DNA of 64,000 nucleotides from an uncultured Colwellia sp. (lineage in GTDB: Bacteria; Pseudomonadota; Gammaproteobacteria; Enterobacterales; Alteromonadaceae), in contig CAJXQI010000006.1 in NCBI GenBank assembly GCA_913058395.1, forward strand, positions 1 through 64,000, given 5' to 3'. Below are positions 1 through 64,000 of the stretch, one piece after another. Numbering within the stretch: the stretch's first letter is position 1; every line of letters begins with the position of its first letter. A model generated the notes under the pieces. The model did not search any database, had not been told where the DNA came from, and saw only the letters and a program-made list of their open reading frames with translations. Both the position numbers and the translations under genes were made by a program.

Positions 1-381
1 ATTGATGCTTTACTCGACTCTATGGGCATGGATACGCCAGTAGTTGATGAAACGGTTGCAAATAAAGAAAGTGCTGAAGATATGAGTCAGGAAATTTCAG
101 ATCCTGATGATATTGATGCTTTACTCGACTCTATGGGCATGGATACGCCAGTAGTTGATGAAACGGCAGCAAATACAGACAGCGCAGAAAGTATGAGTCA
201 GGAAATTTCAGACCCTGATGATATAGATGCTTTGCTTGATTCTATGGGCTTGGATACGCCAGTAGTTGATGAAACGGCAACAAATACAGAAAGTGCTGAA
301 GATATGAATCAGGAAGTCTCAGACCCTGATGATATTGATGCTCTACTTGATTCTATGAGCGTGGATACGCCAGCAGCCGCA
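1..381 (+). repeat. 111-bp in-frame tandem repeat in fimV
   Basis: The phrase coding IDALLDSM starts at 1, 112, 223 and 334, a period of exactly 111 bp (37 codons). The copies are near-identical at DNA level apart from scattered substitutions, so they arose recently. Upstream copies may lie outside the window. Confidence 0.9.
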
Positions 382-1476
382 AGTGTGGTAGATAACGAAA
401 AAGCTGATGCAGTCAATAAACCTATAGATGAAGATGCTAAAGAAGATGAAAATTTAGCGCTGATAAATAATTTTTCGGATGAATATGTACAGTCCTTTAT
501 TGAAGCTGATTTTAGTGATTTACTTGCTGACATTGTTGAAGAAGAAGCTGATGATAAAAACTCTGATAGTGATGATTTAGTAAGCGAAGCTGTGTCGGCT
601 GAGGTTGAAACCAATATTGATGATGCTCTTGATGGGATATCTGATGATTTTGATATTGACGCCCTCATTGATGAAGTGAATCAGTCTGCTACTGCCGATA
701 ATGAAGTGCCATTAGATATTGGTGATGATCTTTTAGATACCAACTTAGCTGATTCTGAACAACCATCAGAAAACCCAGCAGTGGCGTCATCGCAATTTAT
801 TGATGATGAGACCTTGCAAGAGTTATCTGCTGATTTTGATGAATCGACACTATCACAACTTTTGAATGACGAAAAAGACGTTGATAGCATGGTCGAGTTA
901 TCACCAGATTTCACAGACAGTAATGTGCTTGCAGATTTGCTTGCAGACGATGGTCAGACAAATACGGATGTCAAAAACAATGATACCGCAGTTGTTGCGG
1001 GGGATATCAAAGAGCTAGATAATTTAGACTTTGATGACTTATTAGCTAATATAGAAGAAGAAAATAGTAGCTCATCAAATGATGAATTTGAATTGAGTGA
1101 TAATTTTGATATTGGTGATGATTTTGATATAGAGTCTGAAAGCTATACTACTAAAAATGATCAACAAGATGATACCGCTGAAGACTTTATTTCTGTTGAC
1201 TCTCTGTTGTCTGATAGTTTATTAGATGGCAAGCCAACAGAGCCCTATGAAAAAATGAATATTGATGTAGGGCTTGGTGAGTTTCCTGAGTTTGCCGGAA
1301 ATATTACAGAAGACGATCTTGATGATGATAATGGTATGGCTGCCAAGCTAGATTTAGCTAAGGTCTATATTGAAATTGGCGATAATGAAAACGCTGAAGT
1401 TATTTTACAAGATGTGGTAAGTCAAGGTGATGCACAACAACAATTTGATGCTCAACAGTTATTAGATAACCTGTAA
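1..1476 (+). CDS. fimV: FimV C-terminal part (5' end outside window)
   Basis: The reading frame is open from base 1, so the start lies upstream; 491 residues are visible. FimV is a large inner-membrane, peptidoglycan-binding hub protein that organises polar pili and secretion machinery. What is seen is the acidic cytoplasmic part: about 3.5 copies of a 37-residue repeat containing DPDDIDALLDSM, a long Asp/Glu-rich linker with further DIDAL/DFDIDAL-like variants, and a final ~45-residue segment (GMAAKLDLAKVYIEIGDNEN) that matches the conserved FimV C-terminal TPR-like domain. It is followed by a clear terminator and then truA, the usual arrangement in this group. The LysM and transmembrane parts are not in the window, so the assignment rests on the C-terminal domain, the acidic repeats and synteny. 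Confidence 0.9.
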   Translation: MDALLDSMGMDTPVVDETVANKESAEDMSQEISDPDDIDALLDSMGMDTPVVDETAANTDSAESMSQEISDPDDIDALLDSMGLDTPVVDETATNTESAEDMNQEVSDPDDIDALLDSMSVDTPAAASVVDNEKADAVNKPIDEDAKEDENLALINNFSDEYVQSFIEADFSDLLADIVEEEADDKNSDSDDLVSEAVSAEVETNIDDALDGISDDFDIDALIDEVNQSATADNEVPLDIGDDLLDTNLADSEQPSENPAVASSQFIDDETLQELSADFDESTLSQLLNDEKDVDSMVELSPDFTDSNVLADLLADDGQTNTDVKNNDTAVVAGDIKELDNLDFDDLLANIEEENSSSSNDEFELSDNFDIGDDFDIESESYTTKNDQQDDTAEDFISVDSLLSDSLLDGKPTEPYEKMNIDVGLGEFPEFAGNITEDDLDDDNGMAAKLDLAKVYIEIGDNENAEVILQDVVSQGDAQQQFDAQQLLDNL

Positions 1477-1502
1477 GTACAAATTAATATATTATTGATA
1501 AA

Positions 1503-1525
1503 GGCTGCAATTTTGCAGCCTTTTT
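1503..1525 (+). terminator. Rho-independent terminator after fimV
   Basis: A perfect 8-bp stem (GGCTGCAA / TTGCAGCC) with a 2-nt loop is followed by five T residues, 27 bases past the fimV stop. Confidence 0.9.
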
Positions 1526-1536
1526 ATGTTCAGGAC

Positions 1537-1609
1537 GAACGGTCAACTTTTTTGTTCCCGACAAAAGTTAAGTACCTACATCCATGTAGGCAATGACGCG
1601 ATCACATGG
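1537..1609. repeat. Intergenic 73-bp repeat, copy 1
   Basis: The stretch starting GAACGGTCAACTTTTTTG recurs 151 bp downstream at 1688-1760 with one visible mismatch. It contains a small palindrome (CCTACATCCATGTAGG). The region 1526-1987 holds only these repeats and no convincing gene; the short reading frame across them has no coding character. Confidence 0.8.
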
Positions 1610-1687
1610 ATGTGAAAGAGCGTCCATGTTCAGGCCTTTCTTAGTTATCCTGTCTTTCAAGGCTTTAGTATGTCCATATGAGTCGAT

Positions 1688-1760
1688 GAACGGTCAACTT
1701 TTTTGTTCCCGACAAAAGTTAAGTACCTATATCCATGTAGGCAATGACGCGATCACATGG
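1688..1760. repeat. Intergenic 73-bp repeat, copy 2
   Basis: Second copy of the 73-bp unit at 1537-1609. The palindrome has one change here (CCTATATCCATGTAGG). The sequence just after copy 1 (ATGGATGTGAAAGAGCG) is not kept after copy 2. Confidence 0.8.
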
Positions 1761-1987
1761 CCTTTCATAGCCATCTTAAAAATTGTCCCATACATTACCT
1801 TTATAACTTAATTCGATCTAAGAGCATGGTTTCATGGTATTAAAGTGCCCTTATTGATTAATGTAATAGATCGCCATACAACTATTAGGTGATGTATTTA
1901 GCATTACTTTCACTCATTATTAAATAGTGGCTTGGTAAAAACCGTTAAAATCATGGATAATGCGCAGCCTTAGCTGTGGAGAAAGAA

Positions 1988-2770
1988 ATGCGTTACGCTT
2001 TAGGTATAGAATACGATGGTAGCAGATACCATGGTTGGCAAAGACAGAAAAATGCGGTCAGTGTACAAGAGAAACTAGAGAAGGCTCTATCAAAAATAGC
2101 CAATGAACCCATTGAAGTTATTTGTGCTGGTCGAACAGACACAGGGGTTAATGCTACCAATCAAGTGGTTCACTTTGACACTGATAAAGTGCGAAAAGAC
2201 GTTGCTTGGACATTAGGGGTTAACACCAATCTACCTCAAGACATTGCGGTTTCATGGGTAAAAGAAGTTAATGAAGACTTTCATGCAAGGTTCAGTGCTA
2301 CTGCCAGACGCTATCGTTATATTATTAATAATAGTCGTTTACGTTCAGCCATTTTAAGTTCAGGTATTAGCTTTTGCCACTACCCATTGAATGAAAATTT
2401 AATGCATCAGGCTGCACAGTATTTAATTGGCCGTCATGATTTTACATCGTTTAGAACGGTTCACTGTCAATCGCACTCACCAATTCGCACCTTACTGCAC
2501 TGTAATGTTTCCCGCCAAGGTGAATTTATTATTATCGATGTTAAGGGCAATGCATTTTTACACCATATGGTGCGAAATATCGCTGGTAGTTTAATGAGAA
2601 TAGGCCAGGAGTTAGAGCCAGTAAGTTGGCTTAAAGAAGTACTTGAAGCAAAAAACCGATGTGTTGCAGGAATGACTGCGCCATCAGCGGGATTATATTT
2701 TGTCGATGTGGATTACCCAGAAGAATTTAGTATTCCAAAGCGTAGCCCAGGGCCGTTGTTTTTATTATAA
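1988..2770 (+). CDS. truA: tRNA pseudouridine(38-40) synthase TruA
   Basis: TruA converts uridines 38-40 of the tRNA anticodon stem-loop to pseudouridine. The 260-residue protein has the family N-terminus ([20 protein letters not shown]), the catalytic Asp at about residue 51 in GRTDTGVNA, and the conserved [15 protein letters not shown] segment near the C-terminus. Length is normal. I place the start at ATG 1988 because GGAG lies at 1978-1981 with good spacing; a GTG twelve bases upstream is in frame but would put the ribosome site inside the gene. It follows fimV and precedes accD, as in related genomes. Confidence 0.95.
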
Positions 2771-2927
2771 TCAATGAAAAACAAGTAAACAGACCAGTTT
2801 TTCCTATAATTGTGTAGGCAAACTATGGTCTAATTCATCGTTATAGTGATAATTAGCAAAATTTTTATATTTAGTGGTTGTATTTTAAACAATTATTAAA
2901 TTTTTCGTGCATAGGCAAAAATATATT

Positions 2928-3785
2928 ATGAGCTGGATTGAAAAAATTCTCCCGAAAGCAAAGTCAACACAGAAACGAAATATTCCTGAAGGTGTATGGA
3001 GTAAGTGTACTAGCTGTAACGCGGTTCTATATAAAGTTGAGTTAGATCGACAAATGTCGGTTTGCCCTAAATGTGATCATCACATGCGTATTTCTGCGCG
3101 CAAGCGTATTGATGGTTTCCTTGACCAAGGTGAGCGTGTTGAGCTTGGTGAAGAATTCGAAGCGCAAGATATTCTTAAGTTTAAAGATTCAAAGCGATAC
3201 AAAGACAGAATTTCAGCGGCACAAAAGAACACCGGTGAAAAAGATGCTTTAGTTGTTATGAAAGGCGAGCTACATGGTATGCCAATTGTTGCTGCAGCAT
3301 TTGAGTTTTCATTCTTAGGTGGCTCTATGGCATCAGTCGTTGGTGCTCGTTTTGTTAAAGGCGTAGAATATTGTTTAGAGCATAACGTACCTTTCGTTTG
3401 TTTTTCAGCAAGTGGCGGCGCGAGAATGCAAGAAGCATTGTTCTCACTAATGCAAATGGCAAAAACCAGTGCGGCATTAGCTAAAATGAGCGAAAAAGGA
3501 CTTCCTTACGTTTCAGTACTGACCGATCCTACTATGGGTGGTGTTTCAGCAAGTCTTGCAATGTTAGGGGATATTAACGTTGCAGAGCCTAAAGCATTAA
3601 TTGGTTTTGCTGGTCCACGTGTAATTGAACAAACAGTACGTGAGAAATTACCTGAAGGCTTTCAACGCAGTGAATTCTTAAAAGAAAAAGGCGCAATCGA
3701 TCTGATTGTTGATCGCCGCGAAATGCGCAGTACATTGGCACGTATGCTTGCCAAGTTCATGGGGCAAGACAGCCCAGCTTCATAA
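2928..3785 (+). CDS. accD: Acetyl-CoA carboxylase carboxyltransferase subunit beta
   Basis: AccD pairs with AccA to move the carboxyl group from carboxybiotin to acetyl-CoA, the committed step of fatty-acid synthesis. The 285-residue protein starts MSWIEKILP, carries the N-terminal zinc finger (Cys27, Cys30, Cys46, Cys49) and the crotonase-like carboxyltransferase core with [12 protein letters not shown] and [10 protein letters not shown]. The in-frame ATG-like extension upstream (from 2907) lacks the family sequence, so 2928 is preferred. folC begins 10 bases after its stop, indicating co-transcription. Confidence 0.96.
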
Positions 3786-3795
3786 CGGTAAATTC

Positions 3796-5070
3796 ATGTC
3801 AAAAATTACTCAAAGCCATTCAGTGAAGCGAAACCTTACTGAGTGGCTTTCTTATTTAGAAAGTATCCACAACGTTGAAATAGATTTAGGCTTGCAGCGT
3901 ATTGCTAAAGTGGCTGAAAGTCTGAATGTTTCATTTCAACATTCTAAAGTTATTACTGTTGCAGGTACAAACGGTAAGGGCACAACTTGTGCATTTTTAG
4001 AAAATGCCTTACTAGCGCAACATAAAACCTGTGCAGTGTACTCCTCGCCTCATATTGAACGCTTTAACGAGCGCTTGCGTATTAACCGTGTTGATATCGA
4101 TGATGATTCATTAGTAGCAGCTTTTGAGCAGATAGAAGCAGCTCGTGGCGATATTACGTTAACTTATTACGAATACACTACCTTAGCTGCCTTCCTTATT
4201 CTAATGCGTGAACAGCCTGATGTAATTATTCTTGAAGTGGGGTTGGGCGGTCGATTAGATGCCACTAATATTATTGATGCTGATATTGCTGTTGTCACCA
4301 CTATCGATTTAGACCATCAAGCGTTTCTAGGCACAACGCGTGAAGCGATAGGTTTTGAAAAAGCTGGTATTATGAGAGCAAATGTACCTGCGGTTATTGG
4401 TGATACTAATCCTCCTAAATCTTTAGCTAGGCATGCAAATGATATTGGCGCCGTTTCTTACATAAGAGCGCAAAACTTTACCGTTAAAAAATCAGATAGT
4501 GACTTGTGGCAATGGCAATACGGAGAAGATGAATTTTCTGAGCTTATTTCATGTCATGTTCCACAAGACAATGTTGCTACTGCCATTATGGTGTTGAATT
4601 TGTTAGCTGATGATCTAGCGTTTAGTTTAACTAGTGACTTTATTAACCAAATTATTGCGCAAACTAAAGTTCCTGGTCGAATGGAAAAATTCACTAGTGA
4701 TTGTGATATTATTTTAGATGTTGGTCATAACCCGCAAGCAGCTAGGCATTTGGCTTCACAACTGCAAAAAACGACCTATGACAATATTTATGCAGTCATT
4801 GGTATGTTATCAGATAAAGATATTACTAATACCTTAGCACCGTTAATACCTGCAGTTGACGAATGGTATATTGGAACGCTTGATGTACCTCGAGGCTGTG
4901 CAGCAAAAAAAATTGCAGAGTATGGGGATTTAGACACAGCTAAGATGAATTGCTTTGACAATGTCTCTCAGGCATTTAGAATGGCAAAACAAAATGCAAA
5001 AGCAACTGATCTCGTTCTTGTTTTTGGATCTTTTTATACCGTTGCCGAAATAAGACGTTTATTAGTATAA
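3796..5070 (+). CDS. folC: Bifunctional folylpolyglutamate / dihydrofolate synthase
   Basis: FolC adds glutamate to dihydropteroate and extends the folate polyglutamate tail. The 424-residue protein has the Mur-ligase-type ATP-binding loop (VAGTNGKGTT, about residues 55-64), the SSPHIERFNERLRI segment, and the EVGLGGRLDATNI motif. The true start is ATG 3796 (MSKITQSHS), ten bases after the accD stop; the frame is open further upstream but overlaps accD. It sits in the accD-folC-dedD-cvpA-purF run. Confidence 0.95.
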   Translation: MSKITQSHSVKRNLTEWLSYLESIHNVEIDLGLQRIAKVAESLNVSFQHSKVITVAGTNGKGTTCAFLENALLAQHKTCAVYSSPHIERFNERLRINRVDIDDDSLVAAFEQIEAARGDITLTYYEYTTLAAFLILMREQPDVIILEVGLGGRLDATNIIDADIAVVTTIDLDHQAFLGTTREAIGFEKAGIMRANVPAVIGDTNPPKSLARHANDIGAVSYIRAQNFTVKKSDSDLWQWQYGEDEFSELISCHVPQDNVATAIMVLNLLADDLAFSLTSDFINQIIAQTKVPGRMEKFTSDCDIILDVGHNPQAARHLASQLQKTTYDNIYAVIGMLSDKDITNTLAPLIPAVDEWYIGTLDVPRGCAAKKIAEYGDLDTAKMNCFDNVSQAFRMAKQNAKATDLVLVFGSFYTVAEIRRLLV

Positions 5071-5103
5071 CTTAGGTTAACTTAGCAAAACTTGGAGTCT
5101 AGC

Positions 5104-5736
5104 TTGTCTACACCGTTTCAAAACCGATTAGTGGGTACTATTATTGTTGCCGCCGTCGCGATTATCGTTTTACCCGACATCCTTGATGGTGATAAAAAAA
5201 CTTATCAAGATAACTTTGAAACTATACCTACAGCTCCTGAAGTAGATTTTCCGGTGGCAAATAAAGCTTTTCCAAAAGAAAAATTAACAAAATTGCCACA
5301 AGAAAAAATTTCTAATGAAACAGCGCTCGATGAAACAAGTAGTATAGATACCTCAAAGCTATTGAAAGAAAAAGGTGTCGCGGTTAGCACGTTAGTGAAA
5401 GAGTCTGATTTTTCAACAGCAAAAAAGAAAACAGTAATTGAAAAAACACAGCCAAAAGAAATTAAAAAGTTGCCAAGTAAAGCGGTTCCTAAGCAAGCTT
5501 GGGCAATTCAGTTAGGCAGTTTTAGGCATCAGAACAATGTTGACGATTTGGTCAATAAGTTAAAAAGCAATGGCTATACCGCTTTTACTAAACCTATTAA
5601 GACTAAAAATGGCAAGTTGACCAAGGTTTTTGTTGGACCTGAACTGATAAAGTCATCGTTGGAAAAAAAGCTTCCAGGGTTGAAAAAATTGACCAATGTG
5701 CAAGGAAAAGTTGCCCGTTTTACGCCGACTAAATAA
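5104..5736 (+). CDS. dedD: DedD-like SPOR-domain cell-division protein
   Basis: DedD-type proteins are single-span inner-membrane proteins whose SPOR domain binds denuded septal peptidoglycan. The 210-residue protein has one N-terminal membrane segment (NRLVGTIIVAAVAIIVLPDI), a Lys/Glu/Pro-rich linker, and a C-terminal SPOR domain (AWAIQLGSFRHQNNVDDLVN onward). The start is taken as TTG 5104, since GGAG at 5094-5097 is well spaced and the product (M)STPFQNRLVGTI matches DedD proteins; TTG 5092 upstream has no ribosome site. Position between folC and cvpA is the classical one. Confidence 0.88.
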   Translation: MSTPFQNRLVGTIIVAAVAIIVLPDILDGDKKTYQDNFETIPTAPEVDFPVANKAFPKEKLTKLPQEKISNETALDETSSIDTSKLLKEKGVAVSTLVKESDFSTAKKKTVIEKTQPKEIKKLPSKAVPKQAWAIQLGSFRHQNNVDDLVNKLKSNGYTAFTKPIKTKNGKLTKVFVGPELIKSSLEKKLPGLKKLTNVQGKVARFTPTK

Positions 5737-5807
5737 CGAAAATATTAGCAAATTCTACCAGCCTTCTGGTAGAATGCGCGCCTCTAATCAATGAGAATAT
5801 TCGATTT

Positions 5808-6290
5808 ATGGTTTGGATAGATTATGCCATTTTGGCTGTTATTGGCATTTCGGCTTTAATTAGTTTGGTGCGTGGTTTTGTTAAGGAAGCAGTGTCCTTA
5901 ATTGTTTGGATCAGTGCCTTTTTCGTCGCTAGTAGCTTTTATGTCAATTTGTCGACTTTCCTCACTAATATTTCAGACCAACTCTTGCGCAATGCAGCAT
6001 CTATTTCAATACTTTTTATCACCACCTTAATTTTAGGTGCTTTGGTAAACTACATTATTGGCCAACTCGTTAGTCGAACTGGATTATCTGGCACCGATAG
6101 AGTGTTAGGAGTCGTGTTTGGCGCTTTACGTGGAGTTTTGGTTTGTGCCGCAGTACTATTTTTTATGGATGCATTTACCCCCGCATCAACAAGTGCATGG
6201 TGGCAGAGTTCTCAATTGGTTCCAGAATTTACATTAATAGTTGAATGGTTTTTTGAGTATCTCAAACAATCATCAAGTTTCTTAGCTTAA
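5808..6290 (+). CDS. cvpA: CvpA family membrane protein
   Basis: CvpA is a small inner-membrane protein needed for colicin V production in E. coli and envelope robustness; its molecular activity is unclear. The 160-residue protein has about four hydrophobic segments and the typical [20 protein letters not shown] and [20 protein letters not shown] regions. It lies 25 bases upstream of purF, the conserved pair, and is probably co-transcribed with it. Confidence 0.93.
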
Positions 6291-6315
6291 ACTTAATTCG
6301 TCGGAGAGTAAGTTC

Positions 6316-7833
6316 ATGTGTGGTATTGTCGGCATTGTTGGTAAAACACCAGTTGGTCAAGCGTTATATGATGGGTTAACGGTGCTTCAGCATCGTGGCC
6401 AAGATGCAGCAGGTATCGTGACTATTCACGATAATACATTTAGATTGCGTAAAGGCAATGGCTTAGTGAAAGATGTTTTTCATACTCGCCATATGTTGCG
6501 TTTACAAGGCGATATGGGTATTGGGCATATTCGTTACCCTACAGCTGGAACGTCTAGTTCTTCTGAAGCACAACCGTTTTACGCTAACTCACCTTATGGT
6601 ATTTCTTTAGCGCATAATGGTAACTTAACTAACGCGGAAGAATTAAAAGTTTGGCTAAATACTGAAGCACGTCGTCATGTTAACACTACGTCTGATTCAG
6701 AATTATTACTTAATATTCTAGGTCATGAGCTACAAAATTCTGATCAACACTCACTTGCGCCAAGCGATATATTTACCGCGGTAAGTAATGTTCATAAACG
6801 TATTCGTGGTGCTTATGCAACTGTTGCCTTAATTATCGGTTATGGCATGGTGGCGTTTCGTGATCCTAACGGCATTCGTCCATTAGTGTTTGGTAAGCGT
6901 GAAACTGAATCTGGCGTTGAATATATGGTTGCATCGGAATCAGTAGCACTTGATGCTAATGAATTCGAATTTGTTCGTGACGTTGCGCCAGGTGAAGCTA
7001 TTTTCTTTACTGAATCAGGCCAAATACATAGCCAACAATGTGCTGAAAATCCAACTTTCCACCCATGTGTTTTCGAATACGTATATTTTGCTCGCCCTGA
7101 CTCTACTATCGATAAAATTTCGGTGTATGGCTCACGCGTTGAAATGGGTAAAAAACTTGGTGATAAAATTGCTAAAGACTGGGAAGATGTCGATATTGAT
7201 GTTGTTATTCCAATCCCAGAAACATCATGTGACACAGCGCTTGAGATTGCTCGCCATTTAAATATTCCTTACCGTCAGGGTTTTGTTAAAAACCGCTACA
7301 TTGGCCGTACGTTTATTATGCCGGGCCAAGAACAACGTAAGAAGTCTGTACGTCGTAAGTTGAACGCTATCGCGGCAGAGTTTGTTGGTAAAAATGTACT
7401 GCTTGTTGATGACTCTATCGTACGTGGAACCACTTCAGGTCAAATTATCGAAATGGCTCGTGCTGCTGGCGCTAAGAAAGTATATTTTGCTTCTGCCGCA
7501 CCGGAAATACGTTTTCCAAATGTTTATGGTATTGATATGCCAAGTGCAAATGAGTTAATTGCTCATGGTCGTGAACTTGATGATATTTGTCAGCTAATTG
7601 GTGCTGATAAACTAATCTACCAAACATTAGATGATTTAGTGTCTGCAGTTTCAACGGCAAACCCTGATATTACAGAATTTGAAACCTCAGTATTTAATGG
7701 TCAATACGTAACGAAAGATATAGATCAAAGTTACTTAGAAAGACTAGATGCTATGCGTAATAACGAAACCAAGGATAAGTCTGATAAAAATGCTGACTCG
7801 ATTCTTGATATGCATAATGAAGGCGAAGAATAA
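6316..7833 (+). CDS. purF: Amidophosphoribosyltransferase
   Basis: PurF makes phosphoribosylamine from PRPP and glutamine, the first step of purine synthesis. The 505-residue protein begins MCGIVGIVG, with the N-terminal nucleophile Cys2 of the glutaminase domain. It has RGQDAAGI, and the phosphoribosyltransferase PRPP loop [14 protein letters not shown]. Length matches the family. SD GGAG is at 6303-6306. The gene is followed by a strong terminator. Confidence 0.97.
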
Positions 7834-7880
7834 CTAGTTCATCGTGAGTTAATTTACAACGATTTGAAAAATAATATAAA

Positions 7881-7906
7881 AAGCCCGCTGAAATGCGGGC
7901 TTTTTT
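7881..7906 (+). terminator. Rho-independent terminator after purF
   Basis: Stem GCCCGC / GCGGGC (extended by AA/TT) with a 6-nt loop and six T residues, about 50 bases past the purF stop. Confidence 0.92.
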
Positions 7907-7989
7907 ATGTCCGAGATAAATGCTTTAGCGCAATTACATAAATGTGAAAGAGCTTAGATTTATCGTCATCAGTCATTAATAAATATTAC

Positions 7990-8589
7990 CTAGCTAACGT
8001 ATTCAACACCTAAACCTGAGCTAAATACAATCGCACTTGCTGCCATTAGCGCAACAATCAATACTAAGCCACAAGTTACTACTGAGCTTGAGTAGATAAA
8101 GCCTTTCTCTTCAGGAATATTCATCATAATTGGTACGCCAGAATACAGTAAATATACCGAGTAACTTAGTGCGGCTAAACCAGCTAGTGCAACAAACCAA
8201 AGCACTGGAAATAAAGCTGTTAGTCCAACCATTAATAATGGCGTGGCTGCATATGCGGCTAATTCTAATGACTGTGTGAAGTCGGGTGTTGAATCAAATG
8301 TTTTTGCCATCCACTGAATAAGGGCTGCTAAAGCAAATACACCAAAAATTAACCCCGCATACATTGCAACTGACATAAATAATGCGTTAGATTCTGTCAG
8401 TTTTATTGGATCGCCTGCACCAATTGTCCAACCGATATGTGCTGCTGCGTAATAACCACAAATGGCAGGGATCAGTGCAATAGTTAGTATATGCACCATT
8501 GAATACATTAAACTCTCGTGACGCTTCTCGATGGTTTGCCATTCTTTTTTAGGTGCAGTATAAAGCCCCCAGATATGATTTAAAATCAT
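7990..8589 (-). CDS. Yip1-family inner-membrane protein
   Basis: A 199-residue protein with about five hydrophobic segments and the start MILNHIWGLYTAPKKEWQTI, typical of bacterial Yip1-domain (DUF1282-like) proteins. Its molecular role is unknown. The start is set at 8589 because AGAGAGG lies just upstream; an in-frame extension to 8664 lacks a ribosome site and family sequence. It stands alone, convergent with purF. Confidence 0.75.
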   Translation of the reverse strand: MILNHIWGLYTAPKKEWQTIEKRHESLMYSMVHILTIALIPAICGYYAAAHIGWTIGAGDPIKLTESNALFMSVAMYAGLIFGVFALAALIQWMAKTFDSTPDFTQSLELAAYAATPLLMVGLTALFPVLWFVALAGLAALSYSVYLLYSGVPIMMNIPEEKGFIYSSSVVTCGLVLIVALMAASAIVFSSGLGVEYVS

Positions 8590-8802
8590 GATATATACCT
8601 CTCTCTGTCCCCAAAAATAATGCAGATATATGAAAAATTCTGCTACCTTGCGTTCAACCAACATTTTCTAGTTTTTATTGTTGATATTATATTTATGTAA
8701 GATGGCGAGGGATTCGTCAAGACTTGTTTGATAATTCAGCGAAAATAGTCTTTTTTTAGACGTCTATCAGTCTGATATGACGTTTATTGCGCTAAAATGT
8801 GA

Positions 8803-9084
8803 TCAACATACTTTAATACGAACTATTTTCATGATTTCAATTTCAAAGCCAGCAACAGTTTCGTTTGTTGGGTAATAGGTAATGTTCACTTGCTGGTTTT
8901 GGAGTGATTTATAGAGTTTTTTGCGGCGATATTTAAAAGGTACATCAACACCTTTAATCATAATGGTATTAAGAAACCATTCATCAACTTCACGTTGAAC
9001 ATGAGAAATAACTGTTTTTTGTTCACTGTGGACAAGCGCATGGTGTTTATCTGTTAAGGCTTTGGCGTCAGTTTTTTTACTCAT
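8803..9084 (-). CDS. Conserved small hypothetical protein
   Basis: A 93-residue basic protein (starts MSKKTDAKALTDKHHALVHS) with no signal peptide or membrane segment. I do not recognise a domain. The gene has ordinary codon use and lies divergently from the DUF1223 gene with about 115 bases between them, so it is probably real, but no function can be assigned. Confidence 0.6.
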   Translation of the reverse strand: MSKKTDAKALTDKHHALVHSEQKTVISHVQREVDEWFLNTIMIKGVDVPFKYRRKKLYKSLQNQQVNITYYPTNETVAGFEIEIMKIVRIKVC

Positions 9085-9200
9085 AATATGTACTCTTACT
9101 GTCCCAAAAGTATCTAACTGGACTAACTATATTAGCAAATGATGAAATTTTATTTCAGCTAAATGACTCTTTTTATTTATATCCTCAAAGAGACGGCTTA

Positions 9201-9956
9201 ATGAATTACAAGTTTTTTGGTTTTATCATCTTAATTTCCCTATATTCTTCGCTTACAAGTGCGAAAACTATTATTAGTCCGGAACACCAAGTTAACTTAG
9301 TTGAAGTGTATAGCTCGCAGGGCTGCAGTAGTTGCCCGCCTGCAGAGCGCTGGTTAGCTCAGTTTACCAATTCTCCTGACTTATTTACTTCATTCATACC
9401 GATTAACTTTCATGTTGATTATTGGGATTACTTAGGCTGGAAAGATCCCTATGCCAAGGCCAAATTTACTAAACGTCAACGACTTTATAATTCTTTAGGG
9501 CATGCTAGAACTGTTGCTACACCCGGTTTCATTGTTAATGGTAAGGGGTGGAGTGGTTGGTTTACAGGAAAAACATTACCGATAAATAATGATAGAAAAG
9601 TTGGCAAGCTAACCGTTAACCTTGACAAAAGTCAGGGTGAAGAATTGAGTATTGTGGATATTAAATTTGATGCGATAGCTGGGATCGCGACGAGAGGGCG
9701 CGTACACCTAACAATTTTAGCTTTTGATCAACAGACATTGGTTTCACGAGGCGAAAATAGGGGGAAGCAATTGCCGCATGATTTTGTCGTTATAGGTTAT
9801 AAAGCGCAAGCTATGCAGCAGGAAAGCAACTCATTTACAGCAAAATTAGCACTACCAAATGTAGATAAATTTAACGCAAAGAAAAAAGCATTGGTGGTGT
9901 GGGTTTCAAATGGTAGTGACCCAAGCCCGATACAGGCCACGGGAGATTGGCTTTAA
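9201..9956 (+). CDS. DUF1223 family secreted thioredoxin-like protein
   Basis: A 251-residue protein with an N-terminal signal peptide (hydrophobic stretch to about residue 20). It has the DUF1223 signature VEVYSSQGCSSCPPAERWLA, with a CxxC-like Cys pair in a thioredoxin-type context, then FHVDYWDYLGWKDP and TPGFIVNG. The family's substrate is unknown; a periplasmic redox role is inferred from the fold. Monocistronic. Confidence 0.85.
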   Translation: MNYKFFGFIILISLYSSLTSAKTIISPEHQVNLVEVYSSQGCSSCPPAERWLAQFTNSPDLFTSFIPINFHVDYWDYLGWKDPYAKAKFTKRQRLYNSLGHARTVATPGFIVNGKGWSGWFTGKTLPINNDRKVGKLTVNLDKSQGEELSIVDIKFDAIAGIATRGRVHLTILAFDQQTLVSRGENRGKQLPHDFVVIGYKAQAMQQESNSFTAKLALPNVDKFNAKKKALVVWVSNGSDPSPIQATGDWL

Positions 9957-10108
9957 CGTTATTTATAAGCTTATTGATTCAGCAATAAAAGCCAACAGTT
10001 AAATTAAAAAGTGGCGCTAGTATTTATAGTGCCACGTTAAATTAAGGTAATTTAGATTAGCGATTATTGAATCATGCTAACGTTAAGTGATTTATCAGTT
10101 AGTGCTAA

Positions 10109-11380
10109 TTATCTATCACGAGCTAAACTTTTGTGGGCCGTTGTAAAGTCACCGGCAGACATTGAACCAATGATTGATATCTCACCTGCAAGGGCGGCGG
10201 CAGCACAAACTTCTGCAAATGATCGCGCCTGATTTTCTTCAGGTAAATTCATCATTTCTAAACAAGCTTGTTGACTTGGCAGTTTAGTGCCTCCGCCAAC
10301 AGTTCCAACAATCAAGTTAGGTAAAGTAACAGCGCAGTATAATGAGCCATCTTCGCAAACTTCAAAACGAGTAATACCGACAGCAGCTTCGGCAACACAA
10401 GCTGCATCTTGGCCACAGGCTATAAACATAGCGGCTAAACTATTAGCATAATGTCCTTGTACCCCCATAGTGCCACTAATAACGCCACCGATTGCCGACA
10501 TTTGCCAACAATCAACCATACGTTTTGGTGTGGTATGTAAAAAACGTTTAACTAATTTTGCTGGGATATAAATTTCTACTGAAACTTTTTTGCCACGCAC
10601 ACTGCTATAAGACTGTGCTGTAGATTTTTTATCACCTGAACAATTCGCTTCAACAAACCAATACTTAGGCTGTACAGGCGTATTGGTGATTATATACTCG
10701 CACATCGCTTGGGTCGCGATAGTTACCATATTCTGACCAGCAGCATCACCAGTGGTGAAGTCGCATAATAAATAGAGATTGTTCCCTTCTGCAGCAATAC
10801 GAATGTCAATTAAACGACAATAGTTACTGGTTTTTTTAGCTGTTTCGCTAAGCGTATCTTTATTAAGTAAAACCCAATGAGAAAAAGTGGCTAAATCGGC
10901 GATAGTTTTAAAAGCGAAACCAGGTGAACGAGTAACGCCTTCGGCCATTAACATAGCAGAGCAGCCACCAGCCTTTGATATTAATGCTGAACCACGGTGA
11001 TAACTAGCCACAAGCGCTGCTTCTGTTGTTGCCATTGGTAATAAAAAATCGCCCTGAGCATAAGTACCGCGAACTCTTATTGGGCCTGCAATGCCAACGG
11101 GCATTTTGACCGTTCCAATACAATTTTCAATATTAGAAGCGTAAACCGTTAAATCTTCACCTTCATATAAGTTTGAAGCATGACTAATGTTCTTGGCATT
11201 ATTCTTCTCTAAGTGTTGCCAGCGTTTATTAACTGCGTCTAAAGTGCAATCACTGCCATTGGGAAATCTTGAATAGGCACTTTTCCTGTCTGGAGATAAT
11301 TCATCGCGTAAGTCTTGGGCTGTTCTATTTTTTAATAAATCATCGGAAAAATGTTTATTCTTATTTATGTCAGTAATCAT
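10109..11380 (-). CDS. Hydroxymethylglutaryl-CoA reductase
   Basis: Reduces HMG-CoA to mevalonate. The 423-residue protein has the class I-type substrate motif ENCIGTVKMPVGIAGP (residues 85-100), catalytic Glu120 in ATTEAALVAS, Lys251/252 in GDKKSTAQ, Asp325 in CGQDAACV, and a C-terminal His416 in TTAHKSLARDR. All expected catalytic residues are present, so it is likely active. It has no N-terminal membrane domain. No other mevalonate gene lies in the window, and most gammaproteobacteria use the MEP pathway, so its physiological role is open. Confidence 0.93.
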   Translation of the reverse strand: MITDINKNKHFSDDLLKNRTAQDLRDELSPDRKSAYSRFPNGSDCTLDAVNKRWQHLEKNNAKNISHASNLYEGEDLTVYASNIENCIGTVKMPVGIAGPIRVRGTYAQGDFLLPMATTEAALVASYHRGSALISKAGGCSAMLMAEGVTRSPGFAFKTIADLATFSHWVLLNKDTLSETAKKTSNYCRLIDIRIAAEGNNLYLLCDFTTGDAAGQNMVTIATQAMCEYIITNTPVQPKYWFVEANCSGDKKSTAQSYSSVRGKKVSVEIYIPAKLVKRFLHTTPKRMVDCWQMSAIGGVISGTMGVQGHYANSLAAMFIACGQDAACVAEAAVGITRFEVCEDGSLYCAVTLPNLIVGTVGGGTKLPSQQACLEMMNLPEENQARSFAEVCAAAALAGEISIIGSMSAGDFTTAHKSLARDR

Positions 11381-11726
11381 CAGTTAACCAGTAATAAATT
11401 TGAGGAAAGGTCTTTAAATGTGGACATTTTTAATGTCTTTAAAAGGCAAATAATCAAACTGGTTCACCATTAAAATAAAGAGCCTAGCCAGCTGTTAGCG
11501 GTATGTTAGCAAAAGGTTACTCAATTATCTGCTTGGACGGGATATTTATTTAAATGAATATGAATGTCGCTGAAACCGTATACGCAATAACGACTTTGAC
11601 GTGCTAATCAAAAAATAGCAGAGGAAATTGCAAGGAGAGTGATAACTTAATAAGAGATTTTTTTTTAACTTGGTTATACTAACCGGCTTTCGGGTTGAAT
11701 AACTAAGTGTCAGGTAGCTTGCAATA
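11381..11726. other. Divergent intergenic region, nothing recognised
   Basis: These 346 bases separate the HMG-CoA reductase gene (minus) from the hydrolase gene (plus) and must carry both promoters. I see no clear operator, repeat or small RNA. Confidence 0.5.
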
Positions 11727-12524
11727 ATGAGCAAATCAATTCTTTTTCATACTATTTTTCCACATAAAACCAGTAAAGTATGGGTTGTTTTTGTCCATGG
11801 TGCTGGTGGAAGCTCGGCAATATGGTTTCGTCAGCTAAGAGCCTATCAAAAAGAATACAATGTTCTTTTGCTCGATCTTCGTGGTCATGGGAAGTCGGGG
11901 CATCTCGTTAAAACTTTTGTTGATGGTAATTATTCATTCAACAAAGTATCTGAAGATATTATTGATGTTTTAGATCATAACAACATTGCTAGCGCGCACT
12001 TTGTTGGCATTTCTTTAGGCACTATTATCATTCGTAATATTGCTGAAATTGCCCCTGAATACGTATCAAGTATGGTTTTAGGTGGCGCTATTACGCGTTT
12101 TAACACTCGTAGTAATACCCTAGTGTACCTCGGGAATTTCTTTAAGCATTGTATACCATACATGTGGTTATATCGTTTATTTGCTTTTATTATGATGCCG
12201 AGAAAACGCCACAAAGAATCTCGACTTTTATTCGTTCGTGAAGCAAAACGTTTGTGTCAGAAAGAGTTTCTTCGTTGGTTTAAGTTGGCTATGGACGTGA
12301 ACCCTTTAATGCGTCACTTTAAAGAGAAAGAAATTGATATCCCTATTCTTTATATTATGGGTAAAGAAGATCACATGTTTCTTGGGCCAGTAAAAGAAAT
12401 GGTTCAAAAGCATAAAAATAGTTTATTACATACCATTAGCAAATGTGGTCACGTGTGCAATGTTGAAAATCCCGATGTTTTTAATCAGCACTCATTAGCT
12501 TTTATCGCTCGACAGGGTAATTAA
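11727..12524 (+). CDS. Alpha/beta hydrolase
   Basis: A 265-residue cytoplasmic alpha/beta-hydrolase-fold protein. Visible are the oxyanion strand VVFVHGAGGSSAIWFRQL, LLLDLRGHGKSG, the nucleophile elbow FVGISLGT (Ser in GxSxG), the acid Asp in YIMGKEDHMF and the late His in SKCGHVCNVE. The catalytic triad is thus complete. Substrate cannot be told from sequence; the fold also covers esterases, lactonases and C-C hydrolases. It stands alone. Confidence 0.85.
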   Translation: MSKSILFHTIFPHKTSKVWVVFVHGAGGSSAIWFRQLRAYQKEYNVLLLDLRGHGKSGHLVKTFVDGNYSFNKVSEDIIDVLDHNNIASAHFVGISLGTIIIRNIAEIAPEYVSSMVLGGAITRFNTRSNTLVYLGNFFKHCIPYMWLYRLFAFIMMPRKRHKESRLLFVREAKRLCQKEFLRWFKLAMDVNPLMRHFKEKEIDIPILYIMGKEDHMFLGPVKEMVQKHKNSLLHTISKCGHVCNVENPDVFNQHSLAFIARQGN

Positions 12525-12551
12525 CGTTTTAGCTACATAAAGATAAGTAAT

Positions 12552-12600
12552 TGGTATTAACATGCAGTGCTTAACTTTCTAGCTTGAGTTGTTAATACCA
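12552..12600. repeat. Inverted repeat between convergent genes
   Basis: TGGTATTAAC at 12552-12561 is the exact complement of GTTAATACCA at 12591-12600, separated by 29 bases. There is no T-run; it may be a weak terminator or a small repeat element. Confidence 0.55.
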
Positions 12601-12675
12601 TGAGAATTTTGACCCATTATTATTAAGTTTTTTGATAAAAGCAGTAGCCTTATATAACTATAACGGTTGTAACGT

Positions 12676-12711
12676 AGATAAAAGTCACTGGCACATAAGT
12701 GACTTTTATCT
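12676..12711. terminator. Bidirectional hairpin terminator
   Basis: A perfect 14-bp stem (AGATAAAAGTCACT / AGTGACTTTTATCT) with an 8-nt loop lies 17 bases beyond the stop of the minus-strand peptidase/permease gene. The AT-rich stem ends give T-runs in both directions. Confidence 0.8.
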
Positions 12712-12727
12712 AGCTAAGAGAATAGCG

Positions 12728-15700
12728 TTACAGACGATAAATATTATCAGCGCTGTCTCTATCAATGAGTTTTACAAATGGGTCAATCCCGACATATTTA
12801 GGTTTTTCCTTAACCACTAACTTAATAATGTTCTCACCGGTTTTAATTGGATGTTTATCTAAATAGATAACAAGATTTTCAGCAGACAAATCTTCGGGAT
12901 CTGCGTTAAATAATCCAATGTCAATCATGTCAGAAAACGTTTCTTCGGTTTCTAGACCTTGTCCGTCAGCTCTTTTAAGCGAAGCGTCTACCGTGATTGT
13001 TATATCAAATTGTCCATCTTCTCTCTCAGTTGCTTCAACATTAGAGGTTTTAAGATCATAAAGTGTTATATGTTCAAATAAACTGCTTACAAAGGCTTTT
13101 TCGTTGTCGTTATTCTCTTGATTAATAAATGCCATTAAGTCGATTGTGGTTGGGTATGGCATGCTTTGATATTTAAATTTAGCTAGGAAGTCAGCCAAGG
13201 CTTTATTTAAGCGTTGCTCACCCATTCTATCTTTTAGCGACATCATGACAACCGAACCTTTGCGATAGTGAATATATTGTTGATTTTCACTGCGCATTAG
13301 CGGCATTTCTTCAATAATCTCGACACTGCGACCTCGAAGATAACGGTCTAATTCATATTTTAAAAACTTACGAATTTTCTCTGGACCGTATTTTTTCTCC
13401 ATCACCATTAAGGCAGAATATTGCGATAAGCTTTCTGAAATAATAGCACTACCTTGCACATTGGCAGCGCCTACTTGATGACCCCACCATTGATGGGCAA
13501 CTTCATGGGCTGTTACATAATAAACAGGATCAATATTTTCAGGATCTCGTAAATCAGTAATAAAGCCTATATTTTCAGAATACGGTACTGTATTAGCAAA
13601 ACTTTGTGCAAATGAGCGATAACCAGGGAATTCAATAATACGCATTTGTTTATGCTGATAAGGGCCAAATTGTGCAGTAAAGTAATCAATTGAATCTCGA
13701 ACCGATTCAATCATACGATCAACATTCATGTGGTGATCTTTATGATAATACACTTCAATATCTATGCCTTTGTACCGCTCACTTTTCTTTTCTAAACGTG
13801 CAGACATGAAGGAATAATAGTTAACCATTGGTGCATTCATTTTATAATGAAATGTACGGCGACCATTTTCTACTGTTTCACTTTGAATATAACCCGGCGC
13901 AATTGCGAATTGGTCTTCACTGGTTGAAACAGTGGCTTCAAAATCAATAAACGCTACACCTTTGCCAAAGAAACTTTCATTATAAAATTTTGACTCTTCT
14001 AGTTTATTAGCCCGTTGAATCGGTGCTAAATCACGTTTTCTACGTTCATGTCTATCAGCTATTTGCCAGTCAGCACGGTAACCAAAAGTAGGGAACAGTT
14101 CATAGTTATCTATGAAAGTACCATTTTCAACTAAGGTGAGATCGTTACCGCCATCAGTAAAACCTTGATGTTTTCTATGAACTTTTAATTGTCCTGTTCT
14201 TGATTCTCCGGGTTGTAATGGCGAGTCAAATTCGAACCATGCAATGTTGTATTTATCATTAAACTCTTTAACTTCACCACCATCAATGATGACTTGCCAA
14301 TCTTCAGAGAATCGTGGCTGGGAAACTAGGAATCGAGTGATAGCTTGATCACTGTTATTGATAACAGTAATATCTGCCGTTGCATTAATACGGCGTTCGC
14401 TTGGGTATATATCTACTTTTGCATGGGTTTTAATAATAGTTGGGATTTCATCATTTTTGTATTGAACATAGGCTTTTTCGTAATCTGAACGAAGATCTTC
14501 CAAATCGTCTTGAATAACGAATTCGTTTAATACACGTGTGTTGTAATGAATATAGCTACCGGCACCAACAAATAAGGCTATGCCTATGACCAGAGCAAAT
14601 TTTCCAGAATTACCAAGGTAATAAGAAATATTTTTGATACGTACTTTTAATGGTTGAGCAGGGCCTCTATGCCATAAAGCATAAGTTAACACCGATAAAA
14701 TTATCGACATTCCTAACCAATACAACATATACCATGAGTGTGTGCCAAGAAAGTCACCATATTTATTAATGTCAGAATAGAGTACTTGCGGTGCACCAGA
14801 AAACTGGAACATATTGTGATTAAAACCGAAGTTACTTAATACAATAGTTGAAATGATGTAAAGAACAAATAACATCATGCCGACATACTTATTTGGGCTA
14901 ACGACCTGCAAAAAGAAAGCAAGTACAGCGGTCATCATCAGTGGGATTAAATTAACGTAGCCGAGTCGGATAATATATTGAGATAATTCGAAATTATCAT
15001 AGCCACGAGCTAGTTGGTTTAAAATAGTGACTGAAATACCAAAGACGTAAAGTAATGCAAGCACTAAACTAATTGCAATAATTTTTGATAGCCAAAACGT
15101 AATGTTATTGACTGGGGCAGAGTCAACAATATCGCCCATACCTGAATCACGCTCACGCCATACAACTTCTGCACTGTAATAGGCTAAAACTATCATCATT
15201 AGTAAACCTGTTGCGTCAGCAATTAACTGAATCATGGTTTGCGTTATAGGCCAGTTTGGTGTGCCAAACATTTCTCTAGGGTCAATTAACGGTGCCACTA
15301 ATGCAAAAACTGTAAACGCACCCAAGACAAGAAATGGCGCACTAAAAATTACTTGTTTAATTTCAAATTTAATCCTTAAAAGTAAATGGGCCGCGGTTTT
15401 AACTCCCTGACTTTTAAAGTTTACTCTGTTATTTAGAATATGATCGCCGTAATCCTCAACCGCCTGCTTTTCTTTTTTATTAGCTTTGTCTTTGGTCAGT
15501 TTTACCTTGCGGGTAAAGCCGCCAAATGCCGCCATAATAATAATACTTGCGACTAACCATACTATACGGTTTTGTAACAATAGCCCGCTAAGCTCAACAG
15601 TCGTATTATTTTTATCATACATTGTCCAATAACGAGTGACTTCGCTAAAAGTGTTGATGGCGAATGGGTCAGCTAATGCAACAATGGTGCGGTATTCAGG

Positions 15701-16303
15701 ATCTGAAAATAACTGCCCTGCAACGGTATACAAAATAAAGAAACCAACAGCGACAAGGTAGACCGCCATCATACTTCTAAAGCGAATCGCGACTGCATAG
15801 AACATACATGACAATACGAATAGCGTCGGCAAGGCTAGATAAAAGTAGGCGGTTAGGTAGTAAGTTAAATTGGTATCACCTAAGCGCTCAGTGTCAACCC
15901 AACCAGCTAAACTGCCGATTGTAGTACCAATGAAAATACCTAAAGGTACAAAAGAAAAAATTGTTGCTACCATAGCAAACGAACCTAAAAAGCGACCAAG
16001 TTGGTAGCTGATGGGGTTTATAGGCTTACTGTAAAGGAGCTCAGACATTTTTGTCGTATCATTTCTTGTTGCTGTACTTGCAACAAAATTGATCACCAAA
16101 AACATTGAAAAAAGTCCCATAATGATAAGGGTTTGTGCGATTGAAAAAGGACCGTTATAGAGTACATTACCACCGCCACCAATTTGCACATTGTCACTTA
16201 CTGTGGCAAAAAAGGTCAGCAAGAAAAAAATCAAGCTGGTGACATAAAAAGATGGCTGACGAATAAAGTAACGCCATTCAAACATAAACATTTTAGCTAA
16301 CAT
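12728..16303 (-). CDS. ABC-2 type permease fused to M1 family metallopeptidase
   Basis: A 1191-residue inner-membrane protein. The N-terminal ~600 residues hold two blocks of about six membrane helices typical of ABC-2 permeases. The C-terminal half is an M1 (gluzincin) peptidase-like domain with the zinc motif VTAHEVAHQWWGHQ and the following Glu in ISESLSQY. The usual GAMEN motif is replaced by a different sequence. The start is ATG 16303 with AGGAG upstream; the frame continues 18 codons further but overlaps the ATPase gene. It is paired with the ATP-binding gene 10 bases upstream, forming one exporter. Substrate and the meaning of the tethered peptidase are unknown. Confidence 0.88.
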   Translation of the reverse strand: MLAKMFMFEWRYFIRQPSFYVTSLIFFLLTFFATVSDNVQIGGGGNVLYNGPFSIAQTLIIMGLFSMFLVINFVASTATRNDTTKMSELLYSKPINPISYQLGRFLGSFAMVATIFSFVPLGIFIGTTIGSLAGWVDTERLGDTNLTYYLTAYFYLALPTLFVLSCMFYAVAIRFRSMMAVYLVAVGFFILYTVAGQLFSDPEYRTIVALADPFAINTFSEVTRYWTMYDKNNTTVELSGLLLQNRIVWLVASIIIMAAFGGFTRKVKLTKDKANKKEKQAVEDYGDHILNNRVNFKSQGVKTAAHLLLRIKFEIKQVIFSAPFLVLGAFTVFALVAPLIDPREMFGTPNWPITQTMIQLIADATGLLMMIVLAYYSAEVVWRERDSGMGDIVDSAPVNNITFWLSKIIAISLVLALLYVFGISVTILNQLARGYDNFELSQYIIRLGYVNLIPLMMTAVLAFFLQVVSPNKYVGMMLFVLYIISTIVLSNFGFNHNMFQFSGAPQVLYSDINKYGDFLGTHSWYMLYWLGMSIILSVLTYALWHRGPAQPLKVRIKNISYYLGNSGKFALVIGIALFVGAGSYIHYNTRVLNEFVIQDDLEDLRSDYEKAYVQYKNDEIPTIIKTHAKVDIYPSERRINATADITVINNSDQAITRFLVSQPRFSEDWQVIIDGGEVKEFNDKYNIAWFEFDSPLQPGESRTGQLKVHRKHQGFTDGGNDLTLVENGTFIDNYELFPTFGYRADWQIADRHERRKRDLAPIQRANKLEESKFYNESFFGKGVAFIDFEATVSTSEDQFAIAPGYIQSETVENGRRTFHYKMNAPMVNYYSFMSARLEKKSERYKGIDIEVYYHKDHHMNVDRMIESVRDSIDYFTAQFGPYQHKQMRIIEFPGYRSFAQSFANTVPYSENIGFITDLRDPENIDPVYYVTAHEVAHQWWGHQVGAANVQGSAIISESLSQYSALMVMEKKYGPEKIRKFLKYELDRYLRGRSVEIIEEMPLMRSENQQYIHYRKGSVVMMSLKDRMGEQRLNKALADFLAKFKYQSMPYPTTIDLMAFINQENNDNEKAFVSSLFEHITLYDLKTSNVEATEREDGQFDITITVDASLKRADGQGLETEETFSDMIDIGLFNADPEDLSAENLVIYLDKHPIKTGENIIKLVVKEKPKYVGIDPFVKLIDRDSADNIYRL

Positions 16304-16313
16304 AGCAAGCTCC

Positions 16314-17189
16314 TTATGTTGCGTTACGATGAGAGTGAAGCGTAGAAAAATAAACATCTTCTAAATTTGCCGGGGTTGTTTCAAATCCAGATGGTGCTTG
16401 TTCAGCCATCACGTGGATAATAGTTTGTCCTGCAAATAAACGTTTTGAAATAACCGGCATTGATTTTTCAACTTCAATAGCTTCTTGCTGGCTCATGGTT
16501 TTACGCCAAATTTGTCCGTTAAGTTTCTCTGTTAGTTCAATTGGGTTGCCTTCAAGTAATATTTGACCTGATGCTAATACCGCCATGTTAGGACATAACT
16601 CAGAAACATCATCAACAATATGTGTAGAAAGGATAATGACTTTTTCTTCACCTAAACTGACTAATAAATTATGAAATCTGTTTCGCTCTTCAGGATCTAA
16701 ACCTGCGGTGGGCTCATCAACAACGAGTAAGTCAGGATCGCCTAACAGGGCTTGGGCAATACCAAAGCGCTGTCTCATTCCCCCTGAAAAACCACTAACG
16801 GCCTTTTTTTTATGCTGATATAAGTTTGTATGCGCTAACAAACCATCAACAGCTTCTTTACGCTCAGCTTTATTACTAATACCTTTTAATATCGCCATAT
16901 GATCAAGTAAGTCATAGGCACTAATACGAGGATAGACACCAAAGTCTTGTGGTAAGTAGCCTAGGCGTTGACGCAAACTTTGTGGATCATCGAGTACATC
17001 AATACCATCAAATGTGATTGAACCGCTGTCTGCACTTTGCAGCGTTGAAATAGTTCGCATCAATGAAGACTTACCCGCTCCATTAGGACCTAATAGTCCA
17101 TACATTCCTTTGGGAATATCTAAAGATACGTTGTTAAGTGCATGCACGCCGTTATCATATGTTTTCGACAACTCTTTAATTTTTAACAT
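16314..17189 (-). CDS. ABC transporter ATP-binding protein
   Basis: A 291-residue ATPase with Walker A GLLGPNGAGKSSLMRT, Q-loop LPQDFG, signature FSGGMRQR, Walker B LLVVDEPTAGLD and the switch His in STHIVDD. It energises the adjacent permease/peptidase fusion; its stop lies 10 bases before that gene's start. Length fits CcmA/NatA-like ATPases. Confidence 0.94.
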   Translation of the reverse strand: MLKIKELSKTYDNGVHALNNVSLDIPKGMYGLLGPNGAGKSSLMRTISTLQSADSGSITFDGIDVLDDPQSLRQRLGYLPQDFGVYPRISAYDLLDHMAILKGISNKAERKEAVDGLLAHTNLYQHKKKAVSGFSGGMRQRFGIAQALLGDPDLLVVDEPTAGLDPEERNRFHNLLVSLGEEKVIILSTHIVDDVSELCPNMAVLASGQILLEGNPIELTEKLNGQIWRKTMSQQEAIEVEKSMPVISKRLFAGQTIIHVMAEQAPSGFETTPANLEDVYFSTLHSHRNAT

Positions 17190-17530
17190 TGTTACTCCTT
17201 GATTATATTTATTTTTCTTATATTAACTATCATTTCTTATTGGTCGTATGATTACAAGTTTGATAGAGTTTATTTTGTTAGTTGTTGTGTTTTAATCTTA
17301 TTATGGTTACTTTCATCAAATTAACTTTTTGTTTTTAATAGTTAAATCTTATTCTGATAATGCAAATAAGTATCTGAAAGCTATACTTTATTGCTAATTG
17401 CTACATTTTCTCAGAAATAGTGGTATAGAAATTAGGAGCATTAAGCTTTTTTGTAAATAATCAAAGTCCTCACAATATGCCTATGATAAAATTCAACTAA
17501 TCCTAAATGTTATCGTGAAGAGTTTTTTCA
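17190..17530. other. AT-rich intergenic region upstream of miaE relic
   Basis: These 341 bases lie between the ABC operon (leaving on the minus strand) and the miaE relic. They probably contain the ABC promoter and the original miaE promoter. No repeat, hairpin or RNA gene was recognised. Confidence 0.5.
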
Positions 17531-17671
17531 ATGTCGAGCAAAGAATTACTAGCCCCCATCATGTCATTCCTAAAGTGTGAAACACCTGATGCGTGGATTG
17601 ACGAAGCAATTAAAGCCGAAAATTTATCAATTATATTAATCGATCACCCTATTTGTGAGTTGAATGTCTAG
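17531..17671 (+). pseudogene. miaE: Truncated 5' copy of miaE
   Basis: Forty-six codons from ATG to TAG match the first 46 residues of the intact miaE at 20194 (about 36 of 46 identical by eye, e.g. CETPDAWIDEAIK versus CETPQAWIDEAIK). Similarity stops right after a shared TGTGAG. The fragment is too short to be functional. It marks where the element carrying the SNIPE-like gene entered or where miaE was replaced. Confidence 0.9.
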
Positions 17672-18114
17672 GTGTGCAAGTTAGTATTTTTGTTTCTTTA
17701 ACGTCCTTAATTTTCTCTTTATCCCCTCTCAGTAGTAACTACAAGACTCATAACATTTTGTTAAAAATCAATTTATTCTCATAAGTAGTACGTTAGCTCT
17801 TTATTAAGTACAGTCTTTTAAGTATATTAATTTTATAAGTACATTTGTCTAATAATGTAGTGAGTCACTAAATTGAAATTTATTAAGGAAGAGCCAGCTA
17901 AGGAAGATCTATTTAAAGGTCAAGCACACACTTTAGTATCACTTCTGAGTAAAGAATATGTATACAATTTAAAGTTTAACTAGTGAGTTATTCAGAGCGG
18001 CAACAGTAAGCAGGTAAGTTTGAAAGCTTATACTGGCGGACTGAAAGAAAAAGTTACTTGAGTTAAGCCCTGATTTTAGGAGGTAATTCAGTTTGGTTAA
18101 AAAAAGGAGTTAAT
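17672..18114. other. Non-coding insert DNA with a possible gene remnant
   Basis: No intact gene is visible. A 36-codon reading frame at 17873-17983 (TTG start; KEEPAKEDLFKGQAHTLVSL) has protein-like composition and may be the relic of a larger gene, but I cannot name it. A strong ribosome site (AAAAAAAGGAG) for the next gene ends the region. Confidence 0.4.
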
Positions 18115-18513
18115 ATGGCAAGGGGTAGTGGATTTAAACTGGTAATGGGAGTTGCTAAAGCTATTGATAAAGCAGCGAAGAAAGCAGCCAGAGAAGCAGA
18201 ACGACAGCGTAAACATCAAGAAAGAGAGCAAGCTAGAAATCAACGTGAATATGAAAAACAGCTTCGCCAACAAGAAAAAGAGCGAATTACTAGATATAAA
18301 GCTCAAGAGCGAGAACAAGCAGCCAGAATAAAAGCAGAAAACAAAGCGCAAGCAGCAAGAGAAAAAGCAAAAATTGCAGAACAAAAAGCCAATGTAGTGG
18401 CAAAAAAAGCAAATTTTAAGAGGGCTATTGAACAAGCTAATGACTCTTATAGTGAACGATGTGAAGAACGCAAGGATCTTCGTAATCAATTTATAGATGC
18501 AGAATTAAGGTAG
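18115..18513 (+). CDS. Charged coiled-coil protein of unknown function
   Basis: A 132-residue protein extremely rich in Lys, Arg, Glu, Gln and Ala, predicted by eye to be one long helix/coiled coil after a short N-terminal MARGSGFKLVMGVAKAID. No membrane segment or enzyme motif. It lies 4 bases upstream of the GIY-YIG gene, has AAAGGAG before its ATG, and is therefore likely co-expressed with it. It may be an accessory or structural partner of the nuclease; this is inference. Confidence 0.65.
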   Translation: MARGSGFKLVMGVAKAIDKAAKKAAREAERQRKHQEREQARNQREYEKQLRQQEKERITRYKAQEREQAARIKAENKAQAAREKAKIAEQKANVVAKKANFKRAIEQANDSYSERCEERKDLRNQFIDAELR

Positions 18514-18517
18514 GTAT

Positions 18518-20059
18518 ATGGATATTAATATTATATTAGCGATCTCTACAGTTGTTGTTGTTGTTGTTGTACTAGTTTTTCTCACTTATTTTCTTACCAA
18601 GAAAAAATTTAATGGGCAATTAACGAATTATAAATCAATAGAAGAAGCCATTTCAAAGTCTGAAATGGCGTTATGTAAAACGAATAATGCTATTACTGAA
18701 AGTAAAGTAACCCTTGCTGAATTAGAGAATGAAACAAATTCCCTACAAAAATCATCAGAAATTAGCCTATCAAAAATTAATGTAGTCATTACAGAAGCTA
18801 AAGATGAGCTATCTAAATTAAACCTTGCAACAAAAGATCTACAAACATTAAGGTCTAATGCTAAAAGTTTGGCTCTTCAGGTTAATGATAGTGAAGAGCA
18901 ATTAAAAACTGTAATCGTGGATATAAAGATTAAAAGTGAAGAAGCTAGAACTAAAAGTATTGAACTTCAGGAACTTATTGGGCAACTTGATTTGTATTCA
19001 CGGATAGATGATTTTGTAACAAATGGGTTTTTTGATATGCCTGAATACCTGCACGAAACATCTGTTAGGTTTTCAGAGGAAATAAAAAGGATACGTGAAA
19101 AGCAAAAAGAGCTAATTAAAATAAAAGATGCTGTTAGTTATCCAAGCACAACCGTTATTTCATTAGATAAAGCATACAATAAAAAAATTCTTGAGGGACA
19201 AGTTAAGCTTATGTTGAATTCATTCAACATTGAGTGTGACACCTTAATTGGTAAAGTTGGGCCTAGTAGTTTTTCAAGAACTTTAGAGCGTATTGAAAAG
19301 CTAGCCAATACATTAGAAAAGTCATCGGCAACACTTCATTGTGGCTTTAATATTGAATATATAAAATTAAAATATGAAGAATGTCAGCTTCAATATCAAT
19401 ACACACTTAAAAAGCAAGAAGAACAAGATGAGCAACGTCTTATTAAAGAGCAGATTAGAGAAGAACAAAGAGCTATAAAAGAATACGAACGCGCTATTCT
19501 TCAAGCAGAAAAAGAAGAAAAGATGTACCGAGACATGCTCAATAAAGCACGAGAAGAACTTAATAAAGTATCTGATGAGGAGCGAATTATTGCAGAGCAG
19601 CGTATTGCTGATTTAGAGCAACAATTAGCCGAGGCAGTAGCTAAAGAAGAAAGAGCTAAAAGCATGGCGGAACAAACCAGAAAAGGTCATGTGTATGTCA
19701 TAAGCAATGTAGGTTCTTTTGGTGATAACATTTATAAAATTGGCTTAACTCGCCGTCTTGAACCTATGGATAGAGTTAAAGAGTTAGGTGATGCCAGTGT
19801 ACCTTTTAGCTTTGATGTTCATGCTATGATTTATGTTGAGGATGCGCCCGCATTAGAATCATCATTACATCGTGAATTTACACATTCACGAGTTAATGCA
19901 GTAAATATGAGAAAAGAGTTTTTCAGAACTGATTTACAATCAATTAAAAAAGCTGTTGAACGTATAGCAGGAGTTGAAGCTGAATTTAAAATGACAGCTT
20001 TAGCTGAAGATTATTATGAGTCTCGCCGCTTGCAAGGGTTAGACACTTCAGCAGCATAA
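18518..20059 (+). CDS. Membrane-anchored DUF4041-like / GIY-YIG nuclease (SNIPE-like)
   Basis: A 513-residue protein with an N-terminal membrane helix (about residues 4-28, a run of Ile/Val), coiled coil (35-150), a central region resembling DUF4041 (about 155-300, starting LDLYSRIDDFVTNGFF), a second coiled coil (300-385), and a C-terminal Mug113/T5orf172-type GIY-YIG domain from about 390: GHVYVISNVG, YKIGLTRR, and the late Glu in ALESSLHREF. This order is that of the anti-phage protein SNIPE, which cuts incoming phage DNA at the inner membrane. The match is by architecture; I cannot measure identity. It sits inside a small insertion at miaE with a coiled-coil partner. Confidence 0.82.
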   Translation: MDINIILAISTVVVVVVVLVFLTYFLTKKKFNGQLTNYKSIEEAISKSEMALCKTNNAITESKVTLAELENETNSLQKSSEISLSKINVVITEAKDELSKLNLATKDLQTLRSNAKSLALQVNDSEEQLKTVIVDIKIKSEEARTKSIELQELIGQLDLYSRIDDFVTNGFFDMPEYLHETSVRFSEEIKRIREKQKELIKIKDAVSYPSTTVISLDKAYNKKILEGQVKLMLNSFNIECDTLIGKVGPSSFSRTLERIEKLANTLEKSSATLHCGFNIEYIKLKYEECQLQYQYTLKKQEEQDEQRLIKEQIREEQRAIKEYERAILQAEKEEKMYRDMLNKAREELNKVSDEERIIAEQRIADLEQQLAEAVAKEERAKSMAEQTRKGHVYVISNVGSFGDNIYKIGLTRRLEPMDRVKELGDASVPFSFDVHAMIYVEDAPALESSLHREFTHSRVNAVNMRKEFFRTDLQSIKKAVERIAGVEAEFKMTALAEDYYESRRLQGLDTSAA

Positions 20060-20193
20060 CTACAAACTAGGCATTTGCTATGTATTGGTTGTTATCAAAC
20101 ACGAACAAGCGGTGAGTCTAATAGCTTGCTTGTTTCGCCTTATTGCTATGATAGAATGCTGCACCTTTATATTATTGCTGAGATATTCTTATT

Positions 20194-20973
20194 GTGTCGT
20201 CTGATTCTCTATTAGCACCAATACTGTCCTTTCTTCAATGTGAAACACCTCAAGCTTGGATTGACGAAGCGATTAAACCAGAAAATTTAGATATTATTTT
20301 AATCGACCACTTGATCTGTGAGCTTAAAGCAGCACAATCAGCGATGTTTTTGATTCGAAAATATGTTGTTGATAAACCAAGTGGTGATGCACTTTTAGCT
20401 TGGTTACAGCCCTTTGAAACGCTAATTTATAAGCGAGAAGGTGATTGGCGTACGTTAGCGGCAAAAAATAAATTAACTAAATCAGTCATTCCAAAAGCTG
20501 ATTCGTCTTATGGTCAAAGCCTAATTGATAAAATGGTCATGCTGATTAAAGAAGAACTACATCATTTTTATCAGGTATTAGAGATCATGGATGAATACGG
20601 CATTGAGTACCGCAGCATTACACCATGTCGTTATGCAAAAGGTATGTTGAAACACGTGAAAACTTTTGAACCTGATGCACTTATCGATAAATTAATTGTT
20701 GGCGCTTATATCGAAGCGAGATCTTGTGAACGCTTTGCTAAACTTGCGCCACATGTTGATAAACGCTTAGGTGACTTTTATATTTCGTTATTACGCTCAG
20801 AAGCACGTCATTATCAAGATTACTTAACGTTAGCAAAAGAAATAGCCGGCCCAGAGCAAGCTGAAAAGGTCGATAACCGAATTGCTCACTTTGCAGAAGT
20901 TGAAGCAGAATTAATGACTAGCCCTGATAACGATTTTAAATTTCATAGTGGTGTGCCGACAAACGCAGCTTAA
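20194..20973 (+). CDS. miaE: tRNA-(ms2io6A37) hydroxylase MiaE
   Basis: MiaE is a nonheme diiron monooxygenase that hydroxylates 2-methylthio-isopentenyl-adenosine at tRNA position 37. The 259-residue protein has ferritin-like helices with the iron-ligand Glu/His pattern (EELHHFYQVLEIM, YIEARSCERF, RSEARHYQDY). It starts with GTG 20194. A truncated homologous 5' end lies at 17531, so this copy may carry a replacement 5' end and promoter brought with the insert. Confidence 0.93.
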   Translation: MSSDSLLAPILSFLQCETPQAWIDEAIKPENLDIILIDHLICELKAAQSAMFLIRKYVVDKPSGDALLAWLQPFETLIYKREGDWRTLAAKNKLTKSVIPKADSSYGQSLIDKMVMLIKEELHHFYQVLEIMDEYGIEYRSITPCRYAKGMLKHVKTFEPDALIDKLIVGAYIEARSCERFAKLAPHVDKRLGDFYISLLRSEARHYQDYLTLAKEIAGPEQAEKVDNRIAHFAEVEAELMTSPDNDFKFHSGVPTNAA

Positions 20974-21138
20974 ATGAAAAGTGCCGCTGTTTCTTTGGTT
21001 GAAGTTTTAGGTAACAAATTATGAATATTATCGCTTACTATTTTTAATTGTTTAGATAAGTCGCTACTATGCGAGCAGGCGTTATTAATACGTCCTCTAT
21101 TCACATAAGAATTACTATAATAATAAGGAAAATATAGA

Positions 21139-23025
21139 ATGCGTTCTATGATTGCATTAGTTGGAGCTGTGGCCTGTTTATCTGCCTGCCAACCTAATAG
21201 TTCAACACCTACTTCAACCACACAACCTTCTGTAGCTGAAGCGTCAGTAGCTCAAACGGCTCAGAAAAATAAACTAAGTGAATCACAACGCTTAAATGAA
21301 TGGTTTGCAATTAAATATGAAGAGCAATTGCAAAGTAGCCCTATTATGTTGACGTTTTTAGGACGTAAAGAAAAATACGACCAAATGAACGATATGTCAG
21401 AAGCATTTGAGAAAAAGCATTTAGCATGGCAAGCAAAAACAGTTGAAGAGTTAAAGTCTAGCTTTGATTACAACAAGCTAACCGCTGAAGCGAAAATTTC
21501 ATACGATATTTGGGTTTATCAAAATGAAAAGGACCAAGCCGGTCAAGCGTTTAACAAAAACGGTTATATTTTTACGCAGTTTAATGGTATTCAAGCGTTT
21601 GCCGCGCAATTTTTAATTAACTTTCATCGTGTTGATGAGTTAAGTGATATGCAAGCGTATATTAAGCGTATTGGTGGTATAAGCACTGCAATTGATCAAT
21701 TATTAGTACGCGCAAAAGAAAATGCTGAAGCGGGTACACGCCCACCTAAATTTGCTTATGAAGGTGTTATTGAACAGTCTAATAATTTGATTTCTGGTCT
21801 ACCATTTTCAACTGCAAAAGAAGTAACAGACTCACCGCTTTGGATGGACGTACAAAGAAAGATCAAGGGTTTAGTTGATGCTGAAAAAATTACTGCAGAG
21901 CAAGCTCAAACGTTAAAAGCAGATGCAAAAGCACAACTACTTAAGGCATTTTTACCTAGTTACCAAGCATTAATTGCTTGGTTTGAAAGTGATATTGTAA
22001 ATACTGTTAGCAACCCTACAGGTGTTTCTACGCAAAACAATGGTAAAGCTTTCTATGACCATATGATTGGTGTTTCAACAACGACTGATTTATCAGCCGT
22101 TGAAATTCATGAAATTGGCTTAAAAGAAGTTGCTCGTATCACCAATGAAATGATCGCGATTAAAGAGCGCGTTGGTTTTGAAGGCGATTTACAAGCATTC
22201 TTCAATTTTATTAAAACCGATGAGCAATTCTTTTATCCAAATACTGATGAAGGCCGCGAAGGTTATATTACTGACACTGACGCATACCTAAGTGTTATTA
22301 ATAAACTACTACCAGAATATTTTGGTATTTTACCAAAAGCTGATTTAGTGGTTAAACGTGTTGAAGCATTCAGAGAGCAAGACGGTGCGGCGCAACACTA
22401 CAACCCTGGTACGCCAGATGGTAGTCGTCCTGGTGTTTATTATGCACATTTATCTGATATGTCATCAATGCCAAAAAATGAAATGGAAGGTGTTGCTTAC
22501 CATGAAGGTAATCCTGGGCATCATATGCAAATATCAATTGCGCAAGAGCTAACCTCAGTACCACAATTTAGAACGCAAGCAAGTTTTACTGCTTATAGTG
22601 AAGGTTGGGGTTTATATGCAGAACTATTGGCAAAAGAAATGGGCGCATATGAAAATGACTTTTCTGACTTTGGCCGTTTAGTGAATGAAATGTGGCGTGC
22701 TGTACGTTTGGTTGTTGATACTGGCTTACACACAAAAGGTTGGACTGAAGAGCAAGCTATTACTTATTTTAAAGAAAAAACGCCGATTGCAGAAGAAGCT
22801 ATTATTTCTGAAGTACGCCGTTACTTAGTATTACCTGGTCAAGCAACGTCATACAAAATTGGTATGTTAAAAATTATTGAGTTGCGCGAAAATGCTAAAA
22901 AAGCACTTGGCGACCGTTTCGATATTCGAGGCTTCCACGATACTATTTTAGGTGGTGGTGCAATGCCATTAGCAATTCTAGAACGTCGCGTTAATGACTG
23001 GGTTAATAGCGAAATGGCTAAATAA
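21139..23025 (+). CDS. DUF885 family lipoprotein (putative peptidase)
   Basis: A 628-residue DUF885 protein. The N-terminus is a lipoprotein signal with lipobox LSAC at about residue 16, so it is membrane-anchored and outside the cytoplasm. The zinc-peptidase-like motif is in VAYHEGNPGHHMQISIAQ with a later Glu in YSEGWGLYAELL. The family is considered M1/M32-like gluzincins of unknown substrate. Monocistronic, followed by a terminator. Confidence 0.88.
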   Translation: MRSMIALVGAVACLSACQPNSSTPTSTTQPSVAEASVAQTAQKNKLSESQRLNEWFAIKYEEQLQSSPIMLTFLGRKEKYDQMNDMSEAFEKKHLAWQAKTVEELKSSFDYNKLTAEAKISYDIWVYQNEKDQAGQAFNKNGYIFTQFNGIQAFAAQFLINFHRVDELSDMQAYIKRIGGISTAIDQLLVRAKENAEAGTRPPKFAYEGVIEQSNNLISGLPFSTAKEVTDSPLWMDVQRKIKGLVDAEKITAEQAQTLKADAKAQLLKAFLPSYQALIAWFESDIVNTVSNPTGVSTQNNGKAFYDHMIGVSTTTDLSAVEIHEIGLKEVARITNEMIAIKERVGFEGDLQAFFNFIKTDEQFFYPNTDEGREGYITDTDAYLSVINKLLPEYFGILPKADLVVKRVEAFREQDGAAQHYNPGTPDGSRPGVYYAHLSDMSSMPKNEMEGVAYHEGNPGHHMQISIAQELTSVPQFRTQASFTAYSEGWGLYAELLAKEMGAYENDFSDFGRLVNEMWRAVRLVVDTGLHTKGWTEEQAITYFKEKTPIAEEAIISEVRRYLVLPGQATSYKIGMLKIIELRENAKKALGDRFDIRGFHDTILGGGAMPLAILERRVNDWVNSEMAK

Positions 23026-23052
23026 CTTAATTATTTGGTAAAGCGATCAATA

Positions 23053-23080
23053 AAACGCCTAAGCAAATACTTAGGCGTTT
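23053..23080. terminator. Rho-independent terminator between DUF885 gene and lpxH
   Basis: AAACGCCTAA / TTAGGCGTTT stem of 10 bp with an 8-nt loop, ending in a T-run. It can serve both the plus-strand gene and the convergent lpxH operon. Confidence 0.88.
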
Positions 23081-23157
23081 TTGTATTCAGGAATGATAGA
23101 ATACAGCGCTCACATGGACGTGAAAGAATGAAGATATTCAGAGCAGTAAATAGACTT

Positions 23158-23928
23158 TTATTGCTTGCTTAATTCAAATGGACTATTCATTAATTCGATC
23201 GAATCGGGCGTCGCTTTTAACCACGCTCCTTGTTCGTACCAATCACCCAGAACAATACGCTGTGCGGCTTGATTATTGACAACAATGTCATGAATGTCAG
23301 GGCGATGAGTATGGCCATGAATCATTAACTGACTTTGATACTGGCTCAAGCACTCTACTACTTCACTTTCAGTAACATCCATAATATCTTGTGATTTCAT
23401 TGCTGTTGCTGATGCACTTTGGTCGCGGTAGTTATTGGCGATTTTTCGTCGAACGCTTAGCGGTAAACTTTTAATAATGGCTTGCCACCACCAGCTTCGA
23501 GATTTTTTACGAAATTTTTGATAACCAACATCACGCGTACATAGTGTATCGCCATGCATGATAACCACAGGTTTGCCGTATAAGTCGATTAAGGTGATTT
23601 CAGGTAGTAATTCCATACCTGATTGCTTTGCAAATCGTTTACCGAGCAAAAAGTCACGATTACCATGAATAAAGTAAATTTTACAACCAAGGTTTGAAAG
23701 GTTTTTTATTGCTTGGGATATTTCTAATATAAATGAACTGTCGTCGTCATCACCGACCCAATATTCAAACAAATCACCAAGAATATATAAAACTTCGGCT
23801 TTGGGTGCATCATTTTGTAAAAAAGACAAAAAACAGGCCGTAATATCGGGCCTGTTTTGGGCTAGGTGTAAATCAGCAATAAAGTAAGTTAATGCTGATT
23901 TAGTGACCTTATGAGTAGATTCGCTCAT
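23158..23928 (-). CDS. lpxH: UDP-2,3-diacylglucosamine hydrolase
   Basis: LpxH removes UMP from UDP-diacylglucosamine to give lipid X in lipid A synthesis, at the cytoplasmic face of the inner membrane. The 256-residue calcineurin-like phosphoesterase shows all metal motifs: FIADLHLAQNRP, ILGDLFEYWVGDD, FIHGNRDFLLG, VIMHGDTLCTRD and MIHGHTHRPDIHD. It is 24 bases downstream of ppiB and likely in its operon. Confidence 0.95.
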   Translation of the reverse strand: MSESTHKVTKSALTYFIADLHLAQNRPDITACFLSFLQNDAPKAEVLYILGDLFEYWVGDDDDSSFILEISQAIKNLSNLGCKIYFIHGNRDFLLGKRFAKQSGMELLPEITLIDLYGKPVVIMHGDTLCTRDVGYQKFRKKSRSWWWQAIIKSLPLSVRRKIANNYRDQSASATAMKSQDIMDVTESEVVECLSQYQSQLMIHGHTHRPDIHDIVVNNQAAQRIVLGDWYEQGAWLKATPDSIELMNSPFELSKQ

Positions 23929-23952
23929 AGAGTTTTCGTCGCTAAGCTAAAG

Positions 23953-24444
23953 TTACGCTACGATTGTTTCTTCGATCAAAATTTCTTCTTTTGGTACATC
24001 GTCATGAAAACCCATACGACCGGTATCAACTAAGGTCATTTTGTCGACAACATCCATACCTTCAACAACTTTACCAAATACACAGTAACCCCAGCCTTGC
24101 ACGTCTTCACTTTTAAAGTTAAGGAAGTCGTTATCAGCTAAGTTAATGAAAAACTGTGCTGATGCTGAATGTGGGTCTTGTGTACGTGCCATTGCTAAAG
24201 TACCACGAGCGTTGGTTAAACCATTATTTGCTTCGTTTTCAATGCTTGCGCGCGTGTCTTTTTCGCCCATACCTGAAGCAAAACCGCCGCCTTGTGCCAT
24301 AAAACCTTTAATTACACGGTGAAAAATAGTGCCGTTGAAGAAACCATCTTCAGCGTATTGTTGAAAGTTTTTAGCCGTAACAGGTGCGTTGTCAAAATCT
24401 AGTTCGATTTGAATATCGCCTAAAGTTGTTTTAAATGTGATCAT
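23953..24444 (-). CDS. ppiB: Peptidyl-prolyl cis-trans isomerase B (cyclophilin)
   Basis: A 163-residue cytoplasmic cyclophilin with no signal peptide. It has [13 protein letters not shown] (catalytic Arg), [17 protein letters not shown] and [16 protein letters not shown]. It precedes lpxH and is divergent from cysS, the common gammaproteobacterial order. Confidence 0.96.
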
Positions 24445-24656
24445 TTGAGTTCTCGTAAATAAGAAAGAAATTTAATTGCGCGAATTGTAACTTAATCAAT
24501 TGAATATTTCTCGGCAAAATTTCATTGTCTATTTCTCGGCAAATTTAACCAAGCTAATGATTCACAGCAATACATGGGGTACAATTGCGCTAATTCTCGC
24601 TGTGAGAATGTTAGAACTCAATTAAGTATTCATATTACATAGGAAAAAGTGCCGTT

Positions 24657-26039
24657 ATGTTACAAATTTATAATACCTTAAGCAGGAAAAAAGAAGTTTT
24701 TAAGCCAATCACTTCCAATAAGGTAGGTTTGTATGTTTGTGGTATTACCATTTATGACCGTTGCCATATTGGCCACGCGCGAACCTATGTAGCATTCGAT
24801 ATTATCGCCCGATACTTTAAATATTTAGGCTACGATTTAACGCATGTTAGAAACATTACTGATGTTGATGATAAAATTATTAAGCGCGCTAATGAAAATG
24901 GTGAAAGTTGTGAGTCGTTAACGTTACGTATGACTGAACAAATGTATCAAGATTTTGATGATCTTAATATTATGCGCCCAGACATTGCGCCGACAGTTAC
25001 TGGTCATATGGACGAAATCATCGCCTTAGTTGCCCGTCTTATTGAACGTAAACACGCTTACGTTGCCAGTAATGGTGATGTGTTATTCGATGTTAGTAGT
25101 TTTAAAGATTACGGCAAATTAAGCTTACAGAATTTAGATATGCTGCAAGCGGGCGCTCGTGTTGACGTTGATGAAGCTAAAAATAGCCCATTAGATTTTG
25201 TTTTATGGAAAATGGCTAAACCAGATGAGCCTAGCTGGGAATCTCCATGGGGCAAAGGTCGTCCAGGTTGGCATATTGAATGTTCAGCCATGAACAGTAA
25301 GCACTTAGGTGAGCATTTTGATATTCACGGCGGTGGCTCAGATTTACAGTTTCCACATCATGAAAATGAAATAGCACAATCATGCTGTGCTTATGATACG
25401 CCATACGTAAATTACTGGATGCATGGCGGTATGGTACAAATTAATAAAGAAAAAATGTCAAAGTCATTAAACAACTTTTTCACTTTACGTAGCGTACTGG
25501 ATGAATATGACGCGGAATCAGTGCGTTTCTTTTTAACTTCTAGCCATTACCGTAGCCAGTTGAATTATTCACAAGATAATTTAACGCAAGCACGTGCAAG
25601 CTTAGAGCGAATTTACACCGCTTTACGTGATGTTGCGCCTATTAAGGTCGAGCTAAAAGGCAATGAATACGTTGAACGTTTTGAAAAAGCCATGAATGAT
25701 GATTTCAATTGTCCTGAAGCAATGCCAGTATTATTTGAATTAGCAAAAGAAATAAATCGTGTTAAAGCTGATGATGCTACAGCAGCCGGTAAACTTGCCT
25801 TTATTCTTGTTTCATTAGGTGAAGTTTTAGGTGTTGCGCAAAATTCACCTGAAGACTTTTTACAAGGTGGAAGCGGTGATACCGATGAAGTAGCAGAAAT
25901 TGAAGCGTTAATTGTGCAGCGTAATGAAGCTCGTGCTAATAAAGACTGGGCAATGGCTGATGATGCTCGTGATAAGTTAGCAGTATTAAACGTTATATTA
26001 GAAGACAGTGCTGGTAAAACGACTTGGCGTAAAGGCTAA
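24657..26039 (+). CDS. cysS: Cysteinyl-tRNA synthetase
   Basis: A 460-residue class I synthetase charging tRNA-Cys. It has the zinc Cys in [17 protein letters not shown], the HIGH motif there, zinc ligands in [12 protein letters not shown] and [11 protein letters not shown], and the KMSKSL loop. Length is normal. Divergent from ppiB. Confidence 0.97.
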
Positions 26040-26110
26040 AAGCACGCCTTTCATCATTATGTGATGGCATTGTGATTTGATATAAGTACAAAGCACTTAC
26101 TTAAAACTAA

Positions 26111-26137
26111 AAAGCCAGTATCTAAGATACTGGCTTT
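26111..26137. terminator. Bidirectional terminator between cysS and folD
   Basis: A perfect 12-bp stem (AAAGCCAGTATC / GATACTGGCTTT) with a 3-nt loop and T-runs on both strands, lying between the convergent genes cysS and folD. Confidence 0.93.
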
Positions 26138-26172
26138 TTTAATATAATCTATTGCCGCTAAATTGCTTGTAA

Positions 26173-27027
26173 TTAACTATGGAATTCTTCACAGGCAATT
26201 AAAGTATTCTCAATTAAGCTTGCTACTGTCATAGGGCCTACGCCACCCGGAACAGGTGTGATGTGGCTGGCACTTTCTTTTGCTTTTGCAAAACCAACAT
26301 CGCCTACAAGCTTGCCATTATCTAGTCGGTTGATGCCAACATCGATAATAATAGCGCCTTCCTTAATCCATTCTCCAGGAATAAACTCAGGTTTACCGAC
26401 GGCTACGACTAGTAAATCAGCATTTCGAACTTTGTTTTCTAAGTCTTTAGTGAATCGATGAGTTGTCGTCACGGTACAACCCGCTAACAACAACTCTAAT
26501 GTCATAGGTCGACCAACGATATTAGACGCGCCAACAACAACCGCTTCTAAACCATGTGGTGAGACGCCAGTTGATGTGATTAACTCCATAATACCCTTTG
26601 GAGTACATGGGCGAAGACCAGGTTGACGTAACGCTAACTTACCGACGTTATTAGGATGAAAACCATCAACATCTTTTTTAGGATTGATGTGTTCGATAAT
26701 TAAATTGGCGTCCAATCCTTCAGGTAATGGTAGCTGTACAAGAATACCATCAATTTCATCATCATTATTTAATTGGTCAATTAAGGTGAATAATTCGCCT
26801 TGGGAAGTGCTTGGTGGTAAGTCATAAGAACGAGAAACAAATCCTACTTCTTCACATGCTTTACGTTTGCTACCCACATAAACTTGCGATGCGGGATCGC
26901 TACCCACAAGAATTACCGCTAAACCTGGAGCACGTAACCCCTCGTCTATGCGTTTTTGTACTTTATCTTTAATAGAATGGCGTAGTTGTTGGGCGATCAA
27001 CTTACCGTCAATTAGCGCTGCAGTCAT
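26173..27027 (-). CDS. folD: Methylenetetrahydrofolate dehydrogenase / cyclohydrolase
   Basis: FolD interconverts methylene-, methenyl- and formyl-tetrahydrofolate using NADP. The 284-residue protein has [14 protein letters not shown] with the catalytic Lys, [12 protein letters not shown], the Rossmann segment [12 protein letters not shown] and the C-terminal [12 protein letters not shown]. It is complete. The tRNA cluster starts on the opposite strand about 280 bases upstream. Confidence 0.97.
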
Positions 27028-27236
27028 AATACTTCACAAAAAGGTTAAAAACGTGACCATTTTCGCATATTAGAAAAGGTAATTATAGAAAATAACGCTA
27101 AAGAGCTATTAAAAGTGCTTTTGAATTTAATTGCTGATAAAAACAGAGGTAATTTTCTTTTTTCGGATGATATTAGTGTTATTTTAATCAAGATGCTGTA
27201 AAAGTGAGCGAACAAACATTTATTTAAAAAAAGTGT

Positions 27237-27265
27237 TTGACGCGCAACGGGCAACTAGGTAATAT
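27237..27265 (+). promoter_or_regulatory. Sigma-70 promoter for the tRNA cluster
   Basis: TTGACG (27237-27242), a 17-bp spacer and TAATAT (27260-27265), followed by the GC-rich discriminator CCGCCCCCG. The GC-rich discriminator is typical of stable-RNA promoters under stringent control. tRNA-Pro begins 39 bases downstream. Confidence 0.85.
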
Positions 27266-27304
27266 CCGCCCCCGTTGAGAGAGCAAGCTTTTTTAACAAT
27301 ATGT

Positions 27305-27381
27305 CGGTGATTAGCGCAGCTTGGTAGCGCACTTGGTTTGGGTCCAAGGGGTCGCAAGTTCGAATCTTGCATCACCGACCA
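27305..27381 (+). tRNA. tRNA-Pro(UGG)
   Basis: A 77-nt cloverleaf with encoded CCA. Acceptor CGGTGAT pairs with ATCACCG, D-arm GCGC/GCGC, anticodon stem CTTGG/CCAAG with loop TTTGGGT (anticodon TGG), and T-arm GCAAG TTCGAAT CTTGC. All stems pair. Confidence 0.97.
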
Positions 27382-27448
27382 CTTTTTCTTTCTAATAACT
27401 TTTGTTATGTTAAAGAATAAGTGTAGGTTTTGATGTCACTAAGTTCTC

Positions 27449-27480
27449 TCGCAAGTTTGGATTTTACATCATAACCACTT
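27449..27480 (+). pseudogene. Decayed 3' half of a tRNA-Pro copy
   Basis: TCGCAAGTTTGGATTTTACA onward matches the T-arm, acceptor end and first downstream bases of the intact tRNA-Pro (TCGCAAGTTCGAATCTTGCA) at most positions, with point changes and a one-base deletion. The 5' half is not recognisable. This is a relic of a tandem duplication. Confidence 0.65.
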
Positions 27481-27551
27481 CTTTATGTTTTTCATAAGGA
27501 AGGAGTAAACTTTATTAAGTATGAAGTTTACTTAGCATCTGTAGGCAATGT

Positions 27552-27579
27552 GCGCCCTTAGCTCAGCTGGATAGAGCAA
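27552..27579 (+). pseudogene. 5' fragment of a tRNA-Arg-like gene
   Basis: Bases 27552-27579 (GCGCCCTTAGCTCAGCTGGA TAGAGCAA) are a canonical acceptor 5' strand plus D-arm of a bacterial tRNA-Arg. The sequence then loses cloverleaf structure: no anticodon arm and no matching AGGGCGC acceptor strand follow. It is a broken gene, not the intron-bearing one downstream, whose acceptor strand differs. Confidence 0.7.
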
Positions 27580-27764
27580 GTATTACCCCCTAGGGTATTA
27601 CCTAAACTACCAAAGTGTAAGGTTTTCGATGCGTGCAGGGTAGGTAACTTTACCCATCTTCTGATAAAAGTTACTACAATAGGTAACATGTGTTTTTGTA
27701 TTATAAATCTAGAATTTCAGATTATTTGCATTTAAATATTAGTTATTTATTATAGATATATAAA

Positions 27765-28060
27765 GGTCCGTTAGCTCAGCTGGATAGAGCATCCGCCTTC
27801 TAAAAGTAAAATTTGGGCCTTATTGGTGAAAGCCCTTAAGTGTAAGATGTCAAATTCAGGGAAACCTTCCATGTAATGATGATGGCAATCCTGAGCCAAG
27901 CCTTACGAAAGTGAGGAAGGTGCAGAGACTAGACGGCATCCACCTAAAGCGTAAGCAATGGTGAAGGGATAGTCCAGCGCACGAAGCCTCAATGGTGGCA
28001 GTGAAAACTGTAGTGTGATGAAGCGGAGGGTCACAGGTTCGAATCCTGTACGGACTGCCA
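27765..28060 (+). tRNA. tRNA-Arg(UCU) interrupted by a group I intron
   Basis: Exons 27765-27801 and 28021-28060 join to a 77-nt tRNA with encoded CCA. The acceptor GGTCCGT pairs with ACGGACT (one G-U), the D-arm is GCTC/GAGC, the anticodon stem is TCCGC/GCGGA with loop CTTCTAA (anticodon TCT), and the T-arm is ACAGG TTCGAAT CCTGT. The insertion lies between tRNA positions 36 and 37, directly after the anticodon. Without removal of the 219-nt insert the anticodon arm cannot form, so this gene depends on self-splicing. Confidence 0.93.
27802..28020 (+). ncRNA. Group I (IC3-type) self-splicing intron in tRNA-Arg
   Basis: The 219-nt insert shows the conserved group I core in order: P-like GTCAAATTCAGGGAAACC (27849-27866), Q-like GGCAATCCTGAGCCAAGCC (27884-27902), R-like GCAGAGACTAGACGGCA (about 27922-27938) with CCACCTAAAG following, and S-like AAGGGATAGTCCAG (about 27964-27977). 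The R/S strands GACTA and TAGTC can form P7. The 5' exon ends in U and the intron ends in G, as expected. The core closely resembles the Azoarcus tRNA-Ile(CAU) intron, which has the same 36/37 position. There is no room for a homing endonuclease. The P1/P2 pairing could not be settled by eye; UCU with GGG at 27814-27816 is one option. Confidence 0.92.
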
Positions 28061-28558
28061 TATCTTTTTATTTATATCTCGCCATTTATATTTTCTAATA
28101 ATTAAACTTCTTAAATATATCGATTAATATTCTATTTAAGCTCTCTGATATTCAACTTAAGCAACTAACACTAACTTTAAATACCATTATTCCCTTGAGC
28201 TAAGCTCAATCATACATACTCTTCTGCCTCGCATTAGCGTTTATGCGATCTGAACTAACTAAAATGTGAAAGCTGATTTATTAGATAAGGCATCAATCTC
28301 GCACGCGATAACTAATCTTCTTTTGAATGTAATTCAATTTCACTCGTACCTTACTTGTTCTTTGTAAATCCAAAGCATACTTGATTTAGATATATTCCGA
28401 TTCATTTGTCTTAGATGTGTTTTATTTATAAAACAGTGCCAAATGATATTTAGAATATTTAATTTTTAGTATAGATTTCAGTGTATTAACTGTGAAATAA
28501 TGACCGTTAGGAGTTAATTAATAGGAGGTGACATAAAAAATATTATTGAGGTAATAAA
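28061..28558. other. AT-rich gap at the core/accessory boundary
   Basis: No gene or RNA is recognisable in these 498 bases between tRNA-Arg and the first accessory gene. One short stretch (AAAATGTGAAAGCTGA, about 28260-28275) resembles the intergenic TGTGAAAGAG motif seen elsewhere. It must hold the promoter of the downstream cassette. Confidence 0.5.
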
Positions 28559-29005
28559 ATGAGCGTAAATTGTTTTTATAAGAGCGAATTAAAAGAGGAG
28601 TTGAAAAAAGAGCTACTTCACAGCAATGATTTAAGTAAGAAAGAGTTGGAGTTTCTGCACTTTATGTTATTTGAAATAATTAAAGTGTACGAATTTTCAA
28701 AAATTTTAATTCAACAAAATGTAAGTGTTGCTGGTGACGAAGGCGTCGAATATTTATATTTTATAGACGGTCAATACTTACCGTTCCCCCAACGAAAAGA
28801 TTACGCTAGATATGTTTTTAACAAATCTAAATTTGCGACAGATTTAAAAATGTCTTATCAATATCACAATCGCTATGGCGAATTCCTTACTAAATTTCTA
28901 GAAGCTGCTACAGCAGCATTACTTGATTATGCTGTTTCAGGTGTATTTAAAGACATAATAAATACTGGTAGGCTATTTGTTAATCCGGCAATGGAAACGG
29001 TTTAA
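28559..29005 (+). CDS. Unknown protein, first gene of QueC/PfkB-NDT cassette
   Basis: A 148-residue soluble protein that I do not recognise. It has a charged helical N-terminus (KSELKEELKKELLHSNDLSK), a central YLYFIDGQYLPFPQRKDYAR and a helical C-terminal part. No nucleotidyltransferase motif (no G-S with paired acidic residues) is present, so it is not a CD-NTase. GAGGT precedes the ATG with good spacing. It is followed on the same strand by three genes of the cassette, although 149 bases separate it from the next. Confidence 0.65.
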   Translation: MSVNCFYKSELKEELKKELLHSNDLSKKELEFLHFMLFEIIKVYEFSKILIQQNVSVAGDEGVEYLYFIDGQYLPFPQRKDYARYVFNKSKFATDLKMSYQYHNRYGEFLTKFLEAATAALLDYAVSGVFKDIINTGRLFVNPAMETV

Positions 29006-29154
29006 TGTGCTTTTTATTCTCCTAGTTTTGGATACATAAAGATGAACCAAATCAAATATATGCTTTATTACTCAATATACTGTTGTAAATGCGCCTGTTT
29101 GTTAATAATGTAACTATTGTCTTTGGAATAGTATTAATTTGACAAGGAGCTTGT

Positions 29155-29487
29155 ATGTCAAGTGGTGGATTTAGCGCACCTCCGAGAGGTGCTGGTGGGA
29201 TTGTAGACGATAATGTTTGCTCAAGCTTAGTGTTTGTAACTAAAGTAGCAAATGCTGATGAAGATTTGATTGACGATCTAAATGAAGGAATGTTGCTTGA
29301 TGTAAGCCTTGTTATTGAAAATGGCGTGGAATCGGTTGCTATCTTATTTCGAGATCAGGTTTTAGGTGGGATCATGAGTCATGGTGTTCAATTAAAATCA
29401 TGCCTTAGCAATGACTTTGAATTTGAAGCGATTGTTTTATCTGTATCTATGGGGATCATCACGATCAAAATCCAACCAAGGAAGTAA
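29155..29487 (+). CDS. Small protein with Gly-rich N-terminus, possible modification substrate
   Basis: A 110-residue protein with an unusual flexible start, MSSGGFSAPPRGAGGIVDD, then a compact beta-rich domain beginning CSSLVFVTKVANAD, with EGMLLDVSLVIENGVESV and a C-terminal FEAIVLSVSMGIITIKIQP. I do not know a named family. It has AAGGAG upstream and its stop is one base before the next ATG, so it is translationally linked to the kinase/NDT fusion. With a QueC-like enzyme in the same operon, the Gly-rich N-terminus is a candidate target for nucleobase conjugation; this is inference. Confidence 0.72.
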   Translation: MSSGGFSAPPRGAGGIVDDNVCSSLVFVTKVANADEDLIDDLNEGMLLDVSLVIENGVESVAILFRDQVLGGIMSHGVQLKSCLSNDFEFEAIVLSVSMGIITIKIQPRK

Positions 29488-29488
29488 T

Positions 29489-30724
29489 ATGGAAATTTCT
29501 TTCGTAGGAGGCGTATATAAGGAAAATTGCGCCTGGCCTGCTAATTATGAAGTCTTAGGATCTGCTGGACGAGCTGCGTTATGTGTTGCTCAGTTGGATA
29601 GTTCCACAAAAGTAGAGTTAATATCTTCTTTTTCTAATGAAGAAATGGTTGAGCTTAAAGAGCGGTTTGTTGGTAGGGAAGTTAATGTTAAAAATTTTGA
29701 GCAACCAATAACGTATCTCTTTTCATACGATCACCCTTTATCAGAGCCTGTTGTCGAGCCTAAACTAACAAACGAAACCGAAATTCTACAGCTAGAACTT
29801 GATGGCTTTGACGACAAGCTTGTGGTCATGTTTGGTATGATTGAAAGGGATGTAAAGATCAAATGTAAATCGGTTATTTATGATCCTCAGAATTCTGCCT
29901 CTCCTCAATTATTTTCTAACAGCGGCTCTTTGGCGGATGAGTTAATTTACGTTCTAAACCGAGATGAGCTGTCCAAGTATTATTTTGAATCAAATAGCGA
30001 TGAAGAATATGATATTGAGCGAATGGCTTCTTGGTTGTTGGATAAGGAAAGCGCTAGTGCTGTTATTGTTAAATGCGGGGCGCGTGGTGCATTTGTATTT
30101 ACAGCGGCACAGGGTAGTCAGTGGGTTTGCTCTTATAGAAGTAAAAAGGTATCACCAATTGGCTCTGGTGACGCGTTTGTTGCAGCCTTTGCGCATTATT
30201 ATTTTGTAAGACGATTTGATGCATTCAAATCGGCAAATCTCGCTAGTGTTGCAACATCATTTTATGTCGAACATTCTATGATGGTGAGTGATAAGCAACT
30301 TGCTCAGTTTCAGGTTAACTTGGTTGCAAATTCCTTAGAGAATGAATCAGATAAAAAGAACATATACTTGGCTGGGCCATTTTTCAACATGGGTCAGATG
30401 TGGTTGATTAACCAAAGCAAAATAGCGATGGAAAAATTTGGTATGGATGTTTTCAGTCCTTATCATGAGTTGGGGATCGGCCCAGCAGAAATTGTTGCAC
30501 AGGCTGATTTACAGGCCATTGATGATTGTGATGTCTTGTATGCACTTTTTGATGATCATGATCCAGGTACATTGTTTGAAATAGGTTATGCGATAAAGGC
30601 AGGTAAAAAAGTAATCATTTACACAGAGCAAAATAATGACGAGCACTTAAAAATGTTTGAAGGGACAGGTTGTGAAATTGTAAGAGACTTTGCTACTTCC
30701 ATCTATAGTTTGTCTTGGGTGTAA
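29489..30724 (+). CDS. PfkB-like kinase fused to nucleoside 2-deoxyribosyltransferase
   Basis: A 411-residue two-domain protein. Residues 1-285 resemble the PfkB/ribokinase family, with the anion-hole and catalytic-base motif PIGSGDAFVAAFAHYY (Asp228); the N-terminal substrate half is divergent. Residues 290-385 are a nucleoside 2-deoxyribosyltransferase: NIYLAGPFFN, DCDVLYALFDDHDPGTLFEIGYA with catalytic Glu364 and GKKVIIY. Together they could phosphorylate a nucleoside or sugar and move or cleave nucleobases. Start ATG 29489 follows the previous stop by one base. The QueC-like gene starts 7 bases after its stop. Confidence 0.9.
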   Translation: MEISFVGGVYKENCAWPANYEVLGSAGRAALCVAQLDSSTKVELISSFSNEEMVELKERFVGREVNVKNFEQPITYLFSYDHPLSEPVVEPKLTNETEILQLELDGFDDKLVVMFGMIERDVKIKCKSVIYDPQNSASPQLFSNSGSLADELIYVLNRDELSKYYFESNSDEEYDIERMASWLLDKESASAVIVKCGARGAFVFTAAQGSQWVCSYRSKKVSPIGSGDAFVAAFAHYYFVRRFDAFKSANLASVATSFYVEHSMMVSDKQLAQFQVNLVANSLENESDKKNIYLAGPFFNMGQMWLINQSKIAMEKFGMDVFSPYHELGIGPAEIVAQADLQAIDDCDVLYALFDDHDPGTLFEIGYAIKAGKKVIIYTEQNNDEHLKMFEGTGCEIVRDFATSIYSLSWV

Positions 30725-30731
30725 TTTATCC

Positions 30732-31319
30732 ATGATAGGTATTTTGTTATCTGGTGGTATGGACTCAACGGCTTTAGCTTATTCTGAGCAGCCTGATATA
30801 GGCATTTTCATCGACTATGGTCAAATACCAGCGAAAGCAGAGCGAAACTCTGCAAGACGTATCTGTGCTGATTTAAATATAGAGTTTTATGAAATTAGTG
30901 TGGATTGCTCAGCGTTGGGCACAGGAGATTTAGTTGGGACCTCTTCTTCAGAAATCGGTCGTTTTTCTGATTGGTGGCCTTATAGAAACCAATTACTAAT
31001 AACAATGGCAGCAATGAAAGCCATTAAATTAGGTTGTAATGAATTAATGATAGGTCTTGTTGCTGGAGATGATGAGTATAGAGATGGCTCGGAGGAGTTT
31101 ATACGGCTTATGAACCAGTTGGTTAGTTACCAAGAAGGAGAGTTAACAATATCAGCTCCGGCAATAAGTAGGAGTATTCATGAGTTAATTACTAGAGGTA
31201 ATGTTCCAGATCACCTACTTGCGAAAACTTATTCATGTCACAAAGCTAATCTGCCTTGCTTTAGTTGTCGAGGCTGTGGAAAGCAACAAGCTGTATTTGA
31301 TAAATTGAAAGTATTGTAG
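30732..31319 (+). CDS. QueC-like 7-cyano-7-deazaguanine synthase family protein
   Basis: A 195-residue PP-loop ATPase. It has the nucleotide-binding loop ILLSGGMDSTALAY at the N-terminus, a QueC-like WWPYRNQLLITMAAMKA segment, and a C-terminal zinc-type cluster with Cys in YSCHKANLPCFSCRGCGKQQ. QueC makes preQ0 from carboxydeazaguanine, but its homologues in defence loci (Cap9 of type IV CBASS, QatC) have other roles. No queD, queE or folE partner lies nearby, so this is unlikely to be the queuosine-pathway enzyme. It ends the cassette; a MerR gene starts 8 bases later. Confidence 0.87.
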   Translation: MIGILLSGGMDSTALAYSEQPDIGIFIDYGQIPAKAERNSARRICADLNIEFYEISVDCSALGTGDLVGTSSSEIGRFSDWWPYRNQLLITMAAMKAIKLGCNELMIGLVAGDDEYRDGSEEFIRLMNQLVSYQEGELTISAPAISRSIHELITRGNVPDHLLAKTYSCHKANLPCFSCRGCGKQQAVFDKLKVL

Positions 31320-31327
31320 GTTAAGAA

Positions 31328-31705
31328 ATGAAAACAATAGGAAAGCTAGCGAAATCACTTGACTTGAATGTTGAGACTATTCGCTTTTATGAGCGAGAAG
31401 GTCTTATTCAACAGCCTAAAAAGCCTCTTAATGGCTATAGATTATATTCTGAATCTACTGCTAGAGAGTTGAAGTTTATTTTAAAAGCTAAGGCACTTGG
31501 TTTTACACTTCATGAGATATCTTCACTAATGTCAATGGATGGAAACTGTAGTCAGGTAGAAAAAATGGGTTTGCAAAAGCTCGAAGTCATTCGTTATAAA
31601 ATATCAGAATTACAACGTTTAGAAAAAGTGATAATTCAGATGACCAATACATGTAAAAGCAATGATAACGAGTCTCACTGTCCAATAATTGATTCATTAA
31701 AATAG
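31328..31705 (+). CDS. merR: MerR-type mercury-responsive regulator
   Basis: A 125-residue MerR family regulator: N-terminal winged helix (IGKLAKSLDLNVETIRFYER), then the dimerisation coil. Cys74, Cys109 and Cys118 have exactly the 35- and 9-residue spacing of the Hg(II) ligands Cys82, Cys117 and Cys126 of classical MerR, so mercury sensing is likely. It lies 8 bases after the QueC-like gene and just upstream of a MerR-type promoter driving merC. Being on the same strand as merC rather than divergent, it may be transcribed from the upstream cassette. Confidence 0.9.
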   Translation: MKTIGKLAKSLDLNVETIRFYEREGLIQQPKKPLNGYRLYSESTARELKFILKAKALGFTLHEISSLMSMDGNCSQVEKMGLQKLEVIRYKISELQRLEKVIIQMTNTCKSNDNESHCPIIDSLK

Positions 31706-31707
31706 TA

Positions 31708-31738
31708 TTGACTCCGTAGTCGTATACGGAGTTTATCC
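31708..31738 (+). promoter_or_regulatory. MerR-type promoter and operator
   Basis: TTGACT (31708-31713) and TTATCC (31733-31738) are separated by 19 bp, the overlong spacer of MerR-activated promoters. The spacer region contains the perfect dyad ACTCCGTA (31711-31718) / TACGGAGT (31725-31732), very close to the classical mer operator. Confidence 0.92.
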
Positions 31739-31771
31739 TTAAACTAAGATTTCAAAAAAAATTATTTTATA

Positions 31772-32161
31772 ATGTTCAGTAAAGTTTTAGATAAGGTAGG
31801 CTCTGGTGGTGTTTGGATAGCAGCGCTTAGTTGTACGGCATGTTTCCCTGCTCTTGGCTCGTTAGCATCCGCTTTAGGCTTGGGTTTTCTCTCTCATTTT
31901 GAAGGTATCGCAGTAAATACTTTGTTACCGATATTTGCAACGTTGGCCTTAATAGTAAATTTATATAATTGGTATAAAAATCAAAATCACATTAGAGGTT
32001 TGTTTGGTGTAATTGGACCAATAGCGGTTTTGTTAACCCTTTATCCGCTTTGGCAGTATGGGTGGAGCACTTACTTGTTTTATGTTGGTATTTGTTTGAT
32101 GGTCATCATGTCAATTGTAGATCTTGTTAAGTCTGTTAAGGAGCCACTATGCAAAGTATAG
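31772..32161 (+). CDS. merC: MerC-family mercury transport protein
   Basis: A 129-residue inner-membrane protein with four hydrophobic helices and the metal-binding SCTACFPALGSLASALGLG motif in the first helix, as in MerC. It would import Hg(II) or a related thiophilic metal. It is directly under the MerR-type promoter. No merA reductase or merP is in the window, so a complete detoxification route is not shown. It overlaps the next gene by 13 bases. Confidence 0.88.
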   Translation: MFSKVLDKVGSGGVWIAALSCTACFPALGSLASALGLGFLSHFEGIAVNTLLPIFATLALIVNLYNWYKNQNHIRGLFGVIGPIAVLLTLYPLWQYGWSTYLFYVGICLMVIMSIVDLVKSVKEPLCKV

Positions 32162-32364
32162 AGCTTACTTCAACTCTCACTTGCCCGGAGTGTGGTCATG
32201 TTAAGAGGGAAGAAATGCCAACCAATGCATGCCAGTGGTTTTATGAGTGTGATTCTTGTAAAGCGCTTTTGAAGCCATTGAAAGGTGATTGTTGTGTTTT
32301 TTGTTCTTATGGGACAGTTAAGTGTCCACCGATACAAAAAGGGCAAAGTTGCTGTAATGAATAA
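32149..32364 (+). CDS. GDCCVxxCSYG-type small Cys-rich protein
   Basis: A 71-residue cytoplasmic protein with two Cys pairs (TCPECGH, ECDSCKALL) and the signature GDCCVFCSYGTVKCPPIQ. The small family is commonly found next to merC-like genes and probably binds metal. It overlaps merC and is translated with it. Function is not established. Confidence 0.85.
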   Translation: MQSIELTSTLTCPECGHVKREEMPTNACQWFYECDSCKALLKPLKGDCCVFCSYGTVKCPPIQKGQSCCNE

Positions 32365-32380
32365 ACTGTTTTAATGAAAA

Positions 32381-32401
32381 AAGCAGCTTATGAAGCTGCT
32401 T
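32381..32401 (+). terminator. Hairpin after the mer module
   Basis: A 9-bp perfect stem (AAGCAGCTT / AAGCTGCTT) with a 3-nt loop, preceded by an A-run and followed by a weak T-rich stretch. It lies between the convergent mer and glycosylase genes and may act in both directions. Confidence 0.7.
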
Positions 32402-32457
32402 ATCAATTTTAATCAAATGTTATCAGTGCAATATCATTGAGTTAACCAATAATACTT

Positions 32458-33306
32458 TTAAGCTAATGCTAATTCAGGTGTATATGAGGTTTTCTTACGA
32501 TTAATATACACGATGGTATTTTTACTTATAGTGCCATTTTTAACTTGTTCTCTGTTTTCAAGTAGTCGATGAATAGAAGAGCTTTGTTGCATTTCATACC
32601 AGATTACGGCATCAAGTTCAGATGCTTTAACTTGCATCGCTTTTGCTAGGTCAATAAATATTTGCTCTAGTTGGAGGTAGTTTTTTTCTATCGTCAAATG
32701 ATCATCGTAGAAACCGCCTAATAGCCCTGCACGGTAGATATGAATATCCAAAATAGCCACATCATCAGCATCTAGCCAGTTTCGAGCAACCCATGATGCT
32801 GTTTTAAGGCCAACGCCTTTGATTTGTAATAGCCAGTTTCTTAGCGCTTGTCCTGATGTAGTAGGAGCTTTTTCATCGTGTAAAAATTGTAGTGCGTTAG
32901 CAATGTATTTAGCTTTTTGACGGGCGAATCGGTACTTTACGGTGCGATTGGATAGTTGAATTGGCTCTGTAAGCCATTCTAGCAACTTTGATTCAGAATG
33001 AGGTGTTCCATCAAAAGCTCCTTTGAGCTTAAGTTGTTCGTAGGCAGCGATACTGATTTCAGCCGTTATAGCATGTCCACCTAATAGGCAAGCACCTACT
33101 TCTTCTGTTAATGTTTTTCCATGTTTGTATTCTAGTTCATTGCCTTCAATCCGTCTGGATAGGACGCTATACAGCCAATAAGCGACAGTTGGAAATCCAA
33201 TAACACTTCCCCATTTTACTCCAGGCATTACATCTTCAAATTCACTGGGAATATCTATTTGAATAACACTTTTACCTACTTCTACAAATGCTTTTTGATA
33301 GTTCAT
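32458..33306 (-). CDS. OGG-fold HhH-GPD DNA glycosylase
   Basis: A 282-residue protein with the helix-hairpin-helix and GPD signature LLQIKGVGLKTASWVARNWL followed by DDVAILDIHIYRAG. The catalytic Lys (in GVGLKT) and Asp (in ILDIHI) of 8-oxoguanine-type glycosylases are both present. The N-terminal ~120 residues are unlike housekeeping Ogg. Start is ATG 33306 because AAGGTG lies just upstream; a GTG three codons earlier overlaps that site. It begins 10 bases after the adenine methylase stop, so the two are one operon. OGG-like proteins are also known as components of QueC-containing conflict systems. Confidence 0.87.
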   Translation of the reverse strand: MNYQKAFVEVGKSVIQIDIPSEFEDVMPGVKWGSVIGFPTVAYWLYSVLSRRIEGNELEYKHGKTLTEEVGACLLGGHAITAEISIAAYEQLKLKGAFDGTPHSESKLLEWLTEPIQLSNRTVKYRFARQKAKYIANALQFLHDEKAPTTSGQALRNWLLQIKGVGLKTASWVARNWLDADDVAILDIHIYRAGLLGGFYDDHLTIEKNYLQLEQIFIDLAKAMQVKASELDAVIWYEMQQSSSIHRLLENREQVKNGTISKNTIVYINRKKTSYTPELALA

Positions 33307-33316
33307 TTTAATCACC

Positions 33317-33970
33317 TTAAATAGTGAACTCTTGGTTCAGCCATTCCATAAAAGCAGACCTTTCCTGTGTATCCATGTTTGTAAATTTTTGTTTTAATCT
33401 ATCAATACGCCTTTTAATTGTTTGGCGTTCTCTGAAACAATTTCCTAGGTAGCGTGGATCGTGCAATTTTGTTGGTCTTTCAAAATTAAACCATACGCAC
33501 TCTTTCGCTGTACCATTTTGTGTCTGACTGCTGAAACTATATAAGTTCCAATCGTTTAAATAATGTTTATATAAATCGCTTTCATAACCAGAGATCATGA
33601 TCATACATTTTTGATCTACGAGAAATTTCAATAGTGTTTCATGCTGTTCATCACTGTATTCATGGCGATAAATTTTTCTTTTTTTTCTGGTAGAGGCAAC
33701 ATAAGGAGGATCACAATATATAAGTGTTTCATTACATAAGCTTTCTTTCTCAAGTAATTGAATAGCATCCATATTGAGTAAAGTTAAGCTTGGCTCGTCT
33801 GTCATATTATCTAAACAGTTTTTATTGATATCGTTTCCGATATTAATTTTTGCTTCTAGCTTCTTTTTGATAACGATGCCAGACCCTAAAAACGGCTCGA
33901 TGTACTTTCTATGCCTAGGCATCAAATTTATTAGATGCTGATAGGTTTTTCCTTTACCACCTGGATACAT
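33317..33970 (-). CDS. D12-class N6-adenine DNA methyltransferase
   Basis: A 217-residue Dam-like methylase. It has the AdoMet motif KYIEPFLGSGIV, the catalytic DPPY in LIYCDPPYVAST and the N-terminal MYPGGKGKTYQHLI. It is shorter than housekeeping Dam and ends in a charged helical region. It is the first gene of a two-gene unit with the glycosylase and has no linked restriction endonuclease. Target sequence cannot be read from the protein. Confidence 0.88.
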   Translation of the reverse strand: MYPGGKGKTYQHLINLMPRHRKYIEPFLGSGIVIKKKLEAKINIGNDINKNCLDNMTDEPSLTLLNMDAIQLLEKESLCNETLIYCDPPYVASTRKKRKIYRHEYSDEQHETLLKFLVDQKCMIMISGYESDLYKHYLNDWNLYSFSSQTQNGTAKECVWFNFERPTKLHDPRYLGNCFRERQTIKRRIDRLKQKFTNMDTQERSAFMEWLNQEFTI

Positions 33971-34282
33971 AAATTTTTTATTATTGCTTTACCATTAATT
34001 ATATTATCGTCAAAAATGACGATGATTGCAAGCAGTGATTATAAATAATAAAGGTGTTGTGTTCTTTGGTGGAGTTATTTGGTTTGTTTAAGGGGTTAGA
34101 TAATCTTAATTAATTGATGAGCATTAACCGTTCGAAAAAATCCTGTGAATAAAGAGATGATTTGATTAATATCTACCTATGTTAATAAACGTAGTCTGAC
34201 TCTGAACACTTTTGGTTTACCTGTATTTTATGTGATATTATAACCTTTGCTGTATTCAATTGTTGCTTTAATATGGAAAATT
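33971..34282. other. Divergent intergenic region, nothing recognised
   Basis: About 310 AT-rich bases between the methylase gene (minus) and the small membrane/secreted gene (plus). Promoters for both must be here; no operator or repeat was recognised. Confidence 0.45.
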
Positions 34283-34582
34283 GTGGGTCTTAAGAAACGC
34301 CAAAGTTTAGTAATATCATTAGTATTAACTTGCTTTATATTCTTGCAATTATCTTATCAATGGCATCAGAATGATGGTGCTGCACATCAATCAGTTCATG
34401 TTTGCAATGATTGTGAAAAGCTCTCTTTTTTAGATAATATTCATACTACACTCACTTATTTACTAAGTTATCCATTTAGTACGAGATTAACCTACCGATT
34501 TAAAAACGTTTCATTGAATGAATTAATCACTCATCGCCTGATCTACTTACGCGGACCACCTCAAACTTTATTCCAAATATAA
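34283..34582 (+). CDS. Small secreted or membrane protein with C-terminal Pro-Pro motif
   Basis: A 99-residue protein with an N-terminal hydrophobic signal (LVISLVLTCFIFLQLSY), then QWHQNDGAAHQSVHVCNDCE with His and Cys residues, and the C-terminal YLRGPPQTLFQI. The layout resembles DUF2946/CopL-like small proteins often found upstream of metal transporters. Start at GTG 34283 is tentative; a TTG at 34247 is an alternative and would add 12 residues. It precedes the TonB receptor by about 110 bases. Confidence 0.6.
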   Translation: MGLKKRQSLVISLVLTCFIFLQLSYQWHQNDGAAHQSVHVCNDCEKLSFLDNIHTTLTYLLSYPFSTRLTYRFKNVSLNELITHRLIYLRGPPQTLFQI

Positions 34583-34691
34583 TAAAAATTACTTTTTCAT
34601 CGACAGTTATAGCTATTAATTGGTCGTTTATCAGTTGATCCCATTTTAAATTATGGCGATTAATTGTAATTTAAAAATTGAGAAACAAAAA

Positions 34692-36872
34692 ATGCGTAAA
34701 ATAATCATCATTTTACTAGTTTTTGCTACGTTTATAGCAAACAGTAATGATATGACAGAAAAACAGAACATATATTTAGGGAAAATCCTCAATCAAAGTG
34801 GAGAGCCTATCTCAAATGCAATAGTTAGTATTGTAGATTTAGGTATTATTAGAATCACGGATGACCAGGGTATTTTTCAATTCAACGGAACTGATAAAGT
34901 TAACTACATAATCGAAATAGAGATTGATTCCCACACAATTAGAAACAAAAACATTTCTTTTTCGGCTGATAAAACCACACTTATCAAACCTGAGCTTTTT
35001 GAAGTTGAAACCATAACGGTAACCGCAAGTATTAGTAATAGAAACGCCTTAGAAATGGCAACTCCTGTCATTGTTTTAAGTGGAGAAGAGTTAATTACTA
35101 AAAGGGGCACGAATTTAGGGGAAACATTGGCAGAAGAACCTGGAGTCTCGGTCTCATCTTATGGTTCAGGCGCTGGACGACCAGTAATTAGAGGACTTAG
35201 TGGTAGCCGGATTAGCATTTTGAAAAATGGAATTAGTACATTAGATGCTTCATCTACAAGCCCAGATCATGCCGTTTCAAGTGAACCGCTTTTGGCGGAG
35301 CAAATTGAAATATTAAAAGGACCCGTTACATTGCTTTATGGTGGTGGAGCAATTGGAGGGGTAATAAATGTAGTAGACAATAGGATTCCAGTAAAATTAC
35401 CTGATGAAGTATTATCTGGTGCCGTTGAAGCTCGCTTTAATTCTGGTTCTAAAGAAAATGCAGGAGTGGTCCGTTTAGATGGCGCATTAGAACAATTGGT
35501 TTGGCATGTGGATGGTTATAAACGAGAATCAGAAGATATTAAGTTACCTTCTTCGTTAGGAGAGAGGTTAAACAATAGCGATATTTCCTCCAACGGTGCA
35601 ACAATAGGTGTGTCGTGGATAAGTGAAGATCAAAGTTTTATAGGTGTATCATTTGGAGAAGAAAATAATAATTATGGTCTTCCGGCAGTAGAAGACGCGG
35701 ATGAGTTAGTACGTTTAGATATAGAGCAGGAAAGGTTTGATATTAAGGGGGCTATTTTTAACCCTGTTGAAGGTGTCAAACAAATCAAATTTAAATATGG
35801 TAGTAATGATTATCAGCATATTGAACTTGAAGGTGACGAGGTTGGTACAACCTTCACGAATAAAGCGGATGAAACACGTTTAGAAGTGGTGCATGCTCTC
35901 CTTGTTGGATGGCAAGGGGTTTTAGGAGTGCAATTAAATAACCGTGATTTTTCGGCAATAGGGGAAGAAGCATTTGTACCGCCATCATCAACAGAGTCAG
36001 TAGGGATATTTTTAGTTGAAGAAAAATCGTTTGGAAATACAAATATTGAACTCGGAATTCGTGGCGATAGACAGACCCTAGATTCAGACAACCTACTTAA
36101 CCCATTAAAATATGATGCCTTTAGTGCATCAATAAGTAGCTTATGGAAATTCGATCCTGCTTATTCTTTCTCTGTAGCATTAGCACGTGCTCAGCGTATA
36201 CCTAATGCAGAGGAGTTACTCTCAAATGGACCTCATTTAGCAACACAATCTTTTGAATTGGGCAATATAAACCTTATAAAAGAAAGTGCTAATAATATTG
36301 ATATTTCTTTACGTAAACATATAGGAAACGTTAAATTCACATTGAATGCTTTTTATAACAGTTTTGATAACTTTATTTATGAACAAGCTACTGGCGATGT
36401 AGAAGATGGTTTACCTGTATTTCAATTTGTACAGGAAGATGCCAATTTTAAGGGAATGGAATTAGAGTTGGATTGGATTATTTCAGATTCTGCTTTAAAT
36501 ACGATAACCGTGCACAGTCAAGCAGATTATGTTGAAGGAAAATTGTCTAATGGTGGATATTTACCACGAACACCACCATTACGACTGGGGATAGGATTAC
36601 TTTACGAAAGGAATGATTGGTATATTGATTTTGATATTCTCCGATATATGGAACAAAACAACATTGCTGATTTTGAGACCGTCACAGAAGGTTATACTTT
36701 AGTAAATATTGACTTTAATTATCAGTTTTCCAACGGGAACAGCGATTATACCTTTTTTATGAGAGGAACTAATTTACTTGATCAGGAAGTGATCAACCAT
36801 ACTTCCTTTATTAAAGACATTGCTCCACAAGCTGGGCGCTCATTGACATTAGGTGTTCGTTTAGAGTTCTAA
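34692..36872 (+). CDS. ZnuD-like TonB-dependent outer-membrane receptor
   Basis: A 726-residue outer-membrane receptor. It has a signal peptide (MRKIIIILLVFATFIANS), a carboxypeptidase-regulatory-like domain (about 30-100), a plug domain (VIVLSGEELITKRGTNLGET to GGAIGGVINVVDNRIP) and a 22-strand-type barrel ending in the aromatic terminus TLGVRLEF. The plug stretch SPDHAVSSEPLLAEQIEIL is characteristic of ZnuD-type metal receptors. Zinc or another metal is therefore the likely ligand. Start is ATG 34692. A terminator follows. Confidence 0.85.
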   Translation: MRKIIIILLVFATFIANSNDMTEKQNIYLGKILNQSGEPISNAIVSIVDLGIIRITDDQGIFQFNGTDKVNYIIEIEIDSHTIRNKNISFSADKTTLIKPELFEVETITVTASISNRNALEMATPVIVLSGEELITKRGTNLGETLAEEPGVSVSSYGSGAGRPVIRGLSGSRISILKNGISTLDASSTSPDHAVSSEPLLAEQIEILKGPVTLLYGGGAIGGVINVVDNRIPVKLPDEVLSGAVEARFNSGSKENAGVVRLDGALEQLVWHVDGYKRESEDIKLPSSLGERLNNSDISSNGATIGVSWISEDQSFIGVSFGEENNNYGLPAVEDADELVRLDIEQERFDIKGAIFNPVEGVKQIKFKYGSNDYQHIELEGDEVGTTFTNKADETRLEVVHALLVGWQGVLGVQLNNRDFSAIGEEAFVPPSSTESVGIFLVEEKSFGNTNIELGIRGDRQTLDSDNLLNPLKYDAFSASISSLWKFDPAYSFSVALARAQRIPNAEELLSNGPHLATQSFELGNINLIKESANNIDISLRKHIGNVKFTLNAFYNSFDNFIYEQATGDVEDGLPVFQFVQEDANFKGMELELDWIISDSALNTITVHSQADYVEGKLSNGGYLPRTPPLRLGIGLLYERNDWYIDFDILRYMEQNNIADFETVTEGYTLVNIDFNYQFSNGNSDYTFFMRGTNLLDQEVINHTSFIKDIAPQAGRSLTLGVRLEF

Positions 36873-36903
36873 GGGATTATCGTAGAGTCATAAATAATAA
36901 AGA

Positions 36904-36925
36904 AAAGGCGCATTTTAGCGCCTTT
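36904..36925. terminator. Rho-independent terminator
   Basis: AAAGGCGC / GCGCCTTT stem with a 6-nt loop followed by a long T-run, between the TonB receptor (plus) and the convergent Nudix gene (minus). Confidence 0.9.
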
Positions 36926-36933
36926 TTTTGTTT

Positions 36934-37356
36934 TTAATTTTCAATGAAAGTGACAGGCTTTTTGAATTTTAAGCTTTGATCTAATGCAAGTGGGATAAGC
37001 CATTTTAAATTTGGGATAATATTATTAGGGATGTTATCTATTTTTAATAAGTGTACTTGTTCTTTTTCAATAGTTTTGGCAGAAAATGCGAGATCTGATA
37101 TAGAAAAAAACACATCTAATTCAAAATAGGTTGGCTTTGTCAGATGCGCATAGCGAGTCCAGTTACTTTCACTGATGAAAACACCTGTCTCTTCTTCACA
37201 TTCTCTCACCATCGCTTGTATAGGTGATTCACCATCTTCAATTTTACCACCAACACCATTAAGTAAACCTTTTTGCCATGCAGGGGATAGTTTTTCTAAT
37301 AAAACAACATGCTGTAAATCTTTTGAAAATACAAATCCAGTAACATAGTTAAACAC
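36934..37356 (-). CDS. Nudix hydrolase
   Basis: A 140-residue protein with a complete Nudix box: GVGGKIEDGESPIQAMVREC followed by EEETGV, matching GX5EX7REUXEEXGU. It should hydrolyse a nucleoside diphosphate derivative; the MutT/8-oxo-dGTP-like subgroup is possible. It starts 18 bases after the dGTPase stop, so the two are co-expressed. Confidence 0.88.
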   Translation of the reverse strand: MFNYVTGFVFSKDLQHVVLLEKLSPAWQKGLLNGVGGKIEDGESPIQAMVRECEEETGVFISESNWTRYAHLTKPTYFELDVFFSISDLAFSAKTIEKEQVHLLKIDNIPNNIIPNLKWLIPLALDQSLKFKKPVTFIEN

Positions 37357-37374
37357 TGCTAATTACTCCGTTTT

Positions 37375-38865
37375 TTATTTTATGGCAGTTAAGTTTTGAA
37401 ATTCTTCGAGTGCAAATTGATCAGTCATACCGCTAATATAGTCAATTAATAACCTAGTTCTTGAGTATAGTTCCATCATTTTACTATTGTTAGATGGTAA
37501 TTTTTTAGCAAATATTTCTTTTACATCTTCTTTATATCGGCCTTTATGTTTGCTGGATAATTTATGGTAAAGTCTCGTTTCAATAGGATGAGATTTTAAT
37601 CGATTATCTTCAACTAAGCTTTTGAATTCATTGTAAGATAATTCAATGAGTGGCGTGTATATATTGAGTAGGCCAGATATCACAGCAAACCCTTTGAGTT
37701 CTAAGTTTTCTACTTCTCTATGGTTGAATACATTATTTACTGCAATTTTTCTGAAAGTTTCAGTAGCTAGGTTATATTCATCACTACCATCTAATAAAGA
37801 CTCATCAAGTTCGCCTCTAAATACTTGTTTATGGTTGTCGATGAACCTTTTTGCTGCATATTTTGAAAGATCATTAACTAGGGTTGTGCGCAATGTAAGT
37901 ATATATGCGTGCTCCTTATTATGATCTTCATTAAGGTAGTTTTTATATGCTTTATTGGCTATTTTAAGCAGGTAGCCACCTTCAACAACTTCATTATTGA
38001 TTTTAGGATCTTCTTTAAATTTATTCCAAGTTTTACTAATTTCATTATGAAGTTGCTCAACTGTTAATATCCCTTTATCAATTGCGTCATCTAAGTCTGC
38101 AATACAATATGAAATATCATCAGCAGCTTCCATTATATAAGTTAATGGGAAACGGCAACCATGGTCTATAGATAGCTCATTTTGTATGTCTTTAAATAAA
38201 TTTTTTTCTGAGTAGTAAAATCCTGGTTTTTTCTTTCTGTATGTGAAGGTGTCCTTTTGCCTTGGTTTATCTTCGTATGCCCCACGGGTATATTTTATAA
38301 GGCAAGCTAATTGCGTATAGGTAAGATTTAGTGATTGAAGGTTGTGGAGTAATCTAATGGCTTGTGCATTCCCTTCAAAATTAGATAGGTCTTTTATTAA
38401 TTTTTTACAGTCAGGCTCTTTAGAGAATTTCTTTTTGAAGATTTTAGTAAGGGTTTTACTCCCCCATAAATTAATGGCCTCTTCACCAAAGTGGCCAAAT
38501 GCTGGGTTGCCGATATCATGAAGTAAACACGCTACTTCTATGGCACTAATAAACCCATCTATGTTTTCAGCTAAACCTAAGCTTTCAAGTTGATCTTGTT
38601 GTGCAAGTTTTTTCAAAACAGTTTTACTGATGTATCGACCAACCTGCTGTACTTCTAAAGAGTGTGTTAATCGGCTTCTAACTGCTGCATTAGTTTCTAA
38701 GGGGAATACTTGAGTTTTTTGTTGCAAACGTCTTACAGCCGCAGAATTAATTGCACGCCCCCGATCACTTTCCATTTCTTCGTTAAAGCATCTTCCTTGG
38801 ATTGAAGAAGCGCGAGCGCGAATTGTTTTTAATTTTTGATTGTAATTCATAGCAACAAAGTCCAT
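37375..38865 (-). CDS. dgt: dGTPase-family HD-domain triphosphohydrolase
   Basis: A 496-residue dNTP triphosphohydrolase. It has the N-terminal RGRAINSAAVRRLQQKTQVF and RSRLTHSLEVQQVGRYI, the metal-binding ACLLHDIGNPAFGHFGEEAI (His-Asp) and the downstream MEAADDISYCIADLDDAID. Such enzymes cleave dGTP to deoxyguanosine and triphosphate; some bacterial dGTPases protect against phage by depleting nucleotides. The start is uncertain (38865 or ATG 38850; neither has a good ribosome site). It leads a two-gene unit with a Nudix hydrolase. Confidence 0.9.
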   Translation of the reverse strand: MDFVAMNYNQKLKTIRARASSIQGRCFNEEMESDRGRAINSAAVRRLQQKTQVFPLETNAAVRSRLTHSLEVQQVGRYISKTVLKKLAQQDQLESLGLAENIDGFISAIEVACLLHDIGNPAFGHFGEEAINLWGSKTLTKIFKKKFSKEPDCKKLIKDLSNFEGNAQAIRLLHNLQSLNLTYTQLACLIKYTRGAYEDKPRQKDTFTYRKKKPGFYYSEKNLFKDIQNELSIDHGCRFPLTYIMEAADDISYCIADLDDAIDKGILTVEQLHNEISKTWNKFKEDPKINNEVVEGGYLLKIANKAYKNYLNEDHNKEHAYILTLRTTLVNDLSKYAAKRFIDNHKQVFRGELDESLLDGSDEYNLATETFRKIAVNNVFNHREVENLELKGFAVISGLLNIYTPLIELSYNEFKSLVEDNRLKSHPIETRLYHKLSSKHKGRYKEDVKEIFAKKLPSNNSKMMELYSRTRLLIDYISGMTDQFALEEFQNLTAIK

Positions 38866-39163
38866 TTAATGGGGGAAGTAAATTTTTAATATACAGTAGT
38901 TTAACTATTTAAGAGCAAATGTACTACAAACTGATTTTCATATTACTAAAAGCAGAATTTAGTGTAATAATAGGGGCGAGTTTTGCGTGATTAGTCATGT
39001 AAAATAAGGTCGTATCAAAGAGGCCAGTTCCCACTATAGCGGACGAAATGGATTTACTTTGAGTAGTTAGTTAATTCGCTTAGCGGATCATTTTCCAATA
39101 AAAAATTTAATCGACAAGAAGTGCAGTGGACTTTTTGTTGTTTATTTTTGTATTGGTGAAGAG

Positions 39164-39523
39164 ATGTCGCTAAAAAATGATGACTTGCTTTTGAATATTA
39201 AGAGGCAAGCAAAAAGGCTTTCTAAAAGTTTAGATATTCCCCTTGGGCATGCCCAAGAAATGTTGTCCTATGTTGTTTATGGCTGTGATAGCTACGGGCA
39301 ACTCATATCTATATTGAAGTCCGATTCCTTCGATAACCAAAATTTAATTTTAGCTGGCTTACATCCCAATGCTGAAATTTTTCTCCTTAAGTTTCTTAAT
39401 ACACAAATGAATAATATTTTATCTCGTTTCAATGAAAAGGTTAAAAATATTGAAACAAATGAAAATATTGTGATTGAAATATTTGGAATTGAACCAACTG
39501 ATTTCAAAAGAAAAATAAAATAA
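39164..39523 (+). CDS. Unknown small protein
   Basis: A 119-residue protein. The N-terminal segment IKRQAKRLSKSLDIPLGHAQ resembles a short helical motif seen at the start of several uncharacterised and glyoxalase-related proteins; beyond that I recognise nothing. It has GAAGAG before the ATG. The following ~225 bases carry no gene. Confidence 0.5.
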   Translation: MSLKNDDLLLNIKRQAKRLSKSLDIPLGHAQEMLSYVVYGCDSYGQLISILKSDSFDNQNLILAGLHPNAEIFLLKFLNTQMNNILSRFNEKVKNIETNENIVIEIFGIEPTDFKRKIK

Positions 39524-39749
39524 AATCCTTTTTAATTATACAGATACGTATAATTCAACCCGGTTTACAACTACGTTTTACTCATATATATTTGCATCAA
39601 GGCTGTGCGGACAGCCTATGCCTACACATATTTAAATATTAGTTAAATATGAACGATGAAGCGGAGCATCCGTCATAATTTGGTTAATTCATAAAATAAA
39701 CATGGCGTTTGTAGGCTGTTGTTTATTTAGTTAAATAATGGATAACTAA

Positions 39750-40772
39750 ATGATCACACCAATTCAATTAGCTTATAAAATAAATCTACAATCAAAGTTT
39801 TTAGAAAAGTATCTAAATTTACCAACAGGTTTTGGTAATGAACCGCTTGCTAAAGCTATATATCAAACTTTTAACTATGATGATTTATGCTCAACTGTAT
39901 CAGATTTAGGTGAAAAGGTTCCTAGTTCATTTATTTCTGAATATAGTGCTCTAAAATTCTTGCTCATTTGTGAAGTTCCTGATGAAAATCTTATCGAAGA
40001 GTTGCACCAAGAAATAGAGAATATGGCTTTTCGATTAGAAAAGCAGGTAATAATAAATATTTCTCGTACTCAACTAATTTCTCTTTTATATAAGCTTTTT
40101 GGTCTTGAGTATGAATCAAAATATATAGTCGAAGCTGATGATATTGATTTGGATTGGCAACCATGTTTCCAGACATTGGAAGACAATAGCGGAGTGCTGT
40201 TTTCTGATTTCAATATTAATAAAACACCATTTAGGTTGATTGCGACAAAGCTATATTTAGGGGAAGTTTCAATTGAAGATTATGCTGAGGTTGTAAAAAA
40301 GACAATGAAACAGTGTGCTCACGTTGCTTATGAGGACTTCGAAGAGCATATTTCTTGGCATATCAATTGTTCATCAATCTTCTTACCATTTGGAAGTAAA
40401 AATAGTGATGAGTCACCTCATTACTACAAAATTAATGGTGAACAATATATTGTCTATGGTTTTCCACTTTCCCCGATAATTTCAACTGATTCAGACCATG
40501 AACTAGAAGACATTACGGTCCTGATTAAAGATACAAGTGAAAAGCAGGTTTTTACTTTAAATTTTGAATATCAAAAATTAACTCTAGAATGTTTATTGTT
40601 AGATAAAAAGTGTGATGGTGATGTTAACCACTCAGAATTTAGTCAACAAGTTAAAAATGGACTTTTTGATCATAAAGAAGCTTGTGGTTTTCCTTTGGTA
40701 TTTAACAAGAATTTTTATTACTTGTGGATCAGACCCTACAGCAATGTTGATTTCTTGGTTAATGCCCTATGA
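39750..40772 (+). CDS. Unknown 340-residue protein with a probably decayed C-terminus
   Basis: A 340-residue soluble protein with no recognised domain. After its TGA stop the same frame continues NEASAF and then, in another frame, SLDEFLEQLKTRNGRNF and on to SFSFGNIYRDLSNDL, ending at 40906. This reads as the original C-terminal tail, so the gene has apparently acquired a stop (40770) and a frameshift near 40797. The N-terminal half is intact, so activity is possible but doubtful. Confidence 0.5.
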   Translation: MITPIQLAYKINLQSKFLEKYLNLPTGFGNEPLAKAIYQTFNYDDLCSTVSDLGEKVPSSFISEYSALKFLLICEVPDENLIEELHQEIENMAFRLEKQVIINISRTQLISLLYKLFGLEYESKYIVEADDIDLDWQPCFQTLEDNSGVLFSDFNINKTPFRLIATKLYLGEVSIEDYAEVVKKTMKQCAHVAYEDFEEHISWHINCSSIFLPFGSKNSDESPHYYKINGEQYIVYGFPLSPIISTDSDHELEDITVLIKDTSEKQVFTLNFEYQKLTLECLLLDKKCDGDVNHSEFSQQVKNGLFDHKEACGFPLVFNKNFYYLWIRPYSNVDFLVNAL

Positions 40773-40906
40773 TTTTGTAATGAAGCGAGTGCTTTTCTCT
40801 AGATGAGTTTCTTGAGCAATTAAAAACTAGAAATGGAAGAAATTTTCTGAGTATAAACTCATTTAGTTTTGGAAATATATATCGAGATTTATCAAATGAT
40901 CTATAA
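40773..40906 (+). pseudogene. Relic C-terminal tail of the preceding gene
   Basis: Protein-like codons (DEFLEQLKTRNGRNFLSINS) continue to a TAA at 40904-40906 in a shifted frame with no start codon or ribosome site of their own. Confidence 0.45.
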
Positions 40907-40962
40907 TTATTCATGACTTAATGCCTTCCTAACGAGAAAGGCATCAGTTTTAGTTACTTCAA

Positions 40963-41712
40963 TTAAAATGGGATAGGTTCTTCATATTCGTAGCTATCAT
41001 TTCCAAGGTTTGAAATATCATCTATTGTGTCTATATCGAATGTATCGCCCCAAGGATCAAGCTTTCTTTCTAAACCTTCTAAATATGGCTTTTCACCTGG
41101 ATTTCTCTTTTGCCATTCACTCCAAATTCTATCAATTTGAGCATGATGCATCCAAAATATAGGATCATTCGGTGAAATCATTGGATTACCCATATCGCCA
41201 CCAATCCAACCATGGCCTCTATTGTGAGGTTCACGCTCTAAGAAGTTAGAAAAAACATAATAGTCTCCTTCAAACTCTTCGAGGCTCCTTGTCTGGTTTG
41301 CAGAAGAAAACCATTCAGGTTTACCTGAGCCGTCATCTGGTTCGTCAGGGAGTCTGCCTAAAGATCTGCCACTGGATAATCCTATAATGTTTGCAATGCC
41401 AATTAGTTGTCCAGCATCATTATCCCAGTCCCAATATGGTATAGATAAAGAAGGGTTGATATTACGCAACTCACGTTCAAAGGCAATTAGAAACGCTCTA
41501 TGCCAAGCTAGAAAGCGCCTAAACCCTATAGGTCCATACATTGATCCATGCATTCGGTGTTTTGTTCTGTTAAAACCGTCAGGGTCTCTTTCCATCGCGC
41601 CATGAATATCTACCAGAGCTTTATAAGTCCCACTAGTAATCATTTCATTAATCGCTAGGCGGAAATCATGCCATTGTGTAAACGCGACATTACTTCTTCT
41701 TATTATCGCCAT
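40963..41712 (-). CDS. Tyrosinase-family copper oxidase
   Basis: A ~249-residue protein with the type-3 copper domain. CuA-side motifs are HRMHGSMYG and FLAWHRAFLIAFERELR. CuB-side motifs are EPHNRGHGWIGGDMGNP and DPIFWMHHAQIDRIW. All expected His groups are present, so it should bind two coppers and oxidise phenols, or act as a related monooxygenase. There is no signal peptide or Tat motif. The start is set at ATG 41712 because AGG lies 9 bases upstream; ATG 41721 is the alternative. It stands alone between a decaying gene and dmeF. Confidence 0.88.
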   Translation of the reverse strand: MAIIRRSNVAFTQWHDFRLAINEMITSGTYKALVDIHGAMERDPDGFNRTKHRMHGSMYGPIGFRRFLAWHRAFLIAFERELRNINPSLSIPYWDWDNDAGQLIGIANIIGLSSGRSLGRLPDEPDDGSGKPEWFSSANQTRSLEEFEGDYYVFSNFLEREPHNRGHGWIGGDMGNPMISPNDPIFWMHHAQIDRIWSEWQKRNPGEKPYLEGLERKLDPWGDTFDIDTIDDISNLGNDSYEYEEPIPF

Positions 41713-41803
41713 TTTCGCCATCCTTGTGATGAGTAAAAATCAAATTTGGAACTAATTATGGTAGCTATTAACTAAAACGCAAAATTCTTTATATTTTTGC
41801 AGT

Positions 41804-42724
41804 TTAATTTGCATTGATTTCAATTGTTACGTGGGATAGTTGCGGAAGAAGTTCTTTTAAAATTCCTTCATATTCGCCTATAAGTAACGGCTCTTTCGAA
41901 GATACTTTAATAATTGCTGCTTGGTGACCTGTGGCTATTTTCCATATATGCAGATCATTAATTACAGTATTATTTTTGTTTAATTCAATCGCAACTTTAT
42001 CAATAGTAGATTGATTAACAGATTTATCTAAAAGAATTTCACTTGATTCTTTGATTAATCCATATGACCATTTAGAGATTACAATAGCACCCACAATACC
42101 CATCAATGGGTCCATCCAAATCAATCCAACATATTTTCCTACGAGTAGGGCAACAATAGCCAATAGAGAAGTTAAAGTATCCGCTAATACATGGAAATAA
42201 GCGGCTTTCATATTATGGTCGTGATTATGATTATGATGATGGTGGTCATGTTCGCCATGATGGTGATGATGATCATCATGCAAAATAAAAACAGATGCGA
42301 AGTTAACTACCAGACCAATACAAGCGACTATAATCGCTTCATTAAACTGTATCGCTTGTGGTTCTAATAATCGCTGAGCTGATTCTATTATCATCATTAA
42401 AGCAACAATTGCTAAAGCAATCGCGCTGGCAAATCCACCTAGTGAATTAACCTTGCCAGTACCAAAACTGAAGTCTTTATTATTAGCGTGCTTTTTAGCA
42501 TATGAATAAGCAAAAATTGTAATCAGAAATGCTGCTGAGTGTGTTCCCATGTGCCAGCCATCAGCTAGAAGGGCCATCGAACCAGACCAAGTACCAGCCC
42601 CAATTTCAAGTATCATTATGATGGTTGTTAACCAAAAAACAATACTAACTTTACTTGCATTAACTTTATTATCGATACCGAAATCGTGAGAGTGTTCCCA
42701 TTGAATATTACTATTACTGTTCAC
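41804..42724 (-). CDS. dmeF: Cation diffusion facilitator (DmeF-like Co/Ni/Zn efflux)
   Basis: A 306-residue inner-membrane exporter with six helices. The helix 2 metal site is MALLADGWHMGTHSAAFLIT, the helix 5 site is FHVLADTLTSLLAIV, and a His-rich cytoplasmic loop (HDDHHHHHGEHDHHHH) lies between helices 4 and 5. This His-for-Asp pattern (DGWHMGTH) is typical of DmeF/CzcD relatives. It is divergent from an RcnR-type repressor with a shared operator, indicating Ni/Co control. Confidence 0.9.
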   Translation of the reverse strand: MNSNSNIQWEHSHDFGIDNKVNASKVSIVFWLTTIIMILEIGAGTWSGSMALLADGWHMGTHSAAFLITIFAYSYAKKHANNKDFSFGTGKVNSLGGFASAIALAIVALMMIIESAQRLLEPQAIQFNEAIIVACIGLVVNFASVFILHDDHHHHHGEHDHHHHNHNHDHNMKAAYFHVLADTLTSLLAIVALLVGKYVGLIWMDPLMGIVGAIVISKWSYGLIKESSEILLDKSVNQSTIDKVAIELNKNNTVINDLHIWKIATGHQAAIIKVSSKEPLLIGEYEGILKELLPQLSHVTIEINAN

Positions 42725-42786
42725 AGAAATTCCTAAATCATGGTTTATTTTAGTATATAAATAGCCTTTTTTTTATAACTGAAATA

Positions 42787-42801
42787 TACTATACCCCAGT
42801 A
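42787..42801. promoter_or_regulatory. RcnR/CsoR-type operator
   Basis: TACTATACCCCAGTA lies between the divergent dmeF and rcnR genes. It fits the TACT-(C-tract)-AGTA form of RcnR sites, with a C-tract of four instead of six. Confidence 0.75.
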
Positions 42802-42826
42802 TACTATATTGTTTCAAAGGATAAAT

Positions 42827-43102
42827 ATGTCTCATACAATTGCAGGGAAAAAAAAGCTACTTAGTCGCGTTAGGAGGATAAAAGGCCAATCCTTAGCTCT
42901 TGAGGTTGCACTTGAAGGAGAGCCAGATTGTATGGCTATTTTACAGCAGGTTGCAGCGATAAAAGGGGCTGTTAATGGGCTTATGAAAGAAGTGTTAGAA
43001 GGACATATTAGAGAACATCTAGGCGCTGAAGCTTTAACAAGCGAGGAAAGAAAAGATGAAGTTGAGCAGGTGATATCTGTTCTAAAAAGCTATTTAAAAT
43101 AA
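42827..43102 (+). CDS. rcnR: RcnR/FrmR/CsoR-family metal-sensing repressor
   Basis: A 91-residue all-helical regulator. MSHTIAGKKKLLSRVRRIKG has the N-terminal His of RcnR. The Cys in EGEPDCMAILQQVAAIKGAV and the His in VLEGHIREHLG complete the metal site. This points to Ni/Co sensing rather than Cu. It is expected to repress itself and dmeF through the shared operator; AAAGGA precedes ATG 42827. Confidence 0.92.
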   Translation: MSHTIAGKKKLLSRVRRIKGQSLALEVALEGEPDCMAILQQVAAIKGAVNGLMKEVLEGHIREHLGAEALTSEERKDEVEQVISVLKSYLK

Positions 43103-43170
43103 CTTTATACATTGAAAAATCTATTTTTCTATGTAATTATGTTAGTAATTGAATATTTTGTTGGTTACTT

Positions 43171-43557
43171 GTGACTTTTAACTTCTCTAAAACATTAATG
43201 GTATTGTTAATCTGTTTGACTTTTGTTGGTCAAGCAGTTGCGTCTACTGTTATGTCTTATCATATGATAAGTATGATGGGAGAAATAGAACAAGAACAAA
43301 AGCAAAATATATCAACGATGGATCATAGTAATCATGCCATGATGGATCACGGTTCTGATAAGTCAGATGAATCTAAAGAAGATTGTTGTGTTAAAACTTG
43401 TAGCTGTTTTACGGGTGGTTGCTCAAGCATTGCAACACTAATGAAAGACACAAACGACAATCTATTCATTGATTTATCATCAAAAATACTTTCAGATTCA
43501 CATTTGGTTCAAAGCCAACAATCTACATCTCTATATAGACCTCCAATACTAAGTTAA
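43171..43557 (+). CDS. Secreted His/Met/Cys-rich small protein, C-terminal YRPPI
   Basis: A 128-residue protein with a signal peptide (LMVLLICLTFVGQAVA), a Met/His stretch (TMDHSNHAMMDHGSDKSDES), a Cys cluster (EDCCVKTCSCFTGGCSS) and the end SLYRPPILS. It is built like the CopL/DUF2946-like proteins at 34283, 58148 and 60713. It precedes the DUF411-cus operon and probably binds metal in the periplasm. Start GTG 43171 has no clear ribosome site. Confidence 0.7.
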   Translation: MTFNFSKTLMVLLICLTFVGQAVASTVMSYHMISMMGEIEQEQKQNISTMDHSNHAMMDHGSDKSDESKEDCCVKTCSCFTGGCSSIATLMKDTNDNLFIDLSSKILSDSHLVQSQQSTSLYRPPILS

Positions 43558-43708
43558 ATACAGAATAATTGTGTCCAAAATTTGGCTCATTTATATGCAA
43601 ACTATCTGTATTAGGCTTTTTTGATCCCTGTGTTTAAATAAATACCGAGCAAAATCAAAAATCCCCTAATTAATTTCAAATATTAATTGATATCCCTTTG
43701 GGGGGGTT

Positions 43709-44233
43709 ATGTTTTCCAAAAAATTCACATTAAAGGTTATTACAGCCTTTACTTTAGTTGTTGCTATTGCAAGTTGTTCAAAAGAAGAAGCTATAGCGGC
43801 TACACCTAAATCACAAAACGCTAAGTATCAACCGATCCTTTTAGAAGTATATAAAAGTCCTTCATGTGGTTGTTGTAAAAAATGGATTAGCCATATAGAA
43901 GAACAAGGGTTTGAATCAAAGGTTCATCACTATTATAACTTTACTGAGATTAAAGAAGATAAAGGGATTGCTCCAAGGTATCGCTCTTGTCATACCGCTA
44001 TATCGACAGATGGGTATGCGTTTGAGGGGCATGTGCCAGCCAAGTTCGTTCATCAATTTTTAAAAGAAAAGCATCCTAAGGATGTTATAGGTTTGTCTGT
44101 TCCAGCGATGCCAGTAGGCACACCTGGAATGGAAGTGGGGGATAAATTTCAACCTTATAGAGTACTTCTATTAAAAACTGATGGTACATATGAAATATAT
44201 GCCAATGTTCAAACTTATGAGGAACAATTCTAA
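43709..44233 (+). CDS. DUF411 family metal-binding lipoprotein
   Basis: A 174-residue protein with lipobox IASC at about residue 23, so lipid-anchored. The DUF411 domain starts ILLEVYKSPSCGCCKKWISH and includes RYRSCHTAISTDGYAFEGHV and GLSVPAMPVGTPGMEV. The family is found in copper and silver resistance loci. A strong GGGGGG tract precedes ATG. Its stop overlaps the start of the CusC-like gene (shared A), beginning a tightly packed operon. Confidence 0.9.
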   Translation: MFSKKFTLKVITAFTLVVAIASCSKEEAIAATPKSQNAKYQPILLEVYKSPSCGCCKKWISHIEEQGFESKVHHYYNFTEIKEDKGIAPRYRSCHTAISTDGYAFEGHVPAKFVHQFLKEKHPKDVIGLSVPAMPVGTPGMEVGDKFQPYRVLLLKTDGTYEIYANVQTYEEQF

Positions 44234-45690
44234 TGAATAAGTTAAGTGAGATTAGAGGACTTGGCATTAAATACTGTTTAGGGCTATTAGCTTTTACTAC
44301 TTTGACAGCAACAGCTAGCGATATTCCTAATATCAATGCCAATAGAGTTTTATCCTTTGAAAAGGCTGTTAAATCTGCTCAAAAAAATGATCCATGGTTA
44401 ACAGGGAATATTCATAAGCAAAATGCTATTGAATCGATGAGTACTGCCGTAGGTACTTTGCCAGATCCGAAAGTGTCTATAGGTTTAGCAAATTTGCCAA
44501 CAGATGGTTTTGATTTTGGGCAGGAAGGGATGACACAAGTTAAAGTCGGAGTATCTCAAATGTTTCCTCGTGGTGATACTTTGTCATTAAAAAGTGAACA
44601 GCTCAAAATGGAAAGTGAAGCATTTCCATACCAAAGGAAAGATCGAGAATCCAAAGTAGCTGTAACAGTTGGTAGCTTATGGCTAGATGCTTTTAGAGTT
44701 CAAGAGAGTATTGAATTAATAGAGAAAAATCGAGCTTTATTTGAACAGCTAGCTGATGTTGCAGAAGCTAGTTATTCATCAACTTTAGGCAAAACTCGTC
44801 AACAGGATATTGTTAGGGCGCAATTAGAGCTAACGAGATTGGAAGACCGTTTAGACCTTCTAGCTCAACAACAAAACCGCTTTGAAGGCATGTTATCTCA
44901 GTGGATAACTGAATTTTCCATTGAAAATAATACTCAAAGTGACACTTATGTAGATAGCAATTTTGAACTTCATAATATCAATTTGACTAAACAGTTGCCT
45001 CAAATTGACCTCATTAATAGTAATTTAGTTCTTAAAAATAGTTGGTTACGTCCTAGCGAATTAGCCAAGTATATTGCAAATCACCCTTCACTTTTAGCTG
45101 TTGAAAAGAAAATTAGAGCGACAAAAACGGGAATTAAATTAGCTAAGCAAAAATACGAACCAGAGTGGGGAGTAAATGCTAGTTATGGCTATCGCGATGA
45201 TGATCCAATGGGAAATAGTCGAGCGGATTTATTCTCAATTGGTGTTACTTTTGATCTACCACTTTTTACAGACAACAAACAAGACAAGGAAGTCAACTCT
45301 GCTATATCAAAAACTGAAGCGATAAAAACAGAAAAACTGCTATTGATGAGAAAATTACTTGCATCTTATTCAAGTGCAAAAGGCCGTTTACTTCGTTTGA
45401 AAGATAGACAGAGCTTGTACAGAAATAAGTTGCTACCACAAATACATGATCAAGCTGAAGCTTCTTTGACTGCATATACCAATGATGATGGCGACTTTGC
45501 TGAGGTTGTTCGTTCACGAATAGCTGTGCTAAATGCTGAGATAGATGAGTTAACTCTTAACGTTGAAGAGCAAAAATTATTACTCGAACTTAATTACCTT
45601 TTTATAGGCAGCATAAATCCTGTCGTTTCTAAAAATACTATGAATTTATCAAATAATGGTGCTTTCGCTGTTATTTCGGGAGAAAAATAA
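44233..45690 (+). CDS. cusC: CusC/CzcC-like outer-membrane efflux protein
   Basis: A 485-residue TolC-family outer-membrane channel with a signal peptide (to about residue 28) and the family segments GTLPDPKVSIGLANLP and PEWGVNASYGYRDDDP followed by VTFDLPLF. It is the exit duct of the HME-RND pump encoded by the next two genes, which it overlaps by one base. Gene names here follow the copper/silver Cus system; exact metal is inferred. Confidence 0.88.
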   Translation: MNKLSEIRGLGIKYCLGLLAFTTLTATASDIPNINANRVLSFEKAVKSAQKNDPWLTGNIHKQNAIESMSTAVGTLPDPKVSIGLANLPTDGFDFGQEGMTQVKVGVSQMFPRGDTLSLKSEQLKMESEAFPYQRKDRESKVAVTVGSLWLDAFRVQESIELIEKNRALFEQLADVAEASYSSTLGKTRQQDIVRAQLELTRLEDRLDLLAQQQNRFEGMLSQWITEFSIENNTQSDTYVDSNFELHNINLTKQLPQIDLINSNLVLKNSWLRPSELAKYIANHPSLLAVEKKIRATKTGIKLAKQKYEPEWGVNASYGYRDDDPMGNSRADLFSIGVTFDLPLFTDNKQDKEVNSAISKTEAIKTEKLLLMRKLLASYSSAKGRLLRLKDRQSLYRNKLLPQIHDQAEASLTAYTNDDGDFAEVVRSRIAVLNAEIDELTLNVEEQKLLLELNYLFIGSINPVVSKNTMNLSNNGAFAVISGEK

Positions 45691-47504
45691 TGAACAATAA
45701 TATTAAGCCAATTGTTATTGGCATGATTATCGGTGGTTTTTTAACATTTGGAGCATATAGTCTTATAGCTCCTACAGCTAGTGATCAAACTGGCTCTACA
45801 GTAACTGATGAAAAGAAACCGCTTTATTGGGTTGCTCCAATGGATGCTAATTATAAAAGAGACAAGCCAGGTAAGTCCCCGATGGGGATGGATTTGGTTC
45901 CCGTATATGATGATGGTGGAAAAGGGCCAGACGAAGGTGCTGGAACCATAAGAATATCGCCTGATGTAGTTAATAATCTGGGTGTAAGAACCGCGTTAGC
46001 AAGTTATAAATCATTGCATACAGAAATTAATACTGTTGGTTATGTCACTTATGATGAAGATAAATTGGTTCATATTCACCCTCGTGTTCAAGGTTGGATT
46101 GAAAAACTTCATGTTAAAGCAGTTGGCGATCCCGTGAAGAAAGGGCAGCCTCTTTATGAAATATATTCTCCAGAATTAGTAAATGCCCAAGAAGAATTAT
46201 TGTTAGCGTTAGATCGCAAAAATAGCCGTTTAATTAGTGCTGCCCAAAATCGTTTAGCAGCTTTGCAATTGCCAAAAAAAGCTATTGCTAAGTTAAAAGA
46301 AACTAAAAAAGTACAGCAAACTATTACGTTCTATGCTCCACAAAATGGCGTGGTAGAAAACTTGAAAATTCGAGAGGGGTTCTTTGTTAAGCCAGGTTCT
46401 ACTTTGATGTCAATTGGCGACTTATCAGAGGTGTGGATTGAGGGTGAAGTATTTGAAAGGCAAGCAGGACAAGTAAAAACAGGAACTCCAGTTACGATGA
46501 CCCTTGATTATCTTCCTGGAAAAACTTGGCAAGGTAATGTTGATTACATATATCCAACCTTGGATGCAAAAACTCGAACGGTAAAAGTGCGTCTTCGCTT
46601 TAAGAATGAAGACGGTGAATTTAAGCCTAATATGTTTGCCCAAATAGCGATTCACACAACAGGTGATGAGCAAGCGTTATTGATTCCTAAAGAGGCGTTA
46701 ATCAGGACAGGAAATCAAGATAGGGTTGTACTTGCTTTAGGAGAAGGAAGTTTCAAATCAGTCGCTGTTTCTGTCGGTCGTTACGACAGTGAAAGTGTTG
46801 AGATACTTGAAGGGTTAAGTGATGGTGAAAAGGTTGTTAGTTCAGCACAGTTTTTACTTGATTCTGAATCTAGCAAGTCTTCTGATTTTAAACGTATGAA
46901 TAATGATACTGCTGAAAACGATGTTTCAGCACCATCTTCAGTATGGGTACAAGCACGTATTGAAAGTATGATGGCAGATCACAAAATGTTGACTTTATCT
47001 CACGAAGCTATACCTGAATGGGAGTGGCCAGAAATGACTATGGATTTCATAGCAACAGATAATGTTGATTTTACAGCACTTAGCGAAGGACTCAGTTTAC
47101 ACGTTGAAGTGACAAAAACAGAAAGTGGTGATTATAACATTAGCAGTATCCATGTTCCTGACGAAACACAAGCGGATGATATGACTCAAGATAGCGAAGA
47201 TGGATCAGACACACCATCAGCGACTGTCACGGGTACTATCAACTCATTAATGATTGATCACGGTATGATCAATATCAGTCGCTCTGCAATTAAAAAGTGG
47301 GGACGACCAGCGGCTACGTTAGATTTTATTACAGGTCATGATGTGACTCTTGAAGGGCTTTCTGAAGGTATGGAAGTTAAGTTTACATTTGAAGTGCGTG
47401 GTGATCATTTTGTTATTTTTGAAATAGCCCCTATTGGGCAAGGTGATGAACAAGGTGATGCTTCAATATTAGAAGCTCCTGTTGTTGATCACTCTAACCA
47501 TTAA
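45690..47504 (+). CDS. cusB: CusB-like membrane fusion protein with two C-terminal CusF-like domains
   Basis: A 604-residue periplasmic adaptor. In order: an N-terminal membrane anchor, a heavy-metal-binding segment (YWVAPMDANYKRDKPGKSPM then GMDLVPVY), the barrel-sandwich/hairpin core (VHPRV-like HIHPRVQGWIEKLHVKAVGD) and, from about 410, two CusF-like domains. The first has the copper signature EWPEMTMDF and a His in LSHEAI. The second aligns but reads GRPAATLDF and INISRSAI, so its Met and His ligands are lost. Tandem CusF fusion would give the adaptor a built-in chaperone domain. Confidence 0.92.
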   Translation: MNNNIKPIVIGMIIGGFLTFGAYSLIAPTASDQTGSTVTDEKKPLYWVAPMDANYKRDKPGKSPMGMDLVPVYDDGGKGPDEGAGTIRISPDVVNNLGVRTALASYKSLHTEINTVGYVTYDEDKLVHIHPRVQGWIEKLHVKAVGDPVKKGQPLYEIYSPELVNAQEELLLALDRKNSRLISAAQNRLAALQLPKKAIAKLKETKKVQQTITFYAPQNGVVENLKIREGFFVKPGSTLMSIGDLSEVWIEGEVFERQAGQVKTGTPVTMTLDYLPGKTWQGNVDYIYPTLDAKTRTVKVRLRFKNEDGEFKPNMFAQIAIHTTGDEQALLIPKEALIRTGNQDRVVLALGEGSFKSVAVSVGRYDSESVEILEGLSDGEKVVSSAQFLLDSESSKSSDFKRMNNDTAENDVSAPSSVWVQARIESMMADHKMLTLSHEAIPEWEWPEMTMDFIATDNVDFTALSEGLSLHVEVTKTESGDYNISSIHVPDETQADDMTQDSEDGSDTPSATVTGTINSLMIDHGMINISRSAIKKWGRPAATLDFITGHDVTLEGLSEGMEVKFTFEVRGDHFVIFEIAPIGQGDEQGDASILEAPVVDHSNH

Positions 47505-47522
47505 TATAGGAGTTATTAGATT

Positions 47523-50500
47523 ATGATTGCTTCTATTATACGTTGGTCCGTTGGTAATCGTTTTTTTGTATTACTAGCAACATTTCTGATTGTTGGCATT
47601 GGCTTATACTCTGTCAATAAAACCCCTATTGATGCATTGCCAGATTTATCTGATGTGCAAGTGATAATTAAGACAAGCTACCCTGGTCAAGCCCCACAAG
47701 TTGTTGAAGATCAGGTTACTTATCCAATGACAACAGCAATGCTTTCAGTACCAGGTGCTGTCACTGTGAGAGGATATTCTTTTTTTGGTGATTCATATGT
47801 TTACGTAATTTTTGATGAAGATACTGATTTATATTGGGCACGTTCACGTGTACTTGAATACTTAAGTCAAGTAGCTCCGAGCTTACCTAGCAACGCTCGA
47901 CCTCAATTGGGACCAGATGCAACAGGTGTAGGCTGGGTTTACTTGTATGCTTTAGTTGATAAAACAGGAAACAATGATTTAAGCCAATTACGAAGTACAC
48001 AAGATTGGTTTTTAAAATACGAGTTACAAACTGTACCCGGTGTTTCTGAAGTTACTGCCTTGGGCGGTATGGTAAAACAATACCAAGTTAGAATTAATCC
48101 CGATAAGTTACGAGCTTTTGGTATTCCACTTTCGCATATTCAAATGGCGATAAAGCAAGGTAACCAAGAAATAGGTGCATCTGTTGTTGAGATGGCTGAA
48201 GCCGAATATATGGTGAGGGCTACAGGGTATCTTAAGAGTGTTGATGACTTAGAGAACATTCCACTAGGCGTAAATAAAAATGGCACACCGCTGCTATTAA
48301 AAGATGTAGCAGATATAGGCACTGGCCCTCAAATGCGTAGAGGGGTAGCTGAACTTAATGGTGAGGGAGAAACCGTTGGTGGCATCGTTGTTATGCGTTT
48401 TGGTGAAAATGCTCAACAAGTGATTAATGGCGTTAAAGAAAAACTTGAGCAACTAAAGAAAGGTTTGCCTGAAGGAGTAGAAATTGTTCCTGTTTATGAT
48501 CGTTCTGCGTTAATTGAACGAGCGGTTGATAATTTAGCTTATAAGCTTTTGGAAGAGTTTGGTGTTGTTGCTTTAGTTTGCATTATTTTCTTGTTCCATG
48601 TTCGCTCTTCTTTAGTGGCGATAGTGAGTTTACCTGTAGGAATCCTAACGGCATTTATTGTTATGCATATGCAGGGGCTAAACGCGAATATTATGTCACT
48701 TGGTGGGATAGCTATTGCTATTGGTGCCATGATTGATGGCGCTATCGTCATGATAGAAAATATGCATAAGCATATGGAAAAAACGCCTCTAACCAAAGAA
48801 AACCGTTGGCAAATAGTCACAGAATCAGCGAGTGAAGTTGGTCCAGCGCTATTCTTTAGTTTACTGATTATTACGGTGAGTTTTGTTCCTGTGTTTACTT
48901 TAGAAGCACAAGAGGGACGTATGTTTGCACCCCTTGCATTTACTAAAACGTATGCGATGGCAGCTTCTGCTGCATTAGCGATAACGCTAGTGCCTGTACT
49001 GATGGGTTATTTCATTCGAGGCAAAGTCCTCCCTGAACATAAAAATCCGGTTAATCGATTTTTAACCTTTATCTACATGCCAGCTTTAAAAACTGTTTTA
49101 CGTTTTCCAAAAACTACGTTAGTGGCTGCACTGGCTGTATTGGCTATTGGTATTTACCCGCTGGATAAAATTGGTAGTGAGTTCATACCTCCGCTTGATG
49201 AAGGCGACTTGATGTACATGCCAACAACCTATCCTGGCATATCAATAGGACAGGCTCGTCAACTTCTTCAGCAAACGGACAAATTGATAAAAACGGTTCC
49301 AGAGGTAAAAACCGTGTTTGGTAAAGTTGGTAGAGCAGAAACTGCGACAGATCCCGCACCTTTGACAATGATAGAGACCTTTATCCAGTTAAAACCTAAA
49401 TCAGAGTGGCGTGAAGGTGTTACTACGGATAGCTTGAAAAAAGAGTTAGATACCTTAGTTAAGCTTCCGGGAGTAACCAATGCGTGGGTAATGCCAATTA
49501 AAACGCGTATAGATATGCTTGCAACGGGGATTAAAACGCCTGTTGGTATCAAGGTAGCAGGGCCTGATTTATCAGTGATTCAGGATATTGGTAAACAGTT
49601 GGAAGTCATTTTGAAAGATGTACCAGGCACCGCATCAGTTTATTCAGAGCGTGTTGCAGGTGGTCGATACGTTAAAGTTGATATTCAGCGAGCTAAAGCT
49701 GCTCGATATGGCTTAAATATTAGTGAAATTCAGCAAGTGGTTGCCACAGCTATTGGTGGCATGAATGTCACTAAAACAGTTGAGGGTTTAGAGCGATACC
49801 CGGTTAGCTTACGCTACCCTCAAGACTATCGTGATTCTCCTGAGCAATTGTCATTATTGCCAATAGTTACACCTAATGGACAACGAATTTCATTAGGTGA
49901 TGTTGCTAATGTGGTAGTTGAGGACGGTCCTCCGGGGATTAAGTCTGAGAATGCACGCTTAAATGGTTGGGCATTTGTTGATATTGAAGGTGTGGATGTT
50001 GGAACTTATGTTGTCGATGCTCAAAAAGTTGTGGCGGATAAACTGCAATTACCTGCTGGCTACTCTATCGCTTGGGCTGGTCAATATGAGTATATGCAAC
50101 GTGCAAAAGCTAAGTTGACCTATGTTGTACCGCTAACCTTGTTCATCATTATTATTCTACTTTATCTTAACTTTAGAAATATTATTGAAGTAGCCATGAT
50201 CATGGGTACATTACCTTTGGCAATGGTGGGTAGTATCTGGCTAATGTATTTGCAAGGATATAATTTTTCGGTAGCTGTTGGTGTTGGTTTTATCGCATTA
50301 GCAGGTGTTGCAGTGGAGATAGGAGTGATCATGCTAGTGTATTTGAACCAGTCCTATCAGGAAATGGTTTCAGATCATCAGACAAAGAATATTGCGACCA
50401 CTAAAGCTGATGTACTTCAAGCGGTGTTACATGGTGCTGGTTTACGAGTTCGTCCAGTGATGATGACAGCAGCCGCCATTATTGTTGGTCTATTGCCTAT

Positions 50501-50660
50501 TTTATATGGTACAGGCACTGGCTCAGAAGTGATGAGTCGTATTGCTGCACCTATGGTGGGCGGTATGCTAAGTGCGGTGATTTTGACACTACTGGTTTTG
50601 CCTGCACTGTTTTATCTATGGCGTTCGTCATCTGTAAAAAGTACGGATAAAAAGGCGTAA
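47523..50660 (+). CDS. cusA: CusA-like heavy-metal RND efflux pump
   Basis: A 1045-residue inner-membrane RND transporter with 12 helices and two large periplasmic loops. HME-type features are IDALPDLSDVQVIIKTSYPG, GVGWVYLYAL, GAMIDGAIVMIEN and VGKVGRAETATDPAP-like FGKVGRAETATDPAPLTM. The Cus-type GVAVEIGVIMLVYLN helix is present. It uses proton motive force to pump Cu+/Ag+ from the periplasm out through CusC. It is the last gene of the overlapping efflux set, and a PepSY gene follows after 4 bases. Confidence 0.95.
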   Translation: MIASIIRWSVGNRFFVLLATFLIVGIGLYSVNKTPIDALPDLSDVQVIIKTSYPGQAPQVVEDQVTYPMTTAMLSVPGAVTVRGYSFFGDSYVYVIFDEDTDLYWARSRVLEYLSQVAPSLPSNARPQLGPDATGVGWVYLYALVDKTGNNDLSQLRSTQDWFLKYELQTVPGVSEVTALGGMVKQYQVRINPDKLRAFGIPLSHIQMAIKQGNQEIGASVVEMAEAEYMVRATGYLKSVDDLENIPLGVNKNGTPLLLKDVADIGTGPQMRRGVAELNGEGETVGGIVVMRFGENAQQVINGVKEKLEQLKKGLPEGVEIVPVYDRSALIERAVDNLAYKLLEEFGVVALVCIIFLFHVRSSLVAIVSLPVGILTAFIVMHMQGLNANIMSLGGIAIAIGAMIDGAIVMIENMHKHMEKTPLTKENRWQIVTESASEVGPALFFSLLIITVSFVPVFTLEAQEGRMFAPLAFTKTYAMAASAALAITLVPVLMGYFIRGKVLPEHKNPVNRFLTFIYMPALKTVLRFPKTTLVAALAVLAIGIYPLDKIGSEFIPPLDEGDLMYMPTTYPGISIGQARQLLQQTDKLIKTVPEVKTVFGKVGRAETATDPAPLTMIETFIQLKPKSEWREGVTTDSLKKELDTLVKLPGVTNAWVMPIKTRIDMLATGIKTPVGIKVAGPDLSVIQDIGKQLEVILKDVPGTASVYSERVAGGRYVKVDIQRAKAARYGLNISEIQQVVATAIGGMNVTKTVEGLERYPVSLRYPQDYRDSPEQLSLLPIVTPNGQRISLGDVANVVVEDGPPGIKSENARLNGWAFVDIEGVDVGTYVVDAQKVVADKLQLPAGYSIAWAGQYEYMQRAKAKLTYVVPLTLFIIIILLYLNFRNIIEVAMIMGTLPLAMVGSIWLMYLQGYNFSVAVGVGFIALAGVAVEIGVIMLVYLNQSYQEMVSDHQTKNIATTKADVLQAVLHGAGLRVRPVMMTAAAIIVGLLPILYGTGTGSEVMSRIAAPMVGGMLSAVILTLLVLPALFYLWRSSSVKSTDKKA

Positions 50661-50664
50661 CAGT

Positions 50665-51381
50665 ATGAAATTATTAAAAACTAGCCGAAAATTTCATCGA
50701 TGGTTAATGTTATTTTTGGGTGTACAGTTTTTAATCTGGTCGGTATCAGGTGCCTATATGGTCATTTTTGATATCGACTACATTCATGGCGATAGTTTGG
50801 TGGTTAACCACCAAACAAAAGTTGATGCCAATAAAATCACCTACCCTTTAGCTTTGTTGCGTCAGGAGTATCCTGACGCACAAAATATTGCTGTTGAAGT
50901 TTTCATTGATCAAGTTGTTTATCGATTTAGTGAAAATGACAAAAAGGTTGTTGTTAATGCCATTGATGGGGAGAAGCTATCTCCCTTAAGTGCGAATGAA
51001 GCAATTAAAGCAGCAAAGCACTACTACAGTGGTGATGGAGATGCTACTGATGTTGAACTGATCACTGAAAATCCTCCAATTGAACTCAGCAGTCGAGTAT
51101 TACCTGCTTGGCGAGTTAACTTTGATGGTTTTGGCAATCCGACTATTTATGTTTCAGAGCAGACAGGGAAACTTGTTAGTAAGCGTCATGAATTTTGGCG
51201 AATATTTGATTTGATGTTTAGTTTGCATGTCATGGATTACGAAGAGGAAGATCCAAGTAATCAATTACTTTTTTGGTTCACACTTTTTTCAATTCTTGCT
51301 TCCCTATTTGGTGCTGTATTGAGTTACTTCGTTATTTTTAAAAGAAGTAATTCAAATACTATTTTGGGAGGAACTAAATAA
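50665..51381 (+). CDS. PepSY-domain membrane protein
   Basis: A 238-residue protein with an N-terminal membrane helix (RWLMLFLGVQFLIWSVSGAY), PepSY-like periplasmic domains (AIKAAKHYYSGDGDATDVEL, VYVSEQTG-like IYVSEQTGKLVSKRHEFWRI) and a C-terminal helix. The HEFWRIFDLMFSLHVMDY segment is typical of PepSY_TM reductase-associated proteins. It overlaps the next gene by one base, which has the same fold plus a reductase, so they probably form a complex. Confidence 0.85.
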   Translation: MKLLKTSRKFHRWLMLFLGVQFLIWSVSGAYMVIFDIDYIHGDSLVVNHQTKVDANKITYPLALLRQEYPDAQNIAVEVFIDQVVYRFSENDKKVVVNAIDGEKLSPLSANEAIKAAKHYYSGDGDATDVELITENPPIELSSRVLPAWRVNFDGFGNPTIYVSEQTGKLVSKRHEFWRIFDLMFSLHVMDYEEEDPSNQLLFWFTLFSILASLFGAVLSYFVIFKRSNSNTILGGTK

Positions 51382-53240
51382 TGTTACTCCTAAAAAAGCT
51401 ACATAAGTGGTTATCGTTATTAGTTGGTTTACAGCTATTACTCTGGCTAGGAACAGGGCTGTATTTTAACTTGATGGATCATGAAAAAGCATCAGGAAAT
51501 CAATATCGTCAACGCCCCGCTGAAGCTCAGCTAGATATTAATAAGCTGGTTGAGCCTAAGCTTATTTTATCAAAAGCTAAGCAAGTTGTGTCGATAAAGC
51601 AAATATCTTTGTTAGCACAGCCGTATTATTTATTAACTCACACAAAAGGTTTATACAGTCATTTCAAAAATGAATATTCCTTGGTTGATGCCTATACCGC
51701 TGAGCCAGCAATTATTGATGAGGCTATGGCGAGGAAACTGGCGCAATCTTCTTATAAAGGTCAAGGAAGAGTCATAAGTGCTACTGAATTATCTCCACCT
51801 TATGAGGATATACCTCGTGAGCAAAATGAAGTGTGGCAGGTTAACTATGCTGATGAGGTTAACACCAGTGTATACGTAGACGCTGGTTCTGGACGTATTG
51901 TTAAGCATAGTAATGATGATAAACGTTTCGTTGATATTTTCTTTATGTTGCACTTTATGGATTATGGCACCGAGGGAAGTTTTAATAATGCTCAAATCAT
52001 TGTTTTTGCGATCTTCACTCTTTTCTTTTCGCTAACTGGCTTTATTTGGACTATTGAATTGGCTTTCAATGGGCAATACAAAGTGACTTTTAGCAATAAT
52101 AAACGAAAATTAGCGCTGTTTGATAAAGAGCAGAAGTCCTTGGGGGAATTTGATGTAACTACTAAGACAAACTTACTCGATGGACTAGTGGAACATGACA
52201 TTGCGTTACCATCAAACTGTGGCGGTGGGGGTACATGTGGGCAGTGTAGAGTACGTCTTGACGGGAAGGTTAAAGTTACTTCGGCTGATCATGCTCACTT
52301 TACTGACGAACAATTACAGCAAGGTTTTCGTTTAGCCTGCCAACATGATGCTATGGAAGCAGAAAAACTAGCATTAATTGATACTCTGGTTACTAACAAA
52401 GCCAAAAAATACTTGCTGGAATTAACGCATAGTGAATTTGTTAGCCCATTTATTAAAGAACTCCGCTTTAAGCCTGTAGGTGATGAAAATATCAAATTTA
52501 AAGCTGGTGCTCATATGCGTTTCCATATTCCTCCTGCAAAAGGAATATCTATTCCATCGCGTCTTCCAGACGCGTTCAAACGCTATTGGCATGATATTGA
52601 GTGCTTAGAGTATGAGCACCAAGCTTGTAGTCGAAACTATTCTTTGGCAAATGGAAATGGGCAAATTGAAGATGGTGCTAATGAATTAGTGTTTACAGTC
52701 AAAATTCAGAATGCTCCAAACAAAACTGTATTGCCAGGTGTTGGCTCTAGTTATATATGTAATCTAGAGGTAGGAGAAACAATAGAAGCTGTAGGACCTA
52801 TTGAAAGCTTCTTTGCAAAAGAGCTAAGTAATAAGCCAATGATGTTTATTGGCGCTGGTTCTGGGATGGCTCCATTAAAATCATTGATAGAAGAACAACT
52901 TAATCTTTTACATAAAGGGAGAAAAGTAAATAGAGATATCTACTTTTTTTATGGCGCTAGAACTGAAGAAGATTTGTTATACAAAGAGGACTTTTTCAAT
53001 CTTTCAAGAAAAAAAGCAAACTTTCACTATTATCCCATATTGTCAAAACCACCTGAAGGTTGGTCAGGGGCAAAAGGGTATATTCAAGACATATTAGCCT
53101 CCAATATTGACAATATTTGTCAACTCAAAGGCATTGAGTTCTACCTATGTGGTCCAGCTCAAATGATGTCAGAAACAATCAACTTACTTAAAACGAAAAA
53201 TGTAGATGCAAGTAACATTGCATTTGATGAATTTAACTAG
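51381..53240 (+). CDS. PepSY_TM protein fused to 2Fe-2S ferredoxin and NAD(P)H/flavin reductase
   Basis: A 619-residue fusion. Residues 1-235 are a PepSY_TM module with two main helices. Residues about 240-335 are a plant-type 2Fe-2S ferredoxin (LPSNCGGGGTCGQCRVRL and a later RLACQHD giving the fourth Cys). Residues about 340-619 are an NqrF-like FAD/NAD(P)H reductase (CSRNYSLANGNG, IGAGSGMAPLKSLI, FYLCGPAQMM). It could carry electrons from NAD(P)H across or to the membrane, perhaps to reduce metal or quinone. It is embedded in the Cus operon. Confidence 0.9.
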   Translation: MLLLKKLHKWLSLLVGLQLLLWLGTGLYFNLMDHEKASGNQYRQRPAEAQLDINKLVEPKLILSKAKQVVSIKQISLLAQPYYLLTHTKGLYSHFKNEYSLVDAYTAEPAIIDEAMARKLAQSSYKGQGRVISATELSPPYEDIPREQNEVWQVNYADEVNTSVYVDAGSGRIVKHSNDDKRFVDIFFMLHFMDYGTEGSFNNAQIIVFAIFTLFFSLTGFIWTIELAFNGQYKVTFSNNKRKLALFDKEQKSLGEFDVTTKTNLLDGLVEHDIALPSNCGGGGTCGQCRVRLDGKVKVTSADHAHFTDEQLQQGFRLACQHDAMEAEKLALIDTLVTNKAKKYLLELTHSEFVSPFIKELRFKPVGDENIKFKAGAHMRFHIPPAKGISIPSRLPDAFKRYWHDIECLEYEHQACSRNYSLANGNGQIEDGANELVFTVKIQNAPNKTVLPGVGSSYICNLEVGETIEAVGPIESFFAKELSNKPMMFIGAGSGMAPLKSLIEEQLNLLHKGRKVNRDIYFFYGARTEEDLLYKEDFFNLSRKKANFHYYPILSKPPEGWSGAKGYIQDILASNIDNICQLKGIEFYLCGPAQMMSETINLLKTKNVDASNIAFDEFN

Positions 53241-53269
53241 AATTTTAATTACTAACTCAGGAGAAAACC

Positions 53270-53563
53270 ATGAAAACTTTAACTAAAATCGCATTGATAT
53301 TAGTACCAGCAATAACTTTATCAGTCACTGTCGCAGCACATGACCCATCAATGCATGCAAAGAAGGCTGAAAAGGCAGATTGCAGCAAGATGGACCACAG
53401 TAAGATGGATATGAAAGATCCAGTTGCAGTAGCAATGATGAAAAAGTGCATGAAGCAAGGTAAAGCATCAATGAACAAAATGGATCATAGTAAAATGAAA
53501 GGAATGGATCACAGCAAAATGAAAGAAAAGAAAATGAAAAAAGATGATCATAAAAACCATTAA
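53270..53563 (+). CDS. Periplasmic Met/His/Lys-rich metal-binding protein
   Basis: A 97-residue protein with a signal peptide (ending about SVTVAAHD) and four MDHSKM-type repeats plus two Cys. Such composition binds Cu/Ag through Met and His. GGAG precedes ATG. It lies 30 bases after the reductase fusion and is likely in the same transcription unit. Confidence 0.8.
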   Translation: MKTLTKIALILVPAITLSVTVAAHDPSMHAKKAEKADCSKMDHSKMDMKDPVAVAMMKKCMKQGKASMNKMDHSKMKGMDHSKMKEKKMKKDDHKNH

Positions 53564-53629
53564 TTAGATTTTGGGAGTTACTTAGTACAAGTGTGGGTAT
53601 TAAGTAACTTTTACTATGAAGGAAATGTT

Positions 53630-54163
53630 ATGAAAATTCTTAAATTACTATTGATATTAATAATTTTGGGAGTCGGTGGCGTAGCGGCAGTTATGTACTC
53701 AGGAGTTGTAGATGTAGCTGCTGATGAACCCCATAGTGACTTTGTTTATTGGCTTCTAGAAGAAACTAGAGAAACGTCTATTAAAAAAGCTGCTCACTCA
53801 ATTGAAGTTCCAGACTTAAGTGATCCTGAATTGTTACTGACAGGTGGAGTTGATTACGAGTATATGTGCTCTAGCTGCCATTTAAAACCGGGTCAAAATG
53901 AGAGTGATATGAGCTTAGGGTTATATCCAGCGCCACCTAATTTAGCTGTCGCAGATGATAGTCATAAAGGGCATGAACATGGCGATGAAATGCAATCAAC
54001 ACGCAAGAACTTTTGGGTGATTAAGCATGGGATTAAAGCTTCAGGGATGCCAGCATGGGGTAAAACACATAGTGATGAAAGAATATGGGCAATGGTTGCT
54101 TTTCTTAAGCGTTTGCCAACATTAACACCTGAGCAGTATCAAGTGCTTACAGCAGTTGACTAA
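53630..54163 (+). CDS. Membrane-anchored c-type cytochrome
   Basis: A 177-residue protein with one N-terminal membrane helix and a single haem motif CSSCH (Cys80, Cys83, His84), with a likely Met axial ligand in KASGMPAWGKTH. It faces the periplasm. Start ATG 53630 has AAGGAAA upstream; an upstream GTG frame is not needed. In this context it could accept electrons from the PepSY/reductase fusion. Confidence 0.88.
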   Translation: MKILKLLLILIILGVGGVAAVMYSGVVDVAADEPHSDFVYWLLEETRETSIKKAAHSIEVPDLSDPELLLTGGVDYEYMCSSCHLKPGQNESDMSLGLYPAPPNLAVADDSHKGHEHGDEMQSTRKNFWVIKHGIKASGMPAWGKTHSDERIWAMVAFLKRLPTLTPEQYQVLTAVD

Positions 54164-54273
54164 TGATTATGGACTGTTGAATTTTGAGAATGATTTTTAT
54201 CAATAGACGATGTTCTTCGAAGCATATACGTCCTCAAAAAACAACGTTTTCTAACTAATATAAAATTTACGAG

Positions 54274-54765
54274 ATGAACATGAAAAGAATTATTATTCAT
54301 ATATTTATGGTGGTTTTTGCAGCTATTTTTTCTTTTAATGCTGCATATGCTCAACCCAATTCTGAAAAGAGTGTTGACATGCATTTTGAATCAGAAGGTT
54401 TAAAAACAGACGCTGGTAAAGTCGTCATAGAATTTCATCAGGCAATCCAGCAGGGGCAAAAGGATAAAGCGAGAGGGTTTCTAGACGATAATGTCATTAT
54501 ATATGAGGGCGGACGAGTTGAGCGCTCTGCCGATGATTATGCAAACCACCATATGTATGCCGATATGGAATATTTAGCAGATCTTGATATTGAGATACTT
54601 GAACACAGTGTTAGGGTTTTAGGTAGTACTGCATATTCAATGTCACGAACAAGGTTAACGGGGCAATATAAAGGTAAAGCGGTTAACAGTGAAGGAATGG
54701 AAAGCATGGTGCTTTTGAAAAAAGAAGGGGGTTGGAAAATCTCTCATATTCATTGGTCTCATTAA
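54274..54765 (+). CDS. Secreted NTF2-like (DUF4440/SnoaL) protein, copy 1
   Basis: A 163-residue protein with a signal peptide (FSFNAAYAQ) and a single NTF2-like cone-fold domain: AIQQGQKDKARGFLDDNVII, YANHHMYADMEYL and a C-terminal LKKEGGWKISHIHWSH. It has a same-fold neighbour at 54806. The role is unknown; related proteins occur beside metal-resistance genes. ATG 54280 is an alternative start. Confidence 0.78.
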   Translation: MNMKRIIIHIFMVVFAAIFSFNAAYAQPNSEKSVDMHFESEGLKTDAGKVVIEFHQAIQQGQKDKARGFLDDNVIIYEGGRVERSADDYANHHMYADMEYLADLDIEILEHSVRVLGSTAYSMSRTRLTGQYKGKAVNSEGMESMVLLKKEGGWKISHIHWSH

Positions 54766-54805
54766 CTTAAAAAATAATAAAACAAATAATTAAATAAGGT
54801 TGAAC

Positions 54806-55288
54806 ATGTATAAATTTATTACTGCAATATTAGTGTTAATAATGAGTTTTTCATCAATTGCACATGATGAAAAAGATCATAGTAACAAAGACAGAGAAGC
54901 GATTATCGATATAATTTCAAGCATAAAATATGGTTGGGAAAACGGAGATAGCTTACCTTTTAGAAGAAGTTTTCTTGATTTTGATGGCGCTAGATATATC
55001 GAAGGTGGTGGGCAAAATAGAGGGTTAGATTCATTGGTAAATCATCATGTCGTACCTGAAAAAGATGCACTAGCGTATTTAAAGCTAGATTTTAGTGAAG
55101 TAGAAATTCACTTTGAGGGGGAGGATAAAAGTTTTGCATGGGCAATTGCTGATACTAGCGTAAAAGGGAAAGTAAATAAAAATGGTCGAACTTTTGATAA
55201 AACAGGCTTTCAAACATTTCTATTTCGTAAAATAGATGATATGTGGAAAGTTGTGCATACCCACTCTTCAAGTAGAAATAAAAAGTAA
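54806..55288 (+). CDS. Secreted NTF2-like (DUF4440/SnoaL) protein, copy 2
   Basis: A 160-residue protein with a signal peptide ([20 protein letters not shown]) and the same NTF2-like pattern as the preceding gene ([32 protein letters not shown]). The two share little exact sequence, so they are old paralogues. Start ATG 54806 follows AAGGT; a TTG six bases upstream is less likely. Confidence 0.78.
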
Positions 55289-55471
55289 AGCACTGATGAT
55301 ATAACTCATAGCATTTAAGTTGTGAGTTATATATCAAATATTGCTGAATAAGATTGGAGTTTTAGGTGAATAAATTAGTTAAACAGCAATGTTCAAATAT
55401 TTATAGAATTACTTTCACATTGACTCTATTGAAAAGAATCATGTTAGAAATGTTAAGTTTTGGAAAACATT

Positions 55472-56287
55472 ATGAAAATAGCTTATTTCGGTAATAACAT
55501 GTTCTCTTCTTGCTTAAAGTCACTAATTGAAGATGGTTTTGAGATAGTTAGAGTGTACATGAATACACCTACATATGGTTCTTCAGCTATAGCAAAGTTA
55601 TGCAATAGAAATAAAATTCCATCATTCGAGCATAAGCCCGATCAGGAAGAGCTTGAGCATTTAGTTTCTTTAGGTGTAACTATGTTTATAGTTGCAGAAT
55701 ATTTACACTTATTGCCTGAAGTAGGTGTTAAGTATGCCATTAACATACACCCAACAAAATTACCTAAAGGTAGAGGGCCAACTCCTTTACCTTACTTAAT
55801 AAAGCTACCTGACTATTCAGGTGTATCCATTCATAAACTAACAAATGTTCTAGATGGGGGGGATGTAATTTTACAGTCTGACGTACCTATTTTAAAGAAC
55901 GAATCAATTACCACCGTAATGATGAAGATTCATATTGAGGCAGTTAACTTAGTAAAAGAACTATTTACTGATCTTGATAGGTACTATAGAAATGCAAAAG
56001 CTCAAACTGAGCACTCGTATTTACCTCTAATAGAGATTCAAGAAAGAACAATAGATTGGAATCTATCGACAAGAGAAATTATCTGTAAGGTGCGCAGCTT
56101 TGGTTTTATTGGCTTAATCCTTAAATTGAATAATATTTTGTGGAATGCAAAGCACATAGAAGCAGCGAAGTACAAACATTCTTATGGTGTAGGTGTTGTT
56201 ATTTTTGAAGATGAGTATTTATTAGTCATTAGCTCAAATGACGGAATAGTTTGTATCCATAAATATTCAATGTCTTTGGTCGCTTGA
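55472..56287 (+). CDS. Formyltransferase-like protein (Fmt/ArnA-type fold)
   Basis: A 271-residue protein resembling methionyl-tRNA formyltransferase-like enzymes: MKIAYFGNNMFSSCLKSLIE, then INIHPTKLPKGRGPTPLPYL with the usual NxHxxxLPxxRG pattern (here Asn, His present) and SGVSIHKLTNVLDGGDVILQ. The C-terminal part matches the second, substrate-binding domain. It is not the housekeeping fmt (no def neighbour). The formyl acceptor is unknown; sugar or amino-nucleotide acceptors occur in this family. Start ATG 55472. Confidence 0.75.
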   Translation: MKIAYFGNNMFSSCLKSLIEDGFEIVRVYMNTPTYGSSAIAKLCNRNKIPSFEHKPDQEELEHLVSLGVTMFIVAEYLHLLPEVGVKYAINIHPTKLPKGRGPTPLPYLIKLPDYSGVSIHKLTNVLDGGDVILQSDVPILKNESITTVMMKIHIEAVNLVKELFTDLDRYYRNAKAQTEHSYLPLIEIQERTIDWNLSTREIICKVRSFGFIGLILKLNNILWNAKHIEAAKYKHSYGVGVVIFEDEYLLVISSNDGIVCIHKYSMSLVA

Positions 56288-56311
56288 TGATTTAAGCTCA
56301 GGAGTCAGAGT

Positions 56312-58012
56312 ATGATTATTAAAATGAAACCATTAAAAAAAGTTGCATTAATTGTAACGATAATTTGGACAATCATCGTTACTACTTTAACTTCAAACTT
56401 AGTTATATCATCAAAAAAAAGTGCTTTGAATAATGCAAAAGAAGATGCATTTTCTGCAATCAATCATTTAAATGCTTTACTAAAGTTATTAACAAATGAT
56501 CTTCAACCTCATAATAAGGCTTTAGCGCAACAGTTGGTCTTAAAAGTATTAAAACCCAGTAACGGGGTTGTATATATAGAACTTGATATTGGGTCGCCAA
56601 GACTGTTTTTAATCGTTGTCAATGAGAGTGTCAAACGTGAACCTGAGAAAACTTCTTTAGAGGGGTGGCAAAGTAAATTACTTAATAATTTAATTGAAAA
56701 GAAATCCAAAACCTATTTTGTTGACAATGTAGACCAAAACTCATTTTTAAGAGTTGTAGAGCCGATTAAACCGGATATCGATTGCTCTATATGTAAATTA
56801 ATTGAATTAGAAAATTCGATTAACTTTGTCGGTGGAATTTTTGTTTCCATGAATATGAGTAGTTATTTATCTGATGCTTATTTACATGCCTGGAGTATGA
56901 TAAGAAACTTAGGAGTTATTTGGTTACTAGGCATTGCGACAATTATTTACGGTTATAGAAAAACGAGCAGTGCGGTGAGTAAGAAATTGAGAAACTATGA
57001 AGAAAGTGTTTTCAATTTAGTCGATATAATCGAAAAGCGTGATAGCTATACTGCGGGTCATACTCAAAGAGTGGCAAAATATGCAATGTTACTCGCTGAA
57101 GAGTTAAATATTTCAATGAACAATAAAGAGTTACTTTATAGAGCGTCAATGCTCCATGATATAGGAAAAATATCAACTCCAGATTCTATTTTATTAAAGC
57201 CAGGTAAATTAAGTGATTTAGAATACAAGATCATTAAAAACCATGTAACAACAAGCTACGAAATTCTCTCAAAGGTATCAATTTATAAAGATCTTGCGGA
57301 AATAGTACGACATCATCATGAGTATTATGATGGTTCCGGTTATCCTCAGGGGCTTCAGGGTGAGGACATTCCTTTTTTATCTCAAATCCTTACTGTGGCT
57401 GATGGTTTTGATGCTATGACTACAGATAGAATTTATAAAGGACGAAAGTCTGTCCAAGAAGCAATTCAAGAAATTTCTGAGTTAAGTGGCCGACAATTTA
57501 ATCCTACCATTGTTAAGTCTGCAATTAATGTCTTAGCTAAAGTTGATACGGATCGAAAAATATCTCAGTTACCTGAGTCTGACTTGCAGCACGAACGTTT
57601 TTCATATTTTTATAAAGATAATGTGACACATGCTTATAATCAAAGATACCTGGAACTTTTGTTGTCAAAACAGAAACAAGAATTAAAAAAATATCGATAT
57701 GCCCTGTTAATAAGAGTTCATAATTTCTCACAATACAATTCAGAGTTTAGCTGGAATAAAGGAGATGAAAAATTGACAAGGATTGTTAACGCTTTACAAA
57801 AATTAGAAGAAAATCATCTTGTATTTAGAATATTTGGAGATGATTTTATTCTTTTACTTCAAAAGAAAATTAACTCTGTTGAAAGGGAAGAGTTATTAAG
57901 AAAAGAGGTAGAGGACACGTGTTTATATTACTCTACTCGCTATATAAATTTAGATGAAAATAAATTGATAAACATGGATGAATTGGAAAAACTTATGCAT
58001 ATGCCTCAATAG
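56312..58012 (+). CDS. Membrane sensor with HD-GYP and degenerate GGDEF domains
   Basis: A 566-residue protein: helix at about 12-30, a periplasmic sensor region with two Cys (DIDCSICKLIE-like IDCSICKLIE), a second helix near 200, an HD-GYP domain (GHTQRVAKYA, LHDIGKISTP, HHHEYYDGSGYPQGLQGEDI) and a C-terminal degenerate GGDEF domain where the signature reads IFGDDFILL. The HD-GYP residues are intact, so c-di-GMP hydrolysis is expected. The order HD-GYP then GGDEF is unusual. Its start is 25 bases after the formyltransferase-like gene. Confidence 0.88.
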   Translation: MIIKMKPLKKVALIVTIIWTIIVTTLTSNLVISSKKSALNNAKEDAFSAINHLNALLKLLTNDLQPHNKALAQQLVLKVLKPSNGVVYIELDIGSPRLFLIVVNESVKREPEKTSLEGWQSKLLNNLIEKKSKTYFVDNVDQNSFLRVVEPIKPDIDCSICKLIELENSINFVGGIFVSMNMSSYLSDAYLHAWSMIRNLGVIWLLGIATIIYGYRKTSSAVSKKLRNYEESVFNLVDIIEKRDSYTAGHTQRVAKYAMLLAEELNISMNNKELLYRASMLHDIGKISTPDSILLKPGKLSDLEYKIIKNHVTTSYEILSKVSIYKDLAEIVRHHHEYYDGSGYPQGLQGEDIPFLSQILTVADGFDAMTTDRIYKGRKSVQEAIQEISELSGRQFNPTIVKSAINVLAKVDTDRKISQLPESDLQHERFSYFYKDNVTHAYNQRYLELLLSKQKQELKKYRYALLIRVHNFSQYNSEFSWNKGDEKLTRIVNALQKLEENHLVFRIFGDDFILLLQKKINSVEREELLRKEVEDTCLYYSTRYINLDENKLINMDELEKLMHMPQ

Positions 58013-58147
58013 TTTTTACTTAAGTTCAAAAAGTGTTGATGGCTGAAGATATATTAACCATAAAGTTATTAAGGTTATTATGTTTTTGATTCTAATCAAT
58101 GTTTTTAGCATAAATATGATATAAATTATCTTTTCATTGACTAATAA

Positions 58148-58576
58148 ATGAGGATTGATGCGTCCATGGGACATCGATTGAATTGGCTGTTTTTCATATT
58201 TATATATTTGTCTATAAATGGACAAGTATTTGCTACAGCTATTCATTTATGTTCTGAAATGGCTATGAATTCAAGTGTACTAACTTCTTCAAATAACGCT
58301 GTGAATATTCATGATCATCATGACAGTAGTTATCAATATAAAAATAAAATTATTGATAAAAAGCATATCAATCGTGATTTGACCACAATGGATAACTGTC
58401 ATTGTATTGATTGTGATTGTATGCAAGAACTAACAGGGCAAACAAACTCATCATTATTGCAAGATACAGATTTATCAGATTATCTACCTGTAATAACTAC
58501 AGCTTCTAAAAATCTAAGCCAAAACTTTGTATCTCAGCCTCAATCGAACCCCTACAGACCTCCGATCATTACTTGA
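58148..58576 (+). CDS. Secreted Cys/His-rich small protein, C-terminal YRPPI
   Basis: A 142-residue protein with a signal-like N-terminus (LNWLFFIFIYLSINGQVFA), a His-rich stretch (NIHDHHDSSYQYKNK), a Cys cluster (DNCHCIDCDCMQEL) and the end NPYRPPIIT. It belongs with the similar proteins at 43171 and 60713. It lies upstream of the porin-like gene. ATG 58166 is an alternative start. Confidence 0.68.
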   Translation: MRIDASMGHRLNWLFFIFIYLSINGQVFATAIHLCSEMAMNSSVLTSSNNAVNIHDHHDSSYQYKNKIIDKKHINRDLTTMDNCHCIDCDCMQELTGQTNSSLLQDTDLSDYLPVITTASKNLSQNFVSQPQSNPYRPPIIT

Positions 58577-58776
58577 TATGGGATCAGTGTGCCTATTTTT
58601 AGGTTAGCCGCTTCCTAAATTCTTAAAAAGTTTAGAGCATATTTATTACCGCTACGATGATTTTGGTTAAAAAATCATAGTGTACTTCTTGCTCTACAAC
58701 TCATTTATATTTTCATTTTTAAATTCATTAAGCATGAGGGATACCGCATGCTAAAACATAATACTAAGGTGATACC

Positions 58777-59964
58777 ATGAAAAAGGTAATTCTCCAATCG
58801 GCTGTAGCAACAGCCATTTCAATATCTATGTTGACAAGTGCTACAGCACAAGAAAGTTCTGCTTTAGATATTGGCCGTTTAGCCATAGCGGGATATGGCG
58901 ATGTGACATATATTGAACAATCCAATATGAAAGATGAAGAAGGTAATGACGTTCAAAATAACGTCGTGGCACGATTCGTTCCTATTTTCTTGTTTCAAAT
59001 GTCAGAAAAAATTCATATTGAAGCGGAACTAGAGTTCAGTACTAATGCCGAAGGCGAAACAGAAACAGAGCTTGAGTATGCAAATATGCATTACTTCTAT
59101 AATGATAATACCATTATCACCGCAGGTAAGTTCTTACTACCATTTGGCCAGTTTGGTGCGAACCTGCATCCAAGCTGGATAAATAAAGCTGCTAGCAACC
59201 CTGGTATATATGGTGGCCACGGAGGAAATGGCGCTTTAGGTGGTGTGACAGGCATCTGGAATGATACAGGAATCAATATTGCGAATACGTGGAATTTAGG
59301 TGATGCAGGGCGAGTTTTTACTGATTTTTATACAGTCAGTGGCCCACGCCAAGAGGAAGGAGATCATGGCGGAGGTGTCGAAATAGAATCTAAAAAAGGT
59401 GATAACAACGATTCTATGGCATTTGGCGGAAGAATTGCGTATGCATTTCTACCTGAGTGGGAAATCGGCATGTCTTATTATAGTGGAGCCTATAGTGACG
59501 ATGGTGATTTAGACTATAACGCATATAATATTGATTTTAATTGGGTAGGTAGTTACGCCAGTGTAAGAGGAGAAATATTTGGTTCAACTGCTGAAACAGA
59601 GGGGGAAGAAGAAGGTGAAGAAGAAGGTCATGGTGAAGAGTGGGTCAAAGACTTTGACAAGCGTGGATGGTACATTCAAGGGACTTGGCAGGCTAGGCAA
59701 CTTGGAAAGGCGTGGTTAAATCCAGTCGAATTTGTTGTACGTTACTCTGATATTGAATCTGACTTTGACGGTAGTGTTGATCATGATTTTGAAGAAGATG
59801 GAGGAAAAACGGGGAGTCGAGTTTATTACGGTGTAAATTATTGGTTAGAGCCAAGTGCCGTGTTAAAGCTAGGGGCTGAAAGTACCTCAATCGACAATGA
59901 AGCAGCTAGTCATACAACAGTACCCGATGACCGCATTTTCTTACAATTAGCCTTCGGCTTTTAA
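58777..59964 (+). CDS. Outer-membrane porin-like protein
   Basis: A 395-residue protein with a signal peptide (cleaved near TSATAQES) and alternating beta-strand character ending in the aromatic FLQLAFGF terminus. ITAGKFLLPFGQFGANLHPS and GGHGGNGALGGVTGIWNDTG are conserved-looking strand/turn regions. It contains an acidic Glu/Gly/His loop (EGEEEGEEEGHGEEW) that could bind cations. A metal- or anion-related role is inferred from the neighbouring genes only. The cytochrome gene starts 12 bases after its stop. Confidence 0.8.
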   Translation: MKKVILQSAVATAISISMLTSATAQESSALDIGRLAIAGYGDVTYIEQSNMKDEEGNDVQNNVVARFVPIFLFQMSEKIHIEAELEFSTNAEGETETELEYANMHYFYNDNTIITAGKFLLPFGQFGANLHPSWINKAASNPGIYGGHGGNGALGGVTGIWNDTGINIANTWNLGDAGRVFTDFYTVSGPRQEEGDHGGGVEIESKKGDNNDSMAFGGRIAYAFLPEWEIGMSYYSGAYSDDGDLDYNAYNIDFNWVGSYASVRGEIFGSTAETEGEEEGEEEGHGEEWVKDFDKRGWYIQGTWQARQLGKAWLNPVEFVVRYSDIESDFDGSVDHDFEEDGGKTGSRVYYGVNYWLEPSAVLKLGAESTSIDNEAASHTTVPDDRIFLQLAFGF

Positions 59965-59976
59965 AGGAGAACTATT

Positions 59977-60519
59977 ATGAAATTAATTAAAATAATGTTT
60001 ACATTTCTTGCTCTAACACTAAACACTTTTTCTATACAGGCACAACATGTTAGTGATCCTGAGTTAGTTGCTGAAGGAGCAAAAGCCTATAGTGAAAACT
60101 GTGCTCGTTGTCATAATGCACGTCCTGCTGAAGAATACTCCAAAAAAGAGTGGTCGGTGGTTATTCCTCATATGAGAGCAAAAGCACATATGACAGGCAA
60201 AGAAGCATTAGCGGTTGAAGCTTTCTTGGCCAGTACATTAACGGCAGATGTTCGAAATGCAAGAGATTATGAAAATCGAACTACTACTAGATCAGGTGCA
60301 GAATTGGTTACCCAATTTGGATGTCAGGGATGTCATCAATTAAAAGGTGAAGGCGGTAAATTGGGACCCTCACTAGACAACGTTGTAATAAATAGAGGTG
60401 AAACGTTTATTTTAAATAAGTTGATGGACCCTAAGTTCAATAATGCGGCATCGGCAATGCCTAAATATCCAATGAGTGAGGAAGATATTAAAGCAATTAT
60501 AGATTTCTTAAGGAATTAA
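59977..60519 (+). CDS. Di-haem periplasmic cytochrome c
   Basis: A 180-residue protein with a signal peptide (to QAQ, residue 23) and two haem motifs, CARCH (42-46) and CQGCH (116-120), each in a small cytochrome c domain. Possible axial Met ligands occur in VIPHMRAKAHM and AMPKYPMSEED. AAAGGAG precedes ATG. It is co-transcribed with the porin-like gene. Confidence 0.9.
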   Translation: MKLIKIMFTFLALTLNTFSIQAQHVSDPELVAEGAKAYSENCARCHNARPAEEYSKKEWSVVIPHMRAKAHMTGKEALAVEAFLASTLTADVRNARDYENRTTTRSGAELVTQFGCQGCHQLKGEGGKLGPSLDNVVINRGETFILNKLMDPKFNNAASAMPKYPMSEEDIKAIIDFLRN

Positions 60520-60712
60520 GAATCGTATATTAACAACTTAATAATAACGGCAACTTACGGTTCATTCAGTATGTTTGCCGTTAGATATTAAAAGAAAAAT
60601 TAACGAAATGTTCTTTATCAGAATTTGACCGAGATTTAACATAATTCTTTGATTTAAAACATGACAAAGTTTGCGAAATAAACTAGTATGAAATGCGTGA
60701 GAGACTTATATT

Positions 60713-61126
60713 GTGGTTAATATTGTGTGCAAATTTAAAAGTGTTATAGCGGTTGTAATAATTTTGTTGTTTACTCAACAAAGTTTTGCATCGTATGCAC
60801 CTATGATTTGTGATGATATGGAAAAAAGTACTATTGTAAGTTCCGATAAAGACTCTCTCTTGTCCGCAGACATGGCGATGCATGACCATGATTCTATGTC
60901 AAAAGATAATAAATCTTCCCATGAAGATTGCATTTCCTGTGACTCTGGAGATTGTAGCTGTATTGAAATGGGGAGTTGTTTTGGCTCTGGCATTTCAGCA
61001 TATACTCAGTCTATAGAACAGGAATATATACTTTTTACCGATCATGGACATAGATTCATATCACAAAACGAATATTTTGATTCCGGTGTATATCTGCACC
61101 TTTTTAAACCTCCAATTCATATTTAA
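60713..61126 (+). CDS. Secreted Cys/His/Met-rich small protein, C-terminal FKPPI
   Basis: A 137-residue protein with a hydrophobic signal (VIAVVIILLFTQQSFASYA), a His/Met/Asp stretch (DMAMHDHDSMSKDNKSSHED), a Cys cluster (CISCDSGDCSCIEMGSC) and the end HLFKPPIHI. Fourth member of the set with a C-terminal Pro-Pro motif. GTG start with GAGAG upstream. Upstream of the MerR-family/copA pair. Confidence 0.68.
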   Translation: MVNIVCKFKSVIAVVIILLFTQQSFASYAPMICDDMEKSTIVSSDKDSLLSADMAMHDHDSMSKDNKSSHEDCISCDSGDCSCIEMGSCFGSGISAYTQSIEQEYILFTDHGHRFISQNEYFDSGVYLHLFKPPIHI

Positions 61127-61271
61127 TCCTTAGGATCATTACGTCTTTAATACGTAATTCGATTCAATAATTTTTAAGCTGTTGAGCTATATAGCGCTAG
61201 TTAATTCACTCGTTTGTCTAATTCTGTGTTTTTAACCTAACAGCTTACTCTAAGTTTCCAAAATTACTATC

Positions 61272-61302
61272 TTGACTTGTGTCTTAGACACAGGCGTAAG
61301 CT
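61272..61302 (+). promoter_or_regulatory. MerR-family promoter for the regulator-copA operon
   Basis: TTGACT (61272-61277) and TAAGCT (61297-61302) with a 19-bp spacer that contains the dyad TGTGTC TTA GACACA. The overlong spacer and central dyad are the hallmark of MerR-type activation. It drives the regulator itself and the ATPase. Confidence 0.88.
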
Positions 61303-61357
61303 AAGCACAGTGTTTTAGAGGCACTCTGTTTACATGTTATGAATGAGGAATAATGTG

Positions 61358-61765
61358 ATGAAAGTATCTGAGCTTGCAACAGCTATGAATACAACTCCTG
61401 ATACGGTGCGTTACTACAGCAGAATTGGGCTTATTCTACCAATTAAAAATGCCGAAAATGGTTATAAAACATATAGTAAAGCAGCCCAGCAACGACTGAA
61501 ATTTATTCTTAGTGCTAGACAGCTAGATTTTTCTATAGAAGAAATCAAGGAAATATTATCTGTGGCTGACAGTGGTAGTACTGCTTGCCCTTTAGTTCGT
61601 GAAATTGTAGAGCATAGGCTAACCGTGACGGAGAAACAATTTAATGATGCTTTAGCATTGCGAGAAAAATTAAGAAAATCAATTGATGACTGGAAATGCA
61701 AACCTAATAAATTGCCAACGCGCGATATGCTCTGTCATCTAGTTCAAGGAGGTCAGAATGAATAA
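61358..61765 (+). CDS. MerR-family metal-responsive activator
   Basis: A 135-residue regulator: winged helix ([20 protein letters not shown]), dimerisation coil, and Cys at 77, 114 and 126. Three Cys at these places resemble ZntR/CadR/MerR rather than CueR, which uses only two C-terminal Cys. Start ATG 61358 has GAGGAA upstream; ATG 61343 overlaps that site. It overlaps copA by 8 bases and is preceded by a MerR-type promoter, so it is probably autoregulated. Confidence 0.88.
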
Positions 61766-64000
61766 TATTGAGGGAGATATTAAGAAGAAAAGCACTCAAG
61801 AGTTGATTATTGAAGGTGCGGGCTGTGCAAGTTGCGTTGGTAAAATTGAAGCAATATTAAAGAGCGTAAATGGTGTAGTTAATGCTGAAATGAATTTTGC
61901 TTTAAGGACTGTTTCTATTACAGGAAAAGCTGATTCCAATGTTCTTATAAAGGCTGTTGAATCCATAGGCTATAACGCTAAATCAGCTAATGAAGCGAAT
62001 GATAATCAATTAATAGATGAAAAAGAAATAGCAGATCAAAAGTACTATTCAAGTTTAATGAAAAAAATGTGGATCGCCCTTGGATTAGGGGTCCCCTTGA
62101 TGATTTATAGTATTGCAGGCGGCCCAATGACCGTCGATACAACGTTAGAGCGTGGGATATGGCTATTTATTGGCATCTTATGCGCAGCCATTATGTACTT
62201 TGCAGGAAAGCATTTCTATGTTGGTGCTTGGAAATCATTTACAAATCATAGTGCCAATATGGACACGTTGATTGCACTGGGAACAGGTACTGCATGGATT
62301 TATTCCATGGTCGTTGTTTTCTTTCCTATGGCAGTCCCTGAAATGGCAAGACATGTTTATTTTGAAGCTACAGCGATGATCATTGGTTTAATTGATTTGG
62401 GATTAGCATTAGAAGTAAAAGCGCGAGGAAGAACAAGTGAAGCAATTAGACGTTTGATTGGTTTACAAGCTAAAACAGCGCGTGTTTTGCGAGATGAGCA
62501 GGAAGTTGATATTGCCATTGAGCAGGTTTTATTAAATGACATAGTACGTGTAAGGCCAGGAGAAAAAATTCCCGTTGATGGTGTTGTAATTGAGGGGCAC
62601 ACTTCAATAGATGAATCTATGCTAACAGGAGAACCGATGCCTGCGGAAAAGTCTGAAGAAGATGAAGTAGTAGCAGGTACGTTAAATAAGTCAGGTTCAA
62701 TTTTATTCGAAGCTACAAGGGTAGGAAAAGATACAGCGCTAGCACAAATTATTAATATGGTTAAAAGAGCACAGAACTCAAAACCACCTATTGGTCGCTT
62801 AGCCGACATTATTTCCGCATATTTTGTGCCTGTCGTTATGATTATTTCTATTGTTAGCGCTTTAGTATGGTTAAATTTTGGCCCTGAGCCAACATTAGCT
62901 TTTGCGGTGGTCTCTGCAACAACCGTTCTGATTATTGCCTGTCCTTGTGCGCTTGGTCTAGCGACTCCAATGTCAGTGATGGTCGGTGTTGGCAAAGCTG
63001 CTGAAGCAGGTGTGCTTATTCGCAATGGGGAAGCATTACAAACAGCATCAAAAATTACAGCAATGATTTTAGATAAAACAGGAACGATTACTGAGGGTGC
63101 TCCAACGGTAACCGATATAATTATTGCTGATAAATCACATACAGAAAAATACATCTTAACTGTTGCCTCTAGTATTGAAAGTCGATCTGAACACCCACTT
63201 GCACAGGCCATTGTTGATTCAGCAATTTCGAAAGGAATTGATCTTGAGGATATTAGTGGTTTTCAGTCCATTGCTGGACACGGTGTAGAAGCCAATCTTA
63301 ATAATCAACAATTGCTTTTTGGAAACCAGAAATTGATGTTGAAAAAAGGCGTTTTTCTAGGTGAGTTTGTTGCAAAAGCACAAGAGTTAGCTGATGAGGC
63401 AAAAACGCCAATGTACTTAGCGATTGATAATAAACTTGCTGCGATTATTGCGGTATCCGATCCCATTAAAGAAGATTCTATTGAAGCAATCAATAGACTT
63501 AAAGCTAATGGTATTAGAGTAGTAATGCTTACTGGTGACAATAGAGCCACAGCGAATGCTGTCGCCAAGAAAGTGGGTATTACGGAAGTTTTTGCAGAAG
63601 TTCTTCCAGAAGACAAATCTAATAAAGTTGCTGAACTGCAATCTCAAGATGAAATTGTTGGCATGACTGGAGATGGTATTAATGATGCTCCTGCATTGGC
63701 ATTAGCCAATGTTGGTTTTGCCATTGGTACTGGTACAGATGTCGCTATTGAAAGTGCCGATATTACTTTGATGCGAGGATCATTACATGGACTTGCTGAT
63801 GCTATTGCTGTCAGTAAAGCTACTTTGCGCAATATAAAGCAAAATCTCTTTGGTGCATTTATCTACAACGTTGCAGGAGTTCCTTTTGCCGCAGGGATAC
63901 TTTACCCATTATTCGGACTGTTATTAAACCCTGTAATTGCAGGAGCTGCGATGGCGTTTTCATCGCTGACCGTTGTAAGTAATGCCAATCGATTACGTCT
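61758..64000 (+). CDS. copA: Cu+/Ag+ P1B-type ATPase (3' end outside window)
   Basis: The frame is open to the window end, 747 residues seen, probably nearly complete. In order: one HMA domain ([14 protein letters not shown]), eight membrane helices, the actuator motif [10 protein letters not shown], the transport motif [12 protein letters not shown], phosphorylation DKTGT, the HP motif [10 protein letters not shown], and [12 protein letters not shown]. The YNVAGVP and [16 protein letters not shown] helices carry the Cu+ (P1B-1) signature. It exports cytoplasmic Cu+/Ag+. ATG 61758 lies in the end of the MerR-family gene with AAGGAGG upstream. Confidence 0.95.

Follow-up and report, generated by a model that had tools for sequence, protein, structure and literature searches.

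A mobile gene cassette around a Cap9-like QueC-family ligase: a candidate nucleobase-conjugation system

In an uncultured Colwellia, a QueC-like ligase is encoded beside a small protein with a near-invariant N-terminus and a kinase/nucleoside 2-deoxyribosyltransferase (NDT) fusion. Comparison with relatives suggests that these genes, called B, C and D below, belong to a further immune-type system that attaches a nucleobase to a protein. It seems to us somewhat probable, judging from sequence, that they form a mobile conflict system based on nucleobase conjugation and probably directed against phages, together with a SagB-type dehydrogenase (E), a DNA glycosylase (F) and a DNA methylase (G). 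The comparative evidence comprises gene linkage, co-variation, kept catalytic residues, the N-terminus of B, predicted folds and defence-rich, mobile surroundings.

Genes of the cassette

The window, meaning the whole stretch of 64,000 nucleotides that was analysed, holds the following features.

28559..29005, forward strand: A, 148-aa orphan upstream, judged a non-member; no family match at E<=0.1; in L001-L094 only in L022
29155..29487, forward strand: B, small putative acceptor protein, 110 aa, MSSGGFSAPPRGAGG
29489..30724, forward strand: C, PfkB-type kinase / nucleoside 2-deoxyribosyltransferase fusion (Pfam), 411 aa
30732..31319, forward strand: D, QueC-like ATP-dependent ligase, PF06508 'Cluster 4', Cap9-like, 195 aa
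31320..32457, no strand: usual place of E (SagB-type dehydrogenase) in most relatives; mer cassette here instead
32458..33315, reverse strand: F, OGG-type HhH DNA glycosylase/lyase (PF22175, 6.3e-17)
33317..33970, reverse strand: G, D12-class (Dam-like) DNA adenine methylase (PF02086, 4.2e-13)

The four ORFs A to D are intact and lie where a sequence-only reading had placed them, with the gaps that it gave of 1 base between B and C and 7 bases between C and D; AAGGAG stands 5 nt upstream of B. That reading saw a four-gene unit ending at D. B, C and D are indeed linked, but A was rejected as a member: it recurs only in L022, from Colwellia maritima (85%), among loci L001-L094 (the 18 plasmid loci lay outside this search), and searches of Pfam, PADLOC and NCBIfam gave it no match at E<=0.1. 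Nor does the unit end at D, as F and G further on also belong to it, and E, seen in relatives, had been missed as well. The window lacks E, as do both Colwellia relatives. Between D and F the window has a mercury cassette (MerR, MerC and GDCCVxC, 31328-32364). MerC and GDCCVxC are in no other locus of L001-L094, MerR has only 33% relatives there (in L019 and L028), and the mer genes were rejected as fixed members. The same applies to a dGTPase at 37375-38865; dGTPases stand near some cassettes, not as a rule.

Linkage and co-variation

D was found in 94 loci, namely 70 GTDB genome loci, 18 plasmids (of 24 plasmid matches, 18 were fetched; three of these loci are haloarchaeal), 3 IMG/VR contigs, the window and 2 further genomes; L015, L017, L018 and L019 were excluded as duplicates of loci fetched again. 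The expectation that the genes co-occur elsewhere was borne out by a neighbourhood check: C accompanies D in 92 of the 94 loci, B in 91, F in 86, E in 79 (including one fragment, L062) and G in 52 (including one copy cut by a contig end, L051), counts that are biased toward this family because the HMMs were made from early members. Both misses of C and two of the three of B fall at contig ends (L080 and L091; the third miss of B is L069), as do two of the eight of F. E, F and G are all missing from the three archaeal plasmids, L041 and L098.

The six families co-vary, with pairwise-distance correlations of r = 0.81-0.95 when L022, L051, L064, L069 and L112 are left out; the largest values among 200 permutations per pair were 0.12-0.33. 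Commonly F and G are side by side and encoded on the other strand from B-C-D; G adjoins F where present.

The ligase D and the fusion protein C

D matches PF06508 (1.3e-24, Pfam) and PADLOC QueC (2.3e-24), and scores 65.6 bits against canonical QueC (TIGR00364), below the cut-off of 150.3. Its closest solved structure in a PDB search is Cap9 (9nto). The motifs SGGxDS, YGQ(x)5E, WP(Y/F)RN, Asp118 and CH(x)5CxxCRGCxK are kept in 77-79 of 79 sequences. The Asp equivalent to D117 of Cap9, which reads the guanine edge (PMC13279940, in extract), is found in 78 of 78 ungapped sequences (79 aligned), and the position of the Cap9 stacking Tyr is His in 73/79 and Tyr in 4/79. Among 11 divergent D proteins checked by pattern, L112 lacks WPxRN, and L100 and L101 lack the Cys motif; the Asp motif of L100 could not be placed.

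The host carries a separate, canonical QueC (G000:C2:117571-118188, 2.7e-69), so D is not its sole preQ0 synthase; had D been the only one, this would have counted against the earlier proposal. In 4 of 19 host genomes, three of the four being MAGs, the search turned up neither a canonical QueC nor QueD nor QueE, so that CDG could not be the base in these hosts unless imported. On two rhodobacterial plasmids a VUT protein tagged queuosine salvage stands beside the cassette. The two Pfam domains of C are PF05014 (8.4e-16) and PF00294 (1.4e-11), and its kinase NxxE and GSGD and NDT DxGTxxExGxA residues are kept in 74-76 of 75-76 ungapped sequences (77 aligned).

The putative acceptor protein B

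The AF2 model of B (pLDDT 83.3, residues 10-15 below 50) has a poorly ordered Gly-rich tail of about residues 1-17, the N-terminal tip of which is conserved, followed by a HIRAN-like beta domain. Its top 8 PDB matches in Foldseek are chains of the HLTF HIRAN domain and lp_0118 (E 1.9e-3 to 0.07), and so are the top 12 for a homologue whose model used an overlapping alignment (E 5e-4 to 8e-3); the E-values are modest in both cases, and the predicted fold is HIRAN-like in both models. The window protein matches no Pfam family, HIRAN included, at E<=0.1, one of 60 relatives matches Pfam HIRAN, and a B profile run against PDB sequences was unproductive, as was the literature on HIRAN defence and SagB catalysis. 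B shares its predicted fold with human HLTF HIRAN, but at 8-10% identity to the HLTF chains, and B is a stand-alone protein with a Gly tail. B is thus predicted to have a HIRAN fold, and it probably binds DNA ends.

M1, C22, G71 and C83 are invariant across 73 B sequences. The N-terminus was counted in 89 of the 94 loci, leaving aside L022 (frame break in B), L112 (B without a recognizable Gly tail) and the three loci without B; the first copy of L051 and the second of L064 were used, the starts in L034, L101, L102 and L105 were assigned manually, and the start in L030 is TTG. Residue 2 is Ser in 81, Thr in 3, Gly in 3, Ala in 1 and Cys in 1, and residue 3 is Gly in 86 and Ser in 3; under the same start rule, S-G at residues 2-3 occurs in 4 of 692 neighbouring ORFs. 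The tip is far more conserved than the remaining tail, which is what a conjugation site would predict. This pattern fits the earlier suggestion that the Gly/Ser N-terminus of B may be modified, but the likely acceptor is Ser/Thr (84/89), not Gly.

All 75 loci with E have Ser or Thr at residue 2, as do 9 of the 14 that lack E (L064 is scored here by its second copy as lacking E; its other copy is followed by E). We rejected a firm dependence of Ser2 on E, since significance fades with coarser clustering of D: Fisher p is 1e-4 at 90%, 0.001 at 70%, 0.036 at 60% and 0.15 at 55%. The five cases with neither Ser nor Thr represent about three lineages, and Ser is retained in 9 loci that lack E.

The dehydrogenase and the DNA enzymes

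E matches SagB (TIGR03605) at E<=0.01 in 43 of 43 sequences tested (68 are full-length), the single member scored in full reaching 45.3 bits against a cut-off of 78.4, and matches Pfam Nitroreductase at E<=0.1 in 3 of 5 tested. Its best PDB matches, SagB-type dehydrogenase/CyaGox (8e-17), BmdC (1e-11) and McbC (0.0035), are azoline dehydrogenases of the SagB/ThcOx type; E differs from these in standing beside a QueC-like ligase. Lys171 and Asp190 of F are present in 73/73 sequences and DPPY of G in 47/47 ungapped.

Distribution and genomic surroundings

A search with C located the cassette in 3 of 247 genomes of the order, and a B profile located it in 5 of 398 of the phylum, the window's own genome being counted both times. 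An E. coli/Citrobacter version is carried, at 95% identity or above, by 10 of 5426 complete E. coli genomes. It is present in 24 of 72,556 plasmid records and in none of 50,697 phage records; the 3 IMG/VR contigs carry D. At a PADLOC threshold of 1e-10, 84 flanking proteins match 152 families and 79 control proteins match 13; dGTPase (4/84), ThsB, GajB and AriA are among the flanking matches listed, and SMODS was matched by 1/84 flanking proteins of relatives. It should be noted that the flank set was trimmed by hand from 184 candidate ORFs to one or two per locus, after some plasmid neighbours were already known, and that the controls (79 of 81 ORFs taken from 14 stretches of chromosome, two long ORFs being omitted) are unmatched in island position and taxon.

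Relation to known systems

Type IV CBASS has the small QueC-like ligase nearest to D, Cap9, whose guanine-reading Asp D retains, and a partner with a conserved flexible N-terminal tip. It differs in that no CD-NTase (SMODS) or TGT-like protein is present among the 10 window proteins scanned (Pfam), in that B is HIRAN-like with the tip M-S/T-G rather than MGGS, and in that the cassette has C, E and G in addition. In qatABCD, too, a QueC-family enzyme adjoins a partner whose N-terminal tail is disordered and has a conserved tip, MGTS in QatB (PMC13279940, in extract). D, however, has 195 aa and not the roughly 400 of QatC, is without the QatC extensions, and keeps the Asp that QatC has lost (a Thr pair replaces Tyr/Asp); B is a HIRAN-like beta protein whereas QatB is helical; and QatA (KAP ATPase) and QatD (TatD nuclease) are missing from the 10 proteins. 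The partner of Cap9 and QatB itself have Gly, in contrast to the conserved putative acceptor Ser/Thr of B. Membership of either system was rejected, CD-NTase, QatA and QatD being missing among these 10 proteins, and the earlier statement that neither a CD-NTase nor a Qat ATPase is present agrees with the same scan (Pfam, PADLOC).

The sequence-only reading also took the system to be a candidate undescribed one, which does not stand for the C-D pair, already in print as PF06508 Cluster 4 (PMC13329287, in extract). D has the SGGxDS, YGQ...E and C-terminal CH(x)5CxxCxGCxK signatures of that cluster and adjoins a PfkB-NDT gene; in that paper a PF00294-PF05014 neighbour is in the operon in ~88% of the cluster. 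The spacing in D is YGQ(x)5E, as against the printed YGQ(x)6E. The words nitroreductase, 8-oxoguanine DNA glycosylase, HIRAN and SagB are absent from the text of PMC13329287, and its Cluster 4 account, in extract, does not mention the small protein B. Searches of the literature turned up neither a description of B, E, F and G as partners nor one of the N-terminal motif.

Proposed mechanism and alternatives

Our inference, which covers the conjugation itself, its base, the sequence of steps, the binding target of B and a role in defence, runs as follows. Removal of Met from B would leave a free N-terminal amine, and D would spend ATP to join a guanine-type base to it, as Cap9 does on the CD-NTase in type IV CBASS. 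B would be a DNA-end-binding HIRAN-like protein whose flexible tail bears the base, C may supply or recycle the base or nucleotide, and E would oxidize the modified N-terminus as a finishing step. F would cut bases out of DNA and G would methylate DNA; we propose that excision and methylation could distinguish foreign or damaged DNA from self.

A more specific chemistry, which we put forward tentatively and think rather unlikely, would use the Ser/Thr of B. QueC activates an amide with a second ATP en route to a nitrile. Similarly, D might acylate the N-terminal Ser/Thr with a guanine-type carboxylate, the new amide might be activated by a second ATP, and attack by the Ser hydroxyl would give an oxazoline. 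E would then turn this into an oxazole, and the DNA-end-binding protein would carry a nucleobase-azole cap.

The base need not be CDG. TilS and GMP synthase adenylate a ring carbonyl; were D to do so with a guanine that comes from DNA or nucleotides, for example 8-oxoguanine freed by F or C, attack by the amine of B would make B a covalent reporter of base excision. The presence and co-variation of an OGG-type glycosylase in most loci, the four hosts without a CDG pathway, and a retained guanine-reading Asp with the stacking Tyr mostly replaced by His all fit this possibility. It is nevertheless fairly improbable, given that F was not found in eight loci (two at contig ends), that a VUT transporter next to two cassettes hints at deazaguanine, and that Cap9, the closest solved relative of D, uses CDG (PMC13279940, in extract).

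Two further explanations dispense with conjugation. Purine salvage was suggested for Cluster 4, with helix-turn-helix neighbours reported (PMC13329287, in extract), and C is a kinase/NDT fusion; C-D might then be a purine-salvage or small-molecule pair, with D yielding a free nucleobase and B accessory or regulatory. A small-molecule pathway would have no need, however, of a near-invariant tip on a protein found in 91 of 94 loci, and the closeness of D to Cap9, the co-variation with DNA enzymes, the defence-rich surroundings and the patchy, plasmid-borne distribution also make this quite unlikely. The adjoining of F and G on the opposite strand would suit a restriction-modification pair of the restriction-glycosylase type that is by itself the conflict module, with B-C-D-E mere cargo. 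This we consider very improbable, as the distances of F and G track those of B, C, D and E, F often occurs without G, and several alphaproteobacterial loci place F directly ahead of B on the same strand. The conjugation system set out above remains our preferred reading. Counting against it are the four hosts without a CDG pathway, the usual His in place of the stacking Tyr, the Ser/Thr acceptor, the uneven presence of E, F and G, the modest HIRAN matches, and the aberrant B or D proteins of a few loci.

Significance

Nucleobase-to-protein conjugation has been demonstrated for type IV CBASS, and for Qat it has been proposed. If our reading is correct, the cassette would be a further instance, occurring in bacteria and haloarchaea as well as on plasmids, and its acceptor, of about 110 residues, is easily assayed. 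Were E to work on the same N-terminus, this would be a protein modification with no precedent known to us. Conjugation would also replace the purine-salvage guess for an entire QueC cluster, and would connect the modification with the binding of DNA ends and with base excision.

The gene unit and its boundaries

Four open reading frames stand intact in the window where the sequence-only reading had placed them, with the gaps that it described (1 base between B and C, 7 bases between C and D). These and two genes on the opposite strand are:

28559-29005 (+), A, an upstream orphan of 148 aa
29155-29487 (+), B, a small putative acceptor protein with a Gly-rich tail and a HIRAN-like domain
29489-30724 (+), C, a PfkB-type kinase/NDT fusion
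30732-31319 (+), D, a QueC-like, Cap9-like ligase
32458-33315 (-), F, an OGG-type glycosylase
33317-33970 (-), G, a D12 methylase

With D as the query, the ORFs of D-holding loci were profile-searched for co-travelling genes. A seven-sequence D alignment gave 70 loci when scanned against genome contigs and 3 against viral contigs, and one D protein matched 24 of 72,556 plasmid records, 18 of which were fetched; the window and two further genomes bring the set to 94 loci. C was found in 92/94 of these, B in 91/94, F in 86/94, E (a putative SagB-type dehydrogenase) in 79/94, one of them a fragment, and G in 52/94. The suggested four-gene co-occurrence holds for B, C and D and fails for A, which recurs only in L022 among loci L001-L094 and was rejected as a member. 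The contig ends at D in L080 and L091, and the profile search of ORFs did not find B in L069, where C is split. In the reverse search, a B profile matched 5 of 398 genomes of the phylum (the window's own included), each with a PfkB-NDT gene directly downstream of B, in agreement with the linkage found from D.

Pairwise distances of families B to G correlate at r = 0.81 to 0.95 (15 family pairs, 46 to 87 loci each), against highest values of 0.12 to 0.33 in 200 permutations per pair, the kinship of the hosts being uncorrected. On these correlations, F and G are treated as members rather than chance neighbours.

Gene order and variants

The usual arrangement is B-C-D-E, then F, then G, with F and G on the opposite strand. 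Alternatively, F lies ahead of B on the same strand, as in sphingomonads, a Hyphomicrobiales plasmid, a Leifsonia MAG and several rhizobial, azospirillar and rhodobacterial plasmids; profile searches of the ORFs did not find G in such loci. E is absent from the ORFs of the window and of both Colwellia relatives. Between D and F in the window, where E would stand, are MerR, MerC and a GDCCVxC protein (31328-32364, +). At the position of E in a Moraxella plasmid, an anti-phage dGTPase gene overlaps the end of D (L098 6069-7559), and in Rhizobium/Agrobacterium plasmids a restriction endonuclease gene does so, replacing E (L104 6082-6801; L110 6582-7304). Different effectors may thus be attachable to a B-C-D core. 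The haloarchaeal plasmids L100, L101 and L102 have B-C-D, with Gly or Cys as residue 2 of B; E, F and G were not found among their ORFs by profile search. L051 and L064 each carry a tandem pair of cassette copies on a single contig, one copy in L064 being partial. Genes that appear broken are:

L022 6424-6756, B, one-base frame break
L021 7076-7993, C, short
L069 5803-7995, C, split
L062 8687-8887, E, fragment

The predicted fold and the N-terminus of B

An AlphaFold2 model of B (73 homologues) has a pLDDT of 83.3 and a poorly ordered start. The top Foldseek matches are eight chains from two proteins, lp_0118 (3k2y) and the human HLTF HIRAN domain. With a homologue model (60 rows), twelve lp_0118/HLTF HIRAN chains lead at E 5e-4 to 8e-3, ahead of a next match at 0.15, although this model is not independent of the first because most of its alignment rows are sequences that the first also used. 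Two of the first four matches in a viral library are named HIRAN, and the core appears, by eye, to be doubled in haloarchaeal B. HIRAN is described from bacteria too; its suggested target is the 3' end of ssDNA, and fork-like junctions were preferred in the study concerned (PMC4666394).

Starts of B were picked by a Shine-Dalgarno match and ATG, independently of protein sequence, four being set by hand. Over 89 loci, residue 2 is Ser in 81, Thr in 3, Gly in 3, Ala in 1 and Cys in 1, and residue 3 is Gly in 86 and Ser in 3; conservation then fades, the commonest residue accounting for 59/89 at position 4 and 22/89 at position 8. S-G at residues 2-3 persists in 38/46 loci after 70% clustering of D (one locus per cluster), and occurs in 4/692 neighbouring ORFs under the identical start rule. 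Removal of Met is expected before second residues this small. The pattern resembles the conserved tips MGGS of CBASS CD-NTases (type IV) and MGTS of QatB, except that B has Ser where they have Gly (PMC13279940).

D and its candidate base

The closest named relatives of D are from two Colwellia (82 and 80% identity). Among solved structures, Cap9 is the best match in both single-sequence (4.4e-10) and profile (1.9e-13; QueC 3.4e-10) searches, and GSG(D/E)LxG aligns between D and Cap9 in the profile alignment. Cap9 reads the guanine edge by D117, with Y115 stacking, and QatC is described as having neither the Asp nor the Tyr (PMC13279940). The equivalent Asp is kept in 78/78 ungapped D proteins, in contrast to QatC, whereas the stacking Tyr is mostly replaced (His 73, Tyr 4 including the window, Met 1, Asn 1). 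Retention of the Asp makes it probable that a guanine-like base is still the ligand of D. A pattern check on 11 divergent D proteins failed to match WPxRN in L112; in L100 and L101 it was the Cys motif that went unmatched.

D might have been the host's sole QueC; a canonical QueC is found elsewhere in that genome, and 15/19 host genomes have such a match in addition to D. In 4/19 (a Sphaerochaeta MAG, a Bryobacterales MAG, Hyphomicrobiales UR115 and a Leifsonia MAG) no canonical QueC, QueD (PF01242) or QueE (TIGR04508) was matched, with models that overlook some true cases (QueE in Variovorax; QueD in three QueC+QueE sphingomonads). A VUT protein tagged queuosine salvage adjoins the cassette on two plasmids. 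The survey and these neighbours make CDG, the deazaguanine base used by Cap9, a credible if tentative candidate in most hosts and a doubtful one in some.

The remaining enzymes

C retains its kinase and NDT motifs. SagB TIGR03605 was matched by 43/43 E proteins tested (E<=0.01; 68 full-length in all), and an E profile matched CyaGox and BmdC in the PDB, and McbC weakly. Enzymes of this type have a catalytic Lys-Tyr pair; among 68 ungapped E proteins, 55 have the Lys and all 68 the Tyr. The HhH-GPD site retains its Lys and Asp in 73/73 F proteins, and DPPY is present in 47/47 ungapped G proteins. Type IV CBASS also carries an OGG-like ancillary gene.

Distribution and surroundings

The cassette is rare and patchy, in 3/247 genomes of the order, 3/369 of the class and 5/398 of the phylum (the window's own counted each time); a near-identity search of 5426 complete E. 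coli genomes found it in 10. None of 50,697 phage records matched, yet 3 IMG/VR contigs did. In the two E. coli strains examined, it lies beside yjcB-pdeC-soxSR and an anti-phage dGTPase, and in one also beside UvrD-helicase and ATP-dependent nuclease genes. A NUDIX hydrolase and a dGTPase lie near it in the window (36934-38865, -), and dGTPases recur beside some relatives. At 1e-10, PADLOC matches covered 152 families for the 84 flanking proteins tested and 13 for 79 control proteins, totals that are not numbers of systems because a single protein often matches many families. TIR, PRTase-CE, SMODS and TniQ (Pfam) occur among the flanking proteins.

In the window, a group I intron (RF00028, 27798-27986, 74 bits) interrupts a tRNA gene (27766-28061, +), probably tRNA-Arg(TCT) from its CTTCTAA loop read by eye; ARAGORN did not report it, its sole call being tRNA-Pro at 27305. 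An isolated 5' tRNA half, GCGCCCTTAGCTCAGCTGGATAGAGCAAG (27552-27580, +), with no 3' half nearby by eye, is perhaps an insertion trace.

Proposed function

D corresponds to Cluster 4 of an earlier study, in which C is noted as its neighbour and purine salvage is suggested (PMC13329287). In the literature searched, mostly open-access articles without supplements, we found neither the six-gene unit nor the N-terminus of B described. A full course in which D would join the base to residue 2 of B, the Ser hydroxyl would cyclise and E would oxidise the product to a nucleobase-azole cap is unlikely as a whole. Ser/Thr at residue 2 in 75/75 loci with E, against 9/14 without, fits such an oxazole, though the association weakens with clustering of related sequences, to p 0.15 at 55%. 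For the conjugation itself, by D, of a guanine-type base to the N-terminus of B, we lean in favour; that the cassette would serve in defence is, in our judgement, rather probable.
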